From: Rhodohalobacter sp. SW132
Lineage (GTDB): Bacteria > Bacteroidota > Rhodothermia > Balneolales > Balneolaceae
Length of the DNA: 64,000 nt
Assembly: GCF_003390325.1 (NCBI RefSeq)
Contig: NZ_QUOK01000003.1
Coordinates: forward strand, 186,001-250,000
Reading direction: 5' to 3'
The notes below the pieces were generated by a model that did no database searches, was not told the DNA's origin, and saw only the letters and a list, made by a program, of their open reading frames with translations. Below, piece by piece: positions 1-64,000 of this stretch (its first letter is position 1; the number at the start of each line of letters is the position of its first letter). The position numbers and the translations under genes are program-made.

Positions 1-263
1 TCGTGCTCAAAGTATTTATCGTCTAAATCTTCGATTTCATTTATATCTAATTCTAGCTTTATACCTTTTTCAGTCTTTTCTCTGATAAATGCAGAAATGA
101 GATGAGGCTGACTCAACTCCTTCTCTTGTAAAAGTGCTATTGCGGAGTTATAGATCTTATATATACCGCACCGTTCACAATTGACTTCAAATTTTTCATT
201 AGCATTAATTCCGTTGAAGTCAGCAGTATCTTTGCAGAATATACAATTTGAATAGTCAGTCAT
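1..263 (-). CDS. Zinc-ribbon protein, N-terminal part (truncated by window edge)
   Basis: An ATG at 263 on the minus strand opens a frame that stays open to the window edge, giving 87 residues. Two CxxC pairs (C7/C10 and C29/C32) make a clear four-cysteine zinc ribbon, followed by a predicted helical, Glu/Asp/Lys-rich stretch. The start codon lies 31 nt after the cleavage point of the attC-like site at 289-419, the usual position for the first ORF of an integron cassette. I do not recognise the family, and the remainder lies outside the window. The AT-rich composition matches the neighbouring cassette genes and not the chromosomal genes to the right. Confidence 0.7.
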   Translation of the reverse strand, partial: MTDYSNCIFCKDTADFNGINANEKFEVNCERCGIYKIYNSAIALLQEKELSQPHLISAFIREKTEKGIKLELDINEIEDLDDKYFEH

Positions 264-288
264 AGATTTAAAAGTAATTTGTATAAAT

Positions 289-419
289 GCCTAACGATCT
301 ACGGTTTAACCGGCTTGGCCTTTGGCTGATAATGTAATTACAACTTAGAATTTCTATAAGCCAACGAATTTTGAACCGGCAAACAACGGCCAAGTCCCTG
401 TTGAAACCGTTATAAAGCC
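289..419 (-). other. attC-like integron recombination site (about 131 bp)
   Basis: Read on the minus strand this begins GGCTTTATAAC (R''-like) and ends GTTAGGC, which fits the R' consensus GTTRRRY. Inside are complementary arms: ACGGTTTcAAC pairs with GTTAAACCGT leaving one bulged C, and ACTTGGCC pairs with GGCCAAG. A further inner pair is TTGGCT/AGCCAA. Paired R and L boxes with an extrahelical base and a long variable loop are the defining layout of attC sites, and the length is close to Vibrio VCR sites. It begins 7 nt after the kinase stop codon and ends 25 nt before the next ORF. The predicted cut is between 295 and 294. Confidence 0.75.
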
Positions 420-426
420 AGATTAC

Positions 427-1479
427 TTAAGATTCAAGTCTAGGAATATGAACCTTAAAAACATTTTGTCCGTAATTTCCATATCCATTTTTTTCATAGG
501 TGATTGAACCATCATGTGCTTCACACAACGTTTTTGCGATCCATAAACCCATTCCAATTCCTTCATTGTTTTGGGAATTTTCGCCTCTATAATACTTTTC
601 AAATATTTTTTCAGATTCAGAATCATCAACAAATTTTCCAAATGAAGAAACGTGGACACTTACACTATCTCCATGTTCATAAATTCCAATTTCAATCGAT
701 CTGTCATTAGATGAATATTTTATTGCATTGTCAATAAGTATTAAAGGTAAAAATTGGAAGGCCGGGTAGAGTTGTATGTCGTTCACCCTTCCACTGTCAT
801 GCCAATTTATTGTTAAATTCTTTTTCTTTGTGTTGTTTCTTAAAAGACGGCTGAATCTCTCAAATAGTTGGAAAACATTTATTGGTTTTTTTCTAGCATA
901 TTTGACTTTATTTGTATTAACTAAAATATCAATCATTCCTAAATGCTCTGTCAGAAGTGATATTGAGTTGTAGAGATCAAATAGTTCATTTTCTGAATTC
1001 TGCAACTTATCTTCAAATGTATCTCCCTTATTTTTATTGATTAAGTTTTCTGCACAATTTGTTACTGTTGTTGCTGTAGTCTTTACATCATGGAAAACAG
1101 AAAAGTGTTCTTCAATAGTGTTTAATATTTTTGACTCAATAACTCCTTCTACATTATTTATCAAGTCTATCACAACTTGTATGTTAGTTTTATCAACAAA
1201 ATAATTTTTTTTAAATTTCTTTAATGTTGGATTACTGTCTTCATCAAACAGGAGTCCATTTAGAAAAAAAGAGTTCCCATTATTGGTTGATACTTTAAAT
1301 GTCCGTAAATCTTTGTAGCACTTATAGTAATTTTTGTCTTCATAATTACTTTCGTCAATGCAGTCTAGCCTTTTACATCCGGTACAGGAGTTATTCTGCA
1401 TCAGCTTTAAACCGTCGTTTAAATTACCATGATAGATGAAAGGGTATGGGGATATGCTTTTAAATTCTTCAAGCTTCAT
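427..1479 (-). CDS. Soluble sensor histidine kinase with N-terminal cysteine cluster
   Basis: This 350-residue protein has a C-terminal HATPase domain: N-box around D250/N251, F-box-like IFEKYYRGE near 292-300, and G-box GIGMGLWIAKTL at 307-318. A helical dimerisation segment carries H130-D-V-K, a variant H-box that could be the phospho-accepting histidine. The N-terminus has four cysteines (C32, C35, C40, C54) in a C-x2-C-x4-C-x13-C pattern, suggesting bound metal, an iron-sulfur centre or a redox sensor. There is no transmembrane helix. Its start overlaps the response regulator stop by 11 nt, so the two are translationally coupled. The pair probably forms a phosphorelay; the signal is unknown. 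Confidence 0.8.
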   Translation of the reverse strand: MKLEEFKSISPYPFIYHGNLNDGLKLMQNNSCTGCKRLDCIDESNYEDKNYYKCYKDLRTFKVSTNNGNSFFLNGLLFDEDSNPTLKKFKKNYFVDKTNIQVVIDLINNVEGVIESKILNTIEEHFSVFHDVKTTATTVTNCAENLINKNKGDTFEDKLQNSENELFDLYNSISLLTEHLGMIDILVNTNKVKYARKKPINVFQLFERFSRLLRNNTKKKNLTINWHDSGRVNDIQLYPAFQFLPLILIDNAIKYSSNDRSIEIGIYEHGDSVSVHVSSFGKFVDDSESEKIFEKYYRGENSQNNEGIGMGLWIAKTLCEAHDGSITYEKNGYGNYGQNVFKVHIPRLES

Positions 1480-2257
1480 AAGACGTATATAGATTTAAAA
1501 ACCTTAGGTACATATTTATAATCTGATTTCTAACTAAGTGGTCGTTAATGAATGATAACTCATTTTGAAGCCTAAGGACTTTATTGTTTTTTATTTTATT
1601 ATGAATTGATTTTTCTAGTGATATAATATCATTAGTTGAGATATTTAATTCATAAAGTTTATCGTGAATTATGTTTATTTCGTTTTCCGGATTAAATCTA
1701 TTGAAAATGATATTATCCAAAACTTTTTTCATTTCTATAAATCCAACTGGTTTGTCAACTGCATCATCGGCTAAGTCCCAGAATTTTTTCTTAGATAGAT
1801 CATAAGAATATGCAGAAAAGGCTATGACGATTTGCAAGGGATTATTCTCTTTTATCGATTTTAAAACACCGAAACCATCCTCTTCACTTATGTCTGTAGC
1901 AATATCTCTTATGTCTAAAATCAAAATATCAAATTCACCTTGATGTAATGGCTTCATTGATTTTACCTGCTCCCAGTGTTCTAAAGAATATCCTTCCCTG
2001 TTAAACTGGTCAATATTTAAAGATTCCTCATCATCAATGAGTAGAATTCGTATTCTATTCTTCAAATTTGAAAGAGCCTTTTCATTAACAAGAGATAGTA
2101 GATAACTATCTTTCTCTCTCCAAAAAAAGCTAATTCTTTTTCCTTTGAAATGGCCATATACCTTAGTTCCAATAAAATTTATAACAGATAATGTTAAACC
2201 AGCTGCAACAGTTATTAAAAATTTGTTCAAATAAAAATTATTAGGTATTTCTTCCAT
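1469..2257 (-). CDS. Membrane-anchored response regulator without a DNA-binding domain
   Basis: This is a 262-residue protein. One hydrophobic segment at about 12-32 should anchor it in the inner membrane. Residues about 68-180 form a receiver domain with all expected positions: acidic pair D75/D76, phospho-acceptor D115 in ILILDIRD, S148 and K169 in the VDKP motif. The last 80 or so residues are helical and charged, with no recognisable HTH, GGDEF, EAL or other output domain. Output is therefore probably protein-protein contact at the membrane and not transcription. It is the first gene of the predicted cassette, starting 24 nt after the recombination point, and its partner kinase follows with an 11-nt overlap. 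Confidence 0.75.
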   Translation of the reverse strand: MEEIPNNFYLNKFLITVAAGLTLSVINFIGTKVYGHFKGKRISFFWREKDSYLLSLVNEKALSNLKNRIRILLIDDEESLNIDQFNREGYSLEHWEQVKSMKPLHQGEFDILILDIRDIATDISEEDGFGVLKSIKENNPLQIVIAFSAYSYDLSKKKFWDLADDAVDKPVGFIEMKKVLDNIIFNRFNPENEINIIHDKLYELNISTNDIISLEKSIHNKIKNNKVLRLQNELSFINDHLVRNQIINMYLRFLNLYTSYEA

Positions 2258-2271
2258 TCGTCAATTTGTAT

Positions 2272-2384
2272 GGCTTTATAACATAAAATTCCACACCATG
2301 CCGTTTGCCAGTGTTACTGTCGCGGAATATTTCAATGATTTATTATTAACAAGCATCTGGCTTTACTGTGGAAATTATGCGTCA
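2272..2384 (-). other. Inverted repeat at the cassette entry point (degenerate attC or attI candidate)
   Basis: On the minus strand GTTATAAAGCC (2282-2272) is preceded by TGTGGAATTTTAT. About 70 nt further upstream an imperfect complement, ACGCATAATTTCCACA, lies at about 2382-2367. The arrangement resembles a weak attC with a poor R'' box, or a primary attI-type site. Nothing here encodes an integrase, and the next gene upstream is nrdJ. The element is much less regular than the site at 289-419. Confidence 0.35.
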
Positions 2385-2550
2385 TCGTTTCGTGGGTTGT
2401 TTTCTTGTAATAGATTTATTGCGACACACTTGGTTTCGAAACAGGATGATGCTTTCAAAAACATCACCCAGACAGTATATCCGCTGCATCAAGTCTCCCA
2501 TCCGCTCGACTTCCCGGGTAGCAACTCCGGTCAAACTCTCCATACCCCTC

Positions 2551-2586
2551 AAAAAAAAAGCCCGCTGAGTATTTCTCCCAACGGGC
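2551..2586 (-). terminator. Rho-independent terminator downstream of nrdJ
   Basis: Read on the minus strand, a GCCCG...CGGGC stem with an extended GAG/CTC inner helix is followed directly by nine T residues. It lies about 190 nt beyond the nrdJ stop codon and insulates the cassette-like genes from nrdJ read-through. Confidence 0.8.
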
Positions 2587-2695
2587 CGGAAATTGAATTT
2601 TAAGTATGTGTGTAATCCCGGGTTGTTCTGTCCGGGAGGTGTGAAATTAAATGGGGTTGTTTAGAGGCATTAATCAAACTCCGTAACACCCCTCA

Positions 2696-2742
2696 GATCA
2701 AACCGGGAACTTCCGGTTTGATCGTCTCCCCTCCAGGGGAGA
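2696..2742. repeat. Two adjacent perfect hairpins in the nrdJ 3' region
   Basis: GATCAAACCGG (2696-2706) and CCGGTTTGATC (2713-2723) form a perfect 11-bp stem with a 6-nt loop. Two bases later TCTCCCCT/AGGGGAGA (2725-2742) forms a perfect 8-bp stem with a 2-nt loop. There is no T-tract on either strand, so this looks like an mRNA 3'-end structure or a palindromic repeat and not an intrinsic terminator. Confidence 0.55.
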
Positions 2743-2775
2743 TCTTCTCACTTTTCACCTTTCACTTCTCACTCC

Positions 2776-5700
2776 CTAAGAACATCCGGTCGTCGAACCA
2801 CACGTAATACACTTCTGACACGTGCCGTTGCGGATCATGGTCATGCTGCCGCATTCGGGGCAGGAGTCGCCGGTGTAGCCGAGCTGCTTGGCGCGGTCGT
2901 AATCGCTGTCCGCTTTCTCTTCCTGCTGAAGCATGCCAAATTTACTTGTACCTGACGATACCGGTGTTACAGATTCAGGTTCGGGCTGCTTTTCAGGCGC
3001 GGCCGCCTGGCTTCCGGTTCCGGTTACCGGCCTGTCGTCATCCTCTTCGGATGGACGTAGTTTTCGTTTCATAATGTCTTCCGGCGGTACGTGCGCCAGG
3101 TCTTCGCGGCCCAGGTAGGTTACCGCAAGTTCACGGAAAATGTAGTCAATTACCGAGGTGCTCATCTTCACGTGAGGGCTGCCGTTTACCATGCCGCTCG
3201 GCTCAAACTTGGTGAACACAAACGCGTCCACAAACTCTTCGAGCGGAACGCCGTGCTGCAGTCCCAGTGAGATGGAGATCGCAAAGCAGTTCATCAGGCT
3301 CCGGAACGCGGCACCTTCGCGATGCATATCCACAAAAATCTCGCCGATCTGGCCGTTGTCATATTCGCCGGTGCGCAGGTAGACGCTCTGTCCGCCGATC
3401 TTCACTTTTTGGGTGTAGCCCGCCCGACGGTATGGAAGCCGCTGGCGTCGCGCCACATATTTGTGAATAATCTTCTCGGCCGCTTTCACCACCGTGTTTT
3501 GAGCCTCTTCGGTATCTTCATCCTCATCTTCCAGCTCCTCCAGAACGTCGCTCATGGAGTTCAGCGGCTGACTCAGCTTCGATCCGTCGCGATAGAGCGC
3601 GTTCGCCTTCAGCATCTTATCCCACGACTCCATGTAGGCGTCTTTGATATCCTCGATCGTCGCCTCGTTCGGCAGGTTGATCGTCTTGGAGATGGCGCCT
3701 GAGATAAACGGCTGGGCGGCGGCCATCATGTTGATGTGTCCCGATGCGGAGATGTAGCGCGTTCCGGTCCGGCCGCACTTGTTGGCGCAGTCGAACACGG
3801 CCAGATGCTCATCCTTCAGGAAAGGAGCGCCCTCCACGGTCATCGTGCCGCACACATAGTCGTTTGCATCCTGGATCTGCAGTTTTGTAAACCCGAGATG
3901 GCGCAGCATATCAAAATTCATGTCGTTGAGCTGCTCATCGGTAATCTCCAGCACCTCTTTGCAGAAATCTTCGCCGAGCGTCCACTGGTTAAAAGCGAAC
4001 TTGATATCAAAACTACTCGGAAGCGCCGCGTTGATCGCCTCGATCTTCTCATCGGTAAAGCCGATCTCTTTCAGGCTCTCCGGGTTGATGTGCGGTGCGC
4101 CGTTGAGCGTTCCGTACCCTTTGGCGAAGTTGATAATTTCGTCGATCTCCTTCGGCTCATACCCGAGGTTTTTCAGCGCAAGCGGCACGCTCTGGTTGAT
4201 AATCTTAAAGTATCCGCCGCCGGCCAGTTTCTTGAACTTCACCAGGGCAAAGTCGGGCTCGATTCCTGTGGTGTCGCAATCCATTACCAGTCCAATCGTT
4301 CCGGTCGGTGCAATCACGGTTACCTGCGCATTACGGTAGCCGTGCTTTTTGCCGAGCTCAACCGCTTCATCAGAATTTGCACGGGCAGCCTCCAGCAGGT
4401 AGGCCGGGCATACCGTTTCATCAATGCCGACCGGCGTGATCGTCAGATCTTCATATTCTTCTTTCGGCACGTTGTACGCAGCGCGCCTGTGATTTCGGAG
4501 CACTTTCAGCATATGTTCTTTGTTGGCGTCGTATCGCTCGAATGTGCCCAGCTCTTTCGCCATCTCGGCACTGGTGGCGTACGATTTCATGTGCATCATC
4601 GCGGTGATAGATCCCGCAATGGCGCTTCCTTTCTCGCTGTCGTATGGAGCGCCCTGCACCATCATTGCGGCACCGAGGTTGGCATAGCCGAGACCCAGCG
4701 TTCTGAATTTATAGGAGAGCTCGGCAATCTCTTTGGATGGAAACTGCGCCATCAGCACGGAGATCTCCAGCACAACCGTCCACAGACGGGAGGCGTGGTT
4801 GATCGACTCCACATCAAACTCCTGGCAGTCATCATCTTTGAAATACTTCATCAGGTTGAGCGACGCAAGGTTGCAGGCGGTGTTGTCCAGAAACATATAT
4901 TCTGAACAGGGATTGCTCGCCTTAATCGGCCCGTCTTCGGGGCAGGTGTGCCACTCGTTGATAGTGTCGTGATACTGCGTTCCGGGATCGGCACAGCTCC
5001 ATGCGGCGTACCCGATATCTTCCCAGAGGTCGCGTGCCCGCAGCGTTTTCATCGGTTCGGGATCGCGTCCCTCCTCTTCTGCATTTCGTTTCTCAATCCG
5101 CCCGTAGAGGTTCCACTCTTTGTCCTCTCTCACCGCTTTCATAAAGCTGTTCGGGATGCGAACAGAGTTGTTGGAGTTCTGTCCGCTCACCGTCAGGTAG
5201 GCTTCCGAGTTCCAGTCGGTATCGTAGGTGTCAAATTCGATGTCGGTAAAGCCCTGCGCAGCGAGCTGAATCACGCGTTCAATATAGTTCAGCGGCACCT
5301 GACTGCGTTTCGCTTCTTTAATCGCCTTGCCAAGTTTCTTGTTTTTGAGCGGATCGCGGCTCATCGCGCCGTTCATCTTCCGCCCGTCCACTTCAACCGG
5401 CGTGTTGCACAGCTGAATAATTTCTTTGAGGTGCTTCTCGGTCATTTTTGATCCGGAAACGATCGCGGCAACCTTCTGCTCCTCGCGGACTTTCCAGTTG
5501 ATATACTCTTCAATGTCGGGGTGATCCAGATCGAGCGTCACCATTTTGGCAGCGCGTCGCGTGGTTCCGCCCGATTTGATGGCACCTGCCGCACGATCGC
5601 CGATTTTCAGAAAGCTCATCAGGCCGGACGATTTTCCGCCGCCGCTCAGCTCCTCTCCCGCCCCGCGAATACCGGAAAAGTTGGAGCCTGTACCCGACCC

Positions 5701-6384
5701 GTATTTGAACAGACGCGCTTCCCGAACCCACAGGTCCATGATGCCGCCTTCGTTCACCAGGTCGTCATCCACGCTCTGGATGAAGCACGCATGTGGCTGC
5801 GGATGTGAATAGGCATCTTTTGATTTCTTCAGTTTGCCGGTCTTGGCGTCCACATAATAGTGCCCCTGGGCCGGACCGTTGATCCCGTACGCCCAGTAAA
5901 GACCGGTGTTGAACCACTGCGGACTGTTGGGCGCCGCCATCTGATTAGCGAGCATGTAGCAGAGCTCATCATAGAAAACCTTTGCATCATCCTCGGAATC
6001 AAAATAGTCGTGCTTCCAGCCCCAATAGGTCCAGCACCCGGCCAGCCGCGAAAACACCTGGCGGCTGTCAACTTCATGCGTATAGCGATCGTCCTCATCC
6101 AGTTTCTTCAGCGCGGTTTTATCCTCTTCCGACCGCTGCAGCCATTCCGGCACACCTTTCTCCTCCACCTTTTTCAGCTTGACCGGCACACCCGCTTTAC
6201 GGAAATATTTCTGAGCGATGATATCGGTAGCAACCTGCGACCAGCTCTTGGGAACATTTACGTTCTCCATCTCAAAGATGAGCGATCCGTCAGGATTTTT
6301 GATTACGGATCTTCTGGCTTCAAATTCGGTCTTCTCGAAGGGAGTTTTCCAGCTTTTTTTTGTGTGGAATCGGCTAAATTTCAT
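2776..6384 (-). CDS. nrdJ: Vitamin B12-dependent (class II) ribonucleotide reductase
   Basis: NrdJ reduces ribonucleotides to deoxyribonucleotides using adenosylcobalamin as radical source, so it works with or without oxygen. The 1202-residue protein contains the reductase core with the NPCSE motif, followed closely by ACNLASLNL, and a glycine-rich stretch near the N-terminal third ([11 protein letters not shown]). The extreme C-terminus has a zinc-ribbon-like cysteine set (C1175, C1178, C1189, C1192), the redox tail typical of the long NrdJ form. The coding sequence is visibly richer in G+C than its surroundings. A terminator lies downstream and a DnaA-box cluster upstream. I found no cobalamin riboswitch or clear NrdR boxes ahead of it. 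Confidence 0.96.
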
Positions 6385-6528
6385 AAATATAGATGTGTGC
6401 GGATTAAAAATATAATTACTTGTACTGCTTGCTAAATTCTCTTCGCTATAGGAGCTACAGCGTCGCTTCCTGCGTGGTTAATTAAGATATCCCCGCAGAG
6501 TTCGAGCTTCAACTTTTTTCTCAAATAC

Positions 6529-6753
6529 TTTTCCACAAACAGCCGGGGTTATCCACAATTGTTCTGAATATTTTTTTAGATCTTAATTTGAATATTTTTT
6601 GTGAAACCACGAAGCGACCGGTAAGAGCCTCAAAAACGGCGCAGGTAAGGTTGCACATAGATTATACACAAATCAAAATTGCATTAAAATGCTCTTAGAA
6701 CGATCTGAACATGATTCCTGAGAGTTATCCACATTTTCCCCGATTTATCCACA
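6529..6753 (+). promoter_or_regulatory. Cluster of DnaA boxes (candidate oriC or DnaA regulatory region)
   Basis: The strict box TTATCCACA occurs at 6549-6557, 6725-6733 and 6745-6753. TTATACACA, also within the TTATNCACA consensus, occurs at 6662-6670, and a one-mismatch TTTTCCACA at 6529-6537. All five are in the same orientation within 225 bp. The DNA immediately to the right (about 6780-6960) is very AT-rich with several T-runs and could act as an unwinding element. nrdJ reads away to the left and the thioesterase gene away to the right. DnaA is known to control ribonucleotide reductase genes in some bacteria, so gene regulation is the alternative to an origin. Confidence 0.6.
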
Positions 6754-6984
6754 TATTCAATCTCTGCTCTAATACGCTTGATAAAACTTCATAAAACCAA
6801 TTGAGAGCAGAGGTTGTAATTTCTATGCAGATTTTTTTTCTGATCAATATCGTCTCATTTCTGATTTAAATATCATGCTTAATATCATTTTTTCTTGCAT
6901 GAATTTTTACCAAAAAATTAATCATGAAAATGAGTTTTTTCCGAGACTTTTGAAGAGAGCTTTGAGGAGCCTGTTAACCTCAGT

Positions 6985-7120
6985 TCTATTCTTGAATAAT
7001 GGATAAAAACTCCCCCTTAGAAAAGGGGAATTGAGGGGGATGTCCATCAGATCTGGAAAAAACCGATGAACACCCCTCTATATCTCCCCTTTTTAGGGGA
7101 GACTTGATTCTGAATAAATG
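6985..7120. repeat. CCCCCTT-type palindromic intergenic repeat
   Basis: The segment holds a short hairpin of the type CCCCTT..AAGGGG followed by GAGGGGGATG. About 40 nt later an inverted partner reads ACACCCCTC...CTCCCCTTTTTAGGGGAG. The layout matches the 3' palindromic half of the repeats at 21373 and 44165, with lower sequence identity. No coding potential was recognised. Confidence 0.55.
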
Positions 7121-7256
7121 AATTAGATTATTAATCGAACTCAGGTTGCTAGATAATGATTTATGAAAAGAAAACAGGCCACCAAGGTCGCTAAATACGC
7201 AAAGAAGATGAATCAATAGCCACCGCGGCTTTTTGCGCCTCTTGCGGTAATAAAAC

Positions 7257-7343
7257 GAACTACCTCGGAGCAGAGCCAACGATGAATCAACCTGGATCCC
7301 ATAACTTATTGATCGATATGGAGATTATTCTAGAGTTTCCCTC
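7257..7343. repeat. Dispersed repeat, GAACTACCTCGG family (copy 1)
   Basis: It begins GAACTACCTCGG and continues through CCTGGATCC and TTGATCGATATGGAG. It is recognisably related to 9797-9884, and its first dozen bases are shared with the longer copies at 21373 and 44165. Purely intergenic. Confidence 0.5.
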
Positions 7344-7364
7344 TTTTTGCCTTTCACTTTTTGG

Positions 7365-7686
7365 TTCTACAGCTCCGAAGTTTCGGGGTTGTGGGTAACG
7401 AAAATCATAGCATTTCAATCTTAATAAGAAAATCTGAAGGATAATGATAGAATTAAGGGTAACAAATCAACAAGTGTTCTCGCCACGAAGGCACGAAAAC
7501 ACGAAGGTTTCACGAAGGTTAGAACCCTGATAATAATGCACTTCGTGGTACTTCGAGTCTTAGTGTCCTCGTGGTAAAAACGATTCCAAATAGTTTAAGA
7601 ATCTCTATTTCTTTCCAACATTGTCGAAGCATTTTTTAAAGCTGAATACATTTCACCCACAACCCCGAAACATCGGGGCTGTAGAA
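7365..7686. repeat. Inverted-repeat-bounded intergenic element containing a CCACGAAGG palindrome
   Basis: TTCTACAGCTCCGAAGTTTC and following bases (7365-7398) recur inverted at 7652-7686 with few mismatches, each arm also containing a small CCGAAnnTTCGG-type hairpin. Between the arms, 7483-7574 is a long imperfect palindrome starting CCACGAAGGCACGAA and ending in TTCGAG..CTCGTGG. There is no ORF inside. It looks like a non-autonomous, MITE-like insertion of about 320 bp. The rest of the 1.46-kb gap between nrdJ and the thioesterase holds nothing else I recognise. Confidence 0.5.
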
Positions 7687-7848
7687 TTCACTTTTTAAAT
7701 AGTTTTGCATCGCTTTTGGGTAAAATTAGTGGCTCAGGATCGTATTCACCCAATCTCTATTGATTCCATTTGTTTCTCCGCAATCTGTAACGTACCCTAA
7801 AATCATTCATCATTGTATCAAACAAACTTGTTATCTATTCAAACCATT

Positions 7849-8586
7849 ATGCCGACTATCAAACATCGAGAACCCTTCGTTATCCGGTCCTATGAAGTTG
7901 ACGGAACCGGAAAGGTTACCCTTCCCTGTATTGCCGATTATTTCCAGGAGGCAGCGGGGAAAAATGCCCACGATCTCCATTTTGATATATCAGACCTGCA
8001 GGAGAAAGGCGCCACCTGGGTTTTGTTCCGGCTTCATATCAAAATCGAGACATTCCCGGAGCGGTGGCAGCATGTTTCGGTCAACACCTGGCCCTCCTCC
8101 GGTGACGGAATCCGGGCTTTCAGGGATTATGAGCTGGTGGATGAATCCGGCGAGCGGCTCGGGGTTGGTGTCAGCCAGTGGATGGTGCTGAACATGGAGA
8201 ACCGCCGCCCGATGCGAATGCCAAAGGAAATTTTAGAAATGGGTCTCGATGTAGACAAGCATATGCTTCCCGTTGATAAAGATCCATTTGGCACCATTGA
8301 TAGGCCAGATATAGAAAAAGAAATTTCGGTGAGCCGGTACGATTTCGACATGAATAATCATGTGAATAACGTGAAATATATTGAATGGATGACCGGGCAC
8401 CTTCCTGAATCTCTCACAAAAGGTCTGATTTGCAGAGAGATTAAGATACAGTATCATCGCGAAGTCTCTGAAACCGGCACAGTGCATATGACTGCAGAAA
8501 GTAAGGGGGAAACCGAAATATTACACAGGATTACAGACAACAACGGAGATCTTCTTGCGGAGGGTTTATCCAGGTGGTCGGGATAG
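7849..8586 (+). CDS. Acyl-ACP thioesterase
   Basis: This 245-residue cytosolic enzyme should hydrolyse acyl-acyl carrier protein to release free fatty acid. It has the double hot-dog layout of the plant FatA/FatB-like bacterial family. The second hot-dog carries DMNNHVNNVKYIEW, the characteristic Asp-Asn-His catalytic neighbourhood, in the C-terminal half. The N-terminal half has FQEAAGKNAHDL, the usual first-domain helix. The ATG at 7849 (MPTIKH) was chosen over one 36 nt upstream because homologues normally begin with a short lead into the first strand; neither has a strong ribosome binding site. It stands alone, reading away from the DnaA-box region. Confidence 0.88.
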   Translation: MPTIKHREPFVIRSYEVDGTGKVTLPCIADYFQEAAGKNAHDLHFDISDLQEKGATWVLFRLHIKIETFPERWQHVSVNTWPSSGDGIRAFRDYELVDESGERLGVGVSQWMVLNMENRRPMRMPKEILEMGLDVDKHMLPVDKDPFGTIDRPDIEKEISVSRYDFDMNNHVNNVKYIEWMTGHLPESLTKGLICREIKIQYHREVSETGTVHMTAESKGETEILHRITDNNGDLLAEGLSRWSG

Positions 8587-8606
8587 TTAGATATTCAGCC
8601 AACAAT

Positions 8607-8777
8607 CTATTTTTCAGACTTATCCGGGTTTTTATCGATAGACGCCCTGTCGTAGTTTCGTCTGTAATCTTCCGGATGTTTTTCCATCTCTTTAAATTCT
8701 TTGAAGGTGTAAATCACCCCTATCAAAAAGAGAATGACTACGATGATTCCCGAGGAAAAAATAAATGGGAGAGTCAT
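8607..8777 (-). CDS. Small single-helix membrane protein (56 aa)
   Basis: An ATG at 8777 is preceded by a strong AGGAGGG ribosome binding site and opens a 56-residue frame. Residues about 4-24 are a continuous hydrophobic helix, followed by a charged tail with HPEDYRRNYDR and a Lys/Glu-rich end. The start overlaps the stop of the upstream gene as ATGA, which together with the binding site argues strongly for a real, translationally coupled gene. The family was not recognised; the topology suggests an inner-membrane peptide with a cytoplasmic tail. Confidence 0.75.
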   Translation of the reverse strand: MTLPFIFSSGIIVVILFLIGVIYTFKEFKEMEKHPEDYRRNYDRASIDKNPDKSEK

Positions 8778-8947
8778 TGCGCCCTCCTGCTGAGAATTTT
8801 AAAGTACGCTCCAAAACCGAGGATGGATGGCACCCAGATTCCTACAAATAAACCGGCGTCAGTAGATCCGCTAAACCAGAGCCAGATTGAAAGTACCATG
8901 GAAAGCAGTGCGGCGAGAAGAATGAAATAATCTGATTTTTTAAGCAT
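8774..8947 (-). CDS. Small two-helix membrane protein (57 aa)
   Basis: The ATG at 8947 gives MLKKSDYF, then two hydrophobic segments (about 8-27 and 31-50) separated by a short SGSTDAG loop, ending with a basic LSRRAQ. Positive residues at both ends predict a hairpin with both termini in the cytoplasm. It overlaps the next small gene by four bases (ATGA). No function can be assigned. Confidence 0.7.
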   Translation of the reverse strand: MLKKSDYFILLAALLSMVLSIWLWFSGSTDAGLFVGIWVPSILGFGAYFKILSRRAQ

Positions 8948-9105
8948 AAACAACAGGTAAGTGTTGAACTATAAAATTAACCGATGCTATTTTTGGGCAT
9001 CAGCCTTTTCTGTTTACACTTATTCAAATAGAGTACAACGAAAATTCGTTCGTACCAGATTGGAAAACCTTTCTATTTTATACAGATCAATGACGTTAGA
9101 AGTGA

Positions 9106-9699
9106 TCAGCTTTCACTTGATCTGCTGCTATCCTCATCATCATCACCTTCTTCTTCTTCTTCGGTATATATCAATTTATGATCCTGGCCCAGCCCCACAA
9201 TACAGATAATGTTCTGAACAGTACTAAACAGCATTAAAATTACAGCTACCATTAAACCGCTGAGCATGGATGAAGAAATCAGCGCAAACCAGTAAACTAT
9301 AGAATACCATGCTGTTGGAACGGCATCTGACTCCGTTATTGGAATATTAAATAGCTGAAAAAAGATTAAGGCCACTACAAAATTGAATGTAACAAACTTC
9401 GCAAGGCTTAAGACCTGGTGATAGTGAGTTTTTTTCAATTTCGATTCACTTCCTGTACTGATTCCAAGAAGAGTGAGAATCAGGGCCAGAATTGTAGCAG
9501 AGGCAAGTATAATCGTATTCAGCAACATGCTGATACGCGGAATGGCTATTTCAATCATCTGCATTGCTTCGTAACCTGAAAGATTTCCAAGCAGAAATGC
9601 TGCAACTCCTGTGAAAACAGCTGTTAAAATTCCACCGTACAGAGGTAGTTTATTATTGATTAAATAAATCTTCGCTTTTTTCGGAAGCTCCTTTATCAT
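9106..9699 (-). CDS. Four-helix inner-membrane protein of unknown function
   Basis: This 197-residue protein has hydrophobic segments at roughly 20-40, 58-82, 100-120 and 132-160, a basic N-terminus (KELPKKAK) and a strikingly acidic, serine-rich tail (EEEEEGDDDEDSSRSSES). The ATG at 9699 is preferred over a GTG two codons upstream. I do not recognise a domain. It stands alone, downstream of a repeat-rich gap. The acidic tail could be a cytoplasmic interaction or ion-binding segment. Confidence 0.7.
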   Translation of the reverse strand: MIKELPKKAKIYLINNKLPLYGGILTAVFTGVAAFLLGNLSGYEAMQMIEIAIPRISMLLNTIILASATILALILTLLGISTGSESKLKKTHYHQVLSLAKFVTFNFVVALIFFQLFNIPITESDAVPTAWYSIVYWFALISSSMLSGLMVAVILMLFSTVQNIICIVGLGQDHKLIYTEEEEEGDDDEDSSRSSES

Positions 9700-9796
9700 T
9701 CTCACTCACTCTTCATTTATAATTGGTATTGATATTTAATTATCCATCAAAAATGTCCTGACTGAACTATTTTGAGGGATTTTTCTCTCTGACCAT

Positions 9797-9884
9797 GAAC
9801 TGCCTCGGGCAGAACCTGCGTGGCATGAACCTGGATCCATCACTTTTTGATCAATATGGAGTTTATCGTGGGGGGTCTCCCTCC
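9797..9884. repeat. Dispersed repeat, GAACTACCTCGG family (copy 2)
   Basis: It starts GAACTGCCTCGGGCAGA and runs through CCTGGATCC and TTGATCAATATGGAG, paralleling 7257-7343. Non-coding. Confidence 0.5.
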
Positions 9885-9912
9885 TTCCCCCATAAAGATC
9901 CTATACAGGGCT

Positions 9913-9992
9913 GTCAAAAAGTGGGTACCTATTAATCAGCACCTGATTAATGTAAGTTTGTGAGTTTAATCTAAGCACCCGGTCTTTTTGAC
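9913..9992. repeat. Nested hairpin between membrane protein and aldo/keto reductase genes
   Basis: GTCAAAAAG (9913-9921) pairs with CTTTTTGAC (9984-9992). Inside, ATTAATCAG/CTGATTAAT (9931-9951) forms a perfect 9-bp stem with a 3-nt loop. Neither strand has a terminator-like layout with an adjacent T-run. Confidence 0.5.
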
Positions 9993-10033
9993 CCACCCCC
10001 GGCCGACCGACATCACTTCCCCCTTCAAGAGGC

Positions 10034-10213
10034 TGTGAGAAAATTCACCATCAAATATATGAGCCATTTATTTTTACCACGAAGGCACAAAGTCACGAAG
10101 ATACACGAAGTTTAAAAGAATCAGACAATTCCACTTCGTGAATCTTCGAGCCCTCGTGGCTTCGTGGTGAATTTTATAATTCTCAATACGTATTGATACG
10201 TTATTTTCTCACA
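10034..10213. repeat. MITE-like element with terminal inverted repeats and a CCACGAAGG palindrome
   Basis: TGTGAGAAAAT (10034-10044) and ATTTTCTCACA (10203-10213) are perfect 11-bp terminal inverted repeats. The interior (10077-10168) is a long palindrome starting CCACGAAGGCACAAAG and ending GGCTTCGTGGT, the same family as 7483-7574. There is no ORF inside. I could not identify a clear target-site duplication. Confidence 0.6.
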
Positions 10214-10274
10214 TCCTTTCAAAGTAAGATAAAAACCGTTCTCTGATCAGTTTACCTTGTAGTATATGAATTGG

Positions 10275-11096
10275 TTATTGTTCCCAGTCTGGTGCAAAGG
10301 ATGGATTTACCAGTCGGGTCGTTTTATCTAATTCATCAATAGAATTGAACTCTTCATCTGATAATTCAAAATCAAAAATATCGATGTTCTCTTGCAGGTG
10401 AGTTTCGCTGGTAGCTTTTGGTATCGCCACAACGTTTTCCTGTTCAATCAGCCATCGGAGTGAAATCTGACCGGCTGTCTTATTATGATTTTCCCCAATA
10501 GACTTGAGCAGTTCGTTTTCAAAAACCTTTCCCTGTGCAAGCGGGCTGTAAGCAGTCACCAGAAAATCCTGATCGTACGAATAATCAAGCAGATCGAATT
10601 GTGCAAGAAATGGATGATACTCCACCTGGTTGCAAAATATCGGGATACGGAACTCTTCGGTTACTTTTTTCACCATTCCGAGCGGAAAATTGCTTACCCC
10701 GATATTCAATGCTTTACCCTGGTCGCGTAAAACCATCATAGCTTCCATGGTTTTTTCAAGCGAATACTGTTTGTTTGGCCAGTGTATCAGAAGCAGATCT
10801 ACGTATGTTGTTTTTAGCTGCTCGAGACTATCCTCCACGGTTTGAAGCAGATCATCGTGCTCAAGGTTGGTGTGCCACACTTTCGTAGTGAGAAAAATGT
10901 CTTCTCTGTCAACGTGAGATGTACGAATGGCGTCGCCGATCTCCGTTTCATTTTTATACATCTGAGCGGTATCTATAAGCCTGTAACCTATATCGAGCGC
11001 ATTCATCACAGCCCTCTTGCACTCTTTACCGTATAATTTATAAGTCCCAAGCCCTATTTCGGCTACGTCTACGTCTTGAATTGTCTTAAACTGCAT
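10275..11096 (-). CDS. Aldo/keto reductase
   Basis: This 273-residue NADPH-dependent oxidoreductase is a TIM barrel that reduces aldehydes and ketones to alcohols in the cytoplasm. The catalytic tetrad is in place: D42 and Y47 (IDTAQMY), K72 (TTKVW) and H105 (LLIHWP). The cofactor end carries IPKATSETHLQEN, the usual phosphate-binding region. Short length and motifs fit the AKR5-like group that includes 2,5-diketo-D-gluconate reductases, but the substrate cannot be read from sequence. It is a single gene flanked by repeats upstream of its stop and a 250-bp gap before the T9SS cargo gene. Confidence 0.92.
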   Translation of the reverse strand: MQFKTIQDVDVAEIGLGTYKLYGKECKRAVMNALDIGYRLIDTAQMYKNETEIGDAIRTSHVDREDIFLTTKVWHTNLEHDDLLQTVEDSLEQLKTTYVDLLLIHWPNKQYSLEKTMEAMMVLRDQGKALNIGVSNFPLGMVKKVTEEFRIPIFCNQVEYHPFLAQFDLLDYSYDQDFLVTAYSPLAQGKVFENELLKSIGENHNKTAGQISLRWLIEQENVVAIPKATSETHLQENIDIFDFELSDEEFNSIDELDKTTRLVNPSFAPDWEQ

Positions 11097-11344
11097 GAAA
11101 TACTATAAGTTCTATGAGATTTTTAATTGATAAATTTGGCGGTGAACATGCTTCAAAATGCTGTAACATCATTATTACCGAGTGGCATGAACGGGTCTGC
11201 GAATATTGTTAAATCAAATAGTTAAAATACCGATTTATACAATTGTTTTAAAATCCGTAATTGTTCTGTACCTAAGGGTATATAACTAAATTATACGTGG
11301 ATTCTATCCATCCAGGATTAAAAATAATTAAACCTGTCAAAGGG

Positions 11345-13849
11345 TTATTTAATCAGCGTTATTTTTCGGGTATCCACCCTGTTTCCGGCCTCCATCTGCA
11401 CAATATAGACACCACTTGGCATATCCATTGCGTTCCAGACCACAGAATGCTCTCCGGCAGACAGGCGTTCATCTCTTAACACACCCACTTGCTGGCCTAC
11501 CACATTATATACGCTCACTTTAACATCAGATGTTTTAGGCAGATAAAAAACAACCGTAGTTGACGGATTAAACGGGTTCGGATAGTTTTGGCGAAGTTCG
11601 AACGAGTCTGACATATCCGTTTCTTCTTCAAAATCCGCTGGTGATCCGGAAGGTGAAATTCTAATATAAAACCGATTGTAATCTGTCTCTTCCACAGGGG
11701 TAAAATTCAGGCTTGCGTCCCGCATCCCCATCAGCACCCGGTCGGATCGTTCGTAAAACGTGTAGGAGTGTTCTCTCCTCATATTGATGGATTCATCCAG
11801 TTCGGTGTCAACAAATTGTACGTGCCACTGTTCAGGCAAAGACTCTATTTCATCCCAGGAGATGGTATACCGGCCGTTTGTATGTCCTAATCGAATTCCA
11901 ACAGCTACCTGTACCGGTTCTTCGGGTGCGTATTCAAAATTCAAAAAACTGTTCGCCTGGTGTACCGATTCAGGAGTTTTCAGGTAGATCATGGGTGTTC
12001 TCGACTCACTGTCATCTTCTCGAACCGGAGCCCAGAACTTCGGAAGATCCATCCTTAAACCTTCCGCTTCCTGCGGTGTATTCCAAAATCCGATCAGGGC
12101 TTCATCAAACCTTACACTACCATTGCTGCCCGATTCACCTGAAAATTCAAGAGCCAGATACCGGTTCAACCCGGAAGATGCCTCTTCATCGGATTTTACC
12201 AGTTCTGTTTGATAAGTATTCTCTCCATCCGATGGTACAAAAGTGGCGTCCCATGCTGAAATGAGCTCATCGGGTGTGTGGATGAGTTTAAATTTCTGCA
12301 TTCGGTTATCCCATCCGAGAAGTGCAGGATAAGCCCGACCTCCCTGAGAGGTTCGTATTCTGTCAGCAGAGAGTGAATCTCCCGTAACCGCACGAACAGA
12401 GCTGATATTCAGTTCGGGCATAAAACGAGTTGATAGTACCGAAGCCGATCTGCCTGACTCCACACCTTCTGAGTAGAGAATTTCCGGTTGATCCGAGTCG
12501 TGATAGTATATGGCAGGGAGCTGAAATTTTCCTTCTTCGGTTTGTTGATCTGATCTGCCCTGTGATTTAAGTGGCGTCAGGCTATTTTCAAATTTCCGGT
12601 TCAAAGATTCGGATAATTCACCCGGCGGATTGATAATATACCATCCCTCGCGATTCATCTCTTTCGTGAACAGCTTTCGGCTCGCATCAATATCACCGGG
12701 ACTGCCCTGTACCTGCTCATTCAAGCCACGGCCGACCGGAACAAGATATCGCATACTGCTGTATCCGTCGAATGCGTTGCGCAGATGATCAAGCTGATGT
12801 GCAATACCCGATGCGGAGACATCATACATTACGCGTGCCACCTCATGCGAACCAAAGCGGGCATCCAGGCGACCAGATCTGCTTCCAAGCAAAGTTCCAT
12901 TAAACCTGTAGTCGGTAAACGAGTCAATCCGGTCCGGTTGATTGGAATTGGCCAAAACTACCGTTCGGTACGGTGGAACTACCAGGTTATGCTGAACCAC
13001 AATTTCATCGTACCCGGCATCCAGCAGCAATCCCTTCAGATTGATTCCCGATTCGGTGCTGTTATAAATCTCAATATATTCCAGAAAACTGCCATCGTAT
13101 CGGTGCAGGGGCAGCAATTCTGTTATGATAAGGGATCCGGCCCGAAGATCACGCTCAGGGGCAACGGTCGGCTGGATTTCCATTTTCTGAAGGGCGATTG
13201 GAACAATGATTTCTTCGCTGCCGAGACCGGATGCGCTCCAGCGAAGTTCAATTTCATCACCCGATCTCAAAAAGAGCTGATCTACTGAAATCTGCATGGA
13301 AAATGTACTCCACCCGCGCTCTTCAGTTTGTAGAAAATCGCTGTGGAATTTACCGCCGCTTGGGTATACCCACTCCCCGTCGTTGATTCTATATGAGAGT
13401 TGATAACTCAGCCTTCGGTTCAATTGCTCCGGTAAAAAAACAAAATCGAATGCCAGGGACAGTTTATCGAAAGAGTCAGGTGTGCGATTAACAAACCTCA
13501 AGTCTGCGATTGCATTCTCTGCTGTTTGATGATAGTAGCTGCCTACAGAAATTTCATTATACGCATCCACAAAGAAACCTCCCTCCTGGTGCTCTTTTGA
13601 AGATGTAAAACGGGTCGCTTCTCTTCCACGAAGTTCGGGCACGGCAGACTCAGTAAAGAGATCGCGCACCGAGATCTCAATGCCTCCGGATGTTCGTTCT
13701 GTCTCACCTTCCGTAAAGGAGACCTCAAACGTGCGGGCATCGTAGATGGAAATCTGGCTGAAAACGGCAGCGGAAAATATCGGGAAAAAAGCCAGTACCG
13801 GGACGATTACTATAAAGAGGCTAAATCGTAACGCTTTGCCCATAGGCAT
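11345..13849 (-). CDS. Secreted lamin-tail-domain protein with T9SS type A sorting domain
   Basis: This 834-residue protein begins with a signal peptide (about 1-31, ending AAVFSQ). A lamin-tail-like domain lies at about 238-320 (IITELLPLHRYDGSFLEYIE, then the LKGLLLDAGYDEIV strand region). The last 75 or so residues are a type A sorting domain: NYPNPFNPST, VYNVVGQQVG, SAGEH and a basic KITLIK end. This signal directs export across the outer membrane by the type IX system and usually surface attachment. The middle shows no enzyme motif, so a structural or adhesive surface role is an inference. It is the last gene of a minus-strand run starting at 17297, 77 nt after the TPR gene. Confidence 0.85.
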   Translation of the reverse strand: MPMGKALRFSLFIVIVPVLAFFPIFSAAVFSQISIYDARTFEVSFTEGETERTSGGIEISVRDLFTESAVPELRGREATRFTSSKEHQEGGFFVDAYNEISVGSYYHQTAENAIADLRFVNRTPDSFDKLSLAFDFVFLPEQLNRRLSYQLSYRINDGEWVYPSGGKFHSDFLQTEERGWSTFSMQISVDQLFLRSGDEIELRWSASGLGSEEIIVPIALQKMEIQPTVAPERDLRAGSLIITELLPLHRYDGSFLEYIEIYNSTESGINLKGLLLDAGYDEIVVQHNLVVPPYRTVVLANSNQPDRIDSFTDYRFNGTLLGSRSGRLDARFGSHEVARVMYDVSASGIAHQLDHLRNAFDGYSSMRYLVPVGRGLNEQVQGSPGDIDASRKLFTKEMNREGWYIINPPGELSESLNRKFENSLTPLKSQGRSDQQTEEGKFQLPAIYYHDSDQPEILYSEGVESGRSASVLSTRFMPELNISSVRAVTGDSLSADRIRTSQGGRAYPALLGWDNRMQKFKLIHTPDELISAWDATFVPSDGENTYQTELVKSDEEASSGLNRYLALEFSGESGSNGSVRFDEALIGFWNTPQEAEGLRMDLPKFWAPVREDDSESRTPMIYLKTPESVHQANSFLNFEYAPEEPVQVAVGIRLGHTNGRYTISWDEIESLPEQWHVQFVDTELDESINMRREHSYTFYERSDRVLMGMRDASLNFTPVEETDYNRFYIRISPSGSPADFEEETDMSDSFELRQNYPNPFNPSTTVVFYLPKTSDVKVSVYNVVGQQVGVLRDERLSAGEHSVVWNAMDMPSGVYIVQMEAGNRVDTRKITLIK

Positions 13850-13926
13850 GATTTGGTTGAGAGCAATGAGTACTTAGTAAATAAGCAATAAAATTCGAGA
13901 AATACTCAATAAGTTTTAAAAAAAAA

Positions 13927-14877
13927 TCAATTCTTCATACCCAATGTCTGCAAGTCTTCAACTCGTTTTCGGCTCAATTCGGTTATTTCACCTAAATACG
14001 GGTTATCCCGGGTTATAACGGCATTATAACTCTCAATCGCCTTTGATCTTTCACCTGTTTTTTCGAGTAATTCGCCACGTTTATAGTGAAAAATCACATT
14101 CTCTTCAAATCTGTCGGTCAATTTTTGGGCGTACTGAAGTGCTTTATCGTATTCCTCTTCCTTTTCGTGCAGGTACATCAGAATCATTTGTGCGTCATAC
14201 CGAATAATGTTGTCGCTTTCAGCTGCTTTTTTCAGTTCTTGAAATCCCATTTCGGTATCTCCCCGTAACCCTGCGGCATTGGTTAGCCAGCGAACCTCGC
14301 GGGGAACAGTTCCTACCATATAGTAGTACATCCCCCGGCCAATTTGTGCATCGGGCCGTTCAGAGTCGATGGAGAGAAGCTGGCGGGTATAGTTAAACCC
14401 TGTGATTCCGCTCTGTATTGCCACCCGATATTTTTTTTCACCCGCCGCTACAAGACTTCTGTATCCGTGCAAGCCGCTGAGCAGCAGTACCATCGTTGTG
14501 TCGTTGGGCTGCTCCTCAAGCCGTTGTTTGCTCAGATCTACAGCGTTTTCAGATCGCTCCAGAAAGAGATCCGCAAGTTCACCACGCTGTTGCACAAAAA
14601 AGTATTCCCAAAACGGCATCATCGATTCAAAAAAGTAGGGACGGGGATCCTTTGGATGCTGCTTTTTCAGCTCATCAAACTGCTCCCCTGCCTGTTCCCA
14701 CCGGGTTTGATAAAAGTGTTCGATGGCGGTTTCAAGTTTCTCTTCAAACGAACCAGAATGAATATCAGCTGCAGCAACAGGTGCTTCATTGTGGATGATT
14801 ACAGGCTCCTCACCGGCAGATACAAAGGTCATCAGAAATGAGAAGACGATTGTAAGCAACATTCTATAGGTTATCAA
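13927..14877 (-). CDS. Exported tetratricopeptide-repeat protein
   Basis: This 316-residue protein has an N-terminal signal peptide (MLLTIVFSFLMTFVSAGEEP). The rest is helical TPR-like repeats, clearest near the C-terminus (YDAQMILMYLHEKEEEYDKA, then FHYKRGELLEKTGERSKAIE). It probably works in the periplasm as a protein-interaction scaffold. It sits 27 nt after the symporter gene and 77 nt before the T9SS cargo gene, consistent with one transcript. No specific partner can be named. Confidence 0.8.
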   Translation of the reverse strand: MITYRMLLTIVFSFLMTFVSAGEEPVIIHNEAPVAAADIHSGSFEEKLETAIEHFYQTRWEQAGEQFDELKKQHPKDPRPYFFESMMPFWEYFFVQQRGELADLFLERSENAVDLSKQRLEEQPNDTTMVLLLSGLHGYRSLVAAGEKKYRVAIQSGITGFNYTRQLLSIDSERPDAQIGRGMYYYMVGTVPREVRWLTNAAGLRGDTEMGFQELKKAAESDNIIRYDAQMILMYLHEKEEEYDKALQYAQKLTDRFEENVIFHYKRGELLEKTGERSKAIESYNAVITRDNPYLGEITELSRKRVEDLQTLGMKN

Positions 14878-14904
14878 AATTTGAAATTAAGTTATTTAGC
14901 AGCA

Positions 14905-16212
14905 CTATTCATCGTCATCAAAATGGAGACTGCCGAGCATCCCTTCACTGCTTGCCACTGCAACAGAAACGGCGGCATCACCAGTAACATTTACAGCTGT
15001 GCGGGCCATGTCGAGAATCCGGTCAACACCCAGTATCAAAGCAATACCTTCAACAGGAACCTGAACCGCCTGGAGCACAATCACAAGCATAATAATGCCT
15101 GCCCCCGGAACCCCTGCAGCACCGATCGAGGCCAGTGTGGCTGTAAGTACGATTGTAAGCTGCTGCAGAATCGTCAGATCCATGCCAAGTGCCTGCGCAA
15201 TAAACACCGCAGCCACAGCTTGATATAAACTCGTTCCATCCATGTTTATTGTTGCACCAACCGGCAGTACAAAGCTTGATACTTCTTCATCAACTCCCAG
15301 GTTTTTCTCTACCCGCTCCATGGTCACCGGCAAAGTTGCCGCACTTGAACTGGTACTGAACCCCAGGAGAATCGCGGGCTGTATCGCTTTCAGAAAATCG
15401 CGGAGCTTCATTTTGCTAAAAATTTTGAACAGGCTGAAATAGACGATAGTGACGTGAATCAGCAGGCCGATGATTACCGCAACACAGTACCAGGCGAGAG
15501 CGCGAAGCAAAGTCAATGCCTGTGTGAGATCATCCCCGGCAAGATCTACAATAACGGCCGCCATCAGTGCAAACACTCCATAGGGTGCCGTTTTCATGAT
15601 CAGGTCTACGATTTTAATGATTACATCGTTCAGCGCATCAAAAAAGTTGATAAGCACCTCCCCTTTTTGCACCGGAATGTTGATGATTCCGATTCCAAGG
15701 ATGATGGCAATAAATACTACCTGGAGCATGTTGGCATTGTCTGATGCAGCTTGAATCACATTCTCGGGCACGATATCCACAAAAAATTGTAGCGGACTTC
15801 TGTCCACAAGTGCCTGCGCAGCTTCATCGCGCCCCTCCAGGTTTTCACTGTAACTTTCCATCAGGGTAACCCGCGTCTCCTCCGGCAGCGTTTTTCCCGG
15901 CTGTATCACGTTTACTACCGTCAGGCCGATGGTAATTGCAAAAACCGTGGTAATCATATAAATACCGATCGTTTTACCACCAAGCCTGGAGAGTTTGGTC
16001 ATATCATTGAGGCTTGATACCCCAACTACCAGAGAGGCAAGTACCAGGGGGACGGCAATTAACTTCAGCAGATCGACAAAAATGGTACCAAATGGACGGA
16101 TATAATCAATCGTGAATTGGTTCCATCCCACGAGGCTTGAAAAAAGTCCCCAGAGAAGGCCAAGGATCAACCCGATAATTATTTTCCAATGCAGTTTCCG
16201 ATACCACTTCAT
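14905..16212 (-). CDS. Sodium/proton-coupled dicarboxylate or amino-acid symporter (DAACS family)
   Basis: This 435-residue inner-membrane transporter belongs to the glutamate/aspartate/C4-dicarboxylate cation symporter family. Signature regions are present: the serine-rich re-entrant loop STSSSAATLP (286-295), the unwound-helix motif NMDGT (323-327), and the substrate-binding helix D401-MARTAVNVTGD with R404, N408 and D412. An Arg in that helix favours acidic amino acids or dicarboxylates over neutral amino acids. A long soluble insert (about 106-145) follows helix 3. It ends with an acidic tail. The gene lies 9 nt after DUF92. Confidence 0.93.
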   Translation of the reverse strand: MKWYRKLHWKIIIGLILGLLWGLFSSLVGWNQFTIDYIRPFGTIFVDLLKLIAVPLVLASLVVGVSSLNDMTKLSRLGGKTIGIYMITTVFAITIGLTVVNVIQPGKTLPEETRVTLMESYSENLEGRDEAAQALVDRSPLQFFVDIVPENVIQAASDNANMLQVVFIAIILGIGIINIPVQKGEVLINFFDALNDVIIKIVDLIMKTAPYGVFALMAAVIVDLAGDDLTQALTLLRALAWYCVAVIIGLLIHVTIVYFSLFKIFSKMKLRDFLKAIQPAILLGFSTSSSAATLPVTMERVEKNLGVDEEVSSFVLPVGATINMDGTSLYQAVAAVFIAQALGMDLTILQQLTIVLTATLASIGAAGVPGAGIIMLVIVLQAVQVPVEGIALILGVDRILDMARTAVNVTGDAAVSVAVASSEGMLGSLHFDDDE

Positions 16213-16221
16213 AGATGATTG

Positions 16222-17046
16222 TTAAATGATTAATAAAAGCAACAGCGTGATGATACCTCCGCTGCCGGTTGAAAGCCAGTTTACAAGACTGTTCTGTTTA
16301 TCGTTGTCCAGTTTTAACCAGAGAGAATCTTCAGGCAGAGATTTGGGGTTTCTCTGGTAAACCGCTCCAATATAGGAATCAATCAGACATCCCAAAAAAC
16401 CACCTAAAGTAACAGAAAACAGGATCCAGAGTGTGCTTCCCGCAACTCCCTGCGACGCAAAAAAGCCGATGAGCAGCGCCCCTAAAAATGAAAAAAATGT
16501 TCCTTTGAAGCTAACTCCTCCGTCAGTTCCGGGCGGCACGGTCTTGCGGGTTTTAAGATCAATGGTGTGCCCGGGTTTACGGATTCCTACCTCCGTGGCC
16601 CAGGTATCGGCAGTAGCTACAGCAACCACTCCAAACGCCGCACCAAGCATTATATCAATTTCAGATAAAAACCAGAGAATACAGAAAAATGCGATCCAGA
16701 ACCCGTTGGCCCAAACCTGTACTCCATCCCGCCGTATTTCATGACCCGCTACACTTTGGGTGGTTGTGTGATCTTCATTCAGGCGTGTAAACAGACTTCC
16801 CGTAATAAAAAATACAATAACTGCGATGGTAAGAATCAGGCCGCCAAAACCATAAATCGTGGTGCCGAGTACAATTACCGGCAACACGGCATCTATCGTG
16901 AGCCAGGTAAGAAAAAATGCGCCGTAGGCAATCAGTATTGAGAACGCGAGGCCCTTCATCAGCGAAACATGATCCCCTGAATTCCCCTCGAGAATGGCGA
17001 GGAATATCAGCACAAAAATAAACCCGTAGGATGTTAATCGATTCAA
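16222..17046 (-). CDS. DUF92 family integral membrane protein
   Basis: This 274-residue, very hydrophobic protein is related to the TMEM19 family and to plant VTE6 phytyl-phosphate kinase. Family marks are ADTWATEVG near residue 145 and the GTDGGVSFKGT segment near 173-183, followed by the conserved GGFLGCLIDSYIGA region. In plants the family phosphorylates phytyl phosphate; whether this bacterial copy handles a polyprenyl phosphate is an inference. It overlaps the DUF3098 stop by four bases and is followed 9 nt later by the symporter. Confidence 0.88.
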   Translation of the reverse strand: MNRLTSYGFIFVLIFLAILEGNSGDHVSLMKGLAFSILIAYGAFFLTWLTIDAVLPVIVLGTTIYGFGGLILTIAVIVFFITGSLFTRLNEDHTTTQSVAGHEIRRDGVQVWANGFWIAFFCILWFLSEIDIMLGAAFGVVAVATADTWATEVGIRKPGHTIDLKTRKTVPPGTDGGVSFKGTFFSFLGALLIGFFASQGVAGSTLWILFSVTLGGFLGCLIDSYIGAVYQRNPKSLPEDSLWLKLDNDKQNSLVNWLSTGSGGIITLLLLLII

Positions 17047-17297
17047 CTTTTTTGCGGAGCAGTGTCCGTTTTTTCGCCCTCATCAGGTCGTTTGAGAATT
17101 GCAAAAACCACGGTAATGTACCCGCCCATAATAATAACCGGGGCGATGTAGAGTGAGATAAAACCGTATACCTCGTTTTCGAGACGCATAATTGTGAATC
17201 CTATGATCACCAATAGCACTCCGGCTGCTAAAATCTTGTAGTTGAGTGCTGAGAACACCATCGGTTTTTTTTCTTTTCTTCTGCGTTTCGCTGCCAT
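17043..17297 (-). CDS. DUF3098 small membrane protein
   Basis: This 84-residue protein has a very basic N-terminus (MAAKRRRKEKK), two transmembrane helices (about 22-42 and 47-67) and a polar C-terminal tail. The pattern matches DUF3098, a short membrane protein family common in Bacteroidota and of unknown function. It is probably the first gene of the minus-strand run 17297-11345 and overlaps DUF92 by four bases. It is divergent from maf. Confidence 0.82.
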   Translation of the reverse strand: MAAKRRRKEKKPMVFSALNYKILAAGVLLVIIGFTIMRLENEVYGFISLYIAPVIIMGGYITVVFAILKRPDEGEKTDTAPQKS

Positions 17298-17376
17298 AAT
17301 TACTTTAGTTTTATACTCGGTTCGTATCGAATTGGATTAATCTAACCCCAAACGATACTCAAGTTGAAAAATCATT

Positions 17377-17408
17377 TTGGGTAAATCGTTAATACCGGAC
17401 TATTTTTG
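17377..17408 (+). promoter_or_regulatory. Bacteroidota-type promoter for the maf operon
   Basis: TTG (17377-17379, within TTTTG) and TATTTTTG (17401-17408, fitting TAnnTTTG) are separated by 21 nt, as in the primary-sigma promoter consensus of Bacteroidota. Transcription would start near 17415, leaving a leader of about 87 nt before maf. Confidence 0.45.
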
Positions 17409-17501
17409 ATATTCCTGATGCAGTGACTTTCACCAGACTGCAGTTGTTGAAGTTATTCAAAACTACGCTAACTGAAAAATCACGATTTAAATTGGCACCT
17501 T

Positions 17502-18110
17502 ATGAAACCAATCGTACTGGCATCTGCCAGCCCGCGCCGGAAAAAACTTTTCGAGCAGATGAATATTTCCGTCACCGTCATTCCATCATCAATTGAAGAA
17601 AATGTTGATGACAGGCTCGAGCCGGGTAAGATCGTCTGCTCACTGGCCCGGCAGAAAGGCGAAGATGTTGCACGAAATGAATCTTCTTCGATCGTGATCT
17701 CTGCTGATACTATCGTTGTGCAAAATAACACCATCCTGGGAAAACCGAAAAATAAACAAGAGGCTGCGTCCATCTTGCGAAATCTGAGCGGAAAGGTTCA
17801 CAGTGTATACAGTGGTGTTAATATCCTGGAGACGGATTCCGAATTCAATTATATAAACACTCTTTCGTTTTACGAGAGAACAAAAGTTACCTTTAGTCCG
17901 TTAGATGAACTGGAAATTGACCGATATATTGAAACCGGAAGTCCGATGGATAAAGCCGGTGCCTACGGAATACAGGATGACATGGGCAGCTTGTTTGTGG
18001 AAAAAATTGAAGGTGATTACTATAATGTGGTTGGATTTCCGGTGAATGCTTTTTATCAGAACCTGAAAACCAGGCGGCATGAACTCTTTAGTAAGATTTT
18101 TAGAACATGA
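17502..18110 (+). CDS. maf: Maf-like nucleotide pyrophosphatase
   Basis: This 202-residue cytoplasmic house-cleaning enzyme hydrolyses non-canonical or excess nucleoside triphosphates to monophosphates (Maf family, often dTTP/UTP or modified pyrimidines). Present are the phosphate-binding ASASPRRKKL at residues 7-16, the SADTIV motif with catalytic D69, and the GKPKNKQEA segment at 80-88. The YGIQ and GDYYNVVGFPV motifs follow near the C-terminus. The stop overlaps the start of the TPR gene as ATGA. A promoter candidate lies at 17377-17408. Confidence 0.94.
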   Translation: MKPIVLASASPRRKKLFEQMNISVTVIPSSIEENVDDRLEPGKIVCSLARQKGEDVARNESSSIVISADTIVVQNNTILGKPKNKQEAASILRNLSGKVHSVYSGVNILETDSEFNYINTLSFYERTKVTFSPLDELEIDRYIETGSPMDKAGAYGIQDDMGSLFVEKIEGDYYNVVGFPVNAFYQNLKTRRHELFSKIFRT

Positions 18111-20035
18111 TTCGATTCCTTAAACTATTTTTATTGCCGGTTACCGTTTGTCTGTTTTTCGGCTCCCTAACAGTTCCGGTAATTGCCCAGTCGGTTGAGT
18201 TCAGAGTAGCCAATCAGCATATGCAGCAGCAGAATTACGAAGAAGCTCTCCCAATTCTAATGGAGCTGCATGAGGAACACCCCTCTACATTCACCTATTT
18301 CAACCAGCTCATCGACTGCCTTGTAAACCTCAATCAATATGAAGAAGCCATTTCCATTGCTCAGCGGCATGTTGACAACGAGTATTCGGTTTACCGTTCC
18401 AAAATTAAGCTTGCAGAAGTTCATCATCTCAATGGCGATAAAAATCTGGCTTTTGAAATGTGGCAGCAGGTACTTGATGAGAATCCCCAACAGATTCAGA
18501 TTTTTCACAATATTGGAGAATCGATGATGCAGCGACGGGAATACCTGGCTGCGGCCGAGCATTATGCAGAATCACGTGACCGTTTCGGCAATGCGACCTT
18601 ATTCTCAAATGAACTGGCAAATGCCTATATGCAGGCCGGTATGTTTGAAGATGCAGTTCTGGAATACTACCGGGTCATCAGGGAAAACCCGCAGCAAATG
18701 GGATTTGTTCAGCAACGATTTCTGCGCATGAGAGATGATGAGCTTTACCAGATTGCTGCGCTCGAACTGGAAGATTTCCTGCTCGAAATGGAGACAGATC
18801 ACGCTGCCTACTCCCAGCTATACCAGTTACTTAGCTGGCTTTTTCTTGAAACAGAAGAGTACAGGCGTGCTTTTGTGTTTGCAAGACAGTACGAAAACCG
18901 GACTCCGGAAATTAATTATTCTCTTTTTTCACTTGGCAACCGGCTTCGTTCAGCACGACAATATGAACTTGCAGCCGACGCCTATTCCCATTACGTAGAA
19001 ACGGAATCAGCACTCTACACGAGGGCACTTGAAGAACAAGCCTCCACATACCTGATGTGGGCACAATATATTGAACAGCATGGCCTCCACTCGTCCAAAA
19101 AACAGGACAGGCTGTATGAGCAGTCCTATGAACTGAACCGGCAGATCACTGAACGCTCTCCCAATTACAACCGGATCGGGCGCGTCTTATCGAATCTTAC
19201 AGATCTTTCGCTGGATCACTACAAAGATCTGGAAAAAGCGGAACACTGGTTTGCCATGCTGCAGGATACAGGCGCGGGTGAAGGCACTCAAGATGCTTAC
19301 ACCCTCTATGCTGAAGGGCGAATTGCTCTCTTTAAGGGAGATTACACTTCAACCCGCCAGGCTTTGACAAGAGCCGACAGGGCCTCAGAAGATTCGAATC
19401 TTTCGGAAAGAACCCGTTACTATCTCAGCCTGTCCGATTTTTTTGCAGGTGATTTTGATTTCGCTGAAATTCAGCTTCGGTCTCTTGAGCGTCGAAACAC
19501 ATCCTATTATGCAAACAATGCGATTCAGCTTCGCATGTGGATCAAAAATGGTACGCGGATTGACACTACACATGCCCAGCTGAAAAATTTCAGCGAAACG
19601 ATCCGGCAGATCCATACCGGGGAGTACGATTCTGCTTTAGAGCAGATGAAAACCTTTATGGAGAGCTCAACCCACCCTTTTTCCGATGATCTTGCCGTAG
19701 AGTTTGCCAAGCACCTTCCGTACCGATACCAGGCCGTTGTTTTGCAGATGCTGCAGGATCAGGTTGTAAACAATCAAATTTCGCCACTGCGTGAACGGAT
19801 GATGTGGGAGCGGGCTGTTATTGCCGAGCGCCTGGCTTCACTGGGTGACGCTTCTGAGATCCTGCCGCCAAATGAATTTGAATTATTCGAGTCCGCGCCG
19901 CTGCCGCCGGGTACACTTTCGGAAAGCGATGTGGAATCGATGTTTGAAGATATCCTGCTGGAGTTTCCCGATGGATTTTATGCCCGCTTTGTACGCGAGA
20001 AACTGCAGCAATCCGGCCAACCCCAAACTCTTTAG
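18107..20035 (+). CDS. Exported tetratricopeptide-repeat protein (642 aa)
   Basis: A signal peptide occupies about the first 28 residues (FLLPVTVCLFFGSLTVPVIAQ). Most of the remainder is a helical TPR array: early repeats such as NYEEALPILMELHEEHPSTF and later AEHYAESRDRFGNATLFSNE are easy to see, with repeats continuing past residue 450. It should be periplasmic. It overlaps maf by four bases and is followed 4 nt later by the secreted protein at 20040, so the three genes form one operon. The functional link to Maf is unclear. Confidence 0.85.
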   Translation: MIRFLKLFLLPVTVCLFFGSLTVPVIAQSVEFRVANQHMQQQNYEEALPILMELHEEHPSTFTYFNQLIDCLVNLNQYEEAISIAQRHVDNEYSVYRSKIKLAEVHHLNGDKNLAFEMWQQVLDENPQQIQIFHNIGESMMQRREYLAAAEHYAESRDRFGNATLFSNELANAYMQAGMFEDAVLEYYRVIRENPQQMGFVQQRFLRMRDDELYQIAALELEDFLLEMETDHAAYSQLYQLLSWLFLETEEYRRAFVFARQYENRTPEINYSLFSLGNRLRSARQYELAADAYSHYVETESALYTRALEEQASTYLMWAQYIEQHGLHSSKKQDRLYEQSYELNRQITERSPNYNRIGRVLSNLTDLSLDHYKDLEKAEHWFAMLQDTGAGEGTQDAYTLYAEGRIALFKGDYTSTRQALTRADRASEDSNLSERTRYYLSLSDFFAGDFDFAEIQLRSLERRNTSYYANNAIQLRMWIKNGTRIDTTHAQLKNFSETIRQIHTGEYDSALEQMKTFMESSTHPFSDDLAVEFAKHLPYRYQAVVLQMLQDQVVNNQISPLRERMMWERAVIAERLASLGDASEILPPNEFELFESAPLPPGTLSESDVESMFEDILLEFPDGFYARFVREKLQQSGQPQTL

Positions 20036-20039
20036 ATAA

Positions 20040-21317
20040 ATGATGCCCCGAATCACCTCGATACTTATCACATTACTGCTCCTGTTTGGAGCCGCACTGA
20101 ATCTGAGCGCACAGGAACGGGTACTTATCCCGATGGATGCCTCACAAAATGATCACCTGAAAGCCTATGGTATCATCTTCAATCATCTGAAGGCGAACGA
20201 ATCCGGCCAATGGCTGCTCAATTACAGGGGAGGAAGCTTTCTGGCCCCCAACACGGCAGATATCGTTCGGAAAAGCCGGGTGAGAGGCGTTTCTGTTGAA
20301 TTAATATCAGAAGGTGAAGCGCGGCAAATTATTGAAGAGGTGGAAAACCCAAATTCCAATACAGCGGTGATCAATCTCGAAGCAGCACCGGAAATTGCCG
20401 TATATGCACCGCCGGGAAATATGCCGTGGGACGATGCGGTTACGCTCGCCCTCGATTATGCTGAAGTGCCCTATGATATAATTTATGATAAGGAAGTTCT
20501 TAGCGGAGAGCTTAACAATTACGACTGGCTTCATCTGCACCATGAAGATTTTACCGGGCAGTTCGGTAAATTTTATGGCACCTACAGGAATGCCCCCTGG
20601 TACATATCGCAGGTGAATCAGCTTCAGGATCTCGCCAGTGAACTCGGGTATAATAAAGTGAGTGAATTAAAACGTGATGTCGTCCTGGAAATTCGTGATT
20701 ACATCGGGAACGGCGGGTTTATGTTTGCGATGTGCTCCGGAACCAACACGTTCGATATTGCCCTGGCTGCAAAAGATCTCGATATTGTACCGGCCGAAAT
20801 CGACGGCGACCCAATCGACCCTAATGTGAATGATCGGCTCGATTATTCCAACACATTTGCTTTTCATAATTTCCAGGTGGAAACCGACGCCTACGTTTAT
20901 TCACACGATAATATCGATGTGGAAGTCAATCTGAATAGTATTAGCGAGAGCCTCGATTACTTTACACTATTCGATTTTTCGGCGAAATGGGATCCTGTTC
21001 CCACCATGCTCACACAAAATCACGTAAGCAGTATTCCGGGTTTTTATGGTCAGACAACAGCTTTTCGTTCCGATAAAGTAAAAAACAGCGTGGTTGTTCT
21101 GGCCGAATCCCCCGGCAGAGACCGTGTAAAATATCTGCATGGAAACTACGGTGAAGGCACATTCACCTATTACGCAGGACATGATCCTGAAGATTACACC
21201 CATCATGTGGGCGATCCTCCAACCGATCTGAGCCTGCACACCAACAGTCCCGGATACCGGCTGATTCTCAACAACATCCTCTTCCCTGCTGCTCAAAAAG
21301 AAAAACGAGAAACTTAA
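20040..21317 (+). CDS. Secreted protein of the family often auto-named asparagine synthetase B
   Basis: This 425-residue protein has a signal peptide (about 1-25, ending LNLSAQ), so it is exported. It starts the mature part with RVLIPMDASQNDHLKAYG and has a conserved WLLNYRGGSF segment. From memory of the family, Bacteroidota relatives are often annotated as asparagine synthetase B. I see neither a class II glutaminase N-terminal cysteine nor an SGGLDS ATP-pyrophosphatase motif, so that name is not supported. A conserved FAMCSGTNTFDIALAA segment near the middle resembles the nucleophile elbow of a type-1 glutamine amidotransferase-like fold. The substrate is unknown. Confidence 0.72.
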   Translation: MMPRITSILITLLLLFGAALNLSAQERVLIPMDASQNDHLKAYGIIFNHLKANESGQWLLNYRGGSFLAPNTADIVRKSRVRGVSVELISEGEARQIIEEVENPNSNTAVINLEAAPEIAVYAPPGNMPWDDAVTLALDYAEVPYDIIYDKEVLSGELNNYDWLHLHHEDFTGQFGKFYGTYRNAPWYISQVNQLQDLASELGYNKVSELKRDVVLEIRDYIGNGGFMFAMCSGTNTFDIALAAKDLDIVPAEIDGDPIDPNVNDRLDYSNTFAFHNFQVETDAYVYSHDNIDVEVNLNSISESLDYFTLFDFSAKWDPVPTMLTQNHVSSIPGFYGQTTAFRSDKVKNSVVVLAESPGRDRVKYLHGNYGEGTFTYYAGHDPEDYTHHVGDPPTDLSLHTNSPGYRLILNNILFPAAQKEKRET

Positions 21318-21372
21318 TATCAGTTTGTCAGTGTTTCAGATTTTCAGTGTGTCAGTTGTGTGATGGGTTGGA

Positions 21373-21632
21373 AATGAACTACCTCGGGGCAGAGCCCGCG
21401 AGGTATCAACTAAGAACCCTTAACTTTTTGTTCAATACAAAGCTTACTTTTGGAGTGTCCCCCTTCGAAGGGGGCAATGGGGGATGATTGGTTGTGGATC
21501 AAAACCAAGAATTGGACCATTCTGAACTTAGAAAGTCATCCCCCAGCTCACTCCGTTCGCTTCCCCCTTCAAAGGGGGACTTTTATCTTTTCCGACCCAA
21601 AGGGTCGGAGAATTAATCCACTTATGATTAAA
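21373..21632. repeat. Long dispersed intergenic repeat (copy 3)
   Basis: The 5' part (21373-21490) is 116/118 identical by eye to 44165-44282. The 3' part (21536-21632) matches 44338-44436 with a few differences, while the middle differs. Each copy folds: GTCCCCCTTCGAAGGGGG..GGGGGATGA pairs with TCATCCCCC...CCCCCTTCAAAGGGGGAC. Nothing coding lies in the 422-bp gap before mazG. Confidence 0.85.
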
Positions 21633-21739
21633 TTCAATCCCATAATTGCCGAAGGGTCATAACCAGAGATCCCCTTTGATGCATAAGAAAATTCTGACAC
21701 ACTGATGAACTGACACACTGTAAAACTGAAACACTGAAC

Positions 21740-22525
21740 ATGGATTATAGCCACATCAAACCGAGCCAAAATTTTGAAGATTTTATCAAGCTCATCGCCA
21801 TTCTGCGCAAAGAGTGTCCGTGGGATCGCAAACAAACCCACCAGTCGATTAAAGAAAACCTGATTGAAGAAGCGTATGAAGCGGTTGAGTGCATTGAATC
21901 CGAGGATTATGAAGAGCTTTCGAAAGAACTTGGTGATCTGCTGCTTCACGTGGTATTTCACAGTACGATGGCTGATGAAAACGACCATTTTAATATGGGT
22001 GATGTGATCTATCGTATCTCCGAAAAATTGATTCGCCGTCATCCGCATATATTCTCCGACACGGTTGCTGAAAATGACAAAGTGGTGGCCGAAAACTGGG
22101 AATCAATAAAACTAAGTGAAGGCAGAGAATCGATCCTGGACGGTATACCTGCTCATCTGCCCGGACTGATCAAAGCACACCGGATGCAGGAGAAGGCTGC
22201 AAATGTCGGGTTCGACTGGGCAGAATGGAAACTTGCCTGGGAAAAATTGAACGAAGAGATTGATGAATGGAAAGAGGCTGTTGAAGGCCAATCTAAAGCG
22301 GAACAGGCTGAAGAGTACGGCGATCTGCTGTTCAGCATGGTAAACGTGGGACGGCTGCTCAGTCTGAACGCTGAAGATTCTATCCGGATGGCAAACAAAA
22401 AATTTGACGATCGTTTTCGATACATTGAAAAAAAGCTGGGAGAAAACGGCCGCTCACCCGCCCAGGCAGATCTTGAAGAGATGGATCGCTACTGGAATGA
22501 GGCAAAATCTGACAACCGCCTGTAA
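21740..22525 (+). CDS. mazG: Nucleoside triphosphate pyrophosphohydrolase MazG
   Basis: This 261-residue all-alpha NTP pyrophosphohydrolase converts (d)NTPs to monophosphates and pyrophosphate. It has the two tandem MazG domains of the long form. The first carries the magnesium-binding EEAYE...E..LGDLLLH pattern at about 47-75, and the second EEIDEWKEA...EEYGDLLFS near 170-200. It stands alone between a dispersed repeat and citrate synthase. With maf, the window has two nucleotide-pool cleaning enzymes. Confidence 0.95.
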   Translation: MDYSHIKPSQNFEDFIKLIAILRKECPWDRKQTHQSIKENLIEEAYEAVECIESEDYEELSKELGDLLLHVVFHSTMADENDHFNMGDVIYRISEKLIRRHPHIFSDTVAENDKVVAENWESIKLSEGRESILDGIPAHLPGLIKAHRMQEKAANVGFDWAEWKLAWEKLNEEIDEWKEAVEGQSKAEQAEEYGDLLFSMVNVGRLLSLNAEDSIRMANKKFDDRFRYIEKKLGENGRSPAQADLEEMDRYWNEAKSDNRL

Positions 22526-22747
22526 AAAAGCTTTAAAACTTCTCCGCCACATCATTTTGTAAAACTAAAACCTGAATAGCGCTTCTAAAGTATGTGCTAT
22601 TTTTGTATTTTTTAGATATAAAAACTAAACGCCTCTGATCTCGGGTATCCCCCATGAAAAACTGAAGTTTCGTTATTGAATAGAGCGGAATATCACTCTA
22701 ACTAACTGCAGAGGCTGTAACACGGAATCTTAATTACGGATATACTT

Positions 22748-23902
22748 ATGGCCAAACAAAATTTGGACACCATCGATACTGATAAATACCCACACATCAA
22801 TAAGGGACTTGAAGGAATTGTAGCTTTCTCAACAACAAAAAGTGCAATCGATGGACAAAAAGGAGAGCTGATCTATGCCGGGTACAACATCGATACGCTT
22901 GCTGAAAATGCAACATTTGAAGAGGTCTGTTTCCTGCTATGGAACGATCGCCTGCCCAATCAAAAAGAACTGGACAATTTGAAAAAACAGCTGGTCGGTG
23001 AGCGATCACTTCCAGAGCCGGTCTTAAATTATATCAAATCAACAAACAAGAAAGCTGAGCCGATGTCTGTTCTTCGAACAGCCGTTTCCATGCTCGCCGA
23101 CTTTCAGGACGCTGACAGTGATAACACGGATGATGCAATCGCGATGACGGCGCAGATGCCGACCATCATTGCAGCTTTTGCCCGTGCGCGTGACGGAAAA
23201 GAGATCATTGCTCCCCTCAAAGACGGAAGCACCGCATTTAACTTTCTCTACATGCTGAATGGCGAGAAGCCCGGTAAAGAGGCTGAAAAAACGATGGATC
23301 TCTGCCTGATTCTCCACGCTGAGCACGGAATGAACGCATCAACCTTCACCGGCCGCGCTATCTGTTCCACACAGTCTGATATGTTTTCAGCCGTTTCAGG
23401 TGCCATCGGTGCCCTCAAAGGCCCGCTGCATGGTGGTGCCAATACCGCGGTGATGAACATGCTTCTGGAACTTGATGAGGATCCCGATACAGCTGACCCG
23501 GTTGAGTTCACCAAAAAGAAACTGGCCAACAAAGAGAAGATCATGGGCTTTGGTCACCGCGTGTACAAAACCTTTGATCCCCGCGCACGACTTCTCCGTG
23601 GCATGTCGAAAAGTCTCTCTGAAGAGACCGGACACACCACACTTTATGAGTGGTCTGAAGCGATCCTGAAAACGATGAAAGATGAGAAAGATATCGATCC
23701 AAATGTTGATTTCTTCTCAGCTACTGTTTACTACTCCCTCGGGATCAAGCCGGATCTTTTCACATGTATTTTTGCCATGAGCCGGATTTCTGGCTGGACG
23801 GCACACTACATCGAGCAGCATGACAACAACCGCCTGGTTCGTCCGCGGGCCCTCTACATCGGCGAAAAAAATCTTGAATGGACCCCGGTTGAAGAAAGGT
23901 AA
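22748..23902 (+). CDS. gltA: Citrate synthase
   Basis: This 384-residue enzyme condenses acetyl-CoA and oxaloacetate into citrate at the entry of the TCA cycle. Catalytic residues are visible: H228 in GPLHGGAN, H270 in GFGHRVYKTFDPR and D321 in DPNVDFFS. H193 of the AEHGMNAS motif is also conserved. The short length and absence of an N-terminal NADH-binding domain place it with the dimeric, Gram-positive/archaeal-type enzymes, also used by methylcitrate synthases, so 2-methylcitrate synthase is a minor alternative. A clean terminator follows. Confidence 0.95.
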   Translation: MAKQNLDTIDTDKYPHINKGLEGIVAFSTTKSAIDGQKGELIYAGYNIDTLAENATFEEVCFLLWNDRLPNQKELDNLKKQLVGERSLPEPVLNYIKSTNKKAEPMSVLRTAVSMLADFQDADSDNTDDAIAMTAQMPTIIAAFARARDGKEIIAPLKDGSTAFNFLYMLNGEKPGKEAEKTMDLCLILHAEHGMNASTFTGRAICSTQSDMFSAVSGAIGALKGPLHGGANTAVMNMLLELDEDPDTADPVEFTKKKLANKEKIMGFGHRVYKTFDPRARLLRGMSKSLSEETGHTTLYEWSEAILKTMKDEKDIDPNVDFFSATVYYSLGIKPDLFTCIFAMSRISGWTAHYIEQHDNNRLVRPRALYIGEKNLEWTPVEER

Positions 23903-23941
23903 TTCTCACTGATTTTCAGCGGTTTATTTTTATCATTTCAG

Positions 23942-23974
23942 GCCCGGAATGCTTCGTCTTTCCGGGCTTTTTTA
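23942..23974 (+). terminator. Rho-independent terminator after citrate synthase
   Basis: GCCCGGAA (23942-23949) pairs with TTCCGGGC (23960-23967), followed by a run of T. It lies about 40 nt past the gltA stop. The remaining 300 bp to the efflux operon contain AT-rich sequence with no gene or motif I recognise. Confidence 0.9.
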
Positions 23975-24272
23975 TTAGCACCCCATCTTCTTTTTTTCTC
24001 CTCACCCTCGCGGCTCTATACACCTCAGACATCAATTCTTATCATTTTTTAACAGATTTCGATCTGCTGCAGATCTTATCAAACGAGGAGTAAATACTCT
24101 TAATTTTACTCAAACGCAGATCATCTTTGAGACCTGATTTATATCAAGCTCTAAAAAACCCTTCCTTAATCATTTATTGTTAAATCATTTCAAATTAATA
24201 AAACAGGTAAACGATCAGCTAAATAGTCATGTTAAGTAACTGTAAAATATTTTTTTTCATGGACTTTAAGCT

Positions 24273-25583
24273 ATGGTGCAATCAAAATACAAAACAGCTT
24301 CTTTAGCTTCCGTTCTACTGTCTCTGTTGTTTTTGATGTTGACCTCTTGCTCGGAAGATACCCAGGAGGATGAAACCGACCTTTCAGAGACGACAACGGT
24401 TGAGGCTGTAGAATTGAGAAAAGGTGTTCTGCCGCTTGTGCAGCGAACAACCGGCGAAATGCGGGCCCGAAACCAGGTAGATATTTACCCTGAAATAGAC
24501 GCCCGGATTACTGAGGTTCGCGTGAATGACGGTGATTATGTAAGTGAAGGCGATACGCTGATCCGATTGCGTGATGACGCCGTAAGGGAGCAGCTGAATC
24601 AGGCACGTCATGATCACGAAATTGCGCAAGCTCAGCTGCGCCAGTCCGAGGCTGATCTACGCAGACTGGAAGCACAGTTCACTCGTATTACGGAGCTTCG
24701 CGACCTTGAACTGGAATCCGCTCTTGAACAGGAAACGCTGGAGGCTGACATCGATGCTGCAGAAGCAAGTGTGGATCTCGCCCGGTCCCAGATGAACAGA
24801 GCTGCCTCGCAGGTGGAAGAGCAGCGAAGTAACCTCGAAAACACCGTACTCAGATCGCCCGTAGATGGCGTAGTGGGTGGCCGGGATGCAGAAGTTGGCC
24901 AGAGAGCTACATCCGGAAATCGCCTGCTGCAGGTGGGTGATACAGATAACCTTCGGGTTCACGTGATGCTAACCGAATCAATGAGCAACCACATACAGCC
25001 GGGCGACAGGGCTGAAATTATGACCGGGTCAGCCCAGAATAACCCGGTTGAAGGTACGGTTTCCACAATTTCACCTTTTCTTGATCCGATAACCCATACA
25101 ACCATCGCCCAGGTAGAAGTCCATGAAACGGACGCTTCTCTGCAGCCGGGTATGTTTGCTACGGTTGATATTTTTTATGGCGAAACGGATGACACCATTC
25201 TTGTGCCGAAGACAGCTCTTTATGATCATCCCATCGAGGGAGAAACCGGAATCTACATTGCTGATTTGCGTGATGAACCCTCGGCTATGGAAATGGATGA
25301 AGATTCTGAAATGCTTACCCAGAATCTAACTCAATCTCCTGTACCGGTTGAATTCTATCCGGTTGAAATTGTTGCCGAGAGCAGAGGCGTGGCTGGTATT
25401 ACCGGTATTGACGACCCGGGCCCGGACGCCTGGATTGTAACTATCGGCCAAAATCAGCTGGCAGAATGGGACCGTGAACAGGCTCACGTGCGCAAGGAGA
25501 GCTGGGAGAAGGTTATGGAGCTTCAGAATTTGCAGGCACGAGATATGGAGAGCATCATATTTGGCGAGAACTCCGGTAATTAG
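24273..25583 (+). CDS. RND efflux periplasmic adaptor (membrane fusion) lipoprotein
   Basis: This 436-residue protein starts with a lipoprotein signal peptide with lipobox LTSC (Cys26), so it is membrane-anchored in the periplasm. It then has the adaptor order: barrel-sandwich half-motif (EIDARITEVRVNDGDYVSEG near 72-90), a long coiled-coil hairpin (about 105-185, rich in Glu/Gln/Arg), and the second lipoyl half (LRSPVDGVVGGRDAEVGQ). A beta-barrel and a membrane-proximal domain follow. It couples the downstream RND pump to an outer-membrane channel, whose gene is not adjacent. The pump starts 32 nt later. Confidence 0.94.
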   Translation: MVQSKYKTASLASVLLSLLFLMLTSCSEDTQEDETDLSETTTVEAVELRKGVLPLVQRTTGEMRARNQVDIYPEIDARITEVRVNDGDYVSEGDTLIRLRDDAVREQLNQARHDHEIAQAQLRQSEADLRRLEAQFTRITELRDLELESALEQETLEADIDAAEASVDLARSQMNRAASQVEEQRSNLENTVLRSPVDGVVGGRDAEVGQRATSGNRLLQVGDTDNLRVHVMLTESMSNHIQPGDRAEIMTGSAQNNPVEGTVSTISPFLDPITHTTIAQVEVHETDASLQPGMFATVDIFYGETDDTILVPKTALYDHPIEGETGIYIADLRDEPSAMEMDEDSEMLTQNLTQSPVPVEFYPVEIVAESRGVAGITGIDDPGPDAWIVTIGQNQLAEWDREQAHVRKESWEKVMELQNLQARDMESIIFGENSGN

Positions 25584-25615
25584 AATGTGACTTATTTAGC
25601 AATTAATAGCCCGTT

Positions 25616-28600
25616 ATGTCGATAACCACTACATCCATCAAACGCCCCATCGCTACCACGATGGTATTTTTGATCATTATACTGGTTGGGTATGTCGGCT
25701 TTCGATACCTGCCGGTGGATCTGCTTCCCGAAATTGAATCCCCACAACTTACGGTCAGCGTGAGCTATGATAACGTTGGGCCCGAAGAGATGGAGCTGAT
25801 CATCACCGATCCGCTCGAAAATGCCCTTTCCGGTATTCCGAATGTTGAACAGATGAACTCCTCCTCAAGCGAAGGATCCAGCAGCATTACACTGGAGTTT
25901 TCCCGGGGCACAAATCTCGATGCAGCATCAAACAACGTACGTGATGCACTCGACAGAATACGGGATGATCTGCCCATTGAGGCCGATGCTCCGCGAATCC
26001 GGCAATTCCGTCCGGATGATTTTCCAATTGTGATTATCGGTGTACGATCCGACAGGGACCTGGCCGAGCTCACCCAGATTTTAGAGCGGGAAGTATCGAT
26101 GTTTTTTGAACAGATTCCCGGAGTTGGAACGATCGACGTGTGGGGCGGGATCGGGCGGGAGATCCAGGTGGATTTGAACCGGGAAAGGCTGCTGTCATCA
26201 AACCTCACCGCCTCTGATGTGATGGGCGCACTTAGCCGGGACAACATCACCCTTCCGGGCGGAGACATCAAGGATGGATACAGCGACTTTTACGTACGAA
26301 CACAGGGCGAATTCAATACCATTGATGAGATCTCACAAACCGTAATAACCAATGTAAACGGCCGGCCGATTCGTGTAGGTGATGTTGCAGATGTACATCA
26401 TGGGTATGAGGAGATCAGCCGGTTTGTGGAAATCGACGGAGTGCCCACTTTGCGGCTTGCAATCCGAAAACAATCCGGAGCTAACACAGTTTCTGTTGCC
26501 GAAGATATAAAATCTGAAGTAGAGCGGATCAATAACATACGCGGGGATATGGAGCTGATGGTGATTACCGATCAGAGCCAGTTTATCCAGGATTCCATCA
26601 ATACAGTTCAAAATGCTGCTATCTGGGGCGGAATTCTTGCTGTAATTGTACTCTTTGCGTTTCTCAGAAACACCTCTACCACACTCATCATCGGTGTTTC
26701 TATTCCAATTTCTATCATTGCTACCTTCGGACTGCTCTATTTTGGGGGATTAACACTCAACCAGATGAGTTTTGGGGGGCTGGCACTTGGAATCGGTTTG
26801 ATAGTTGATAACGCCATTGTAGTGCTTGAGAATATCGTGCGGAAACGGGAGCAGGGAACCGGGGTCTTTGAAAGTTCCGCCAAGGGAACGAAGGAAGTTG
26901 CCGGGGCAATAATAGCGGCAACACTTACGACCTCCGTAATATTTCTGCCTCTTGTTTTTATGCAGACCACCACAGGCAGCATGTTCCAGGAACTTGGCCT
27001 GGTTGTTGTGTTCTCAATTTTCTGCTCCCTCCTGGTCGCCCTCACGCTGGTTCCGATGTTATCCAGCCGCTTTATGACAATCAAACCCCTTGCTGAAAAT
27101 GTGGAAGACAGATCCCGCGGCGACCGGTTTTTTGAACGAGTGGATTCGCGTTACACTAAAATGCTGCAAGGTGCAGTTCGATATAAATGGGTTGTGTTAA
27201 GCCTGACCGCCGTTCTGTTTACTGTTTCAATTCTGCTCATTCCCGGAATTCCTTTTGAACTTGCCCCGGAAACAGAAGCCGATGAGGTCCGTGTGAGCAT
27301 GCGAATGCAGGATGGTGTGAATATTTCTGTGATTCATAACTACTTCGAAGAACTTGATGAAATTGTGAGTCAGCTTATTGATCCCGATGAAGTGGAATAT
27401 TACACACGTGACCTGGGCGGCTGGGGAGGTGACGGCCGGATTGATATCAACCTGGTCAGCCAGGACGAGCGTGAACGTTCCGCAGAAGATATTGCAAATG
27501 ATATCCGCAGCAACCTTGGAAATGTGCTGCCCGGTGCTGATTTGCGGGTGTATACTCGCGGCGGTTTGTGGATAATGCGCAGAGTATTCCGAACCGGCGG
27601 CGGTGACGAAGATGCAGCCGTTGGTTTTCAGCTGAGGGGCTACGACCTTGAGACATCCCGGGAGCTTGCGCGAAACGTTCGCAACCGCCTTGAACGCGTG
27701 CCAGGTGTCACCGACCTGGAGATTGAGGAGTCGGAAGGCCGCCCTCAGCAGGATATCACAATAAACAGAGAAAAAATCGCTGAACTCGGAATTGGTGTGG
27801 ATGAAGTAGCCGGAACCATTCAGACAAATATTGCGGGTCAGCAGGCCGGAATTTTCCGGGTAAATGGTGAAGAGAGACCCATCATGGTTCGATTAAGACC
27901 CCAGGATCGTGTGGATATGGAAGATATTGGGAATATCAGTATACGAGCCGGGGATGATCAGATTGTGCCGATCTCCTCCGTTATTGAGATGGAGCGATCG
28001 CGAGCTCCCACATCCGTAAACCGTGTGGACGGGCAGAGAGTGGTTTATCTTACCGCTAATCTGGAGGATGATGTAACCCTTGGTGAAGCTGTATCCCGAA
28101 TGGAAAGTTCACTTTCTGAAATGCAGTTTCCCGAGGGATATTCTGTCTATTTCGGAGGAGAATATGAAGAACTGCAGCAGGCGCAAGACGATTTTACAAT
28201 GGCAATTATTTTCGCTCTTGTGCTGGTCTATATGGTGATGGCCGCGCAGTTTGAGCGATTTTTAGACCCGTTGATTGTCATGTTTTCCGTTCCCGTTGCG
28301 CTTATCGGAGTGGTTCCCACACTTATGATAACCGGCACAACAATTAACATGCAGAGTTTGATGGGAGTTTTGATGCTGCTCGGAATCGTAGTAAATAACG
28401 CCATTGTACTGGTGGATTATATAAACCTGATGAGACGACGGGATGAAACAACAGGACTTCTTGAATCGATCATTGCCGCGTCGAGGCTCAGGCTCCGGCC
28501 GATACTGATGACCTCCTTCACAACCATACTTGCGATGGTACCACTGGCGGTCGGAATTGGTGTGGGTGCCGAAATACAGGCGGCTCTTGCCCGTGTTGTA

Positions 28601-28747
28601 ATCGGTGGGCTGCTCGCGTCTACATTCATCACCCTATTTCTAATTCCAATTGTCTACCTTGAATTTACCCGGGCTGTTTCGGCCATAAAAGAGTGGCAAG
28701 CCTCCCTATTAGAAAGAACCAGGCGCAGAATCTCTGCGAAAGCATAA
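25616..28747 (+). CDS. RND family multidrug-type efflux permease (HAE1/AcrB-like)
   Basis: This 1043-residue, 12-helix proton-driven pump has the standard duplicated layout: helix 1 at about 13-30, a large periplasmic loop, helices 2-6 between about 335 and 550, a second loop, then helices 8-12. The helix 4 motif reads GIGLIVDNAIVVLEN with D398-N399, where AcrB has two Asp. A VVNNAIVLVDYIN segment is present in the second half. Preference for hydrophobic drugs over metals is inferred from HAE1 similarity. It is co-transcribed with the adaptor lipoprotein upstream; no TolC-like gene is in the window. Confidence 0.94.
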   Translation: MSITTTSIKRPIATTMVFLIIILVGYVGFRYLPVDLLPEIESPQLTVSVSYDNVGPEEMELIITDPLENALSGIPNVEQMNSSSSEGSSSITLEFSRGTNLDAASNNVRDALDRIRDDLPIEADAPRIRQFRPDDFPIVIIGVRSDRDLAELTQILEREVSMFFEQIPGVGTIDVWGGIGREIQVDLNRERLLSSNLTASDVMGALSRDNITLPGGDIKDGYSDFYVRTQGEFNTIDEISQTVITNVNGRPIRVGDVADVHHGYEEISRFVEIDGVPTLRLAIRKQSGANTVSVAEDIKSEVERINNIRGDMELMVITDQSQFIQDSINTVQNAAIWGGILAVIVLFAFLRNTSTTLIIGVSIPISIIATFGLLYFGGLTLNQMSFGGLALGIGLIVDNAIVVLENIVRKREQGTGVFESSAKGTKEVAGAIIAATLTTSVIFLPLVFMQTTTGSMFQELGLVVVFSIFCSLLVALTLVPMLSSRFMTIKPLAENVEDRSRGDRFFERVDSRYTKMLQGAVRYKWVVLSLTAVLFTVSILLIPGIPFELAPETEADEVRVSMRMQDGVNISVIHNYFEELDEIVSQLIDPDEVEYYTRDLGGWGGDGRIDINLVSQDERERSAEDIANDIRSNLGNVLPGADLRVYTRGGLWIMRRVFRTGGGDEDAAVGFQLRGYDLETSRELARNVRNRLERVPGVTDLEIEESEGRPQQDITINREKIAELGIGVDEVAGTIQTNIAGQQAGIFRVNGEERPIMVRLRPQDRVDMEDIGNISIRAGDDQIVPISSVIEMERSRAPTSVNRVDGQRVVYLTANLEDDVTLGEAVSRMESSLSEMQFPEGYSVYFGGEYEELQQAQDDFTMAIIFALVLVYMVMAAQFERFLDPLIVMFSVPVALIGVVPTLMITGTTINMQSLMGVLMLLGIVVNNAIVLVDYINLMRRRDETTGLLESIIAASRLRLRPILMTSFTTILAMVPLAVGIGVGAEIQAALARVVIGGLLASTFITLFLIPIVYLEFTRAVSAIKEWQASLLERTRRRISAKA

Positions 28748-28881
28748 AGTTTCCCTCAATTTCGGCCGATAAATAGGTATCCCCTGTGTAAGTGTCCCAC
28801 GCTGTAAATGTTGTAAAAAGCTGTGGGCCAATAACTTTTCATGAAATTTCAGACAATCAACCAGGAATTAAACCGTTAGCC

Positions 28882-28914
28882 GTTCTGTTTATTCAGAAAA
28901 GAACAGAACTTTTT
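28882..28914 (+). terminator. Probable terminator after the RND efflux operon
   Basis: GTTCTGTT (28882-28889) and AACAGAAC (28902-28909) form a perfect 8-bp stem, followed by TTTTTG. It lies 135 nt past the permease stop and ahead of the small T9SS cargo gene. Confidence 0.55.
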
Positions 28915-28975
28915 GTTCCAATACCAGTATACAGGACTAAATCAGAACTCATACATTTTTTACTTATAGACATAA

Positions 28976-29491
28976 ATGTTACGCTCAATTATTATTCTCA
29001 CTGCTTTTTTATTAATGGTGCCGGTAATTGCCGCCGCACAAGACCGGGATACAACCGCTTCGGAAGGTCAGGTAATTGAGCGGGTGATTTTTGAAAATCC
29101 TGAAACCATGATCGATTTCATGGAACACCGGTATTCTCTCACCTCTACCTCTTTTGCAGATACACTTCGGAATCAGAGCCGCCTGTTTACAGAAACTGAG
29201 GAGCGGCCTGAACGGGCAAGCCTATCGCAGAATTACCCGAACCCATTTAATCCGGCAACTACTATTGGCTTCCGTTTGTCAGAAAACAGCAATGTAAAAA
29301 TTGAGGTATTCGATCAGCTTGGCAGAAGTGTTGATGTACTGCTGCAGGGAACTCGCTCTGCCGGTGAACACACTGTTGCATATGACGCATCGCACCTGAC
29401 CAGTGGTATTTACATTTACAGAATGGAGATGCAAAGTCTGGAAAGCAGCAATCGCCAGATGTTTACCCGCAAGTTTACACTTTTGAAATAG
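28976..29491 (+). CDS. Small secreted protein with T9SS type A sorting domain
   Basis: This 171-residue protein has a signal peptide (about 1-22, ending VIAAAQ), only about 65 residues of unique sequence, and then a full type A sorting domain (NYPNPFNPATT, VFDQLGRSVD, RSAGEHTVAYDASHLTSGIY, ending KFTLLK). So it is a minimal type IX cargo, probably surface-exposed or shed. The unique part has no recognised domain. It is converging with alanine dehydrogenase and shares a hairpin with it at 29498-29527. Confidence 0.82.
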   Translation: MLRSIIILTAFLLMVPVIAAAQDRDTTASEGQVIERVIFENPETMIDFMEHRYSLTSTSFADTLRNQSRLFTETEERPERASLSQNYPNPFNPATTIGFRLSENSNVKIEVFDQLGRSVDVLLQGTRSAGEHTVAYDASHLTSGIYIYRMEMQSLESSNRQMFTRKFTLLK

Positions 29492-29497
29492 CAAAAA

Positions 29498-29527
29498 AAT
29501 CCTCACCCGTTTTCACAGATGAGGATT
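29498..29527 (-). terminator. Terminator between small T9SS protein and alanine dehydrogenase
   Basis: AATCCTCA/TGAGGATT forms an 8-bp stem. On the minus strand it is followed by a T-run (the complement of AAAAAAA at 29493-29499), so it mainly terminates ald; it may also stop transcripts from the plus-strand gene. Confidence 0.7.
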
Positions 29528-29550
29528 CAATCAAACCGATTCAGCCTGTT

Positions 29551-30663
29551 TTAGAAGACTTCTTCTACAGGCGTATATTCCATTCCAAAAGCATCGGCTA
29601 CATCTTTGTAAACGATCTTACCGTCCGCGATATTCAGACCTTTCAGAAGTTCGATATTTCCTTTCAGAGCCTTCTTCCACCCTTCATTTGCAATCTGTAC
29701 GGCATAGGGCAGCGTAACGTTTGTGAGGCCCATTGTAGAGGTGAAAGGTACAGCACCCGGCATATTGGCAACGCAGTAATGAACCACATCATCAACAACG
29801 TAAACCGGTTTATCATGTGTGGTGGGTTTTGAAGTCTCGAAACATCCGCCCTGGTCGATCGCCACATCTACAAGAACAGTCCCGGGTTTCAAAAGAGATA
29901 GCATTTCCCGTGTGATAAGATGAGGTGCCTTCGCTCCTGGTTTAAGGACTCCGCCGATCACGAGATCGGTATCGGGTAGAAGTTTTCTGATGTTCGCCTC
30001 GTTTGAGAACAACGTATTCACATTCTTTGGCATTACATCGTCGAGGTAACGAAGCCTTGGAATATTTATATCCAGAATTGTTGTATATGCACCCATACCG
30101 GCAGCTATTTTTGCGGCGTTTACACCCACAATTCCGCCACCAAGAACGATAACTTTAGCAGGCGGAACACCTGGAATGCCGCCCATCAGAATACCGCGGC
30201 CACCCATCGGCTTTTCAAGATATTTAGCTCCTTCCTGGGCAGCCATCCTGCCGGCGACTTCACTCATGGGAATCAGCAGCGGCAGAGAACGGTCTGCTTT
30301 TTCTACGGTTTCGTATGCAATAGCAATGCATTTAGATTTGACGACAGCTTCAGTGAGATCGCGGCTTGCAGCAAAATGCAGATAGGTAAAAAGAACCTGC
30401 CCTTCTCTCATCCGGCTATATTCCGGTTCGATGGGTTCCTTCACCTTCATAATCATATCCGCCTGCTGCCAGATATCATCCACATTTTCAACAATTTCAG
30501 CACCGGCTTCAAGATACATTTCATCTGAAAACCCGCTTCCTTTACCCGCATCTTTCTCAATGAGTACACTGTGGCCGTTTTTTTTGAATTGCATCACACC
30601 GCCCGGCAGCAGAGCAACTCGGTTTTCGTGAGTCTTGATCTCCCTGGGAACTCCTATAATCAT
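29551..30663 (-). CDS. ald: Alanine dehydrogenase
   Basis: This 370-residue enzyme interconverts L-alanine and pyruvate plus ammonia with NAD. The N-terminal MIIGVPREIKTHENRVAL is the family signature, R15 contacts substrate, and catalytic K75 (MKVKEP) and H96 (YLHFA) are present. The Rossmann core starts at VIVLGGGIVGVNAA (about 171-184) and is followed by the conserved DVAIDQGGC segment. The length matches homohexameric Ald. It is monocistronic with a terminator downstream. Confidence 0.97.
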   Translation of the reverse strand: MIIGVPREIKTHENRVALLPGGVMQFKKNGHSVLIEKDAGKGSGFSDEMYLEAGAEIVENVDDIWQQADMIMKVKEPIEPEYSRMREGQVLFTYLHFAASRDLTEAVVKSKCIAIAYETVEKADRSLPLLIPMSEVAGRMAAQEGAKYLEKPMGGRGILMGGIPGVPPAKVIVLGGGIVGVNAAKIAAGMGAYTTILDINIPRLRYLDDVMPKNVNTLFSNEANIRKLLPDTDLVIGGVLKPGAKAPHLITREMLSLLKPGTVLVDVAIDQGGCFETSKPTTHDKPVYVVDDVVHYCVANMPGAVPFTSTMGLTNVTLPYAVQIANEGWKKALKGNIELLKGLNIADGKIVYKDVADAFGMEYTPVEEVF

Positions 30664-30849
30664 AATGGTAAATCTTAAATTTGAATATCTGTTCGGAAAT
30701 GTGGGCTGAAGTTAGAAATTTTTAGGCATTGAAACAGAATTAGCTCTATTGATTTTTTAAATCTAACTAACAATTACAAAAGTTCGGTTTTGTATAAACA
30801 GGCCAGATATGTGAGAAGAGAGATTTTCGAACAATTCACATCAAACCCA

Positions 30850-31119
30850 TTAATCACCGAGCAGACGTTTCACTTTCAGCAGCCCTTTTTTTGTGAGAGA
30901 GATATGCCCGTAGAGATACGGTCCCCCAATCGATTCAGCCCGTATAAAATCGAGGTCAATCAGGTATTGAAATAAATTGCGAATCTCCACGCGGTCCAGT
31001 TTCAGTTCATCGGAGAGATCAACCACCGATATATTTTTACCCTCTTCATAACCGGATAGTAATGCAGCAGAGCACAATATTTTTTCACACCGCCGGTTAA
31101 ATGATTTTCCAATCAACAT
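30850..31119 (-). CDS. Small winged-helix DNA-binding protein
   Basis: This 89-residue protein has a compact winged-helix layout: helix 1 (RRCEKILCSAALLSGY), helix 2-3 (SVVDLSDELKLDRVEIRNLFQYLIDLDFI, the recognition region), and a wing ending HISLTKKGLLKVKRLL. It resembles stand-alone MarR- or ArsR-sized regulators without extra domains. The ATG at 31119 with AAAGG just upstream was preferred over a TTG 42 nt earlier. It is divergent from the DUF58 gene and might regulate it, which is an inference from position only. Confidence 0.7.
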   Translation of the reverse strand: MLIGKSFNRRCEKILCSAALLSGYEEGKNISVVDLSDELKLDRVEIRNLFQYLIDLDFIRAESIGGPYLYGHISLTKKGLLKVKRLLGD

Positions 31120-31320
31120 GGGGACCTTTTTTTTATCAAGGTTAAAAGTGCAGATCAACAATTTGTTATTGTAATGTTAACGATCTGTTAACCCGCCGCG
31201 CTTCAGGATCTCTTCAGGCAATCAGAATCGAGTGTTGGAAAAAGGAGCACATACAGCTACATTTAACCGCCATACCGATGACTAAAATTGTAAGATAAAA
31301 CAGGATCAAATTTACGCTTT

Positions 31321-32196
31321 ATGATCTCCAAAGACATCTTATCAAAAATAAAGAAGCTCGAAATCCAGACGAAAGGATTGGTTAACAATCTGTTTGGCGG
31401 AGAGTATCAGTCTGCGTTTAAAGGCCGGGGAATGGAATTCTCAGAAGTGAGAGCCTACACATTTGGTGATGATATTCGCCTGATCGACTGGAATGTGACC
31501 GCACGAAATGACGAGCCCTACATTAAAGTTTTTGAGGAAGAGCGTGAACAAACCATGATGCTCTGTGTGGATATATCCCCGAGTGGTTTTTTTGGGAGCC
31601 ATTCACAAACCAAGATGGAGCTGGCTATTGAAGTTTGTGCAGTAATCGCATTCAGTGCGATTAAAAACGGAGATAAGGTTGGGATGGTTCTGTTTAGTGA
31701 TAAAATTGAAAAAGTGATTCCGCCAAAAAAAGGACGGACTCACGTTCTCAGGCTGATCAGGGAACTGTATGTTACCCGGCCGACCGGTAATGAAACCGAC
31801 ATCGGAAATGCCCTTTCCTACATCAACAGGCTTTTGAACCGACGGGCCATTATTGTGCTGGCATCCGATTTTCAGGATGAGGAGTTTCAAAAGCAGCACC
31901 GGATCACCAACAGGAAACACGATCTTGTGAATCTTCTGATCAATGATCAGTTCGAAGATGAATTGCCTGATGTAGGACTTGTAACGCTTCAGGATGCCGA
32001 AACAGGCACTCAGCGAATGGTGGATACATCAAACAATAAAGTACGGGAGTTCTACCGCGAACAGCGAAAAAGAGAGCATCTAAAACTGAAAGAGTATTTT
32101 AGGAAAAATAAGATGGATTCCGTCAGCCTTAAAACAAACGAGTCATACGTAAAACCTCTGATCTCATTTTTCCAAAGAAGAACCCAGCGCAGGTAA
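31321..32196 (+). CDS. DUF58 domain protein (Bat aerotolerance-type operon)
   Basis: This 291-residue cytoplasmic protein has the DUF58 signature: GRGMEFSEVRAYTFGDDIRLIDW near residues 36-59, then NDEPYIKVFEEERE, followed by a von Willebrand A-like fold containing CVDISPSG (DxSxS-like). In most genomes DUF58 sits between a MoxR ATPase and Bat proteins. No MoxR gene is adjacent, and the next Bat-like genes start 1.7 kb further on, beyond an opposing M23 peptidase gene. It may act with MoxR as a chaperone complex for surface or periplasmic proteins. Confidence 0.9.
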   Translation: MISKDILSKIKKLEIQTKGLVNNLFGGEYQSAFKGRGMEFSEVRAYTFGDDIRLIDWNVTARNDEPYIKVFEEEREQTMMLCVDISPSGFFGSHSQTKMELAIEVCAVIAFSAIKNGDKVGMVLFSDKIEKVIPPKKGRTHVLRLIRELYVTRPTGNETDIGNALSYINRLLNRRAIIVLASDFQDEEFQKQHRITNRKHDLVNLLINDQFEDELPDVGLVTLQDAETGTQRMVDTSNNKVREFYREQRKREHLKLKEYFRKNKMDSVSLKTNESYVKPLISFFQRRTQRR

Positions 32197-32248
32197 GAAG
32201 TGGCCGGGTTACAATATGATTTTCCTTACCTGACCTCTAACGGAGGGG

Positions 32249-33568
32249 TCAGCTTTCGCCGTTTGGGTCATCTTCACCATCAATGCCAGCAACGGGTTCC
32301 ATAACGGAAAGCTCATCGAGGAGTCCCTGATAGCGTTGTACGGTTCGTTTAAGTTCAGGCAAATACTCTTCATCCAGCGATTCTGAAGCAGGCAAATCCA
32401 CACGGCGTGAATTAACGGGCCGGTCGTCGACATACAGCCTGTAGCACAGGTGAGGTCCGGTAGCAAGGCCGGTCTGTCCAACGTAGCCAATCACCTGACC
32501 TTGTTCCACCCGGGTTCCGGCCCGGATTCCGCTGGCAAATCCGTTCAGGTGCAGATATGCAGAACGGTAACTGCTGTTGTGACGAATCTGAACGATGTTT
32601 CCATTCCCGCCGCGATACTGCGCTTCGGTTACAACGCCATCACCCACAGCAAGAATCGGCGTGCCGGTTGGTGCAGCATAGTCTGTTCCGTAATGCGGTC
32701 GGTTTTCCCGGAGTATCGGGTGGAACCGGTTATTTGAAAAACCGGAACTCACGCGCTGACTGTATCGAAAAGGAGCCATCAATAATGCTTTTTCGAGGCT
32801 GTTGCCATTTTCATCAAAATATCCGCGCCGCTCTTCGTTTTCAAAATGGTAGGCATTGTATACATTGCCCCTGTGCTGGAATTCCGCCGCTTTTATATCA
32901 CCAACCCCGATAAACTGATCCCCGGCATAACGCTGTTCATACACTACTTTAAAATGGTCTCCCTCACGCAGAAGGAAAAAATCGACTTGCCAGGCAAACA
33001 CATTAGCCATCGCCGCTCCGAGGGATGAGGGGTTTCCTTCAGCTACAATCGTTTCGTAAAGCGAACTCCGAATCACACCAGATGCTTCACTGAGTACCGT
33101 TCTGACCGGAACTTCACCCGGTTCCACAAGATATTCATCTTCCCATCCAACAGTTACATACCGCGTGGCGCTCGGCTGCCAGACAAAAGCAACGGCATCA
33201 TCCTCTTTGTAATAAATCCGGTAAGTTTGCCCCGGTACAATACGGCTCAAATTTGCTACACCCTCTGAACTCTGCTGAATCTGGTATATCTGGGCAGGTG
33301 ACAGGTTGTGCCGTCTAAGAATAATGTAAAGGCTTTCGTTACGCTGAACCCGAAACTCTTCAAAATCATACTGCTCAATTTCAAAACCGTATTCATCTGT
33401 TGGAGGCACGGGCTGTATCTCGTTTACAGTATCCATGGTGATGAGAAATTCGCTGTTTGCGGCCTCAGCATCGAAATCGGAAGATTGGACAAAAATAAAA
33501 CGAATGGCGACCACAACGAGAGTCAGTGCAACAACAAGAAGTAGAGTCTTACGTGTCTGTATTTGCAT
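32249..33568 (-). CDS. M23 family peptidase (MepM/NlpD-like) with altered zinc-site histidine
   Basis: This 439-residue envelope protein has an N-terminal membrane anchor (LLLVVALTLVVVAIRFIFV) and a LysM/OapA-like segment (FRVQRNESLYIILRRHNLSPA). The C-terminal LytM domain has HYGTDYAAP (first zinc ligands), the YLHL histidine, and then TGPHLCYRLY. The expected motif is HLHY, so the second zinc-binding histidine is cysteine. Members cut peptidoglycan crosslinks or activate amidases. Cys could still bind zinc, or the protein could be a non-catalytic activator. The ATG at 33568 was preferred because the anchor then starts within 10 residues; upstream starts exist to 33661. Confidence 0.85.
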   Translation of the reverse strand: MQIQTRKTLLLVVALTLVVVAIRFIFVQSSDFDAEAANSEFLITMDTVNEIQPVPPTDEYGFEIEQYDFEEFRVQRNESLYIILRRHNLSPAQIYQIQQSSEGVANLSRIVPGQTYRIYYKEDDAVAFVWQPSATRYVTVGWEDEYLVEPGEVPVRTVLSEASGVIRSSLYETIVAEGNPSSLGAAMANVFAWQVDFFLLREGDHFKVVYEQRYAGDQFIGVGDIKAAEFQHRGNVYNAYHFENEERRGYFDENGNSLEKALLMAPFRYSQRVSSGFSNNRFHPILRENRPHYGTDYAAPTGTPILAVGDGVVTEAQYRGGNGNIVQIRHNSSYRSAYLHLNGFASGIRAGTRVEQGQVIGYVGQTGLATGPHLCYRLYVDDRPVNSRRVDLPASESLDEEYLPELKRTVQRYQGLLDELSVMEPVAGIDGEDDPNGES

Positions 33569-33742
33569 TCCTAAAGCAGTATATTTTAAGCTATATGATT
33601 TTATGAACGAAAATAGAACATTCTTTAAGAGATTCATAACTGAAATTATCGTTTTTCGCATTCAATACATCAACAGAATGGACGTTATCGTTCACTCCTT
33701 GTAGCTGAAAATTTAACTGTTTCACAAATGTTGTCGGCAAAA

Positions 33743-33774
33743 TTGAGGGAACTATTAAATTCTACTTACCTTTG
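33743..33774 (+). promoter_or_regulatory. Bacteroidota-type promoter for the Bat gene pair
   Basis: TTG (33743-33745) and TACCTTTG (33767-33774, fitting TAnnTTTG) are separated by 21 nt, the same spacing as at 17377-17408. The predicted start is near 33781, about 100 nt ahead of the DUF4381-like gene. It supports independent transcription of the second Bat block. Confidence 0.5.
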
Positions 33775-33880
33775 GGTGTGAAATTTTACAACTACTTCTT
33801 ATTACGAATCTACTGCCAGTCTGCAATTCAGCTGTAAGACTGGTGTTTTTATGCTATTACTACATTTGTATCACCGGTAT

Positions 33881-34909
33881 ATGAAATTATTAAAATTCTG
33901 CAAACGCGGGCTGATAGCCTCTGTTTTAACCTGTATTGCCCTGATTTTTTCCGGGTCAACTCTCCTGGCTCAGCAGCTTCACACTTTTGTTGATCACGAT
34001 TCACTTCGCGTGGGTGATCCCGTTACGCTCAGCATTGTTATCGAAGGTAATTATTCACTGCAGGAGTATCCGGATGGTGACGCCTTCCCGGAAGACCTCG
34101 AACTGCAAAACAGGCAGCGGTTCCAGGTGTCAGCAACTCGCGACAGTATTGTGTACAACCTTCAGTTTTTCAGTCTTGAGGATATGGTCCTGGACAGGCT
34201 CAACTTCCAGATCCGGATCGATCAGCGGGATACCACGCTCCAATCGAGCCGGGTGCCTCTCTATTTTAAGACCACACTTGCCGAGGATGATGATGAACTT
34301 CGCCCCTTCAAGCCGATTTTTGATTTCGCCCGCTCCTACTGGATTTGGATTCTGGCTGCGCTGCTGCTCGCGCTTTTAGGATATTACCTGTTTACGCTAA
34401 TAAAGAAACGCACACAGAAAGAGGTGTTCATCCCCCGCCCGTTCGAATCAACACCTTTTGTAAATCCGTTGCGTGAGCTTGAAACTTCCATGGAGCAGAT
34501 CAAATCGCAACCGCCTCCGATGAATGAAAAAGAGTTTGAGCAATTTTATGTACAACTGGCCGATGCCATCCGTTTATATCTCAAGCGTGTGTATGATTTT
34601 CCAGCACTGGAAATGACATCCGGAGAGATTGTTCGGAAACTGCAGGAACTCCGGGCTTCCTCAGACCTCATCAAAAAAGTAAAAAAAGTGCTTTATGATG
34701 CCGATATGGTGAAATTTGCAAAATTTAATCCGGCTTCCGACCAGGTAGCCGATGCGCTGAAAACCGGGACTGACTTTGTGGAAACTGCCCGAACGATCGA
34801 CTCCGAACGAATCGAGTACCTGGAACATCAGCACACTGAAAAACAGCAGGAGCTGAAAACAGAACATGAACAGAAAGAACTGGAACGAAAACAGGAATTT
34901 GAACAATGA
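33881..34909 (+). CDS. DUF4381-like membrane protein of the Bat operon
   Basis: This 342-residue protein has a signal peptide (about 1-32), a beta-rich periplasmic domain (about 35-140), one transmembrane helix near 152-176 (WIWILAALLLALLGYYLF), and a cytoplasmic helical domain with the QLADAIRLYLKRVYDFPALEMTSGEI segment typical of DUF4381. It ends in a Glu/Gln/Lys-rich coiled coil. It overlaps the BatA gene as ATGA. In related operons this subunit sits between DUF58 and the von Willebrand proteins. The ATG at 33881 was preferred over one 30 nt upstream. Confidence 0.8.
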   Translation: MKLLKFCKRGLIASVLTCIALIFSGSTLLAQQLHTFVDHDSLRVGDPVTLSIVIEGNYSLQEYPDGDAFPEDLELQNRQRFQVSATRDSIVYNLQFFSLEDMVLDRLNFQIRIDQRDTTLQSSRVPLYFKTTLAEDDDELRPFKPIFDFARSYWIWILAALLLALLGYYLFTLIKKRTQKEVFIPRPFESTPFVNPLRELETSMEQIKSQPPPMNEKEFEQFYVQLADAIRLYLKRVYDFPALEMTSGEIVRKLQELRASSDLIKKVKKVLYDADMVKFAKFNPASDQVADALKTGTDFVETARTIDSERIEYLEHQHTEKQQELKTEHEQKELERKQEFEQ

Positions 34910-35904
34910 GCTGGGCTAATCCTGAATATTTTTGGCTGTTGATCCTTATCCCGTTCTACCTGGGATATGTCATTTGGAAACATTTTTTCAAGAAACGAGC
35001 CTCGATCACTTTCTCATCCACGGCTATTTTTGACAATATTCCCGGCAACTATAAAGCGAAGCTGATTTGGCTCACGCCTCTTCTTTATTCTGCTGCCTTT
35101 ACGCTCCTGGTTACCGCTGCGGCGCGTCCCCAGCTGCAGAATACCACCGTGGAAGAGAGCGTGGAAGGTATTGATATCATGTTATCCATCGATATCTCAT
35201 CCTCCATGCTTGCCGAAGATCTTCAGCCCAACCGGCTGATTGCCGCCAAAGAGATCGCCGCAGATTTTATTGATGTTCGCAGAAACGATCGCATTGGAAT
35301 CGGCGTATTTGCCCGTGAAAGTTTTACAGTTGTGCCGCCAACCGTAGATCACAATCTTGCCAAACAGATGCTTGAAACGGTAGACCTCGGGATGGTACGC
35401 GACGGTACGGCCATCGGCGTGGGGATCGCAACCGCCATCAATCGTTTGCGGGACAGCAGCGCAGAGAGCAGAGTCATTATTTTGCTGACCGACGGCATGA
35501 ACAATGCCGGTGAAATTGATCCGATAACCGCGGGAGAGCTTGCCGCCACATTTGGAATCCGGGTTTACACACTGGGCGTTGGCTCACGCGGTACGGCGCC
35601 CTACCCAATTGATGATCCTGTTTTCGGACGGCGTTATCAAAATGTTGAGGTAAATATTGACGAGGAGATGCTTCAGCAGATCGCCACACAAACCGGCGGA
35701 CAATACTTCAGGGCAACTACGACTGAAGAGCTGAGTGAAATTTATGATGTGATCGATCAGCTGGAAACTTCAGAAATTGAAGAAATTCTCTATCGTGACT
35801 ACGAAGACCGCTACTCTTTGTGGCTGCTTCCCGGAATTATTTTACTGATCACAGGCTTCTTGAATGAACGCTGGGTTACCGGAAGCCCGCTGTTTGAACT
35901 ATAA
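34906..35904 (+). CDS. BatA-type von Willebrand factor A membrane protein
   Basis: This 332-residue protein has two N-terminal helices (about 8-25 and 55-75), a VWA domain (about 88-285) and a C-terminal helix (about 300-320). The metal-ion-dependent adhesion site is intact: D96-I-S98-S-S100, followed by later DGTAIG and LLTDG segments. This topology puts the VWA domain in the periplasm. Bat proteins are linked to aerotolerance or stress survival, working with MoxR AAA ATPases. It is coupled to the upstream DUF4381-like gene, and mfd starts 48 nt later. Confidence 0.92.
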   Translation: MSWANPEYFWLLILIPFYLGYVIWKHFFKKRASITFSSTAIFDNIPGNYKAKLIWLTPLLYSAAFTLLVTAAARPQLQNTTVEESVEGIDIMLSIDISSSMLAEDLQPNRLIAAKEIAADFIDVRRNDRIGIGVFARESFTVVPPTVDHNLAKQMLETVDLGMVRDGTAIGVGIATAINRLRDSSAESRVIILLTDGMNNAGEIDPITAGELAATFGIRVYTLGVGSRGTAPYPIDDPVFGRRYQNVEVNIDEEMLQQIATQTGGQYFRATTTEELSEIYDVIDQLETSEIEEILYRDYEDRYSLWLLPGIILLITGFLNERWVTGSPLFEL

Positions 35905-35952
35905 TTTTCTTATTTTGCGGTCACTTCTCGTTTCCGCACATTTTAATGCTTT

Positions 35953-38900
35953 ATGATCAACAAGATACAGTCTGCTCTTAAAAAAGAGATTAACCTGAGG
36001 GATATAAAAACCAGGCTTTCAGGACGGGAAACAATACAGCTTATCAATTTTACAGGTTCGTCGGCTTCGTTTTTATACCACGAACTGAGCCGGTCGGAAG
36101 GCGTTGTGCTTGTTCTCACGGAAGACCAGGAGAAAGCAGCGGCTGTCGCATCTGATATTGAACAGATGGGCAGTAGCGGCGTATATCTCTTTCCGGCTAC
36201 CCGCCGAAAACCCTACGATGATCAGAAAATCGTTGATACGTCAACACTGGTTCAGCGCTCCGAAGTTTTGGAACAGATTCAAACCGGAAATGCAAAGGTG
36301 GTAACAGCCCCGCTTGAAGCCATTTTTGATAAGCTCGTACCGCCGGAGCAGTTTTCAGGAGCGTCACTCACACTGAAAAAAGGGATGCCCCTCTCGCCCG
36401 AAGATCTCTCTACACAACTCACAGAACAGGGCTACGGAACGCAACGTTTTGTAGGATCCCCCGGCGAATTTGCCATCCGCGGTGGTATTTTTGATATCTT
36501 TCCGTTTTCAGGTGAATATCCCATTCGTCTTGAATTTTTTGGGGATGAGATCGACACCATCCGGGAATTTGACCCCGATTCTCAGCGATCAGTTGCCTTT
36601 CTGGATCATTGCCGGATTGTACCCAACGCCGCCTTTTCAGGAGCAGCAAATAAAGAAACGCTCCTCTCCTACCTACCGGACAGTGCCATCCTGGCTGTTG
36701 ATGAACCGGACTTATTCCGATCCCGTATCGAAGAGTTTACAGAGCAGGCTGAAAAACGATATGCTGAACTCGATGATGAAGATCTCAACCGGCCGGAAGA
36801 CGAATATCTTTCACTCCGGGAATGGGATGAAACAATTCAGAAATATGGCATCATCACATCCGGTTCCATGAACCGATCAGGTCATACTGGTTTGAAGGCA
36901 GAGCTTAATTCAGCACCTCACCCGTCATTTAACGGAAGTTTTAAGGTTCTGCGATCTTTTATATCCGAAAAATCAGCTGCCGGAATTCAAACAATAATTC
37001 TGTGTAATCACGAAAATCAAAAAGAGAGGTTTGAAGAGCTTCTTGGCGAACCCAGTGAAGAGTTCAGCTACCTGCTGGCCGTTCATTCATTACACCAGGG
37101 ATTTATACTTCCGGGTCAGAAACTTGCTGTACTAACCGACCACGAAATTTTCAACCGCTACCACCGTCCGAAAACCAAAAGAAAACAGGTTCGCGGCGGA
37201 ATCTCTCTGAAAGAACTGAAAGATTTGAACGTGGGCGATTACGTGGTTCACGTAGATTACGGCATTGCAACCTTTGCCGGATTTAAAAAAATAGATGTTC
37301 GAAACACCGTTCAGGAAGCTGCAGTACTTCGATACAAAGACGATTCCATTCTGTATGTGAATGTTTCCAGCCTTCATAAGCTTCAAAAATATTCCGGCAA
37401 AGAGGGGAAAAAACCACGAATTACGAAACTCGGTTCCGGTGAATGGGCGCGGAAAAAAGCAACGACCCGCAAAAAAGTTAAGGATATCGCGCGGGAACTG
37501 ATCCAGCTCTACGCCAAGCGAAAAGCGATGGAAGCGTTTAGTTTTTCAGAGGACCAGTCGTGGCAGACCGAAATGGAGGCCCGCTTTGAGTTTGAGGAAA
37601 CTCCGGATCAAATGGAGGCCATTGAGGCTGTAAAACGGGATATGGAATCACACCAGCCAATGGACAGGCTCATCTGTGGTGATGTGGGATTTGGAAAAAC
37701 CGAAGTCGCCATGCGGGCCGCATTCAAAGCCGTGATGGATCAGAAACAGGTGGCCATTCTTGTTCCAACGACGATCCTGGCCGATCAGCACGCAAAAACG
37801 TTCCAGGAGCGAATGAAAGATTTCCCGGTTGTGGTTGAGTCACTCTCCCGGTTCAGAACCACGGCAGAACAGAAACAAATTGTAAAAGACCTGGAAGCGG
37901 GAAAAGTAGATATTCTGATCGGCACGCACCGAATCGTTTCCAAAGATGTCAAGTTCAAAGATCTCGGGCTTTTAGTAATTGACGAGGAGCAGCGATTTGG
38001 TGTATCCGTAAAAGAGAAACTAAAAAAGTTCCGCGCTTCTGTTGATGTGATGACCATGACTGCAACGCCAATTCCGCGTACGCTGCAATTTTCGCTGATG
38101 GGTGCACGCGACCTGAGCATTATCAATACACCGCCATCAAACCGCCAGCCGGTATATACCGAAATTCACAGTTTTGATACTGAGCTGATCCGGGATTCCA
38201 TTTTGCAGGAAACATCAAGAGGCGGACAGATCTTTTTCATCAACAACCGCGTTAAAAATATTAAAGAAGTAACGGAAATGATCCGTGAACTGGTACCCAA
38301 TATCAAGATTCGCACGGCTCACGGGCAGATGAAACCTTCCAGTCTCGAGAAAATCATCCAGGATTTTTATCAGCATAAATTTGATGTGCTGATTTCCACC
38401 AATATCGTGGAGAACGGGATTGATATTTCCAATGCAAACACCATTATCATCAATAATGCGAATCAGTTTGGTCTGTCCGAACTTCACCAGCTGCGCGGTC
38501 GTGTGGGGCGGTCAAACCGAAAAGCATTTTGCTACCTGATCACACCGCCGATCCGGAGTCTTTCAGAAGATGCCCGAAAACGACTGATGGCCCTTGAGGA
38601 GCATTCCGATCTTGGTTCCGGCTTTAATATTGCGATGAGAGACCTGGATATCCGGGGAGCGGGCGATATTCTGGGTGCCGAGCAGAGCGGATTTATCACT
38701 GATATCGGCTTCGAAATGTATACCAAAATCCTTGACGATGCCGTGCGTGAGCTTAAGGAGACGGAATTCAGCTCCATGTTCTCAAGTGAACCGAAATCGA
38801 TCGAGCTGCCTGATACACTGGTTGAGTTTGATCACTCCGCATACCTCGAAAACAGCTACGTATCTGACAACGTAGAAAGACTAAACCTCTACCGAAAACT

Positions 38901-39300
38901 TGCCGAAGCTTCAAGCAGCAAGCAAATTGATGACTGGGAAGAGGAACTGAAAGACCGGTTTGGCCCTATGCCCAAAAGTGCCGTTTTCCTTGTTTTAGCC
39001 ACACGCATTAAACTGGCTGCTTCAAAACGCCTCGTTAAAAAAATAACAATCCGGGCAAACCGGATGTGGCTCCAGTTTCCGAAACATAAATCAGATCTCG
39101 GCGAGAAATTTTACGGAAATGGGTACTTTCAGAAAATTCTAAAAGATGTGGAGGAAAACAGCGGAAAATCATTTGAAGTGATCCAGAAAAAAGATGCTGT
39201 ACGTTTGGTGATTCAAAACATCCCCGACAGTGATGCTGCGCTTGATTATCTGCGCGGTCTGGTCCATTTTGATCAACGTGAAGAGTCTGTACCAGCATGA
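35953..39300 (+). CDS. mfd: Transcription-repair coupling factor Mfd
   Basis: Mfd recognises RNA polymerase stalled at DNA lesions, pushes it off with its translocase and recruits UvrA. The 1115-residue protein has a UvrB-like N-terminal region (GSPGEFAIRGGIFDIFPF), then a CarD-like RNA polymerase interaction domain (VGDYVVHVDYGIATFAGFKK near 420-440), then RecG-like motor motifs: CGDVGFGKTEVAMRAAF, DEEQRFGV, TMTATPIPRTL and the QLRGRVGRSNRKAF region. A C-terminal TRCF domain follows. Length is close to the usual 1150. Its stop overlaps the Sua5-type gene as ATGA. Confidence 0.97.
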   Translation: MINKIQSALKKEINLRDIKTRLSGRETIQLINFTGSSASFLYHELSRSEGVVLVLTEDQEKAAAVASDIEQMGSSGVYLFPATRRKPYDDQKIVDTSTLVQRSEVLEQIQTGNAKVVTAPLEAIFDKLVPPEQFSGASLTLKKGMPLSPEDLSTQLTEQGYGTQRFVGSPGEFAIRGGIFDIFPFSGEYPIRLEFFGDEIDTIREFDPDSQRSVAFLDHCRIVPNAAFSGAANKETLLSYLPDSAILAVDEPDLFRSRIEEFTEQAEKRYAELDDEDLNRPEDEYLSLREWDETIQKYGIITSGSMNRSGHTGLKAELNSAPHPSFNGSFKVLRSFISEKSAAGIQTIILCNHENQKERFEELLGEPSEEFSYLLAVHSLHQGFILPGQKLAVLTDHEIFNRYHRPKTKRKQVRGGISLKELKDLNVGDYVVHVDYGIATFAGFKKIDVRNTVQEAAVLRYKDDSILYVNVSSLHKLQKYSGKEGKKPRITKLGSGEWARKKATTRKKVKDIARELIQLYAKRKAMEAFSFSEDQSWQTEMEARFEFEETPDQMEAIEAVKRDMESHQPMDRLICGDVGFGKTEVAMRAAFKAVMDQKQVAILVPTTILADQHAKTFQERMKDFPVVVESLSRFRTTAEQKQIVKDLEAGKVDILIGTHRIVSKDVKFKDLGLLVIDEEQRFGVSVKEKLKKFRASVDVMTMTATPIPRTLQFSLMGARDLSIINTPPSNRQPVYTEIHSFDTELIRDSILQETSRGGQIFFINNRVKNIKEVTEMIRELVPNIKIRTAHGQMKPSSLEKIIQDFYQHKFDVLISTNIVENGIDISNANTIIINNANQFGLSELHQLRGRVGRSNRKAFCYLITPPIRSLSEDARKRLMALEEHSDLGSGFNIAMRDLDIRGAGDILGAEQSGFITDIGFEMYTKILDDAVRELKETEFSSMFSSEPKSIELPDTLVEFDHSAYLENSYVSDNVERLNLYRKLAEASSSKQIDDWEEELKDRFGPMPKSAVFLVLATRIKLAASKRLVKKITIRANRMWLQFPKHKSDLGEKFYGNGYFQKILKDVEENSGKSFEVIQKKDAVRLVIQNIPDSDAALDYLRGLVHFDQREESVPA

Positions 39301-40238
39301 TCGTTTCAGTTACAAAAGCATCTGAAATCATTCGCGCTGGTGGCCTGGTTGCCATTCCCACCGAAACCGTTTACGGGCTTGCTGCCGATGCTTCCAACGC
39401 CCTGGCCGTCCAGAAAACCTTCAACGTAAAGGGTAGGCCGGCTGATAATCCATTGATTGTTCATATCTCCTCTTTAAACCAGGTTTCAGATTTTGCATCA
39501 GAGTTTCCTGATTTCGCACAAAAACTTGCTGCGGAATTCTGGCCGGGTCCGCTAACCATTGTACTAAAGAAAAAAAACAGTGTACTGGATCTCGTCACCG
39601 CAGGCCTCGATACTGTAGCACTCCGCATGCCGAATCACCCCCTGGCTCTTCATCTGATTTCCATGAGTGGCCCGGTAACGGCCCCGAGTGCCAACCGGTC
39701 GGGACTGCCCAGCCCCACACGGCCTGCTCATGTTACAGACGATTTTGGGCCCGATTTCCCGGTTCTCGATGGCGGTGAATGCACCATTGGAATTGAATCA
39801 ACGGTTATTGATCTGAGTACAGAAAACCCGGTAATTTTAAGACCGGGGAGAATCTCCACAGAAGAAATATCACAACGGTTGTCTGTAGCTGTGGATCACA
39901 CCGACGAGACTTTATCGGATCTAAAAAAAAGCCCCGGTACCCGCTACACTCATTACAAGCCGCGGGCTGATGTTCAATGGCTGCCATCGGGATCAGAAAT
40001 AACATTGCATCAGGATGAACTCTACATTTTTCATTCCGGTACTCACCAAACAAATTCCAATAACGTAATCGACTTTGCCGGTGATTTTGATGCCCTTGGC
40101 AGAGCGATTTACGATCTGTATCGCACAGCCGACCGGAGAAATTACACAAATATTTACATTGAGCCCCTGCCCAATCCCTCCGATCACCCCATGATTCCGC
40201 CCCTGTTAAACAGAATACAAAAGTCTGTAAGCCAGTAA
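39297..40238 (+). CDS. L-threonylcarbamoyladenylate synthase (Sua5 type)
   Basis: This 313-residue enzyme makes threonylcarbamoyl-AMP from threonine, bicarbonate and ATP, the first step of t6A modification of ANN-decoding tRNAs. The N-terminal YrdC domain has KGRPADNPL and the SANRSGLPSPT segment; a C-terminal Sua5 domain (about 205-313) with SPGTRYTHYKPRA joins them, so this is the long Sua5/YwlC form and not TsaC. The start overlaps the mfd stop by four bases, giving translational coupling. Confidence 0.95.
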   Translation: MIVSVTKASEIIRAGGLVAIPTETVYGLAADASNALAVQKTFNVKGRPADNPLIVHISSLNQVSDFASEFPDFAQKLAAEFWPGPLTIVLKKKNSVLDLVTAGLDTVALRMPNHPLALHLISMSGPVTAPSANRSGLPSPTRPAHVTDDFGPDFPVLDGGECTIGIESTVIDLSTENPVILRPGRISTEEISQRLSVAVDHTDETLSDLKKSPGTRYTHYKPRADVQWLPSGSEITLHQDELYIFHSGTHQTNSNNVIDFAGDFDALGRAIYDLYRTADRRNYTNIYIEPLPNPSDHPMIPPLLNRIQKSVSQ

Positions 40239-40390
40239 GTTACGTTCTCATCATACACAGGTCCGGAATGTTTTTTCAATTCGTGAAACGATTCTGAATT
40301 CCTGCCATGTTTAGAAGCCACCTGAAGTCAATGATATTTTTTCATTCACTCTATCAGGATCTTTAACCCCAAAATAAACACTGAAAAATT

Positions 40391-42115
40391 ATGAAGCGTA
40401 ATCTATATAAACGCCTGTTACTATTCGCAGGAATTCCACTACTTATCATGACTTTTATTACCGCTTGCGGTGATGATTCACCGTCAGGCGTGGAACCCCC
40501 TGTAGAAGAAGATTTGAATATAGTTGAAACCGCTGAAGAAGCGGGTAACTTTACCACCCTCCTCTCCGTAGCAACCGATCTTGGACTTGCCGATGTTTTG
40601 GCAACAGAAGAATTAACGGTATTTGCTCCAACCGATGATGCATTTGCCAGCCTGCCAGACGGCCTGCTTGATGAACTATCAGATGATCAGTTAACTGAAA
40701 TACTCCTCTACCACGTACTTGCCGGGGCTGTTATGTCGTCGCAAATCGATGCACAGCAAGATGCGGAAACGGAGCAGGGAGAACGAATTCTGCTGCAATC
40801 AAATGGCGGAGTGACAATTAATGGAACATCCACCGTAATCAGTGCGGATATTCAGGCTACCAACGGGGTGATCCATGCAGTTGATGAAGTTCTGCTTCCG
40901 GCTGAATTCAGAGAACCCGGAATTATTGAAGAAGCCCAGGCTGCAGGTGAATTTTCCATCCTGTTAGACGCAATTGAAGATGCAGGCCTTACCACAACCC
41001 TTCAGTTCCTCGGGCCATTTACTGTGTTTGCACCGTCAGATGATGCTTTTAATGATCTCGGGCTCGATGTAGTTGACGGACTGAGTGACGAACAACTTGC
41101 TGATATACTCACGTACCATGTACTTGATGGTGAAGTTGCCTCAGGCGATTTACAACCCACACAAACTGTTACCGCGTTGAATAGCGGTGAACTTTTCATC
41201 ACAGCCGATAATGGCGATGTGACAGTGAACGGTACTTCCGGAGTATTTCTGGCGGATGTAGCTGCCAGAAATGGAACTATCCATGCCGTTGACCAGGTAC
41301 TTCTCCCGGATGCGTATGGAAATGTGGTTGATAACGCGATTAAACGATACGATCTGACCACACTTGTGGACCTCGTTGTAGCGCAGGATCTGGCCGGTAC
41401 TCTTTCTGATGAAAATGAAGAGTTTACCGTTTTTGCTCCCACAAATGATGCTTTTGAAGAGATCAGCGATGTGGTTGGCGGTCTAAACGACGAACAGGTT
41501 ACAAATACACTTCTCTATCATGTTGTCAATGCAGCTGTAGAGTCCGGTGATCTTGAATCAACCCAAACTGTTGTGACGCTTAACGACGGCGAGGAGATTT
41601 TGATTGAAGTTTCTGACGGAATAGTCACGATAAATGGCGAATCTACCGTTCAGGTAGCAGATGTAGTTGGAACCAATGGTGTGATTCACATTATTGATAC
41701 CGTTCTGATTCCGGAAGAACTTGGTGGAGGAATTCCTGCCGATGAAGCAGATGCAACGATCACGATTAACAACGTTGGATCCAGCGCATGGGTAATCGAC
41801 GAGATTGAAGGTGATGGCGCTTCTGCTGAACTTGAAGAGGAAAATACACCGCTAACACTCGAAGCTGAACGCAGATATACGATTGTAAATCTTGGGGCTG
41901 AAGACCATCCGCTCCAGTTGCGAGATGCCGATGGCACCGTACTGATTTCTGCTCAGGGTGATGGAGAAATTCATAACTATGAACCGGCCAACGTAGTCGT
42001 AAATGATGAGGACGGGTCAATAACCTTCACCTTAACGGGCGGACTGGCCGAAGCTATTGCAACATACAACTGCACTCCGCACGCTGCAATGGAAGGCGAT
42101 ATAATTGTGAACTGA
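40391..42115 (+). CDS. Lipoprotein with three fasciclin domains and an amicyanin-type cupredoxin domain
   Basis: This 574-residue protein has lipobox ITAC with Cys26. Three FAS1 domains follow at about 41-170, 176-306 and 311-441, each with the TVFAPTDDAF-type and LLYHV..G motifs. The C-terminal part (about 452-574) is a cupredoxin with predicted copper ligands H506, C561, H564 and M567. The CTPHAAM loop (C-x2-H-x2-M) matches amicyanin spacing. FAS1 domains mediate adhesion; a copper electron carrier attached to them is unusual. It is acidic overall, and a strong terminator follows. Confidence 0.9.
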   Translation: MKRNLYKRLLLFAGIPLLIMTFITACGDDSPSGVEPPVEEDLNIVETAEEAGNFTTLLSVATDLGLADVLATEELTVFAPTDDAFASLPDGLLDELSDDQLTEILLYHVLAGAVMSSQIDAQQDAETEQGERILLQSNGGVTINGTSTVISADIQATNGVIHAVDEVLLPAEFREPGIIEEAQAAGEFSILLDAIEDAGLTTTLQFLGPFTVFAPSDDAFNDLGLDVVDGLSDEQLADILTYHVLDGEVASGDLQPTQTVTALNSGELFITADNGDVTVNGTSGVFLADVAARNGTIHAVDQVLLPDAYGNVVDNAIKRYDLTTLVDLVVAQDLAGTLSDENEEFTVFAPTNDAFEEISDVVGGLNDEQVTNTLLYHVVNAAVESGDLESTQTVVTLNDGEEILIEVSDGIVTINGESTVQVADVVGTNGVIHIIDTVLIPEELGGGIPADEADATITINNVGSSAWVIDEIEGDGASAELEEENTPLTLEAERRYTIVNLGAEDHPLQLRDADGTVLISAQGDGEIHNYEPANVVVNDEDGSITFTLTGGLAEAIATYNCTPHAAMEGDIIVN

Positions 42116-42157
42116 TATTTAGAGAAGCTATTTTAGTTTCAAACATATTATAAATTA

Positions 42158-42190
42158 GGCGCTTTGATTCAGTTCAAAGCGCCTTTTTTT
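42158..42190 (+). terminator. Rho-independent terminator after the FAS1-cupredoxin gene
   Basis: GGCGCTTTGA...TCAAAGCGCC is a long perfect stem followed by TTTTTTT, 43 nt past the stop codon. Confidence 0.95.
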
Positions 42191-42297
42191 ATTGGGTTTT
42201 AGAAAATTCATTGTAAATGAAAAAAGTATCATGCCGCATCCAGAAGCATCAGGGTGGGTCCATAGTAACGTGATGGTTCAAATCAAAAGGTATGACA

Positions 42298-42508
42298 ACC
42301 CCGTCTCGTAGAGACGATATATTTGTAGAACCAGATCACATCGCCAAAACCAAGATCTTCCGTAGGAACAAAATGTTTCTTTGAACGGGCTTTGAGCCAA
42401 TTCAAAATCCACATACCTAACCAAATATACCGTACCTACGGCACGGCGGATGGAATGCACCGCCAATTTTTTCTACAAATATAATGCTCCGATGGGAGCA
42501 TGGTTTGC
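42298..42508. repeat. Multi-hairpin structured repeat (copy A)
   Basis: It opens with CCCGTCTCGTAGAGACGATA (a GTCTC/GAGAC hairpin) and TATATTTGTAGAA, and closes with TTCTACAAATATAATGCTCC and a GCTCCGATGGGAGC hairpin. The two TTTGTAGAA-type arms are complementary, so the element folds into one long closing stem with internal hairpins including TTCCGTAGGAA and CCGTACCTACGG. A near copy is at 42760-42975. The nearby CCCCGAACGGGG and CCCGGGGTTGCAACCCCGGG hairpins sit just after this copy. Confidence 0.75.
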
Positions 42509-42759
42509 CACAAAAAAGTGACCAGCCCCGAACGGGGCGCTAGTCAACAGCCCGGGGTTGCAACCCCGGGAATTCGTTAAGGATCAAAAACAGGAATCCC
42601 GAGGCGTTAAATTCTGCAGAATCAAAGAACCCTCCGAGGGATTGTCCGATGAATGTTGCACCGCACCGAATCTATTGTCAAATAAGGAGATCACACGTTC
42701 GTGCCCGCAATGACGTGGTGGATTTGCCCAGGAATCCTTCAAACAATCTATCCAGACAG

Positions 42760-42975
42760 AACCCGTCTCGTAGAGACGATATATTTGTAGAAACAGATCA
42801 CATCGCCAAATCCGGGATGTTCCGTAGGAACAATATGTTTCCTTGAACGGGATATACACGAATTAAAAGCCATGAGCCTAACAAAATATACCGTACGTAC
42901 GGCCCGGCGAATGGAATACACCGACTATTTTTCTACAAATATAATGCTCCGATGGGAGCATGGTTTGCCACAAAA
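42760..42975. repeat. Multi-hairpin structured repeat (copy B)
   Basis: Direct repeat of 42298-42508 in the same orientation, with the hairpins and the closing TATATTTGTAGAA / TTCTACAAATATA arms preserved despite substitutions in the linkers. The copies are separated by about 250 bp without recognised genes. Copy B ends about a dozen bases from the SDR-like gene stop. Confidence 0.75.
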
Positions 42976-42986
42976 AGCTAAAATCA

Positions 42987-43619
42987 TCAAAGTGACTGAA
43001 GGGCATCCGGAATCGGTGTATCACCTGATAGCAGGTCAAATGATTTATAAAACGTTTTTTCTTCTTCGAACGATTCGGCGACTACAGCAGCTACATCTTC
43101 CCGTGGAATTTCTCCCCCATCCAGGTTACCGACTTTTATATTGCCCGTTCCATTTTCATTGGTAAGACGTCCAGGTTTGATAATAGTATAGTTCAAACCA
43201 CTGTTCAGTAATGCTTCATCAGCATCTGCCTTTGCCTTCTGGTATGCCTGAAATACCTCATCTCCTCTTGGTGTGTCTAACCCCATCGCACTAATCATTA
43301 TATAGCGTTGAATTTCATTTTCAGCACAAGCTCTAATCAGTTTGATTGCACCATCGCGATCAACGGACTTTTTTCGCTCTTTTCCGCTTCCCGGTCCGGC
43401 ACCGGCCGCAAAGAGTACGGCGTCAACATTACCAACGGCTTCTGAAATGTCGGCTTCCTGTTCAATGTCACAGATTACCGGTTCCACACCCAACTTTTTA
43501 AGATCACTTTTCTGTTCCTTTTTTCGAATAATTCCTCTTACATGGTGCCCCTTTTCAATCAATATTGGGTGAAGGTGACGTGCAATCTTTCCGCTTGCTC
43601 CTACGACAGTAATATTCAT
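42987..43619 (-). CDS. NAD(P)-binding atypical short-chain dehydrogenase (YwnB/NmrA-like)
   Basis: This 210-residue protein begins with VVGASGKIARHL, the GxxGxxG variant used by atypical SDRs. A DAVLFAAGAGPGSG segment follows, then YIMISAMG and the YTIIKPGRL motif near residue 145. The size and motifs fit NAD(P)H-binding proteins annotated as SDR family oxidoreductases, many of which sense cofactor state or reduce unknown substrates. There is no classical YxxxK at the usual position. It stands alone, facing the repeat region. Confidence 0.85.
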   Translation of the reverse strand: MNITVVGASGKIARHLHPILIEKGHHVRGIIRKKEQKSDLKKLGVEPVICDIEQEADISEAVGNVDAVLFAAGAGPGSGKERKKSVDRDGAIKLIRACAENEIQRYIMISAMGLDTPRGDEVFQAYQKAKADADEALLNSGLNYTIIKPGRLTNENGTGNIKVGNLDGGEIPREDVAAVVAESFEEEKTFYKSFDLLSGDTPIPDALQSL

Positions 43620-43797
43620 AGTTTGCTTATTGATTTGAAATTTATCTCTTATTGATCTGTACTGCGGTACCGACGGTAAGTAATCAGTTTCAAGGCATTG
43701 GAAAAGTCATCAATGTGTGACTTCTTGAAATTATGTCACTCAAAATTCAACAATATGTCATCTGATGATTGTTCACTATTGCCTCAGTACCAAAGCA

Positions 43798-44004
43798 CTA
43801 CTCTTTACGAATTTTGTATACAAGATATGCAGTGACCCCCATCGCTACCGTGGTTGCACCCAAAAGTAACCCAATATTCAAATCTCTCTGTGCTTTTTCA
43901 GCTTTTCCCAGGTACCCTGAGCCAACCCCCTTTTTGGCTATTAGCCGTTCAATTTTTTCAATCCGCTGTTCAAGTTCTTTTCGGGTTTTTTCTGTAATAC
44001 TCAT
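43798..44004 (-). CDS. Small coiled-coil/transmembrane protein
   Basis: This 68-residue protein has a charged N-terminal helix (KTRKELEQRIEKIERLIAK) that looks coiled-coil, followed by one transmembrane segment (about 43-62, IGLLLGATTVAMGVTAYLVY) and a basic end. The ATG at 44004 was preferred over an upstream TTG. No function can be assigned. Confidence 0.55.
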   Translation of the reverse strand: MSITEKTRKELEQRIEKIERLIAKKGVGSGYLGKAEKAQRDLNIGLLLGATTVAMGVTAYLVYKIRKE

Positions 44005-44164
44005 TTGAGTCAAAATTTTACGTTAATATTAATAAAACAGATTTCTTTGAATGTCACATAAAAAACATCATGGAACATATTAGCGTTCAATGAGTTCGGC
44101 AATTTTTACTTACTGCAGGCAAGATTGTTTCAAAATTGTTCATTAAATAGAAAGAGCCCCGGGT

Positions 44165-44436
44165 AATGAACTACCTCGGGGCAGAGCCCGCGAGGTATCA
44201 ACTATGAACCCTTAACTTTTTGGTCAATACAAAGCTTACTTTTGGAGTGTCCCCCTTCGAAGGGGGCAATGGGGGATGATTTGTAGAGTTTTGAAACCAT
44301 AAAAATTGTTAATTTGCTTGAATCAACACCTACTGGATCATCCCCCAGCTCTCTCCGTTCGCTTCCCCCTTCAAAAGGGGACTTTTATCTTTTTCCAACC
44401 CAGAGGGACGGGGAATTAAACCACTTATGATTAAAC
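44165..44436. repeat. Long dispersed intergenic repeat (copy 4)
   Basis: The 5' 118 bp differ from 21373-21490 by about two bases, and the 3' part (44338-44436) parallels 21536-21632. The central linker is different in sequence and longer. It occupies most of the 450-bp gap between the small membrane protein and the SDR gene. Confidence 0.85.
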
Positions 44437-44465
44437 CAGAGCTCTAAGTTCCTGTCGAGTTGTTT

Positions 44466-45230
44466 TCAAATACTGCCACTCAACTTGATCCCAATCCCCC
44501 CGTCAATCCGAATCGGCTGCCCCGTAATAAAAGCCCCTTTTTCACCCGATACAAATGCCACTAATTCACCAATCTCCCTCTGATTGGCCATTCTTTCAAC
44601 CAGGTGAATATCAATCGTTTCCTGACGCACCTTATCCGGATCGGCAGACTGGCTGAATGCCTCGCGGTTCATCGGTGTATCCACACCTCCAGGACATATT
44701 GCCACAGACCGGATTTCCGGAGCATAGTCTACGGCAATACTTCTGGTTAGGCCGATTAACGCCGATTTTGAGGCAATATACGCGGCTACATTTTTCTGGG
44801 CTACAAAAGCCTGAACGCTCGACATGTTCACCACAACTCCTTTACCTTGCTTCTGCATGTAAGGGATGGTGTGTTTGGCACACAAAAAAGCACCTTTCAC
44901 ATTCACTTCCATCACATGTTCCCATTCCTCCTCGCTGGTATCCGTCACGCCTGAATATTTCAGAATTCCGGCATTGTTGACAAGCACATCCACTCTGCCA
45001 TAGTCCTTTATTACATCGCTAACTGCTTGTTGTACCTGTTTCTCACTGGATACATCACACCGGTAAAACCGGCATCGATCACCCAGATCCCGGGCAAGCC
45101 CGGTACCTGCTTTTTCGTCTACATCAAAAATTGCAACATTACCGTTATCACGATGAAAAATACGGGCACAACCTTCCCCTATGCCTTTTGCACCTCCGGT
45201 TATGATGATGGCTTTATCTGTGAATGACAT
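44466..45230 (-). CDS. Short-chain dehydrogenase/reductase (likely sugar-acid or sugar dehydrogenase)
   Basis: This 254-residue classical SDR has the NAD-binding TGGAKGIGEG at about 11-20, NNAG, the MSSVQAF catalytic Ser region and Y-I-A-S-K (YxxxK). Near the C-terminus is the conserved ITGQPIRIDGG. The ATG at 45230 was chosen because the alternative TTG start would overlap the neighbouring gene. It follows the FAH-family gene by 32 nt on the same strand. With another SDR at 46404 and the FAH hydrolase it fits non-phosphorylating L-fucose or L-rhamnose degradation, but the substrate is an inference. Confidence 0.9.
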   Translation of the reverse strand: MSFTDKAIIITGGAKGIGEGCARIFHRDNGNVAIFDVDEKAGTGLARDLGDRCRFYRCDVSSEKQVQQAVSDVIKDYGRVDVLVNNAGILKYSGVTDTSEEEWEHVMEVNVKGAFLCAKHTIPYMQKQGKGVVVNMSSVQAFVAQKNVAAYIASKSALIGLTRSIAVDYAPEIRSVAICPGGVDTPMNREAFSQSADPDKVRQETIDIHLVERMANQREIGELVAFVSGEKGAFITGQPIRIDGGIGIKLSGSI

Positions 45231-45262
45231 ATTCTGCAGTGATTTATTTAATGATGTCTGTG

Positions 45263-46120
45263 CTATAAATCCCAACTCTTAACTTGTTGTTTTGACGTCC
45301 CCAGCCCATCGATACCGAGTTCCACAATATCACCCGGTTTCAGAAATTGAGGAGGTTTAAAACCCAGCCCAACCCCTGCAGGTGTTCCCGTTGATATAAT
45401 ATCGCCCGGATGCAGGGTCATGAATTTCGAGATATAACTGACCAGGTAGGGTATACCAAAGATAAAATCACGGGTAGAACCGTCCTGTTTCATCTCTCCG
45501 TTTACCTTCAGCCAAAGTTTCAGATTATGTACATCATTCACCTCATCCTGTGTTGCCAGGTAAGGACCGATGGGGGCAAATGTATCACAGCTTTTACCCT
45601 TCACCCACTGACCTCCCCTTTCGAGCTGAAACTCCCTCTCGCTATAGTCGTTGTGTACACAATATCCGGCGATATAATCGAGAGCTTCCTCTTCCGGTAC
45701 ATAGGTAGCTTTCTTTCCGATTACAACCGCCAGTTCAACTTCCCAGTCCGTTTTTTTGCTGTTTTTCGGAATGATCATATCGTCATTCGGTCCAACGATA
45801 GCCGACGTAGCTTTAAAAAACAGAATAGGCTCCTCAGGTATATCCATTCCGCCTTCCCTGGCGTGATCAGCATAATTTAAGCCCACACATACTATTTTAC
45901 CTGATCCTGTTACCGGAGGTCCCAGCCGCTGCGAAGAATCCACCGCGGATTTTGAAGTTGTTGTGTCTTTCAGCCAGGCTTCTAACTTATTCAATCCACC
46001 ATCAGCAAAAAATGCAGGCGTATAGTCATTTGTAACTGAACTTGTATGAAGCCAATTTCCATTCTCGTCTATAATGCCAGGTTTCTCGTTTCCCGGGTTG
46101 CCGAATCTGATTAGTTTCAT
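45263..46120 (-). CDS. Fumarylacetoacetate hydrolase family protein
   Basis: This 285-residue enzyme has a small N-terminal domain and the FAH fold. The metal-binding region is present: VCVGLNYADHAREGG near residue 78, then PILFFKATSAIVGP, WEVELAVVIG with metal-ligand acidic residues, and CVHNDYSERE. Members cleave C-C bonds in beta-diketo acids. In sugar pathways the 2,4-diketo-3-deoxy-L-fuconate or -rhamnonate hydrolases have this exact size and are next to SDRs, as here. Ureidoglycolate lyase-type annotation is common and should not be trusted alone. Confidence 0.9.
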   Translation of the reverse strand: MKLIRFGNPGNEKPGIIDENGNWLHTSSVTNDYTPAFFADGGLNKLEAWLKDTTTSKSAVDSSQRLGPPVTGSGKIVCVGLNYADHAREGGMDIPEEPILFFKATSAIVGPNDDMIIPKNSKKTDWEVELAVVIGKKATYVPEEEALDYIAGYCVHNDYSEREFQLERGGQWVKGKSCDTFAPIGPYLATQDEVNDVHNLKLWLKVNGEMKQDGSTRDFIFGIPYLVSYISKFMTLHPGDIISTGTPAGVGLGFKPPQFLKPGDIVELGIDGLGTSKQQVKSWDL

Positions 46121-46189
46121 GAGTTAAACAGAATTTTAATGTTGAAGTTTTGAGTTAGTGTTCTGAAAAACAATCTGATATCTATGTAA

Positions 46190-46330
46190 TGTGAATCATG
46201 CGTACCTCATATCTGTACCGTCATGCCGGACCCCGATACGGCATCTCCTGTCTACATCAAGGATAAGAGATCCCGCATTCCCCGAAGGGATCTCCGCGGA
46301 AAAGTACGGGATGACTCCCTTTTTGGGCAG
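46190..46330. repeat. GTCATGCCGGA-type intergenic repeat
   Basis: The 283-bp gap between the FAH and second SDR genes contains CCGTCATGCCGGACCCCG and the paired segments GGATCTCCGCGG and GAGATCCCGC, forming imperfect hairpins. It has no coding features and looks like a dispersed palindromic repeat. Confidence 0.35.
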
Positions 46331-46403
46331 ACTCGGACTTTTATATTCATTATTTAAGAATCGACCTCAGGTTTAAAGCTAAAGTAATCCCATCCGGCAG
46401 CAC

Positions 46404-47210
46404 TCATGAGTTTAATGTAGTAAAACCGCCGTCGATGGGAAAATTGGACCCGGTGATAAATGATGCTTCATCGGAACACAAATAAAGTGCCAGATAGGCA
46501 ATTTCATCTGGTTTTGCCATCCGCCCAATGGGTTGGGTAGCGGAAAGTTTATCAAACATCTCTTTTTCACGGCCGGGGTAATTCTGCTTCAGATACCCAT
46601 CCACAAATGGAGTGTGCACCCTGGCGGGAGAGATGGCATTACACCGTATATTATCTTTGATGTAATCCCTGGCAATTGAATAGGTCATCGTCAGTACGGC
46701 ACCTTTACTCATCGTATAAGCGAAACGGTCCTCGATCCCAACCGAAGCCACAACAGATGCCATATTGAGAATCACTCCGGTTCCGTTTTTTTTCATTTTG
46801 TCAATTACAGCATAAGCACAGTTGTATACCCCTTTTACGTTGACTTTATACACATTGTCGAAGGCTTCTTCACTTGTATTTTCAAGATTCCCGATTTGAG
46901 CGATGCCAGCATTGTTTACAAGGATATCCAGTCGACCGCTTTGCTGATAGATCTGACCGATCACTTCCCTGACCACAGACTGTTTGCTTACATCCAGATG
47001 ATGATATGAAGCTCTTCCATTATTGTTATTGATACCATTCATAACCTCTTCTCCGGCTTCGTCATCTAAATCCAGTATATGTACTTCAGCACCTTGTTGG
47101 GAAAAGATTTCGGCTATACTTCGTCCGATTCCTTTGGAAGCGCCGGTAACTACTGCCGTTTTACCAGATAATGAAAACAGGCTTGATTCCATTGATTTTT
47201 TGAATTGCAT
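46404..47210 (-). CDS. Short-chain dehydrogenase/reductase
   Basis: This 268-residue classical SDR has TGASKGIGRS (about 23-32), the acidic LDLDDE cofactor loop that favours NAD over NADP, NNAG, an MASVVASVG serine region and Y-T-M-S-K (YxxxK). The conserved C-terminal FITGSNFPIDGG is present. It shares strand and region with the FAH hydrolase and the other SDR. In L-fucose pathways one SDR oxidises the sugar and another oxidises 2-keto-3-deoxy-L-fuconate; which is which cannot be decided from sequence. Confidence 0.9.
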   Translation of the reverse strand: MQFKKSMESSLFSLSGKTAVVTGASKGIGRSIAEIFSQQGAEVHILDLDDEAGEEVMNGINNNNGRASYHHLDVSKQSVVREVIGQIYQQSGRLDILVNNAGIAQIGNLENTSEEAFDNVYKVNVKGVYNCAYAVIDKMKKNGTGVILNMASVVASVGIEDRFAYTMSKGAVLTMTYSIARDYIKDNIRCNAISPARVHTPFVDGYLKQNYPGREKEMFDKLSATQPIGRMAKPDEIAYLALYLCSDEASFITGSNFPIDGGFTTLNS

Positions 47211-47412
47211 TTACGTTCCTGAGTAGATACCACTTAAATAGTATAAATGTAACAATCGGCCATAGCAATGTTCATCAGATTCTTCAAATTCATCCCGACT
47301 TTTTGATAGATTAACCACCATTCGACTTTAACATTACTTCTGCAATTTTTTAATTTATCATAAATGATGAAAAGACCTGTTTCAAATTGATTATTTCAGA
47401 CTGATGATAATT

Positions 47413-49584
47413 TTAATTTACAATCAATCTTCCCCTCATCACAATATGGTGACCGGGGAATGTGCAAACATACGTATACTCGCCCGGTATATCGGGAGCT
47501 GTAAAGTATATTGATTCTGACATACCGGGACGAAGTATTGCGGTATAAAATAGTACATTATCATTATCTGGCACATACTGCATCTCAGGACCCTGCAAAC
47601 CAAGCAACATGGCTTCTTCTCCGACCTCATCAGCTGTTCCCGGTTGAACAATGACTACATTGTGCTGCATATCATCGTCATTGATGAATTCCAATCTGAT
47701 TTTGCTGCCTGAGTTTACTTCAATAGTTTCCATATCGAATTGCAGGCCGGGTTTTGTGCCTAATCTGATTGTTCTGTCAGGACCGTCGACCCAGGATTCT
47801 GGCAGCTCAGTGACCCGCTTAGCAACGGGTAAATCATCCGATTCTTCCCGGATTTCCTCAGCATTACTCTCTTCCTGTACTAAATCGGTTGCCGGACTCA
47901 CCACATCACGAGGTTGAGCAGGATCAATTATGGCAGTCAGTTCATCATCCATCAATGCATCACCCGCCGGAATGTAATTCAATGTATAATACCCTGTATT
48001 GTGCAAAAGGGGTATTCCATCTTCTGAATGAATTTCTCCAAGCCGAACTTCATGAACGTACTTCTCACGCAAATTATCTACAACAATTCGTACTCTCAGC
48101 CCATCGTCTGATATCTTCAAACCCCGCACTGGAGCCTCTTCCTGACGAATGATCGGACTGCCGTAATCGTACCTATACATATACGTGAAGTTGGTCACAT
48201 TGTAGTGAGCTAAATTAGCTGCCCGCTCCTGGTCAACAGGTTTCGTGAATTCGATTTCAAAACCGTCCGGCCTCGCTTCAATATTTCTCATTTCAAAAGG
48301 CACCTCACCATTCCATTCCAGGCGCTGCAGGCCGTACCCTCTTTCACCGGTTGAAGACCATCCCCGGTCTGTCATACCAACATACATGGCCCCATCTTCA
48401 CCCCACTCCATCCTGAGAACTCCGGATGCAAATCCTCTTCTAAATGGAAATACAACACCCTGGTACTGGCCGTTTACTTTTTCCATCACAATACGATTAA
48501 TTAAAGCATGTCCCTGATCACCTATAAAGTAATGACCTTCATAAGGGCCAAATGAATTATCCGTAGCTTCAAGTATATCTGATGTAGAAATCCCCATCAG
48601 GGTATGAGGGATCCAAACCGCCGGCAGTTTAATACCTGGCACGCGTTCCGCTGATTCATACATCGGACGTTCACTATCAACGATATCCTCTCTTCGCACA
48701 TCAACTGGTGATTCTGGCCTGTCAGCCCATCGTAAACCGGCAGGATTTCCATGAAAATCGCCCTCTTCCACATGAGCCAGAAAACCTGACCCAATCCAGT
48801 CTCCTTCGTTTTCGGTGTAGAGAATTTCACCCCGGCTATTAACAGCAATTCCAGCAGGTGACCGCATACCTGACGAAAACGGTTTCATATCTCCCTCAGG
48901 AGTGATAATCATAGACCATCCTCTCCAGGGGACCCTGCTTTCAGCTTCCCACCACCTGGGGTTACCGAACGCGACATTTCCAGTCACCACCATATTGCCA
49001 TTTGGCAAAAATGCCGGCCCAAAAGAGTACTCGTGATAGTGTCCTGATATCGGCCAGGCATAAACCCTTTCATACAGATCGGCTCTCCCATCACCGTTTG
49101 TATCTGTCAGTCGGGTCAATTCTCCCCGCTGAGAGGTGTAAAGTGAACCGTCCTGATAAACAAGTCCAAGTGTTTCATACATACCTTCAGCAAATTTCGT
49201 AAAGTGTGGTGCGCTGCCATTTTCCATTGCCGGATTGCTGATCGTCCATATCTCACCGCGGCGGGTTGCCACGGCCAGCTGGCCACTTGGCAGCAAGGCG
49301 ATGCCTCCAACTTCCAATACAATGTCGTCTGGAACTACCACATCCCGGATCTGATAGTAGTCCTCTTCATTTGGCTCTGTAATAGGGGGATCGTCAGATA
49401 TGACCTGCTGATAAAATGCCTGACTTGCAGGAACAAAGGTAAGCGCAGAAAAACAAGACAATAAAAACGTTAAAAACAGGATCTTTAGCTTACCTAATCT
49501 ATTTAATAAATGGCTGGACATTCTGAGTGTGCTTTTAAAGTAATTTTCTTTCATATTATTCTCATTTGTAATAGCTTTTTCCAT
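47413..49584 (-). CDS. Secreted beta-propeller protein fused to an azurin-type cupredoxin domain
   Basis: This 723-residue protein has an N-terminal signal region (LKILFLTFLLSCFSALTFVPASQA). A six- or seven-bladed propeller of the glucose/sorbosone dehydrogenase or DUF7133 kind follows (blades near GGIALLPSGQLAVATRRGEI, LTRLTDTNGDGRADLYE). The C-terminal 100 residues are a cupredoxin with MQHN (first copper His) and the azurin-spaced YVCTFPGHHIVM loop (C-x4-H-x3-M). No CxxCH heme motif is present. I infer a sugar dehydrogenase-like or binding module with a built-in copper carrier. The ATG at 49584 avoids overlap with the upstream gene; 49554 is possible. Confidence 0.82.
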   Translation of the reverse strand: MEKAITNENNMKENYFKSTLRMSSHLLNRLGKLKILFLTFLLSCFSALTFVPASQAFYQQVISDDPPITEPNEEDYYQIRDVVVPDDIVLEVGGIALLPSGQLAVATRRGEIWTISNPAMENGSAPHFTKFAEGMYETLGLVYQDGSLYTSQRGELTRLTDTNGDGRADLYERVYAWPISGHYHEYSFGPAFLPNGNMVVTGNVAFGNPRWWEAESRVPWRGWSMIITPEGDMKPFSSGMRSPAGIAVNSRGEILYTENEGDWIGSGFLAHVEEGDFHGNPAGLRWADRPESPVDVRREDIVDSERPMYESAERVPGIKLPAVWIPHTLMGISTSDILEATDNSFGPYEGHYFIGDQGHALINRIVMEKVNGQYQGVVFPFRRGFASGVLRMEWGEDGAMYVGMTDRGWSSTGERGYGLQRLEWNGEVPFEMRNIEARPDGFEIEFTKPVDQERAANLAHYNVTNFTYMYRYDYGSPIIRQEEAPVRGLKISDDGLRVRIVVDNLREKYVHEVRLGEIHSEDGIPLLHNTGYYTLNYIPAGDALMDDELTAIIDPAQPRDVVSPATDLVQEESNAEEIREESDDLPVAKRVTELPESWVDGPDRTIRLGTKPGLQFDMETIEVNSGSKIRLEFINDDDMQHNVVIVQPGTADEVGEEAMLLGLQGPEMQYVPDNDNVLFYTAILRPGMSESIYFTAPDIPGEYTYVCTFPGHHIVMRGRLIVN

Positions 49585-49588
49585 TGAT

Positions 49589-51442
49589 CTACCAGATGAG
49601 TGTATAAGAGAGAGAATGATCATTCAGATCGTCTACCCTGATAAGCAATTCCTGGCCATGGCTTGTATCACGGATCCAGGCATTATTATCAGAATCGTTA
49701 TTGAGCTGCAGGAAGAAGCTTTTATTATTTACCTGATAAAGACCATTTGGCAGCTGAGAAATTGACTCGCCATTAACGATTCGATACAACAGGTTCCTGT
49801 CCGCACCATTCATATCAAAATAGATTGTTCGCTTCAACTCCTTTCCATCATTATGCGGGATGATGGAATCTTTAATTTCTGCGTGATCAAACGTGTAATG
49901 AAATATGGGGGCATTGTTTGCATCAAACTGATAGCCTTTAAGACGATACTCGATCCCATTCTGTAGTGAGTCGGGCCATGCTTCTGATTCGCTGCTCAAG
50001 TACGCCATTGACGGAGCACCAGAGAGTGTTAGTGCTGCCTGCTCGTTGAGTGAGAGATTCCCGCCACCTCGTCCAATCCACATCGTGGAGATATCTAAAA
50101 AATCACCCTTCCAGAATCTCATCAGGCTTCCATTGTTCTGATCGAGTGCAAAATGTGCGCCTGATGGAAATCCAACAGCCGCTGTATGTGTGTGAACCTT
50201 ATCTTCCATCCTCATAAAACCGTGAAACACGATCGGTTTATTATCCTCAGGCTTCAGCAAACTCGGCGGACGCTGTTGATTGATTGGTAACGCATTTTCC
50301 CTATGTAGTGAATGCATTCGAATTCCCGGCCCTTCAGCCATTAATCCAACGGCCGGCTGCCCGCCCCTTGCCCCGCGAAAATAGATCAGTTCGAAAGAAT
50401 GGGTGCCTTCAGTAAGGGTAATCGTTTCTGTATTTGAATCCCCCCGGCGTGCATCGTCTCCCCGTTCCGAAAGAAGCTCGTTGCCAATCGTTACTCTATG
50501 ACCACCATCAGAACGCACATCAAAGAAATATTCTCCAGGTTGATCAACATGGATTTCACCATGGTAAACCACCGCAAACTCACCGGAAGCACTCAGCATC
50601 TCAAGATCGATTTTTTCCAGCGATCCTTCTTCCGTTGACCGGGAATCTCCAACATCATCTGCAGTTTCAAAGTTGCCCTCGTAGAGCTTATAGGTGAGAT
50701 TGTCCAGTTTTAATGGTGAATAATCATACATTTTGTACCGAATATTTCGAAATGCAACCGGGCCGTGATCCCCCTGGAATCGCAGGGGTCCTTTTGCTGT
50801 TTCCTCATTACTAATTGCTCCACCAGTGGGATGAACGAGGTTCACATTCCTGTGAATCAGCACACCATTTAGTTTTACCTCTTCCAATTTTGCATGTGAA
50901 ATTTTTTCACCGTTTTCATCAAATCGCGGTGCTCTGAACCTGACTTCAAGATGCTGCCAAAGCCCCGGAGCTCTGCTTGCATTTGTTAGGGGAGCAATTC
51001 CGCCTACACCTCTGCCATTCTCCGACCACTGGTAGACTCCACCCATATCACTGAATATTGGATTTTTTTCACCCCAGCTGTCTAACATCTGAAGTTCATA
51101 CCTACCCTGGAAATAAATACCGGAATTGGACTCTTTAGCCATCATAAATTGCAGTTCCAGATCCAGATCACCATGTTCCCAGGATGTGAAAATATCCTGA
51201 GGATTGTCACCCGCACTATCATTGATCAAAACGCCCTCACCTGATGAAAGTTCTACGGCATGGCGTTCATACAGATCCATAAAGACAGTTCCACCGATTT
51301 TCCAGTTTTCGGTTGTTTCCTGAAAGTCCTCCAGATTGCTCAGATCTATCACCTCATAAGATAATCCATTAGACTGACCTGTGAGGGTAGAATGAATTCC
51401 AGTAATCAATAAAATCAGCCCTACAAATAAAATTTTCACCAT
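49589..51442 (-). CDS. Secreted DUF1080 (3-keto-disaccharide hydrolase-like) and PA14 domain protein
   Basis: This 617-residue protein has a signal peptide (about 1-22). Residues about 35-240 are a DUF1080 laminarinase-like beta-sandwich with the characteristic GPLRFQGDHGPVAFRNIRYK close. Residues about 245-395 are PA14-like (FFDVRSDGGHRVTIGNELL, with LTEGTHSFELIYFRG), a carbohydrate-binding module. The C-terminal 220 residues are unassigned. DUF1080 proteins act on 3-keto-sugars or glycosides. Its stop is 4 nt ahead of the propeller-azurin gene. Confidence 0.85.
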   Translation of the reverse strand: MVKILFVGLILLITGIHSTLTGQSNGLSYEVIDLSNLEDFQETTENWKIGGTVFMDLYERHAVELSSGEGVLINDSAGDNPQDIFTSWEHGDLDLELQFMMAKESNSGIYFQGRYELQMLDSWGEKNPIFSDMGGVYQWSENGRGVGGIAPLTNASRAPGLWQHLEVRFRAPRFDENGEKISHAKLEEVKLNGVLIHRNVNLVHPTGGAISNEETAKGPLRFQGDHGPVAFRNIRYKMYDYSPLKLDNLTYKLYEGNFETADDVGDSRSTEEGSLEKIDLEMLSASGEFAVVYHGEIHVDQPGEYFFDVRSDGGHRVTIGNELLSERGDDARRGDSNTETITLTEGTHSFELIYFRGARGGQPAVGLMAEGPGIRMHSLHRENALPINQQRPPSLLKPEDNKPIVFHGFMRMEDKVHTHTAAVGFPSGAHFALDQNNGSLMRFWKGDFLDISTMWIGRGGGNLSLNEQAALTLSGAPSMAYLSSESEAWPDSLQNGIEYRLKGYQFDANNAPIFHYTFDHAEIKDSIIPHNDGKELKRTIYFDMNGADRNLLYRIVNGESISQLPNGLYQVNNKSFFLQLNNDSDNNAWIRDTSHGQELLIRVDDLNDHSLSYTLIW

Positions 51443-52549
51443 GGCATCTCAACAGATATGTAATGTTTTTTTGGATTGTTTGTATTTTAAAGTATTTGCT
51501 AACATAATACAATTCATGCTATTTCTGCATAGCATAGCAATTACTTATTCATTTGCTAAAATTGGATTTTGTTGTAATGATATTCCTTCAACAAAACGGA
51601 GAATATTTAAGCTATAACCTGCTGTCGTGTCATCAATAAAATGTAGGGTAAAACCTGTCAGGTTTAGGATTTACATGACACTACTCTGACTTCATCTCTT
51701 ACAGGAAGGTTTTTGATACAAATCCCCTCCCTGTTCAACTTTCCGGAAAAAATATTGAAATAGTTTTCCCCAAATCATTTCGTTATTCGAATTCAACTTT
51801 ATACAGTTTTTTAGTGTTCCTAAAAGCTAATACACACGAGATGAGGGATACTGTGACATATAATATTTTTTTTAATACTCCAGAGTAAAACACGAAACTC
51901 CCTGGGTTGTCCAAAAAGCATATACTAAATTCATAGAACCTAAAGGGCTTATGCAGGCTATGATTGTTTTATTATGCCCCCTCCATATGGAGTCTGTTTG
52001 CGACATAGTAGATTGTACAACTTTCAGCAGAAGTGGCAAGTGGAGAGGGTGTCAAGTGTAGAAATTCCAGCTCAAATTTAACTGATAGACTTAAATTAAT
52101 TAGGCTCTAGTTAATAGGATTTACTTTTTATACATCCTCAAAAATAACGAAACTCACACAAAGCGGAACTTTCGGCGTTCAGTGGTGGATCCTGGGGCAT
52201 ATTGACCTTGGGTAAACATCCGCCTCAATCATCCCACCTCTGCCTTGTCGCTATCCTGCCTGCGGCAGACCCTTGGAAGGCTGTCTCCTCCGGGAAGGAG
52301 AGATATATCGACGAAACCATTTAGTCTGGACTGTTAACCTTTTCCTCAGCCTGTCATCTGTCGCAATTTGAGATTTGAGACCTCCCCTCCCGCCGAGGGG
52401 ACAGAATAACGAAACCACGCAAAGCTGGACTTTCGGGATTCAGGGGTGGAGCCGTGAAGCCCCTGATTTTGGTTAATCACCCATCAATCATCAAAACGCA
52501 TCACCTTCTAATATCTGCCAACATGCTGTAGAGGAAATGGTGGAATGCA
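51443..52549. other. 1.1-kb intergenic gap with degenerate direct repeat
   Basis: I find no gene. An imperfect direct repeat starting AATAACGAAAC and passing through CAAAGCnGGACTTTCGG lies at about 52138-52215 and 52403-52478. The CTCCTCCGGGAAGGAG and CTCCCCTCCCGCCGAGGGG hairpins lie between them. The left 600 bp is AT-rich without a recognised motif. Confidence 0.5.
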
Positions 52550-54223
52550 TTACTCCCGCATCAGTTTCTTATACTGAATCCTCTCAGGCTGATCCTCAGA
52601 AATACCCAGCCGTTCACGGCGGTTCTCTTCATATTCCTGGTAATTGCCTTCGAACCACTTCACCTGGCTGTTGCCTTCGAAAGCCAGGATATGGGTAGCC
52701 ACACGATCTAAAAACCACCTGTCGTGGGATATTACAACTACACAGCCGGCAAAATCGAGTATTGCCTCTTCGAGGGCACGCAGTGTGTTAACGTCCAGAT
52801 CGTTCGTCGGCTCATCAAGAAGGAGTACGTTGCTTCCCTCCTTCAGCATCTTGGCCAGGTGCACGCGATTACGCTCGCCGCCGGATATCTCAGATACTTT
52901 CTTCTGCTGATCGCTCCCGCTGAAATTGAAACGCGCAACGTAGGCGCGTGAGTTCACTTCGCGATCACCCAGCTTTACAAAATCCTGTCCGCCCGAAATC
53001 TCTTCCCAGATTGATTTTGACGGGTCCAGCGGACGCTTTTGGTCTACATACCCAAGCTCCACCGTATCCCCGATCTCAAGGGTCCCTTCATCCGGTTTCT
53101 CTTCACCGTTTATCATCTTGAATAGCGTGGTTTTTCCGGCTCCGTTCGGGCCGATCACACCCACAATTCCGCCCGGCGGCAAACTGAACTCCATATCTTC
53201 AACAAGCAGTTTGTCGTCATATCCCTTTTTCACGCCTTTCGCTTCAATCACTTTGTCACCCAATCGGGGCCCGGCCGGTATGAAAATCTCCATCTCCTCG
53301 CGGCGCTTTTTGCGATCTTCGGAAAGCAGTTCCTCGTATTGATTGATCCGCGCTTTGCTCTTCTTGCGGCGTCCTTTCGGATTCTCCCGTATCCATTCCA
53401 GCTCCTGTTGCAGCGTTTTTTGACGTTTGGATTCCTCTTTTTCCTCCTGCGAGAGCCGGTCTTTTTTCTGCTCCAGCCATGATGTATAATTCCCCTCAAA
53501 CGGAATCCCTTCTCCGCGATCGAGTTCCAGGATCCATCCGGCAACATTATCCAGAAAATAACGATCATGCGTAACGGCAATTACCGTTCCCTCATATCGC
53601 GCAAGGTGCTGCTCCAGCCAACCCACTGATTCGGCATCCAGGTGGTTGGTAGGTTCATCAAGCAGAAGTACATCGGGTTTCTTCAACAGAAGCCGGCAAA
53701 GTGCCACTCGGCGCCGTTCACCTCCCGACAGATGTTCTACCGACGCATCTTCGGGCGGACAACGCAGTGCCTCCATCGCCTGCTTCAGCTTGCTATCAAT
53801 ATCCCACGCACCAATCTGGTCAATTTTTTCCTGAAGTTTAGATTGTTTGGCAATCAGAGCATCAAAATCGGCATCCGGATCACTGAATTTTTCATTGATC
53901 TCTTCATACGCTTTTAAAAGGTCCATCGTCTCCTGAACACCCTCTTCAACAATATCCCGCACCGTTTTGGAGGGATCGAGTTCCGGTTCCTGCTCCAGGT
54001 ATCCAAACGTTGTTCCCTTCTGGCGGCTGATATCACCGATGTAATTCTCATCCTCTCCGGCGATAATTCTGAGGAGCGTACTTTTTCCGGACCCATTCAG
54101 GCCAAGAACACCAATTTTTGCTCCGTAAAAAAAAGAGAGGTAAATATCATTCAGTACACGTTTGTTGGGTTTATAAACTTTACTGACCCCAACCATCGAA
54201 AAAATTATCTTTTTATCACTCAA
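52550..54223 (-). CDS. ettA: Energy-dependent translational throttle protein EttA (ABC-F)
   Basis: This 557-residue soluble ABC-F protein binds the ribosomal E site and gates the first peptide bond according to ATP/ADP ratio. It has two complete ATPase domains: Walker A GLNGSGKST and GPNGAGKTT, signature LSGGERRR and ISGGERNR, and Walker B LLLDEPTNHLD and LLLDEPTNDLD. An arm insertion in the first domain (about 98-140) and the inter-domain linker with RKKSKARINQYEELL match EttA. Length matches the 555-residue E. coli protein. It is preceded by its own intergenic region and not in an operon. Confidence 0.96.
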   Translation of the reverse strand: MSDKKIIFSMVGVSKVYKPNKRVLNDIYLSFFYGAKIGVLGLNGSGKSTLLRIIAGEDENYIGDISRQKGTTFGYLEQEPELDPSKTVRDIVEEGVQETMDLLKAYEEINEKFSDPDADFDALIAKQSKLQEKIDQIGAWDIDSKLKQAMEALRCPPEDASVEHLSGGERRRVALCRLLLKKPDVLLLDEPTNHLDAESVGWLEQHLARYEGTVIAVTHDRYFLDNVAGWILELDRGEGIPFEGNYTSWLEQKKDRLSQEEKEESKRQKTLQQELEWIRENPKGRRKKSKARINQYEELLSEDRKKRREEMEIFIPAGPRLGDKVIEAKGVKKGYDDKLLVEDMEFSLPPGGIVGVIGPNGAGKTTLFKMINGEEKPDEGTLEIGDTVELGYVDQKRPLDPSKSIWEEISGGQDFVKLGDREVNSRAYVARFNFSGSDQQKKVSEISGGERNRVHLAKMLKEGSNVLLLDEPTNDLDVNTLRALEEAILDFAGCVVVISHDRWFLDRVATHILAFEGNSQVKWFEGNYQEYEENRRERLGISEDQPERIQYKKLMRE

Positions 54224-54445
54224 TGGACTTACTATTAAATTAGATCTGCAATGAATTCACAAAATACAAAGAAAGTAGCGATTTTATGCCAGTTGATTTT
54301 CAGACATGAAAGTGGGAATAACTGAAAAAAACCAAACGTTTTGTATTTCACAATAGTTGTACCCTCAGAAATTTCATCTGCAGATCTACCCTGCGATAGA
54401 TCAACTCAACGATTGGCTAAAAAATAAAGAAGCAACTTTTATTGG

Positions 54446-55219
54446 ATGTCTAAACTCTCTTTACAAGACAAATTTATCGATATATCAGATTACGGACGTC
54501 CGTTTGCAACCCGGCTGGCAGCCCTTCTGAAACATACTTCAGCAACTCCTGTTCACATCACGCTTGTTTTTGGTGTTTGCGGCCTAATTGCTGTTTATGC
54601 TATTCTGATAGAGTTTTTTGTAACTGCAGCAATCTTTCTGATCCTGAAATCCATTATTGACGCTGCAGACGGTGAACTCGCAAGGGTTAAAAAATCACCA
54701 TCGTATACAGGCAGATATCTCGATTCGATTTTCGATTTTATTCTGAATTTCCTGGTCATAACTGCCATCTGGATCGTTACAGAGCACGCTTTTACGACGG
54801 CATTTCTCGCATTCTTCTGTTTACAGCTGCAGGGCACACTCTACAACTATTATTATGTAATCCAGCGGCACCAGACCAGCAACGGGGATACGACCAGTAA
54901 AATATTTGAAACCGAGGTTCCAACTGCGTATCCGGGAGAAAATCAGAAAACCGTTGCCTTACTCTTTCGAATCTACTCTTTGTTCTATTCGTTATTTGAC
55001 AGGCTGATTTACAGGATCGAACCCCATGCACCCCAATCAGATCCATTTCCAAAATGGTTTATGACGTTGTTATCCATTTATGGACTTGGCTTTCAGCTTC
55101 TGATTATTTCCGTGATGCTTGCATTCGGCTTAATCAACTGGATTATTCCCCTCTTAATTGTATATACAATATTTATATTTTTATTTATTGCGATCCGAAA
55201 ATCAATCCTGAGCCGATAA
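54446..55219 (+). CDS. CDP-alcohol phosphatidyltransferase family protein
   Basis: This 257-residue integral membrane enzyme transfers a phosphatidyl or related group from a CDP-alcohol to an acceptor alcohol. The motif D-x2-D-G-x2-A-R-x8-G-x3-D-x3-D is perfectly present at D72, D75, G76, A79, R80, G89, D93 and D97. There are about six transmembrane helices. The substrate is uncertain; phosphatidylinositol, phosphatidylglycerol or archaetidyl-like products are possible. The nearby GNAT-type acyltransferase gene on the opposite strand might share a lipid-related role. Confidence 0.92.
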   Translation: MSKLSLQDKFIDISDYGRPFATRLAALLKHTSATPVHITLVFGVCGLIAVYAILIEFFVTAAIFLILKSIIDAADGELARVKKSPSYTGRYLDSIFDFILNFLVITAIWIVTEHAFTTAFLAFFCLQLQGTLYNYYYVIQRHQTSNGDTTSKIFETEVPTAYPGENQKTVALLFRIYSLFYSLFDRLIYRIEPHAPQSDPFPKWFMTLLSIYGLGFQLLIISVMLAFGLINWIIPLLIVYTIFIFLFIAIRKSILSR

Positions 55220-55267
55220 TTATTTACGCTGTAGTATCATGGTAATGGTGAGCTACTAAAGTCAGTC

Positions 55268-55335
55268 ATCGGATGAGTCATTCATCAATCTTAGTTTGAT
55301 GCGGCCCGACTCGAATTTCGAAAAACTCATCCGAT
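55268..55335. terminator. Inverted repeat between convergent genes (possible bidirectional terminator)
   Basis: ATCGGATGAGT (55268-55278) is the perfect complement of ACTCATCCGAT (55325-55335), closing a 46-nt loop that has its own ATCAA/TTGAT hairpin. It lies between the convergent phosphatidyltransferase and acyltransferase genes. T-runs are weak, so termination is an inference. Confidence 0.4.
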
Positions 55336-55363
55336 AGCTCCTTTTGTGATATCAGACGATCTC

Positions 55364-56116
55364 TCAGCCAAAAAACAATTTGCGTGTACGGTCAGAAATT
55401 GTCTCTATATCCAGCAGTATCACACAGTGTGCTAATTTTTTTTCGTCATAGGATGGTCCTCCGCTAACAAGACATCCAACATCAAAATAATTTTGCATCA
55501 AAGTTGGAATATCGATCTCAGTAGTGCCGTTTATTTCAATATTTTGCGGCAAACGATACGCTTCACGAACATCTAAATAATATTTCGGATGAATGAGACC
55601 TTTTTCTTTAAAGTGATTAAACGTATTCCGCAAAACTGCCGGATCAGATGTATCAAAGGCAGAGTACCCAAACAAGTACCGTTTTCCGAAATGGGTGAGA
55701 TAACCTGCAAATCCTTTCCATAGCAGGTATAACACCCTGCCATTTCTATGTTCTTTGCTGATGCATGCCCGCCCGACTTCCACACCTTTTTTCAAAATCT
55801 CATCTGGAAACTGATCCAGATGAAATCTATTGTCCGTTACAAATCCATTGCCCTGAATTGCCTGTTCATAATGCTGCAAACGATATGTACCCACCACTGA
55901 GCCGGTTTTATTTTCAATAACAATCAAATGGTGTGATTGTTCATCGTACGTATCTTTGTCTTTCTCTTCTTCATAATTAAAATCTCTGTTCAGCTCCTCA
56001 ATAAACACGTTATACCTGAGTCTGAAAGCAGCTTCTTCCTCCTCTTTGGTTTTAGCAATTTTTATCGTGTAACTTTTACTCGAAATATCTCTGAGTACTC
56101 TTCTTTCAGCCAGCAA
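55364..56116 (-). CDS. GNAT-fold N-acyltransferase (OlsB/Acetyltransf_5-like)
   Basis: This 250-residue protein has the GNAT fold of the family that includes ornithine lipid acyltransferase OlsB and N-acyl amino acid synthases. FRLRYNVFIEEL near residues 31-42 is the usual opening helix. SVVGTYRLQ, then VEVGRACISKEHRNGRVLYLLW, is the acyl-donor binding region. Acyl-ACP or acyl-CoA donates the fatty acid and an amine accepts it. There is no second OlsA gene next to it. It stands convergent to the phosphatidyltransferase gene. Confidence 0.82.
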   Translation of the reverse strand: MLAERRVLRDISSKSYTIKIAKTKEEEEAAFRLRYNVFIEELNRDFNYEEEKDKDTYDEQSHHLIVIENKTGSVVGTYRLQHYEQAIQGNGFVTDNRFHLDQFPDEILKKGVEVGRACISKEHRNGRVLYLLWKGFAGYLTHFGKRYLFGYSAFDTSDPAVLRNTFNHFKEKGLIHPKYYLDVREAYRLPQNIEINGTTEIDIPTLMQNYFDVGCLVSGGPSYDEKKLAHCVILLDIETISDRTRKLFFG

Positions 56117-56348
56117 AGTTTTTCAATATTGGTTTGGATTAAGCATTCCCTATTGTACTAAAAATCAGTTAGAATGTGTACCCTCCAATAATTATTATTT
56201 TTTAAATTCTGAAGTGTTTTTCAAATTCCTCACAAAAACCTGCTTCACTACAGAGACACAATTATTTATAATTCCACATAAATCGAACGACGTATTCATT
56301 ACATTGATTAATAGTTCCAACTCCAATGATAAATCAAATCATCTTTGA

Positions 56349-57188
56349 ATGAGACCCATCACATCCATTCTGTTTATCCTGCTGTTCACAGCCTGTACTA
56401 CCATTGAAATCACAGAGCAGGATGCCTTTGAAAACCACCGCACGGTTACGCCCGAAACATTCGATTTCCAATCATATACACTGCATGAAAAAGATATTGA
56501 AACCGATGATGGTGAAACCATAAGCAGCTGGTTTATTGAACATGAAAACGCACAAGCTACCGTCATCTATTTTGGAGGAAATGCCTACCTGATGGTGAAA
56601 TCGCCGCCACTGCTTGACGTCTATTCCGAGATCCCGGTCAATCTTGTACTATTTGATTACAGGGGATATGGAAAAAGTTCCGGTTCTCCATCGGTTCAGG
56701 GTGTACAAACTGATGCGATTGCCGTTTTTAATGAAACTGCCGCACATTTCAGAAGCAATGATGCCAATCACCCTATTTTTGTTCATGGCCAGTCTATGGG
56801 TACCTTCATTGCTGCATTTATGGCTGACCATGAGACGGTAGATGGCTACATCCTTGAAAATCCAATAACCGAAGTGAACAACTGGACCCGCAGAATGCTG
56901 CCGTGGATTCTGAGGCCGTTTGTCCGGTTTGATATTGAACGGTCTATCGATTCGCAAAGCAATCTTGAGCGGGCAGCGTCTACAGATTCACCCCTACTGA
57001 TATTTACCGGCTCGAATGATATGATCACTCAATCATGGATGGCTGATGAGATTTATGAGGCATCTGCATCCGATCAGAAAGATCTCGTGAAAATCGCGGG
57101 CGGTACTCATAATGATCTCCCTTCTTTTTCAATCTACCAAACGCGGTTAAGAGAATTTCTGACCGGTGAAAACAACGACTATCAATAA
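56349..57188 (+). CDS. Lipoprotein alpha/beta hydrolase
   Basis: This 279-residue protein has a lipobox FTAC with Cys16, so it is likely a membrane-anchored periplasmic lipoprotein. The alpha/beta hydrolase core has strand-3 LVLFDYRGYGKSSG, the nucleophile elbow HGQSMG with S149, an acidic residue near LLIFTGSNDMIT and the final histidine in GGTHNDLPS. It belongs to the BAAT/BD-FAE-like serine hydrolases of unknown substrate. The stop is directly followed by the GTG start of the TauE/SafE gene, so they are co-transcribed. Confidence 0.87.
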   Translation: MRPITSILFILLFTACTTIEITEQDAFENHRTVTPETFDFQSYTLHEKDIETDDGETISSWFIEHENAQATVIYFGGNAYLMVKSPPLLDVYSEIPVNLVLFDYRGYGKSSGSPSVQGVQTDAIAVFNETAAHFRSNDANHPIFVHGQSMGTFIAAFMADHETVDGYILENPITEVNNWTRRMLPWILRPFVRFDIERSIDSQSNLERAASTDSPLLIFTGSNDMITQSWMADEIYEASASDQKDLVKIAGGTHNDLPSFSIYQTRLREFLTGENNDYQ

Positions 57189-58166
57189 GTGACGGCTAAC
57201 AGAAGATATTCGCTGCTTATTTATTGGGGAACTGCGCTCGTCATCCTTGCCGGATGGGTGATTGTGATGAATCATCTTGAGTGGTGGGATATGCTTTCTG
57301 AGACCTGGCCTATATCACTGACCATGGTCCTGGGTTCTTTCATCGCCGGGGCCACATCGGAAGGAGGCGGTGCTGTTGCATTTCCTGTCTTCACCAAACT
57401 ATTCGATATTGCCCCGCAGGACGCCAAAATTTTCGCTTTTTTTATACAGTCGTTCGGCATGACCATGGCTGGACTTTTCATCTATTTGAAGAAAATTCCG
57501 GTTCTCTGGAACGTCATTTTCACAGCACTTGCAGCCGGAGTTGCCGGGTTGATTTCGGGCGAATTACTCCTTGTGATCCCAGATCCTTACCCGAAGCTCA
57601 TCTTCACGTTTATCGCCGGAATTTTCGCCTTTTTCCTGATATACAACCGATGGGGAATCCCGGATAATCCCGTCAGCCATTTCAGGTTTGAAAATAAGAG
57701 CGATCTGTTTGTGATTCTCACCACCGGATTTCTCGGCGGTCTTGTTGCCTCAATTATCGGTGTAGGTATTGATATGCTTATTTTTATTGTACTGACTCTT
57801 CTTTACGGGATCAACGAAAAAATCAGCACACCCACAACAGTAGTTTTGATGGGGCTGCTGTCCGTTGCCGGATTTATCTGGCACGCAGGAATTTCAGGCA
57901 GTGTGAATCCCGATATCTGGCGTTATTTAATGAGCTGCATCCCGATCGTCATATTCGGTGCCCCGCTGGGAGCGTGGGTCTGTAGTAAAATCGGTCGCGA
58001 TCAGCTGATCTGGTTTCTGCTGTTTCTAATCGCAATTGAAGTCATCAGTACAATCTGGATTATTCCCATCACGGGCGAACGATTGGCCATACTCGGAATA
58101 CTCACTGTTGCCGTCTCCATCATGTTTTATGGATTGATATACGCCAGAAAAGTAAACGGGGCATAA
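57189..58166 (+). CDS. TauE/SafE family (TSUP) membrane permease
   Basis: This 325-residue integral membrane protein has about eight to nine helices in two repeats. The family mark is a glycine-rich GSFIAGATSEGGGAVAFPVF near residues 51-70 and a second GGLVASIIGVGIDMLIF in the C-terminal repeat. Members export sulfite, sulfonates or sulfoacetate. The gene starts with GTG directly after the hydrolase stop codon, and no sulfur-metabolism gene is adjacent. Substrate assignment is therefore open. Confidence 0.9.
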   Translation: MTANRRYSLLIYWGTALVILAGWVIVMNHLEWWDMLSETWPISLTMVLGSFIAGATSEGGGAVAFPVFTKLFDIAPQDAKIFAFFIQSFGMTMAGLFIYLKKIPVLWNVIFTALAAGVAGLISGELLLVIPDPYPKLIFTFIAGIFAFFLIYNRWGIPDNPVSHFRFENKSDLFVILTTGFLGGLVASIIGVGIDMLIFIVLTLLYGINEKISTPTTVVLMGLLSVAGFIWHAGISGSVNPDIWRYLMSCIPIVIFGAPLGAWVCSKIGRDQLIWFLLFLIAIEVISTIWIIPITGERLAILGILTVAVSIMFYGLIYARKVNGA

Positions 58167-58474
58167 AATAATTTCCTCGGCATGATCCATTCGGTGGCCG
58201 TATTGGGCATATATACACAGAGCCGGCCGGTACATTTCTGATGAACAGGGGAATTGAGTCGCTGGTTTAGAGCAAGACAGAACAAGCCCTTCCGGGTACA
58301 CATTCTCGTTGAACAACAGGGAGGGTTTTATAAAATGGCCCCCTTTCCTTCCTGAATTCATAAAAACCGTTCCTGTATAGAAAATCGTGTGTATAGTTTG
58401 CCGATGCGATGATTACAGAAAAAAACTTTAGGCAGGAAGTGATTTGAAGCAGTTGATTTATTAAGATGGGCTGG

Positions 58475-58560
58475 TTTTTTAATCAACTGTTATTATGATA
58501 CGGCGAATACCCTATTCAGGACAAATCTAATTTATAATGTATAAGTAATGTTAGATTAAG
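58475..58560. repeat. Diverged intergenic repeat (copy A, downstream of mgtE)
   Basis: TTTTTTAATCAACTGTTATTATGATACGGCG and following bases match 60601-60684 at about three in four positions, including CAAATCTnATTTATAATGT. It lies in the 631-bp gap between the TSUP gene and mgtE. The remainder of the gap has no recognised motif. Confidence 0.5.
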
Positions 58561-58797
58561 TTATGTCTTTATGATATCATCACTCAATTAAACATCAATT
58601 AATATCTCTTAGAAATTCGAGTGTTTGAAATTTTTTCTGCTTTATTTCGGACTTATTATGAATGCAGGAAGGTCAACCTGATAAAATCCTGCGTAATTGG
58701 AGATAGGCTCTGCAGCGGTTCTGTTTTCTTTGCTCACACCTTTAGCAAAAAGCTTTAAAACATATCAGGACGTTGTCTCCATACGTATTGAAAGGCT

Positions 58798-60180
58798 TTA
58801 AAGCACAACACCGGTTAACAAAAACACCGCAATGGAGAAATAGATTATAATCCCTGTTACATCAACAAGAGTTGCTACGAATGGAGCAGAAGTAACTGCC
58901 GGATCAAGTCCAACCTTTGACATGATAAAAGGCAGCATCGATCCGCTAAAATTACCGAACAGAACAACGCCAACCAGGCTTGATCCAACCGTTAAGGCTT
59001 GTAAGAACACCGCATACGTAAAGGGCTCCCCTCTCAATACCATCCAGGAAGCAATCACTATGGTTCCCATAATTCCCAGTATTGAACCCAGAAGCAGGCC
59101 GGAGAGCAACTCCCTTTTTAAAACACTCAGCCAATCACTTAGTTTTATATCATCTGTGGAAATAGCCCTGATGATCAATGTTGCGGCTTGTGCCCCGGAG
59201 TTTCCGCCGCTTGATATTATCATTGGAATAAAAAGTGCCAAAACCGCAGCGGCGGCCAGTGTATCCTCAAAACCTGCCATTGCCGTAACCGTAAACATTT
59301 GTCCCAGGAACAGTAAAATGAGCCAGCCTGCTCTTTTCCGAACCATTTCCGGAATATTGGTTTGGGAATAGTAGTTATCCAATGCACTCATACCGGCCAT
59401 CAGATGCATATCCTCCGTTGTCTCCTCTTCAGCTACATCCAGAACATCATCAACCGTTACAATACCAACCAGAATACCGTCGCTGTCTACAACCGGCAGG
59501 GCAACCCGGTCATATTTACTGAGCATTCGAACAGCTTCTTCCTGATCATCAAAAGCACTGAGCGCTTCAAATGATTTATCCATGATATCTTCAATATGAG
59601 AATCGGGATTTGCAACAATCAACTGGTTAAGCTTTAAATCGTCAATCAGCTTTTCCTGTTCATTTACAACATAAATAACGTTCACCGTTTCAGCACTCCG
59701 GGCATACCTGCGGATGTGATTAAAACTCTCATCAATGGTCCAGTGTTCTTTTACTTTAACATAGTTGGTGGTCATTAAACGACCCACACTTTCAGGAGGG
59801 TAACCCAGAAGTCTCCTAACCTGGACAATGTTCTCGGGATCCATTGAGCTGAGCACTCTTTGAGTAAGGTGACCGGGAAGCTCCTCCATGAGTGAAACGC
59901 GCTCATCAGGCTCAAGATTATTCATTACATCACTCAACTGCCGTTTGGAGAAGACTTCCAGAAGCTCAACACCCTTTCCTGAACTCAAATAGGAAAATAC
60001 ATCAGCTGCCTTGCTCTTCTTCAGAAGCCTGAATACCACTACAGCTACTTCCGGTTCCAGATCTTCAAGCAGCTCAGCAACATCCACCGCCGGCACATCA
60101 ATCAATATTTCCTTTATCGTGATCCAGTCTTTATTCTGGATCAATTCATCTATTTCAGGTTTTAGTAATTGTGCAAGCAT
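58798..60180 (-). CDS. mgtE: Magnesium transporter MgtE
   Basis: This 460-residue Mg2+ channel has the full domain order: a soluble N domain with superhelical repeats (about 1-130), a CBS pair (about 135-255) and five transmembrane helices (about 280-460). The pore region GNSGAQAATLIIRA is present at about 322-335. Cytoplasmic domains sense Mg2+ and close the pore. No M-box Mg2+ riboswitch could be recognised upstream. It is monocistronic. Confidence 0.95.
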   Translation of the reverse strand: MLAQLLKPEIDELIQNKDWITIKEILIDVPAVDVAELLEDLEPEVAVVVFRLLKKSKAADVFSYLSSGKGVELLEVFSKRQLSDVMNNLEPDERVSLMEELPGHLTQRVLSSMDPENIVQVRRLLGYPPESVGRLMTTNYVKVKEHWTIDESFNHIRRYARSAETVNVIYVVNEQEKLIDDLKLNQLIVANPDSHIEDIMDKSFEALSAFDDQEEAVRMLSKYDRVALPVVDSDGILVGIVTVDDVLDVAEEETTEDMHLMAGMSALDNYYSQTNIPEMVRKRAGWLILLFLGQMFTVTAMAGFEDTLAAAAVLALFIPMIISSGGNSGAQAATLIIRAISTDDIKLSDWLSVLKRELLSGLLLGSILGIMGTIVIASWMVLRGEPFTYAVFLQALTVGSSLVGVVLFGNFSGSMLPFIMSKVGLDPAVTSAPFVATLVDVTGIIIYFSIAVFLLTGVVL

Positions 60181-60600
60181 AAAGAACCTATTCCTAAGGC
60201 TAAGTGCGTCTTTTTCGATTCAAATAAACGAAGGTTTACGCTCAAAACACAAACTGAATTTTAGGCTGCTCATGGACTGGACGGGATTGTCCGAATTTTA
60301 AACACGACAACCGTCAGTATGTAACATGTTGGTGTCTGTTATCTTTATTCAATCTCTGATCAATCAGAGATAAATAGAGGATTATTTACAATTCACAGAA
60401 AATCAGGGCAGTATAAAACCTTCTTTTTTCTAATTTTCGTTGAACATTGGAAGGGCATTGTTACAAATAATTCACTTTTTCTCTGAATTAGAAGTACCAC
60501 AACTACGTATTGAACATTGCGATGGTATAGTGATTCTGAAGTTGCGGAGTGACAACACTGCAAAGAAAATATTATTGGGTCAGTTGAATTAGAAGGGCTA

Positions 60601-60684
60601 ATTTTTTTCAACTGTCATAAATGTACGACGAATTTCTTATTCAGAACAAATCTTATTTATAATGTGTAAGCAATGTATAATTAA
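60601..60684. repeat. Diverged intergenic repeat (copy B, downstream of ppsA)
   Basis: Partner of 58475-58560 in the same orientation, each lying downstream of a minus-strand gene. The 675-bp gap between mgtE and ppsA holds no recognised gene; a low-complexity AT-rich segment occupies most of it. Confidence 0.5.
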
Positions 60685-60855
60685 CATTTATCATTATACT
60701 ACTATAGTGTTATTAAATCTTATTCAATAATTCGAAATGATCCGATTTCCTAAATTCTTTTTTTGCGTGATTTCGAATTTATTTGAGAATCAGTCTCTCA
60801 AACGGGATGTGGATGCAGTAATCTTCCACGTTAGATCGCATGCTTACCTGGCCCA

Positions 60856-63288
60856 TCAAACGACCAGCTCACCTTTCTTTGCCTCCGCTTCAGCAACTTT
60901 TTGAATAACGCCTACAACACTATCCGGAACAACGGATATAGAGTCAATTCCACAATCAACCAGGAATTTTGCATATTCGGTGTCATTGCTTGGTGCCTGC
61001 CCGCAAAATCCCACCTTTATACCGGCTTTGTGTGTTCTTTCAATCACTTCTCGGATTGCCGTTTTTACCGCAGGGTCACTTTCGTCAAACAGATGCGCCA
61101 TAGAGCCTGAATCTCTGTCTACACCGAGAATAAGCTGTGTCAGGTCGTTCGAACCGATTGAAAAGCCATTAAATTTTTTGGCAAACTGTTCAGCCAGAAT
61201 ATAGTTAGACGGAATTTCACACATCATGTAAATTTGCAGTCCGTTTTCCCCTTTTTTTAATCCATATTCAGCCATCACCGCCAACACTTTATCTGCTTCA
61301 GTAAGTGTACGGCAGAAAGGAATCATCACGATCACATTATCAAGGCCGATCACCTCCCTCACTTTTTTCAGTGCCCGGCATTCAAGCTCGAAACCTTCCC
61401 GGTAATTTTCACTGTAGTATCGCGATGCACCCCGCCACCCAAGCATTGGGTTTTCTTCACGCGGTTCAAAATATCTTCCCCCGATCAGCCCGGCATATTC
61501 ATTGGTTTTAAAGTCACTGCTTCGAACAATCACCGGGTGGGGATACTGTGATGCCGCAATTTTGGAAATTCCACTTGCCAGACGATCAACAAAATACTCT
61601 TTCAGATCACTATAACCGGTCGTCAGTTTCCTGATTTTCCGAAATTCATCTTCGTCGTTAATTCTGTCGGGGTGGACAAGGGCCATCGGGTGAATTCGAA
61701 TATGGTTGCTGATGATGAACTCCATCCGGGCAAGCCCTACACCTTTGACCGGCAGTTCCCACCATTTAAACGCTGATTCCGGTGTGGCCAGATTTAGCAT
61801 CACCGATGTTGCGGGTTCAGGCAATATTCCAAGGTCGGTCTCTTCAACATCAAACCGTAGCCTGCCTTTGTAAATCTTGCCCTCATCTCCCTCCGCACTT
61901 GATATGGTAATATGATCTCCCTCCTTCAGAGTTTTGGTAGCTTTCTCTGTTCCCACCACAGCCGGAATTCCCAGTTCACGGCTCACGATCGCCGCATGAC
62001 AGGTTCTGCCTCCGAAATCTGTTACGATACCCGCTGAGTTACGCAGGGCAGGCACCCAATCGGGTTCCGTCATTTCTGTTACAAGTATCGTATCCGAATC
62101 GATGCCCGACAGATCCGTTGTATCGTGTACAATCTTCACTTTACCGCTTACAATCGTATTCCCAACACTCAGTCCTGTCATTAAAAGCTCAGGGGATTCC
62201 TCTTTGAGTGAGTAGTTTTTAAATGTTCCGTTTGCGTGCATGGAGTGAATGGTTTCAGGCCGTGCCTGGACGATAAAAAGGTCTCCGGTCAGATCGTCTT
62301 TTACCCATTCGATGTCCATTGCCCGCCCATAATGGTTCTCAATGGTTACGCCCCATCTCGCCAGTTTCAGCACTTCATCATTGTTCAGCACAAAAGATTG
62401 ACGTTCTGCAATCGTTGTCGGAATATTTTCTGTAGTGCCGCCGTCATCCGATGCGTAGATCATCTTCATCTCTTTTGAACCAAGCATTCGATCCAACAGA
62501 GGGGTTTTCTCCGAATCTCCAAGTTTCGGTTTAAATACATAAAACTGGTCCGGGTTAACGGTTCCTTTCACCACATTTTCACCCAGCCCCCAGGAACCAT
62601 TAATGATCAGCGCATTGGGAAAACCAGTTTCCGTATCCACGGTAAACATCACTCCGGAGGAGCTCTTGTCGGCGCGCACCATTTTTTGTACGCCAATAGA
62701 CAGTGCCACTTTCATGTGATCGAACCCCATCTTTTCACGATAGACCATCGCGCGATTAGTGAACAGGGATGCGAAACAACTTTTACACGCCTTCATCAGA
62801 GCTTCCCTTCCATGAACATTCAGGTAGGTTTCCTGCTGCCCGGCGAAACTTGCATGGGGAAGATCTTCTGCCGTAGCGCTGCTCCGAACCGCTACGTCCA
62901 CGCAGAACGTTTCGGGATTCTCATGCGAATCGGGAAAAAACTTTAAACTCAGTTCACGGTACGCCTGCTGGATACTCTCTGCAAGCGCGATTGGAAAGGT
63001 GCTTTTTTGAAAAAGCTGTCGAATTGTTCGGCCGGCTTCATCCAGTTCAATTTTCCCCGAGTTGTACTCATCGAGGATTTTTTTGATGTCATCTTCAAGC
63101 CTGTTTGATTTCAGAAAATAACGATAGGCATCCGAAGTCGTTGCAAACCCATCCGGTATGTTTACGCCGAGTGGTTGAAGGTGCTTGACCATTTCGCCCA
63201 GAGAGGCATTTTTTCCGCCAACCTTTGGAACATCCTTAATGGTCAAATCCGAAAATGGAATAATATATGATGTCTGATTTGATTTCAT
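60856..63288 (-). CDS. ppsA: Phosphoenolpyruvate synthase (pyruvate, water dikinase)
   Basis: This 810-residue enzyme makes phosphoenolpyruvate from pyruvate and ATP for gluconeogenesis. The nucleotide-binding domain opens with KVGGKNASLGEM. The swivelling phosphohistidine domain has GGRTCHAAIVSRELGIPAVVG with the active His near residue 425. The C-terminal pyruvate domain shows LGWRGASRYY, IGSNDLTQLILGVDRDS and the VGFCGQAPS motif. Length fits bacterial PpsA. It lies 76 nt downstream of hsp20 on the same strand, so they may be co-transcribed. Confidence 0.97.
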   Translation of the reverse strand: MKSNQTSYIIPFSDLTIKDVPKVGGKNASLGEMVKHLQPLGVNIPDGFATTSDAYRYFLKSNRLEDDIKKILDEYNSGKIELDEAGRTIRQLFQKSTFPIALAESIQQAYRELSLKFFPDSHENPETFCVDVAVRSSATAEDLPHASFAGQQETYLNVHGREALMKACKSCFASLFTNRAMVYREKMGFDHMKVALSIGVQKMVRADKSSSGVMFTVDTETGFPNALIINGSWGLGENVVKGTVNPDQFYVFKPKLGDSEKTPLLDRMLGSKEMKMIYASDDGGTTENIPTTIAERQSFVLNNDEVLKLARWGVTIENHYGRAMDIEWVKDDLTGDLFIVQARPETIHSMHANGTFKNYSLKEESPELLMTGLSVGNTIVSGKVKIVHDTTDLSGIDSDTILVTEMTEPDWVPALRNSAGIVTDFGGRTCHAAIVSRELGIPAVVGTEKATKTLKEGDHITISSAEGDEGKIYKGRLRFDVEETDLGILPEPATSVMLNLATPESAFKWWELPVKGVGLARMEFIISNHIRIHPMALVHPDRINDEDEFRKIRKLTTGYSDLKEYFVDRLASGISKIAASQYPHPVIVRSSDFKTNEYAGLIGGRYFEPREENPMLGWRGASRYYSENYREGFELECRALKKVREVIGLDNVIVMIPFCRTLTEADKVLAVMAEYGLKKGENGLQIYMMCEIPSNYILAEQFAKKFNGFSIGSNDLTQLILGVDRDSGSMAHLFDESDPAVKTAIREVIERTHKAGIKVGFCGQAPSNDTEYAKFLVDCGIDSISVVPDSVVGVIQKVAEAEAKKGELVV

Positions 63289-63364
63289 AATCTTCTGAAT
63301 TGATTTGCCTCAGATAAATAAGTACCGAATGTTTCAATATTCGGTACATGGGATAATTCAGTCT

Positions 63365-63814
63365 CTAACTAACCTTAATTGATTTCGGTTTTATTACCTC
63401 TGCCTTGGGAATCACTACTTTCAGAACTCCATCTTTGAACGTGGCCTTGATATCATCATCCTTGACTTTTTCGGGGAGTTTGAAAGACCGGAAAAAGCTG
63501 CCGTAATACCTCTCCTGGCGAATAAAATCATCATTCTCCTCTTTCTCTTCCGTTTTTCGTTCTCCTGTGATGGTTACTCTGTCATCCTGGATATTGACCT
63601 TAATGTCATTTTTATCCATTCCCGGTATATCCATCATTATTTCATACCGTTTCTCATTCTCTGTGATATCTGCACTTGGTGCCCAGGTGCCCAGCGCTTT
63701 TTCGTTTTGCTCCCGACTCCAGGAGAATGGCACTAAATCATCAAAAAAATGATCCATCTCACGTCGCAGAGTATCAATCGTATTTGGTCCGTTTCTTTTC
63801 TTTGTAAGCTTCAT
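63365..63814 (-). CDS. Small heat shock protein (Hsp20/alpha-crystallin)
   Basis: This 149-residue chaperone holds unfolding proteins in an ATP-independent way. The alpha-crystallin domain (about 35-135) has ITENEKRYEIMMDIPGMDKN, VTITGERK and the FKDGVLKVVIPK end strand; the C-terminal IKV supplies the I-x-I/V motif for oligomer assembly. The ATG at 63814 was chosen because AAGGGG lies a few bases upstream, unlike the ATG at 63838. ppsA follows 76 nt later. No CIRCE element was recognised in the 186 bp upstream that is visible. Confidence 0.95.
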   Translation of the reverse strand: MKLTKKRNGPNTIDTLRREMDHFFDDLVPFSWSREQNEKALGTWAPSADITENEKRYEIMMDIPGMDKNDIKVNIQDDRVTITGERKTEEKEENDDFIRQERYYGSFFRSFKLPEKVKDDDIKATFKDGVLKVVIPKAEVIKPKSIKVS

Positions 63815-64000
63815 ATCATAACCCCTTTTTGATTTCATTTTTGTTGGAAAAACAGCAACCGGTTATTTGTTCAGGTTACTGATAATAATTAAGGCAGAAT
63901 TTGGCTCTCTGTTTGAAATCACTGTCTGAAACTATTTGTAATACAGGGGAGTGGCTTTATATCAAGAAATCCTTACAGGCAGTGAAATTCCCGCATAAAT

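Follow-up and report, generated by a model that had tools for sequence, protein, structure and literature searches.

Conserved DnaA boxes at the promoter of the B12-dependent ribonucleotide reductase gene nrdJ in Balneolaceae and their probable role in coupling its expression to replication

The nrdJ locus and its cluster of DnaA boxes

The window analysed here is a stretch of 64,000 nucleotides (C3:186001-250000) from the 45-contig, 5.08-Mb genome of Rhodohalobacter sp. SW132, a member of the Balneolaceae, which are mostly marine, salt-loving bacteria. It encodes an adenosylcobalamin-dependent class II ribonucleotide reductase, NrdJ, whose sequence scores 2022 bits against NCBIfam NF005736 (cut-off 1737) and 583.5 against TIGR02504, NrdJ_Z (cut-off 400), and which has full-length orthologues, 73–91% identical, in nearly all Balneolales genomes searched. 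The genome also encodes a class I ribonucleotide reductase (C1:562961-566610), and the sole perfect DnaA box near it, at 563247, falls inside the gene for the large subunit. Upstream of nrdJ we find a predicted promoter and five DnaA-box 9-mers, arranged as follows (window coordinates):

2776..6384, minus strand: nrdJ, B12 (adenosylcobalamin)-dependent class II ribonucleotide reductase, 1202 aa, assigned by profile matches and orthologues
6484..6489, minus strand: predicted -10 element TATCTT (family consensus TATATT), a conserved column block in 42 distinct upstream sequences
6507..6512, minus strand: predicted -35 element TTGAAG, 17 bp from the -10, from the alignment of TTG-N20-TATATT/TATCTT in the 42 sequences
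6529..6537, plus strand: promoter-proximal DnaA box TTTTCCACA, 16 bp from the -35, centred at about -56 from the inferred start site
6549..6557, plus strand: DnaA box TTATCCACA, second of the conserved pair, 20 bp from the first box, centred at about -76
6662..6670, plus strand: box TTATACACA, between the proximal and distal groups, at a position common only to the congeners G001 and G002
6725..6733, plus strand: distal DnaA box TTATCCACA, with a same-orientation distal TTATCCACA in 21 of 29 relatives
6745..6753, plus strand: distal DnaA box TTATCCACA, forming a 20-bp-spaced pair with the box at 6725

From the sequence, transcription of nrdJ would start near 6477. The five 9-mers, which a first-pass annotation of the same DNA had described as lying in one orientation within 225 bp, were all recovered. 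Their clustering is well beyond chance: perfect TTATCCACA occurs 88 times in the genome, against 31 for its reversed control, so the word is favoured, and even at this density chance would produce only ∼5e-4 groups of three perfect boxes within 205 bp per whole genome. In a scan that took in contig C1 entirely and C3 for the most part, at least three close DnaA 9-mers within 500 bp were found at just three loci: nrdJ, with five 9-mers, prmC/dnaA (C1:194409-194729), with six, and dtd/purM (C1:991489-991838), also with five.

Two further elements of the first-pass description held in part. The AT-rich tract beside the boxes exists but is unremarkable: the nrdJ intergenic region is 63% AT, while the other two clusters have 65% and 71%, and its AT-rich stretches are no richer than theirs; in Balneolaceae relatives, the nrdJ intergenic region is 64–77% AT. 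The flanking genes, nrdJ and a thioesterase gene, do diverge, but the latter starts only at 7813, which puts over 1 kb between it and the boxes. A thioesterase gene within 1.5–3 kb upstream of nrdJ was found in just 5 of 50 relative loci, and the boxes therefore follow nrdJ and not the thioesterase. The DNA between the boxes and the thioesterase gene (6970-7600) consists largely of dispersed repeats of several families, ∼65–120 bp long and mostly 75–90% identical, copies of which are found elsewhere on C3.

Conservation of the box pair in Balneolaceae

Within a sample of 297 Bacteroidota genomes, the pair TTTTCCACA-N11-TTATCCACA lies upstream of nrdJ in all 36 Balneolaceae, while just 4 of the 261 genomes from outside the family carry it at any position and reversed controls gave none. 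This corresponds to a Fisher p of 3e-42 for enrichment in Balneolaceae, a value that ignores shared ancestry, as the conservation counts come from related family members and do not represent independent events. In a set of 59 Balneolales genomes, the exact pair is present in 29, every one of them from Balneolaceae (reversed controls, 0), and 29 of the 30 matches are directly upstream of nrdJ, usually at about -150/-170 from its ATG. The exceptions within the family are G016 and L228, which have a single TTTTCCACA and no second box, and G002, whose pair has a 12-bp spacer. The first-pass annotation had singled out conservation of the boxes upstream of nrdJ in relatives as informative, and this conservation speaks for their belonging to nrdJ. 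Additional exact pairs away from nrdJ were observed at G305:C16:77500, G305:C32:359 and G022:C7:8491, the two G305 copies having similar spacers.

The position of the pair relative to the predicted promoter is nearly invariant. When 42 distinct upstream sequences are aligned on the box pair, the mean information per column is 1.46 bits over the pair versus 0.26 bits in the 40 columns farther from nrdJ, and the distance from the proximal box to the TTG-N20-TATATT/TATCTT promoter is exactly 16 bp in 36 sequences (35 plus G002, whose longer spacer shifts the measured offset by one); the remaining 6 have identical promoter elements displaced by 1 bp. With a spacing of two helical turns, both boxes lie on one face of the helix, just upstream of the -35 element.

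The distal boxes are less constrained. A distal TTATCCACA in the same orientation is found between -330 and -425 from the nrdJ ATG in 21 of the 29 genomes with enough upstream DNA, and two further genomes have TTTTCCACA there instead. Distal boxes are variable in position and absent from about a quarter of the genomes. Paired distal boxes are also present in G002, L217, L233 and L257. By inspection, the spacings between distal box and proximal pair, 160–196 bp, follow no single helical phase.

The replication origin and other candidate roles of the cluster

A cluster of DnaA boxes between divergent genes, with AT-rich DNA nearby, is what led the first-pass annotation to consider a chromosomal origin at nrdJ, with GC skew as one way to examine it. 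The skew goes against this. On C3, every one of the 22 contiguous 20-kb blocks between 0 and 440 kb has negative skew, and nrdJ, at 192 kb, sits inside this run, which reaches 190 kb to one side of the gene and roughly 250 kb to the other with no change of sign at the locus. The same conclusion comes from a relative whose genome is a single 3.75-Mb contig (G031), where skew was sampled by forty 20-kb windows and one finer stretch and the profile is accordingly coarse: the skew is mostly positive between ∼0.28 and 2.15 Mb and mostly negative elsewhere, placing the minimum near 0.25–0.32 Mb and the maximum near 2.2 Mb. There, nrdJ is at 2.856 Mb, ∼1.2 Mb from the minimum, dnaA at 3.62 Mb, and purM at 0.319 Mb, near the minimum. 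We thus reject an origin at nrdJ on skew and regard this reading as most improbable.

A better candidate is the dtd/purM cluster, which occupies an AT-rich region between the divergent dtd and purM genes and lies 5.5 kb from the minimum of cumulative skew on C1, at 986 kb. In line with this, of 36 Balneolales genomes in which the DNA upstream of purM was covered, 33 carry at least one DnaA-like 9-mer in the 900 bp before this gene, with dtd beyond it in most. Because of the skew minima in C1 and G031 and the recurrent boxes near purM, dtd/purM is the best origin candidate and probably represents oriC, even if skew is noisy in this genome, and it offers a testable origin prediction for Balneolaceae. 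As regards a DNA unwinding element, AT-rich stretches are present at nrdJ, and a search for DnaA-trios returned no run of at least four [T/A/G]AG trios at any of the three clusters. The third cluster, in the intergenic DNA upstream of dnaA (C1:194362-194751), includes TTTTCCACA-N2-TTATCCACA among its six 9-mers; perfect boxes are found upstream of dnaA in G031 and G043 too, and the cluster probably serves dnaA autoregulation.

Two other readings take the cluster at nrdJ as something other than a DnaA-controlled promoter. With five boxes, and being one of just three clusters on the contigs read, it could be a site for DnaA titration or DnaA-ATP conversion, comparable to datA or DARS in E. coli, that came to lie near nrdJ by chance. 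Titration, however, needs neither a fixed position of the pair relative to the nrdJ promoter nor its persistence when the neighbouring gene changes, and both are observed; we regard this explanation as unlikely, though the cluster may have a side role in titration. Alternatively, the TTWTCCACA pair may be read by a transcription factor other than DnaA, as direct repeats spaced by two helical turns are a common transcription-factor layout. Against this, the 9-mers agree with the DnaA box in every letter and appear again at dnaA and the likely origin of this genome, which encodes one DnaA; a different reader is quite improbable. It is from the 9-mers and their reuse at dnaA and dtd/purM that we infer DnaA to be the protein bound at the nrdJ boxes.

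Probable DnaA control of nrdJ and its phylogenetic range

The explanation we hold with good confidence, from the sequence evidence, assigns the cluster to the nrdJ promoter as its regulatory region, through which DnaA would couple nrdJ expression to the replication cycle. A DnaA switch of nrdJ had been the other possibility raised in the first-pass annotation, and the family-wide conservation of box position and spacing lends it strong support. It would probably represent a lineage-specific counterpart of the E. coli nrdAB switch, acting on a B12-dependent ribonucleotide reductase, and DNA-precursor supply in Balneolaceae is thus probably tied to the replication clock.

Mechanistically, DnaA would bind the proximal pair, immediately upstream of the -35 element, and the distal box group about 170–200 bp further up, so that nrdJ expression would depend on how much DnaA is present or on its nucleotide state and, hence, on the replication cycle. 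Both the regulation of nrdJ transcription by DnaA and its direction are deduced here. Because the distance between pair and promoter is fixed, DnaA on the proximal pair is suggested to touch RNA polymerase and activate transcription. For this reason we somewhat favour activation from the proximal pair. Centres at about -56/-76 are a frequent place for activators that contact RNA polymerase, although boxes at these positions may also mediate repression. If E. coli nrdAB is a guide, nrdJ could be repressed when more DnaA-ATP is bound, perhaps together with looping to the distal boxes.

How cells adjust their deoxynucleotide supply to replication has long been asked, and the evidence for an action of DnaA on ribonucleotide reductase genes comes mostly from E. 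coli nrdAB, where DnaA has been shown to act as a transcription factor but activation versus repression is still disputed. There, DnaA has been reported to activate or repress depending on its amount and bound nucleotide, with low DnaA-ATP or DnaA-ADP activating and high DnaA-ATP repressing (PMC8203912), while a dnaA46 microarray study favours repression instead (PMC2500167). As in E. coli, DnaA boxes lie at a ribonucleotide reductase promoter, here a predicted one, in Balneolaceae; unlike in E. coli, where the target is class I, it is the class II, B12-dependent nrdJ, with a rigid pair of boxes on one strand, 16 bp from the -35 element, and in a lineage where NrdR is unrecognisable. DnaA has likewise been proposed to regulate ribonucleotide reductase genes in B. 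subtilis and Caulobacter (PMC8203912), which belong to phyla other than that of Balneolaceae.

The paired, helix-phased arrangement upstream of the promoter also resembles that of NrdR boxes, which are found upstream of ribonucleotide reductase promoters mostly with 15–16 bp spacers (PMC12051234). The sites at nrdJ, in contrast, are DnaA 9-mers separated by 11 bp, and none of the 59 Balneolales genomes has an NrdR (TIGR00244) over the cut-off, whereas the same search was positive in 9 of 14 control genomes. Seven weak NrdR matches cover only part of the model, and those located in long open frames resemble the ATP-cone domains found in ribonucleotide reductases. We therefore reject control of nrdJ by NrdR. 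A cobalamin riboswitch or other RNA element upstream of nrdJ was also considered and rejected, as no Rfam family came near its gathering score. Whether DnaA has replaced NrdR as the principal regulator of class II reductase transcription in Balneolaceae, through a polymerase-contacting pair and a looped distal site, is an idea that we put forward only tentatively.

Among the titles listed in our search of the open-licence literature, none concerned regulation of nrdJ by DnaA. Systems of this kind are known; what makes the nrdJ case a variant is its class II target, its fixed architecture and the apparent lack of NrdR. A family-wide promoter of fixed geometry, driving a B12-dependent enzyme where no NrdR is recognisable, provides a simple second system for testing the link between DnaA and ribonucleotide reductase.

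Boxes upstream of nrdJ are not confined to Balneolaceae. In the other families of Balneolales, we found 22 perfect boxes in 19 upstream regions of 450 bp, compared to 0.08 expected from the density in one genome; they are distributed over 13 of the 19 genomes and differ in arrangement and orientation. Outside Balneolales, the pair was not found upstream of nrdJ in the set searched, which included Ignavibacteria, Planctomycetota, Alphaproteobacteria and others: Ignavibacteria and most of the more distant nrdJ genes have no boxes, and some upstream regions have one isolated 9-mer and one region has two. As boxes occur in other Balneolales families and the pair is missing farther out, the site arose or was fixed within Balneolales, and its present layout within Balneolaceae. 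Four Microvirga species (L276, L280, L284 and L295) carry a single TTATCCACA or TTTTCCACA at almost equal distances from nrdJ, about -350, which may represent an independent DnaA site.
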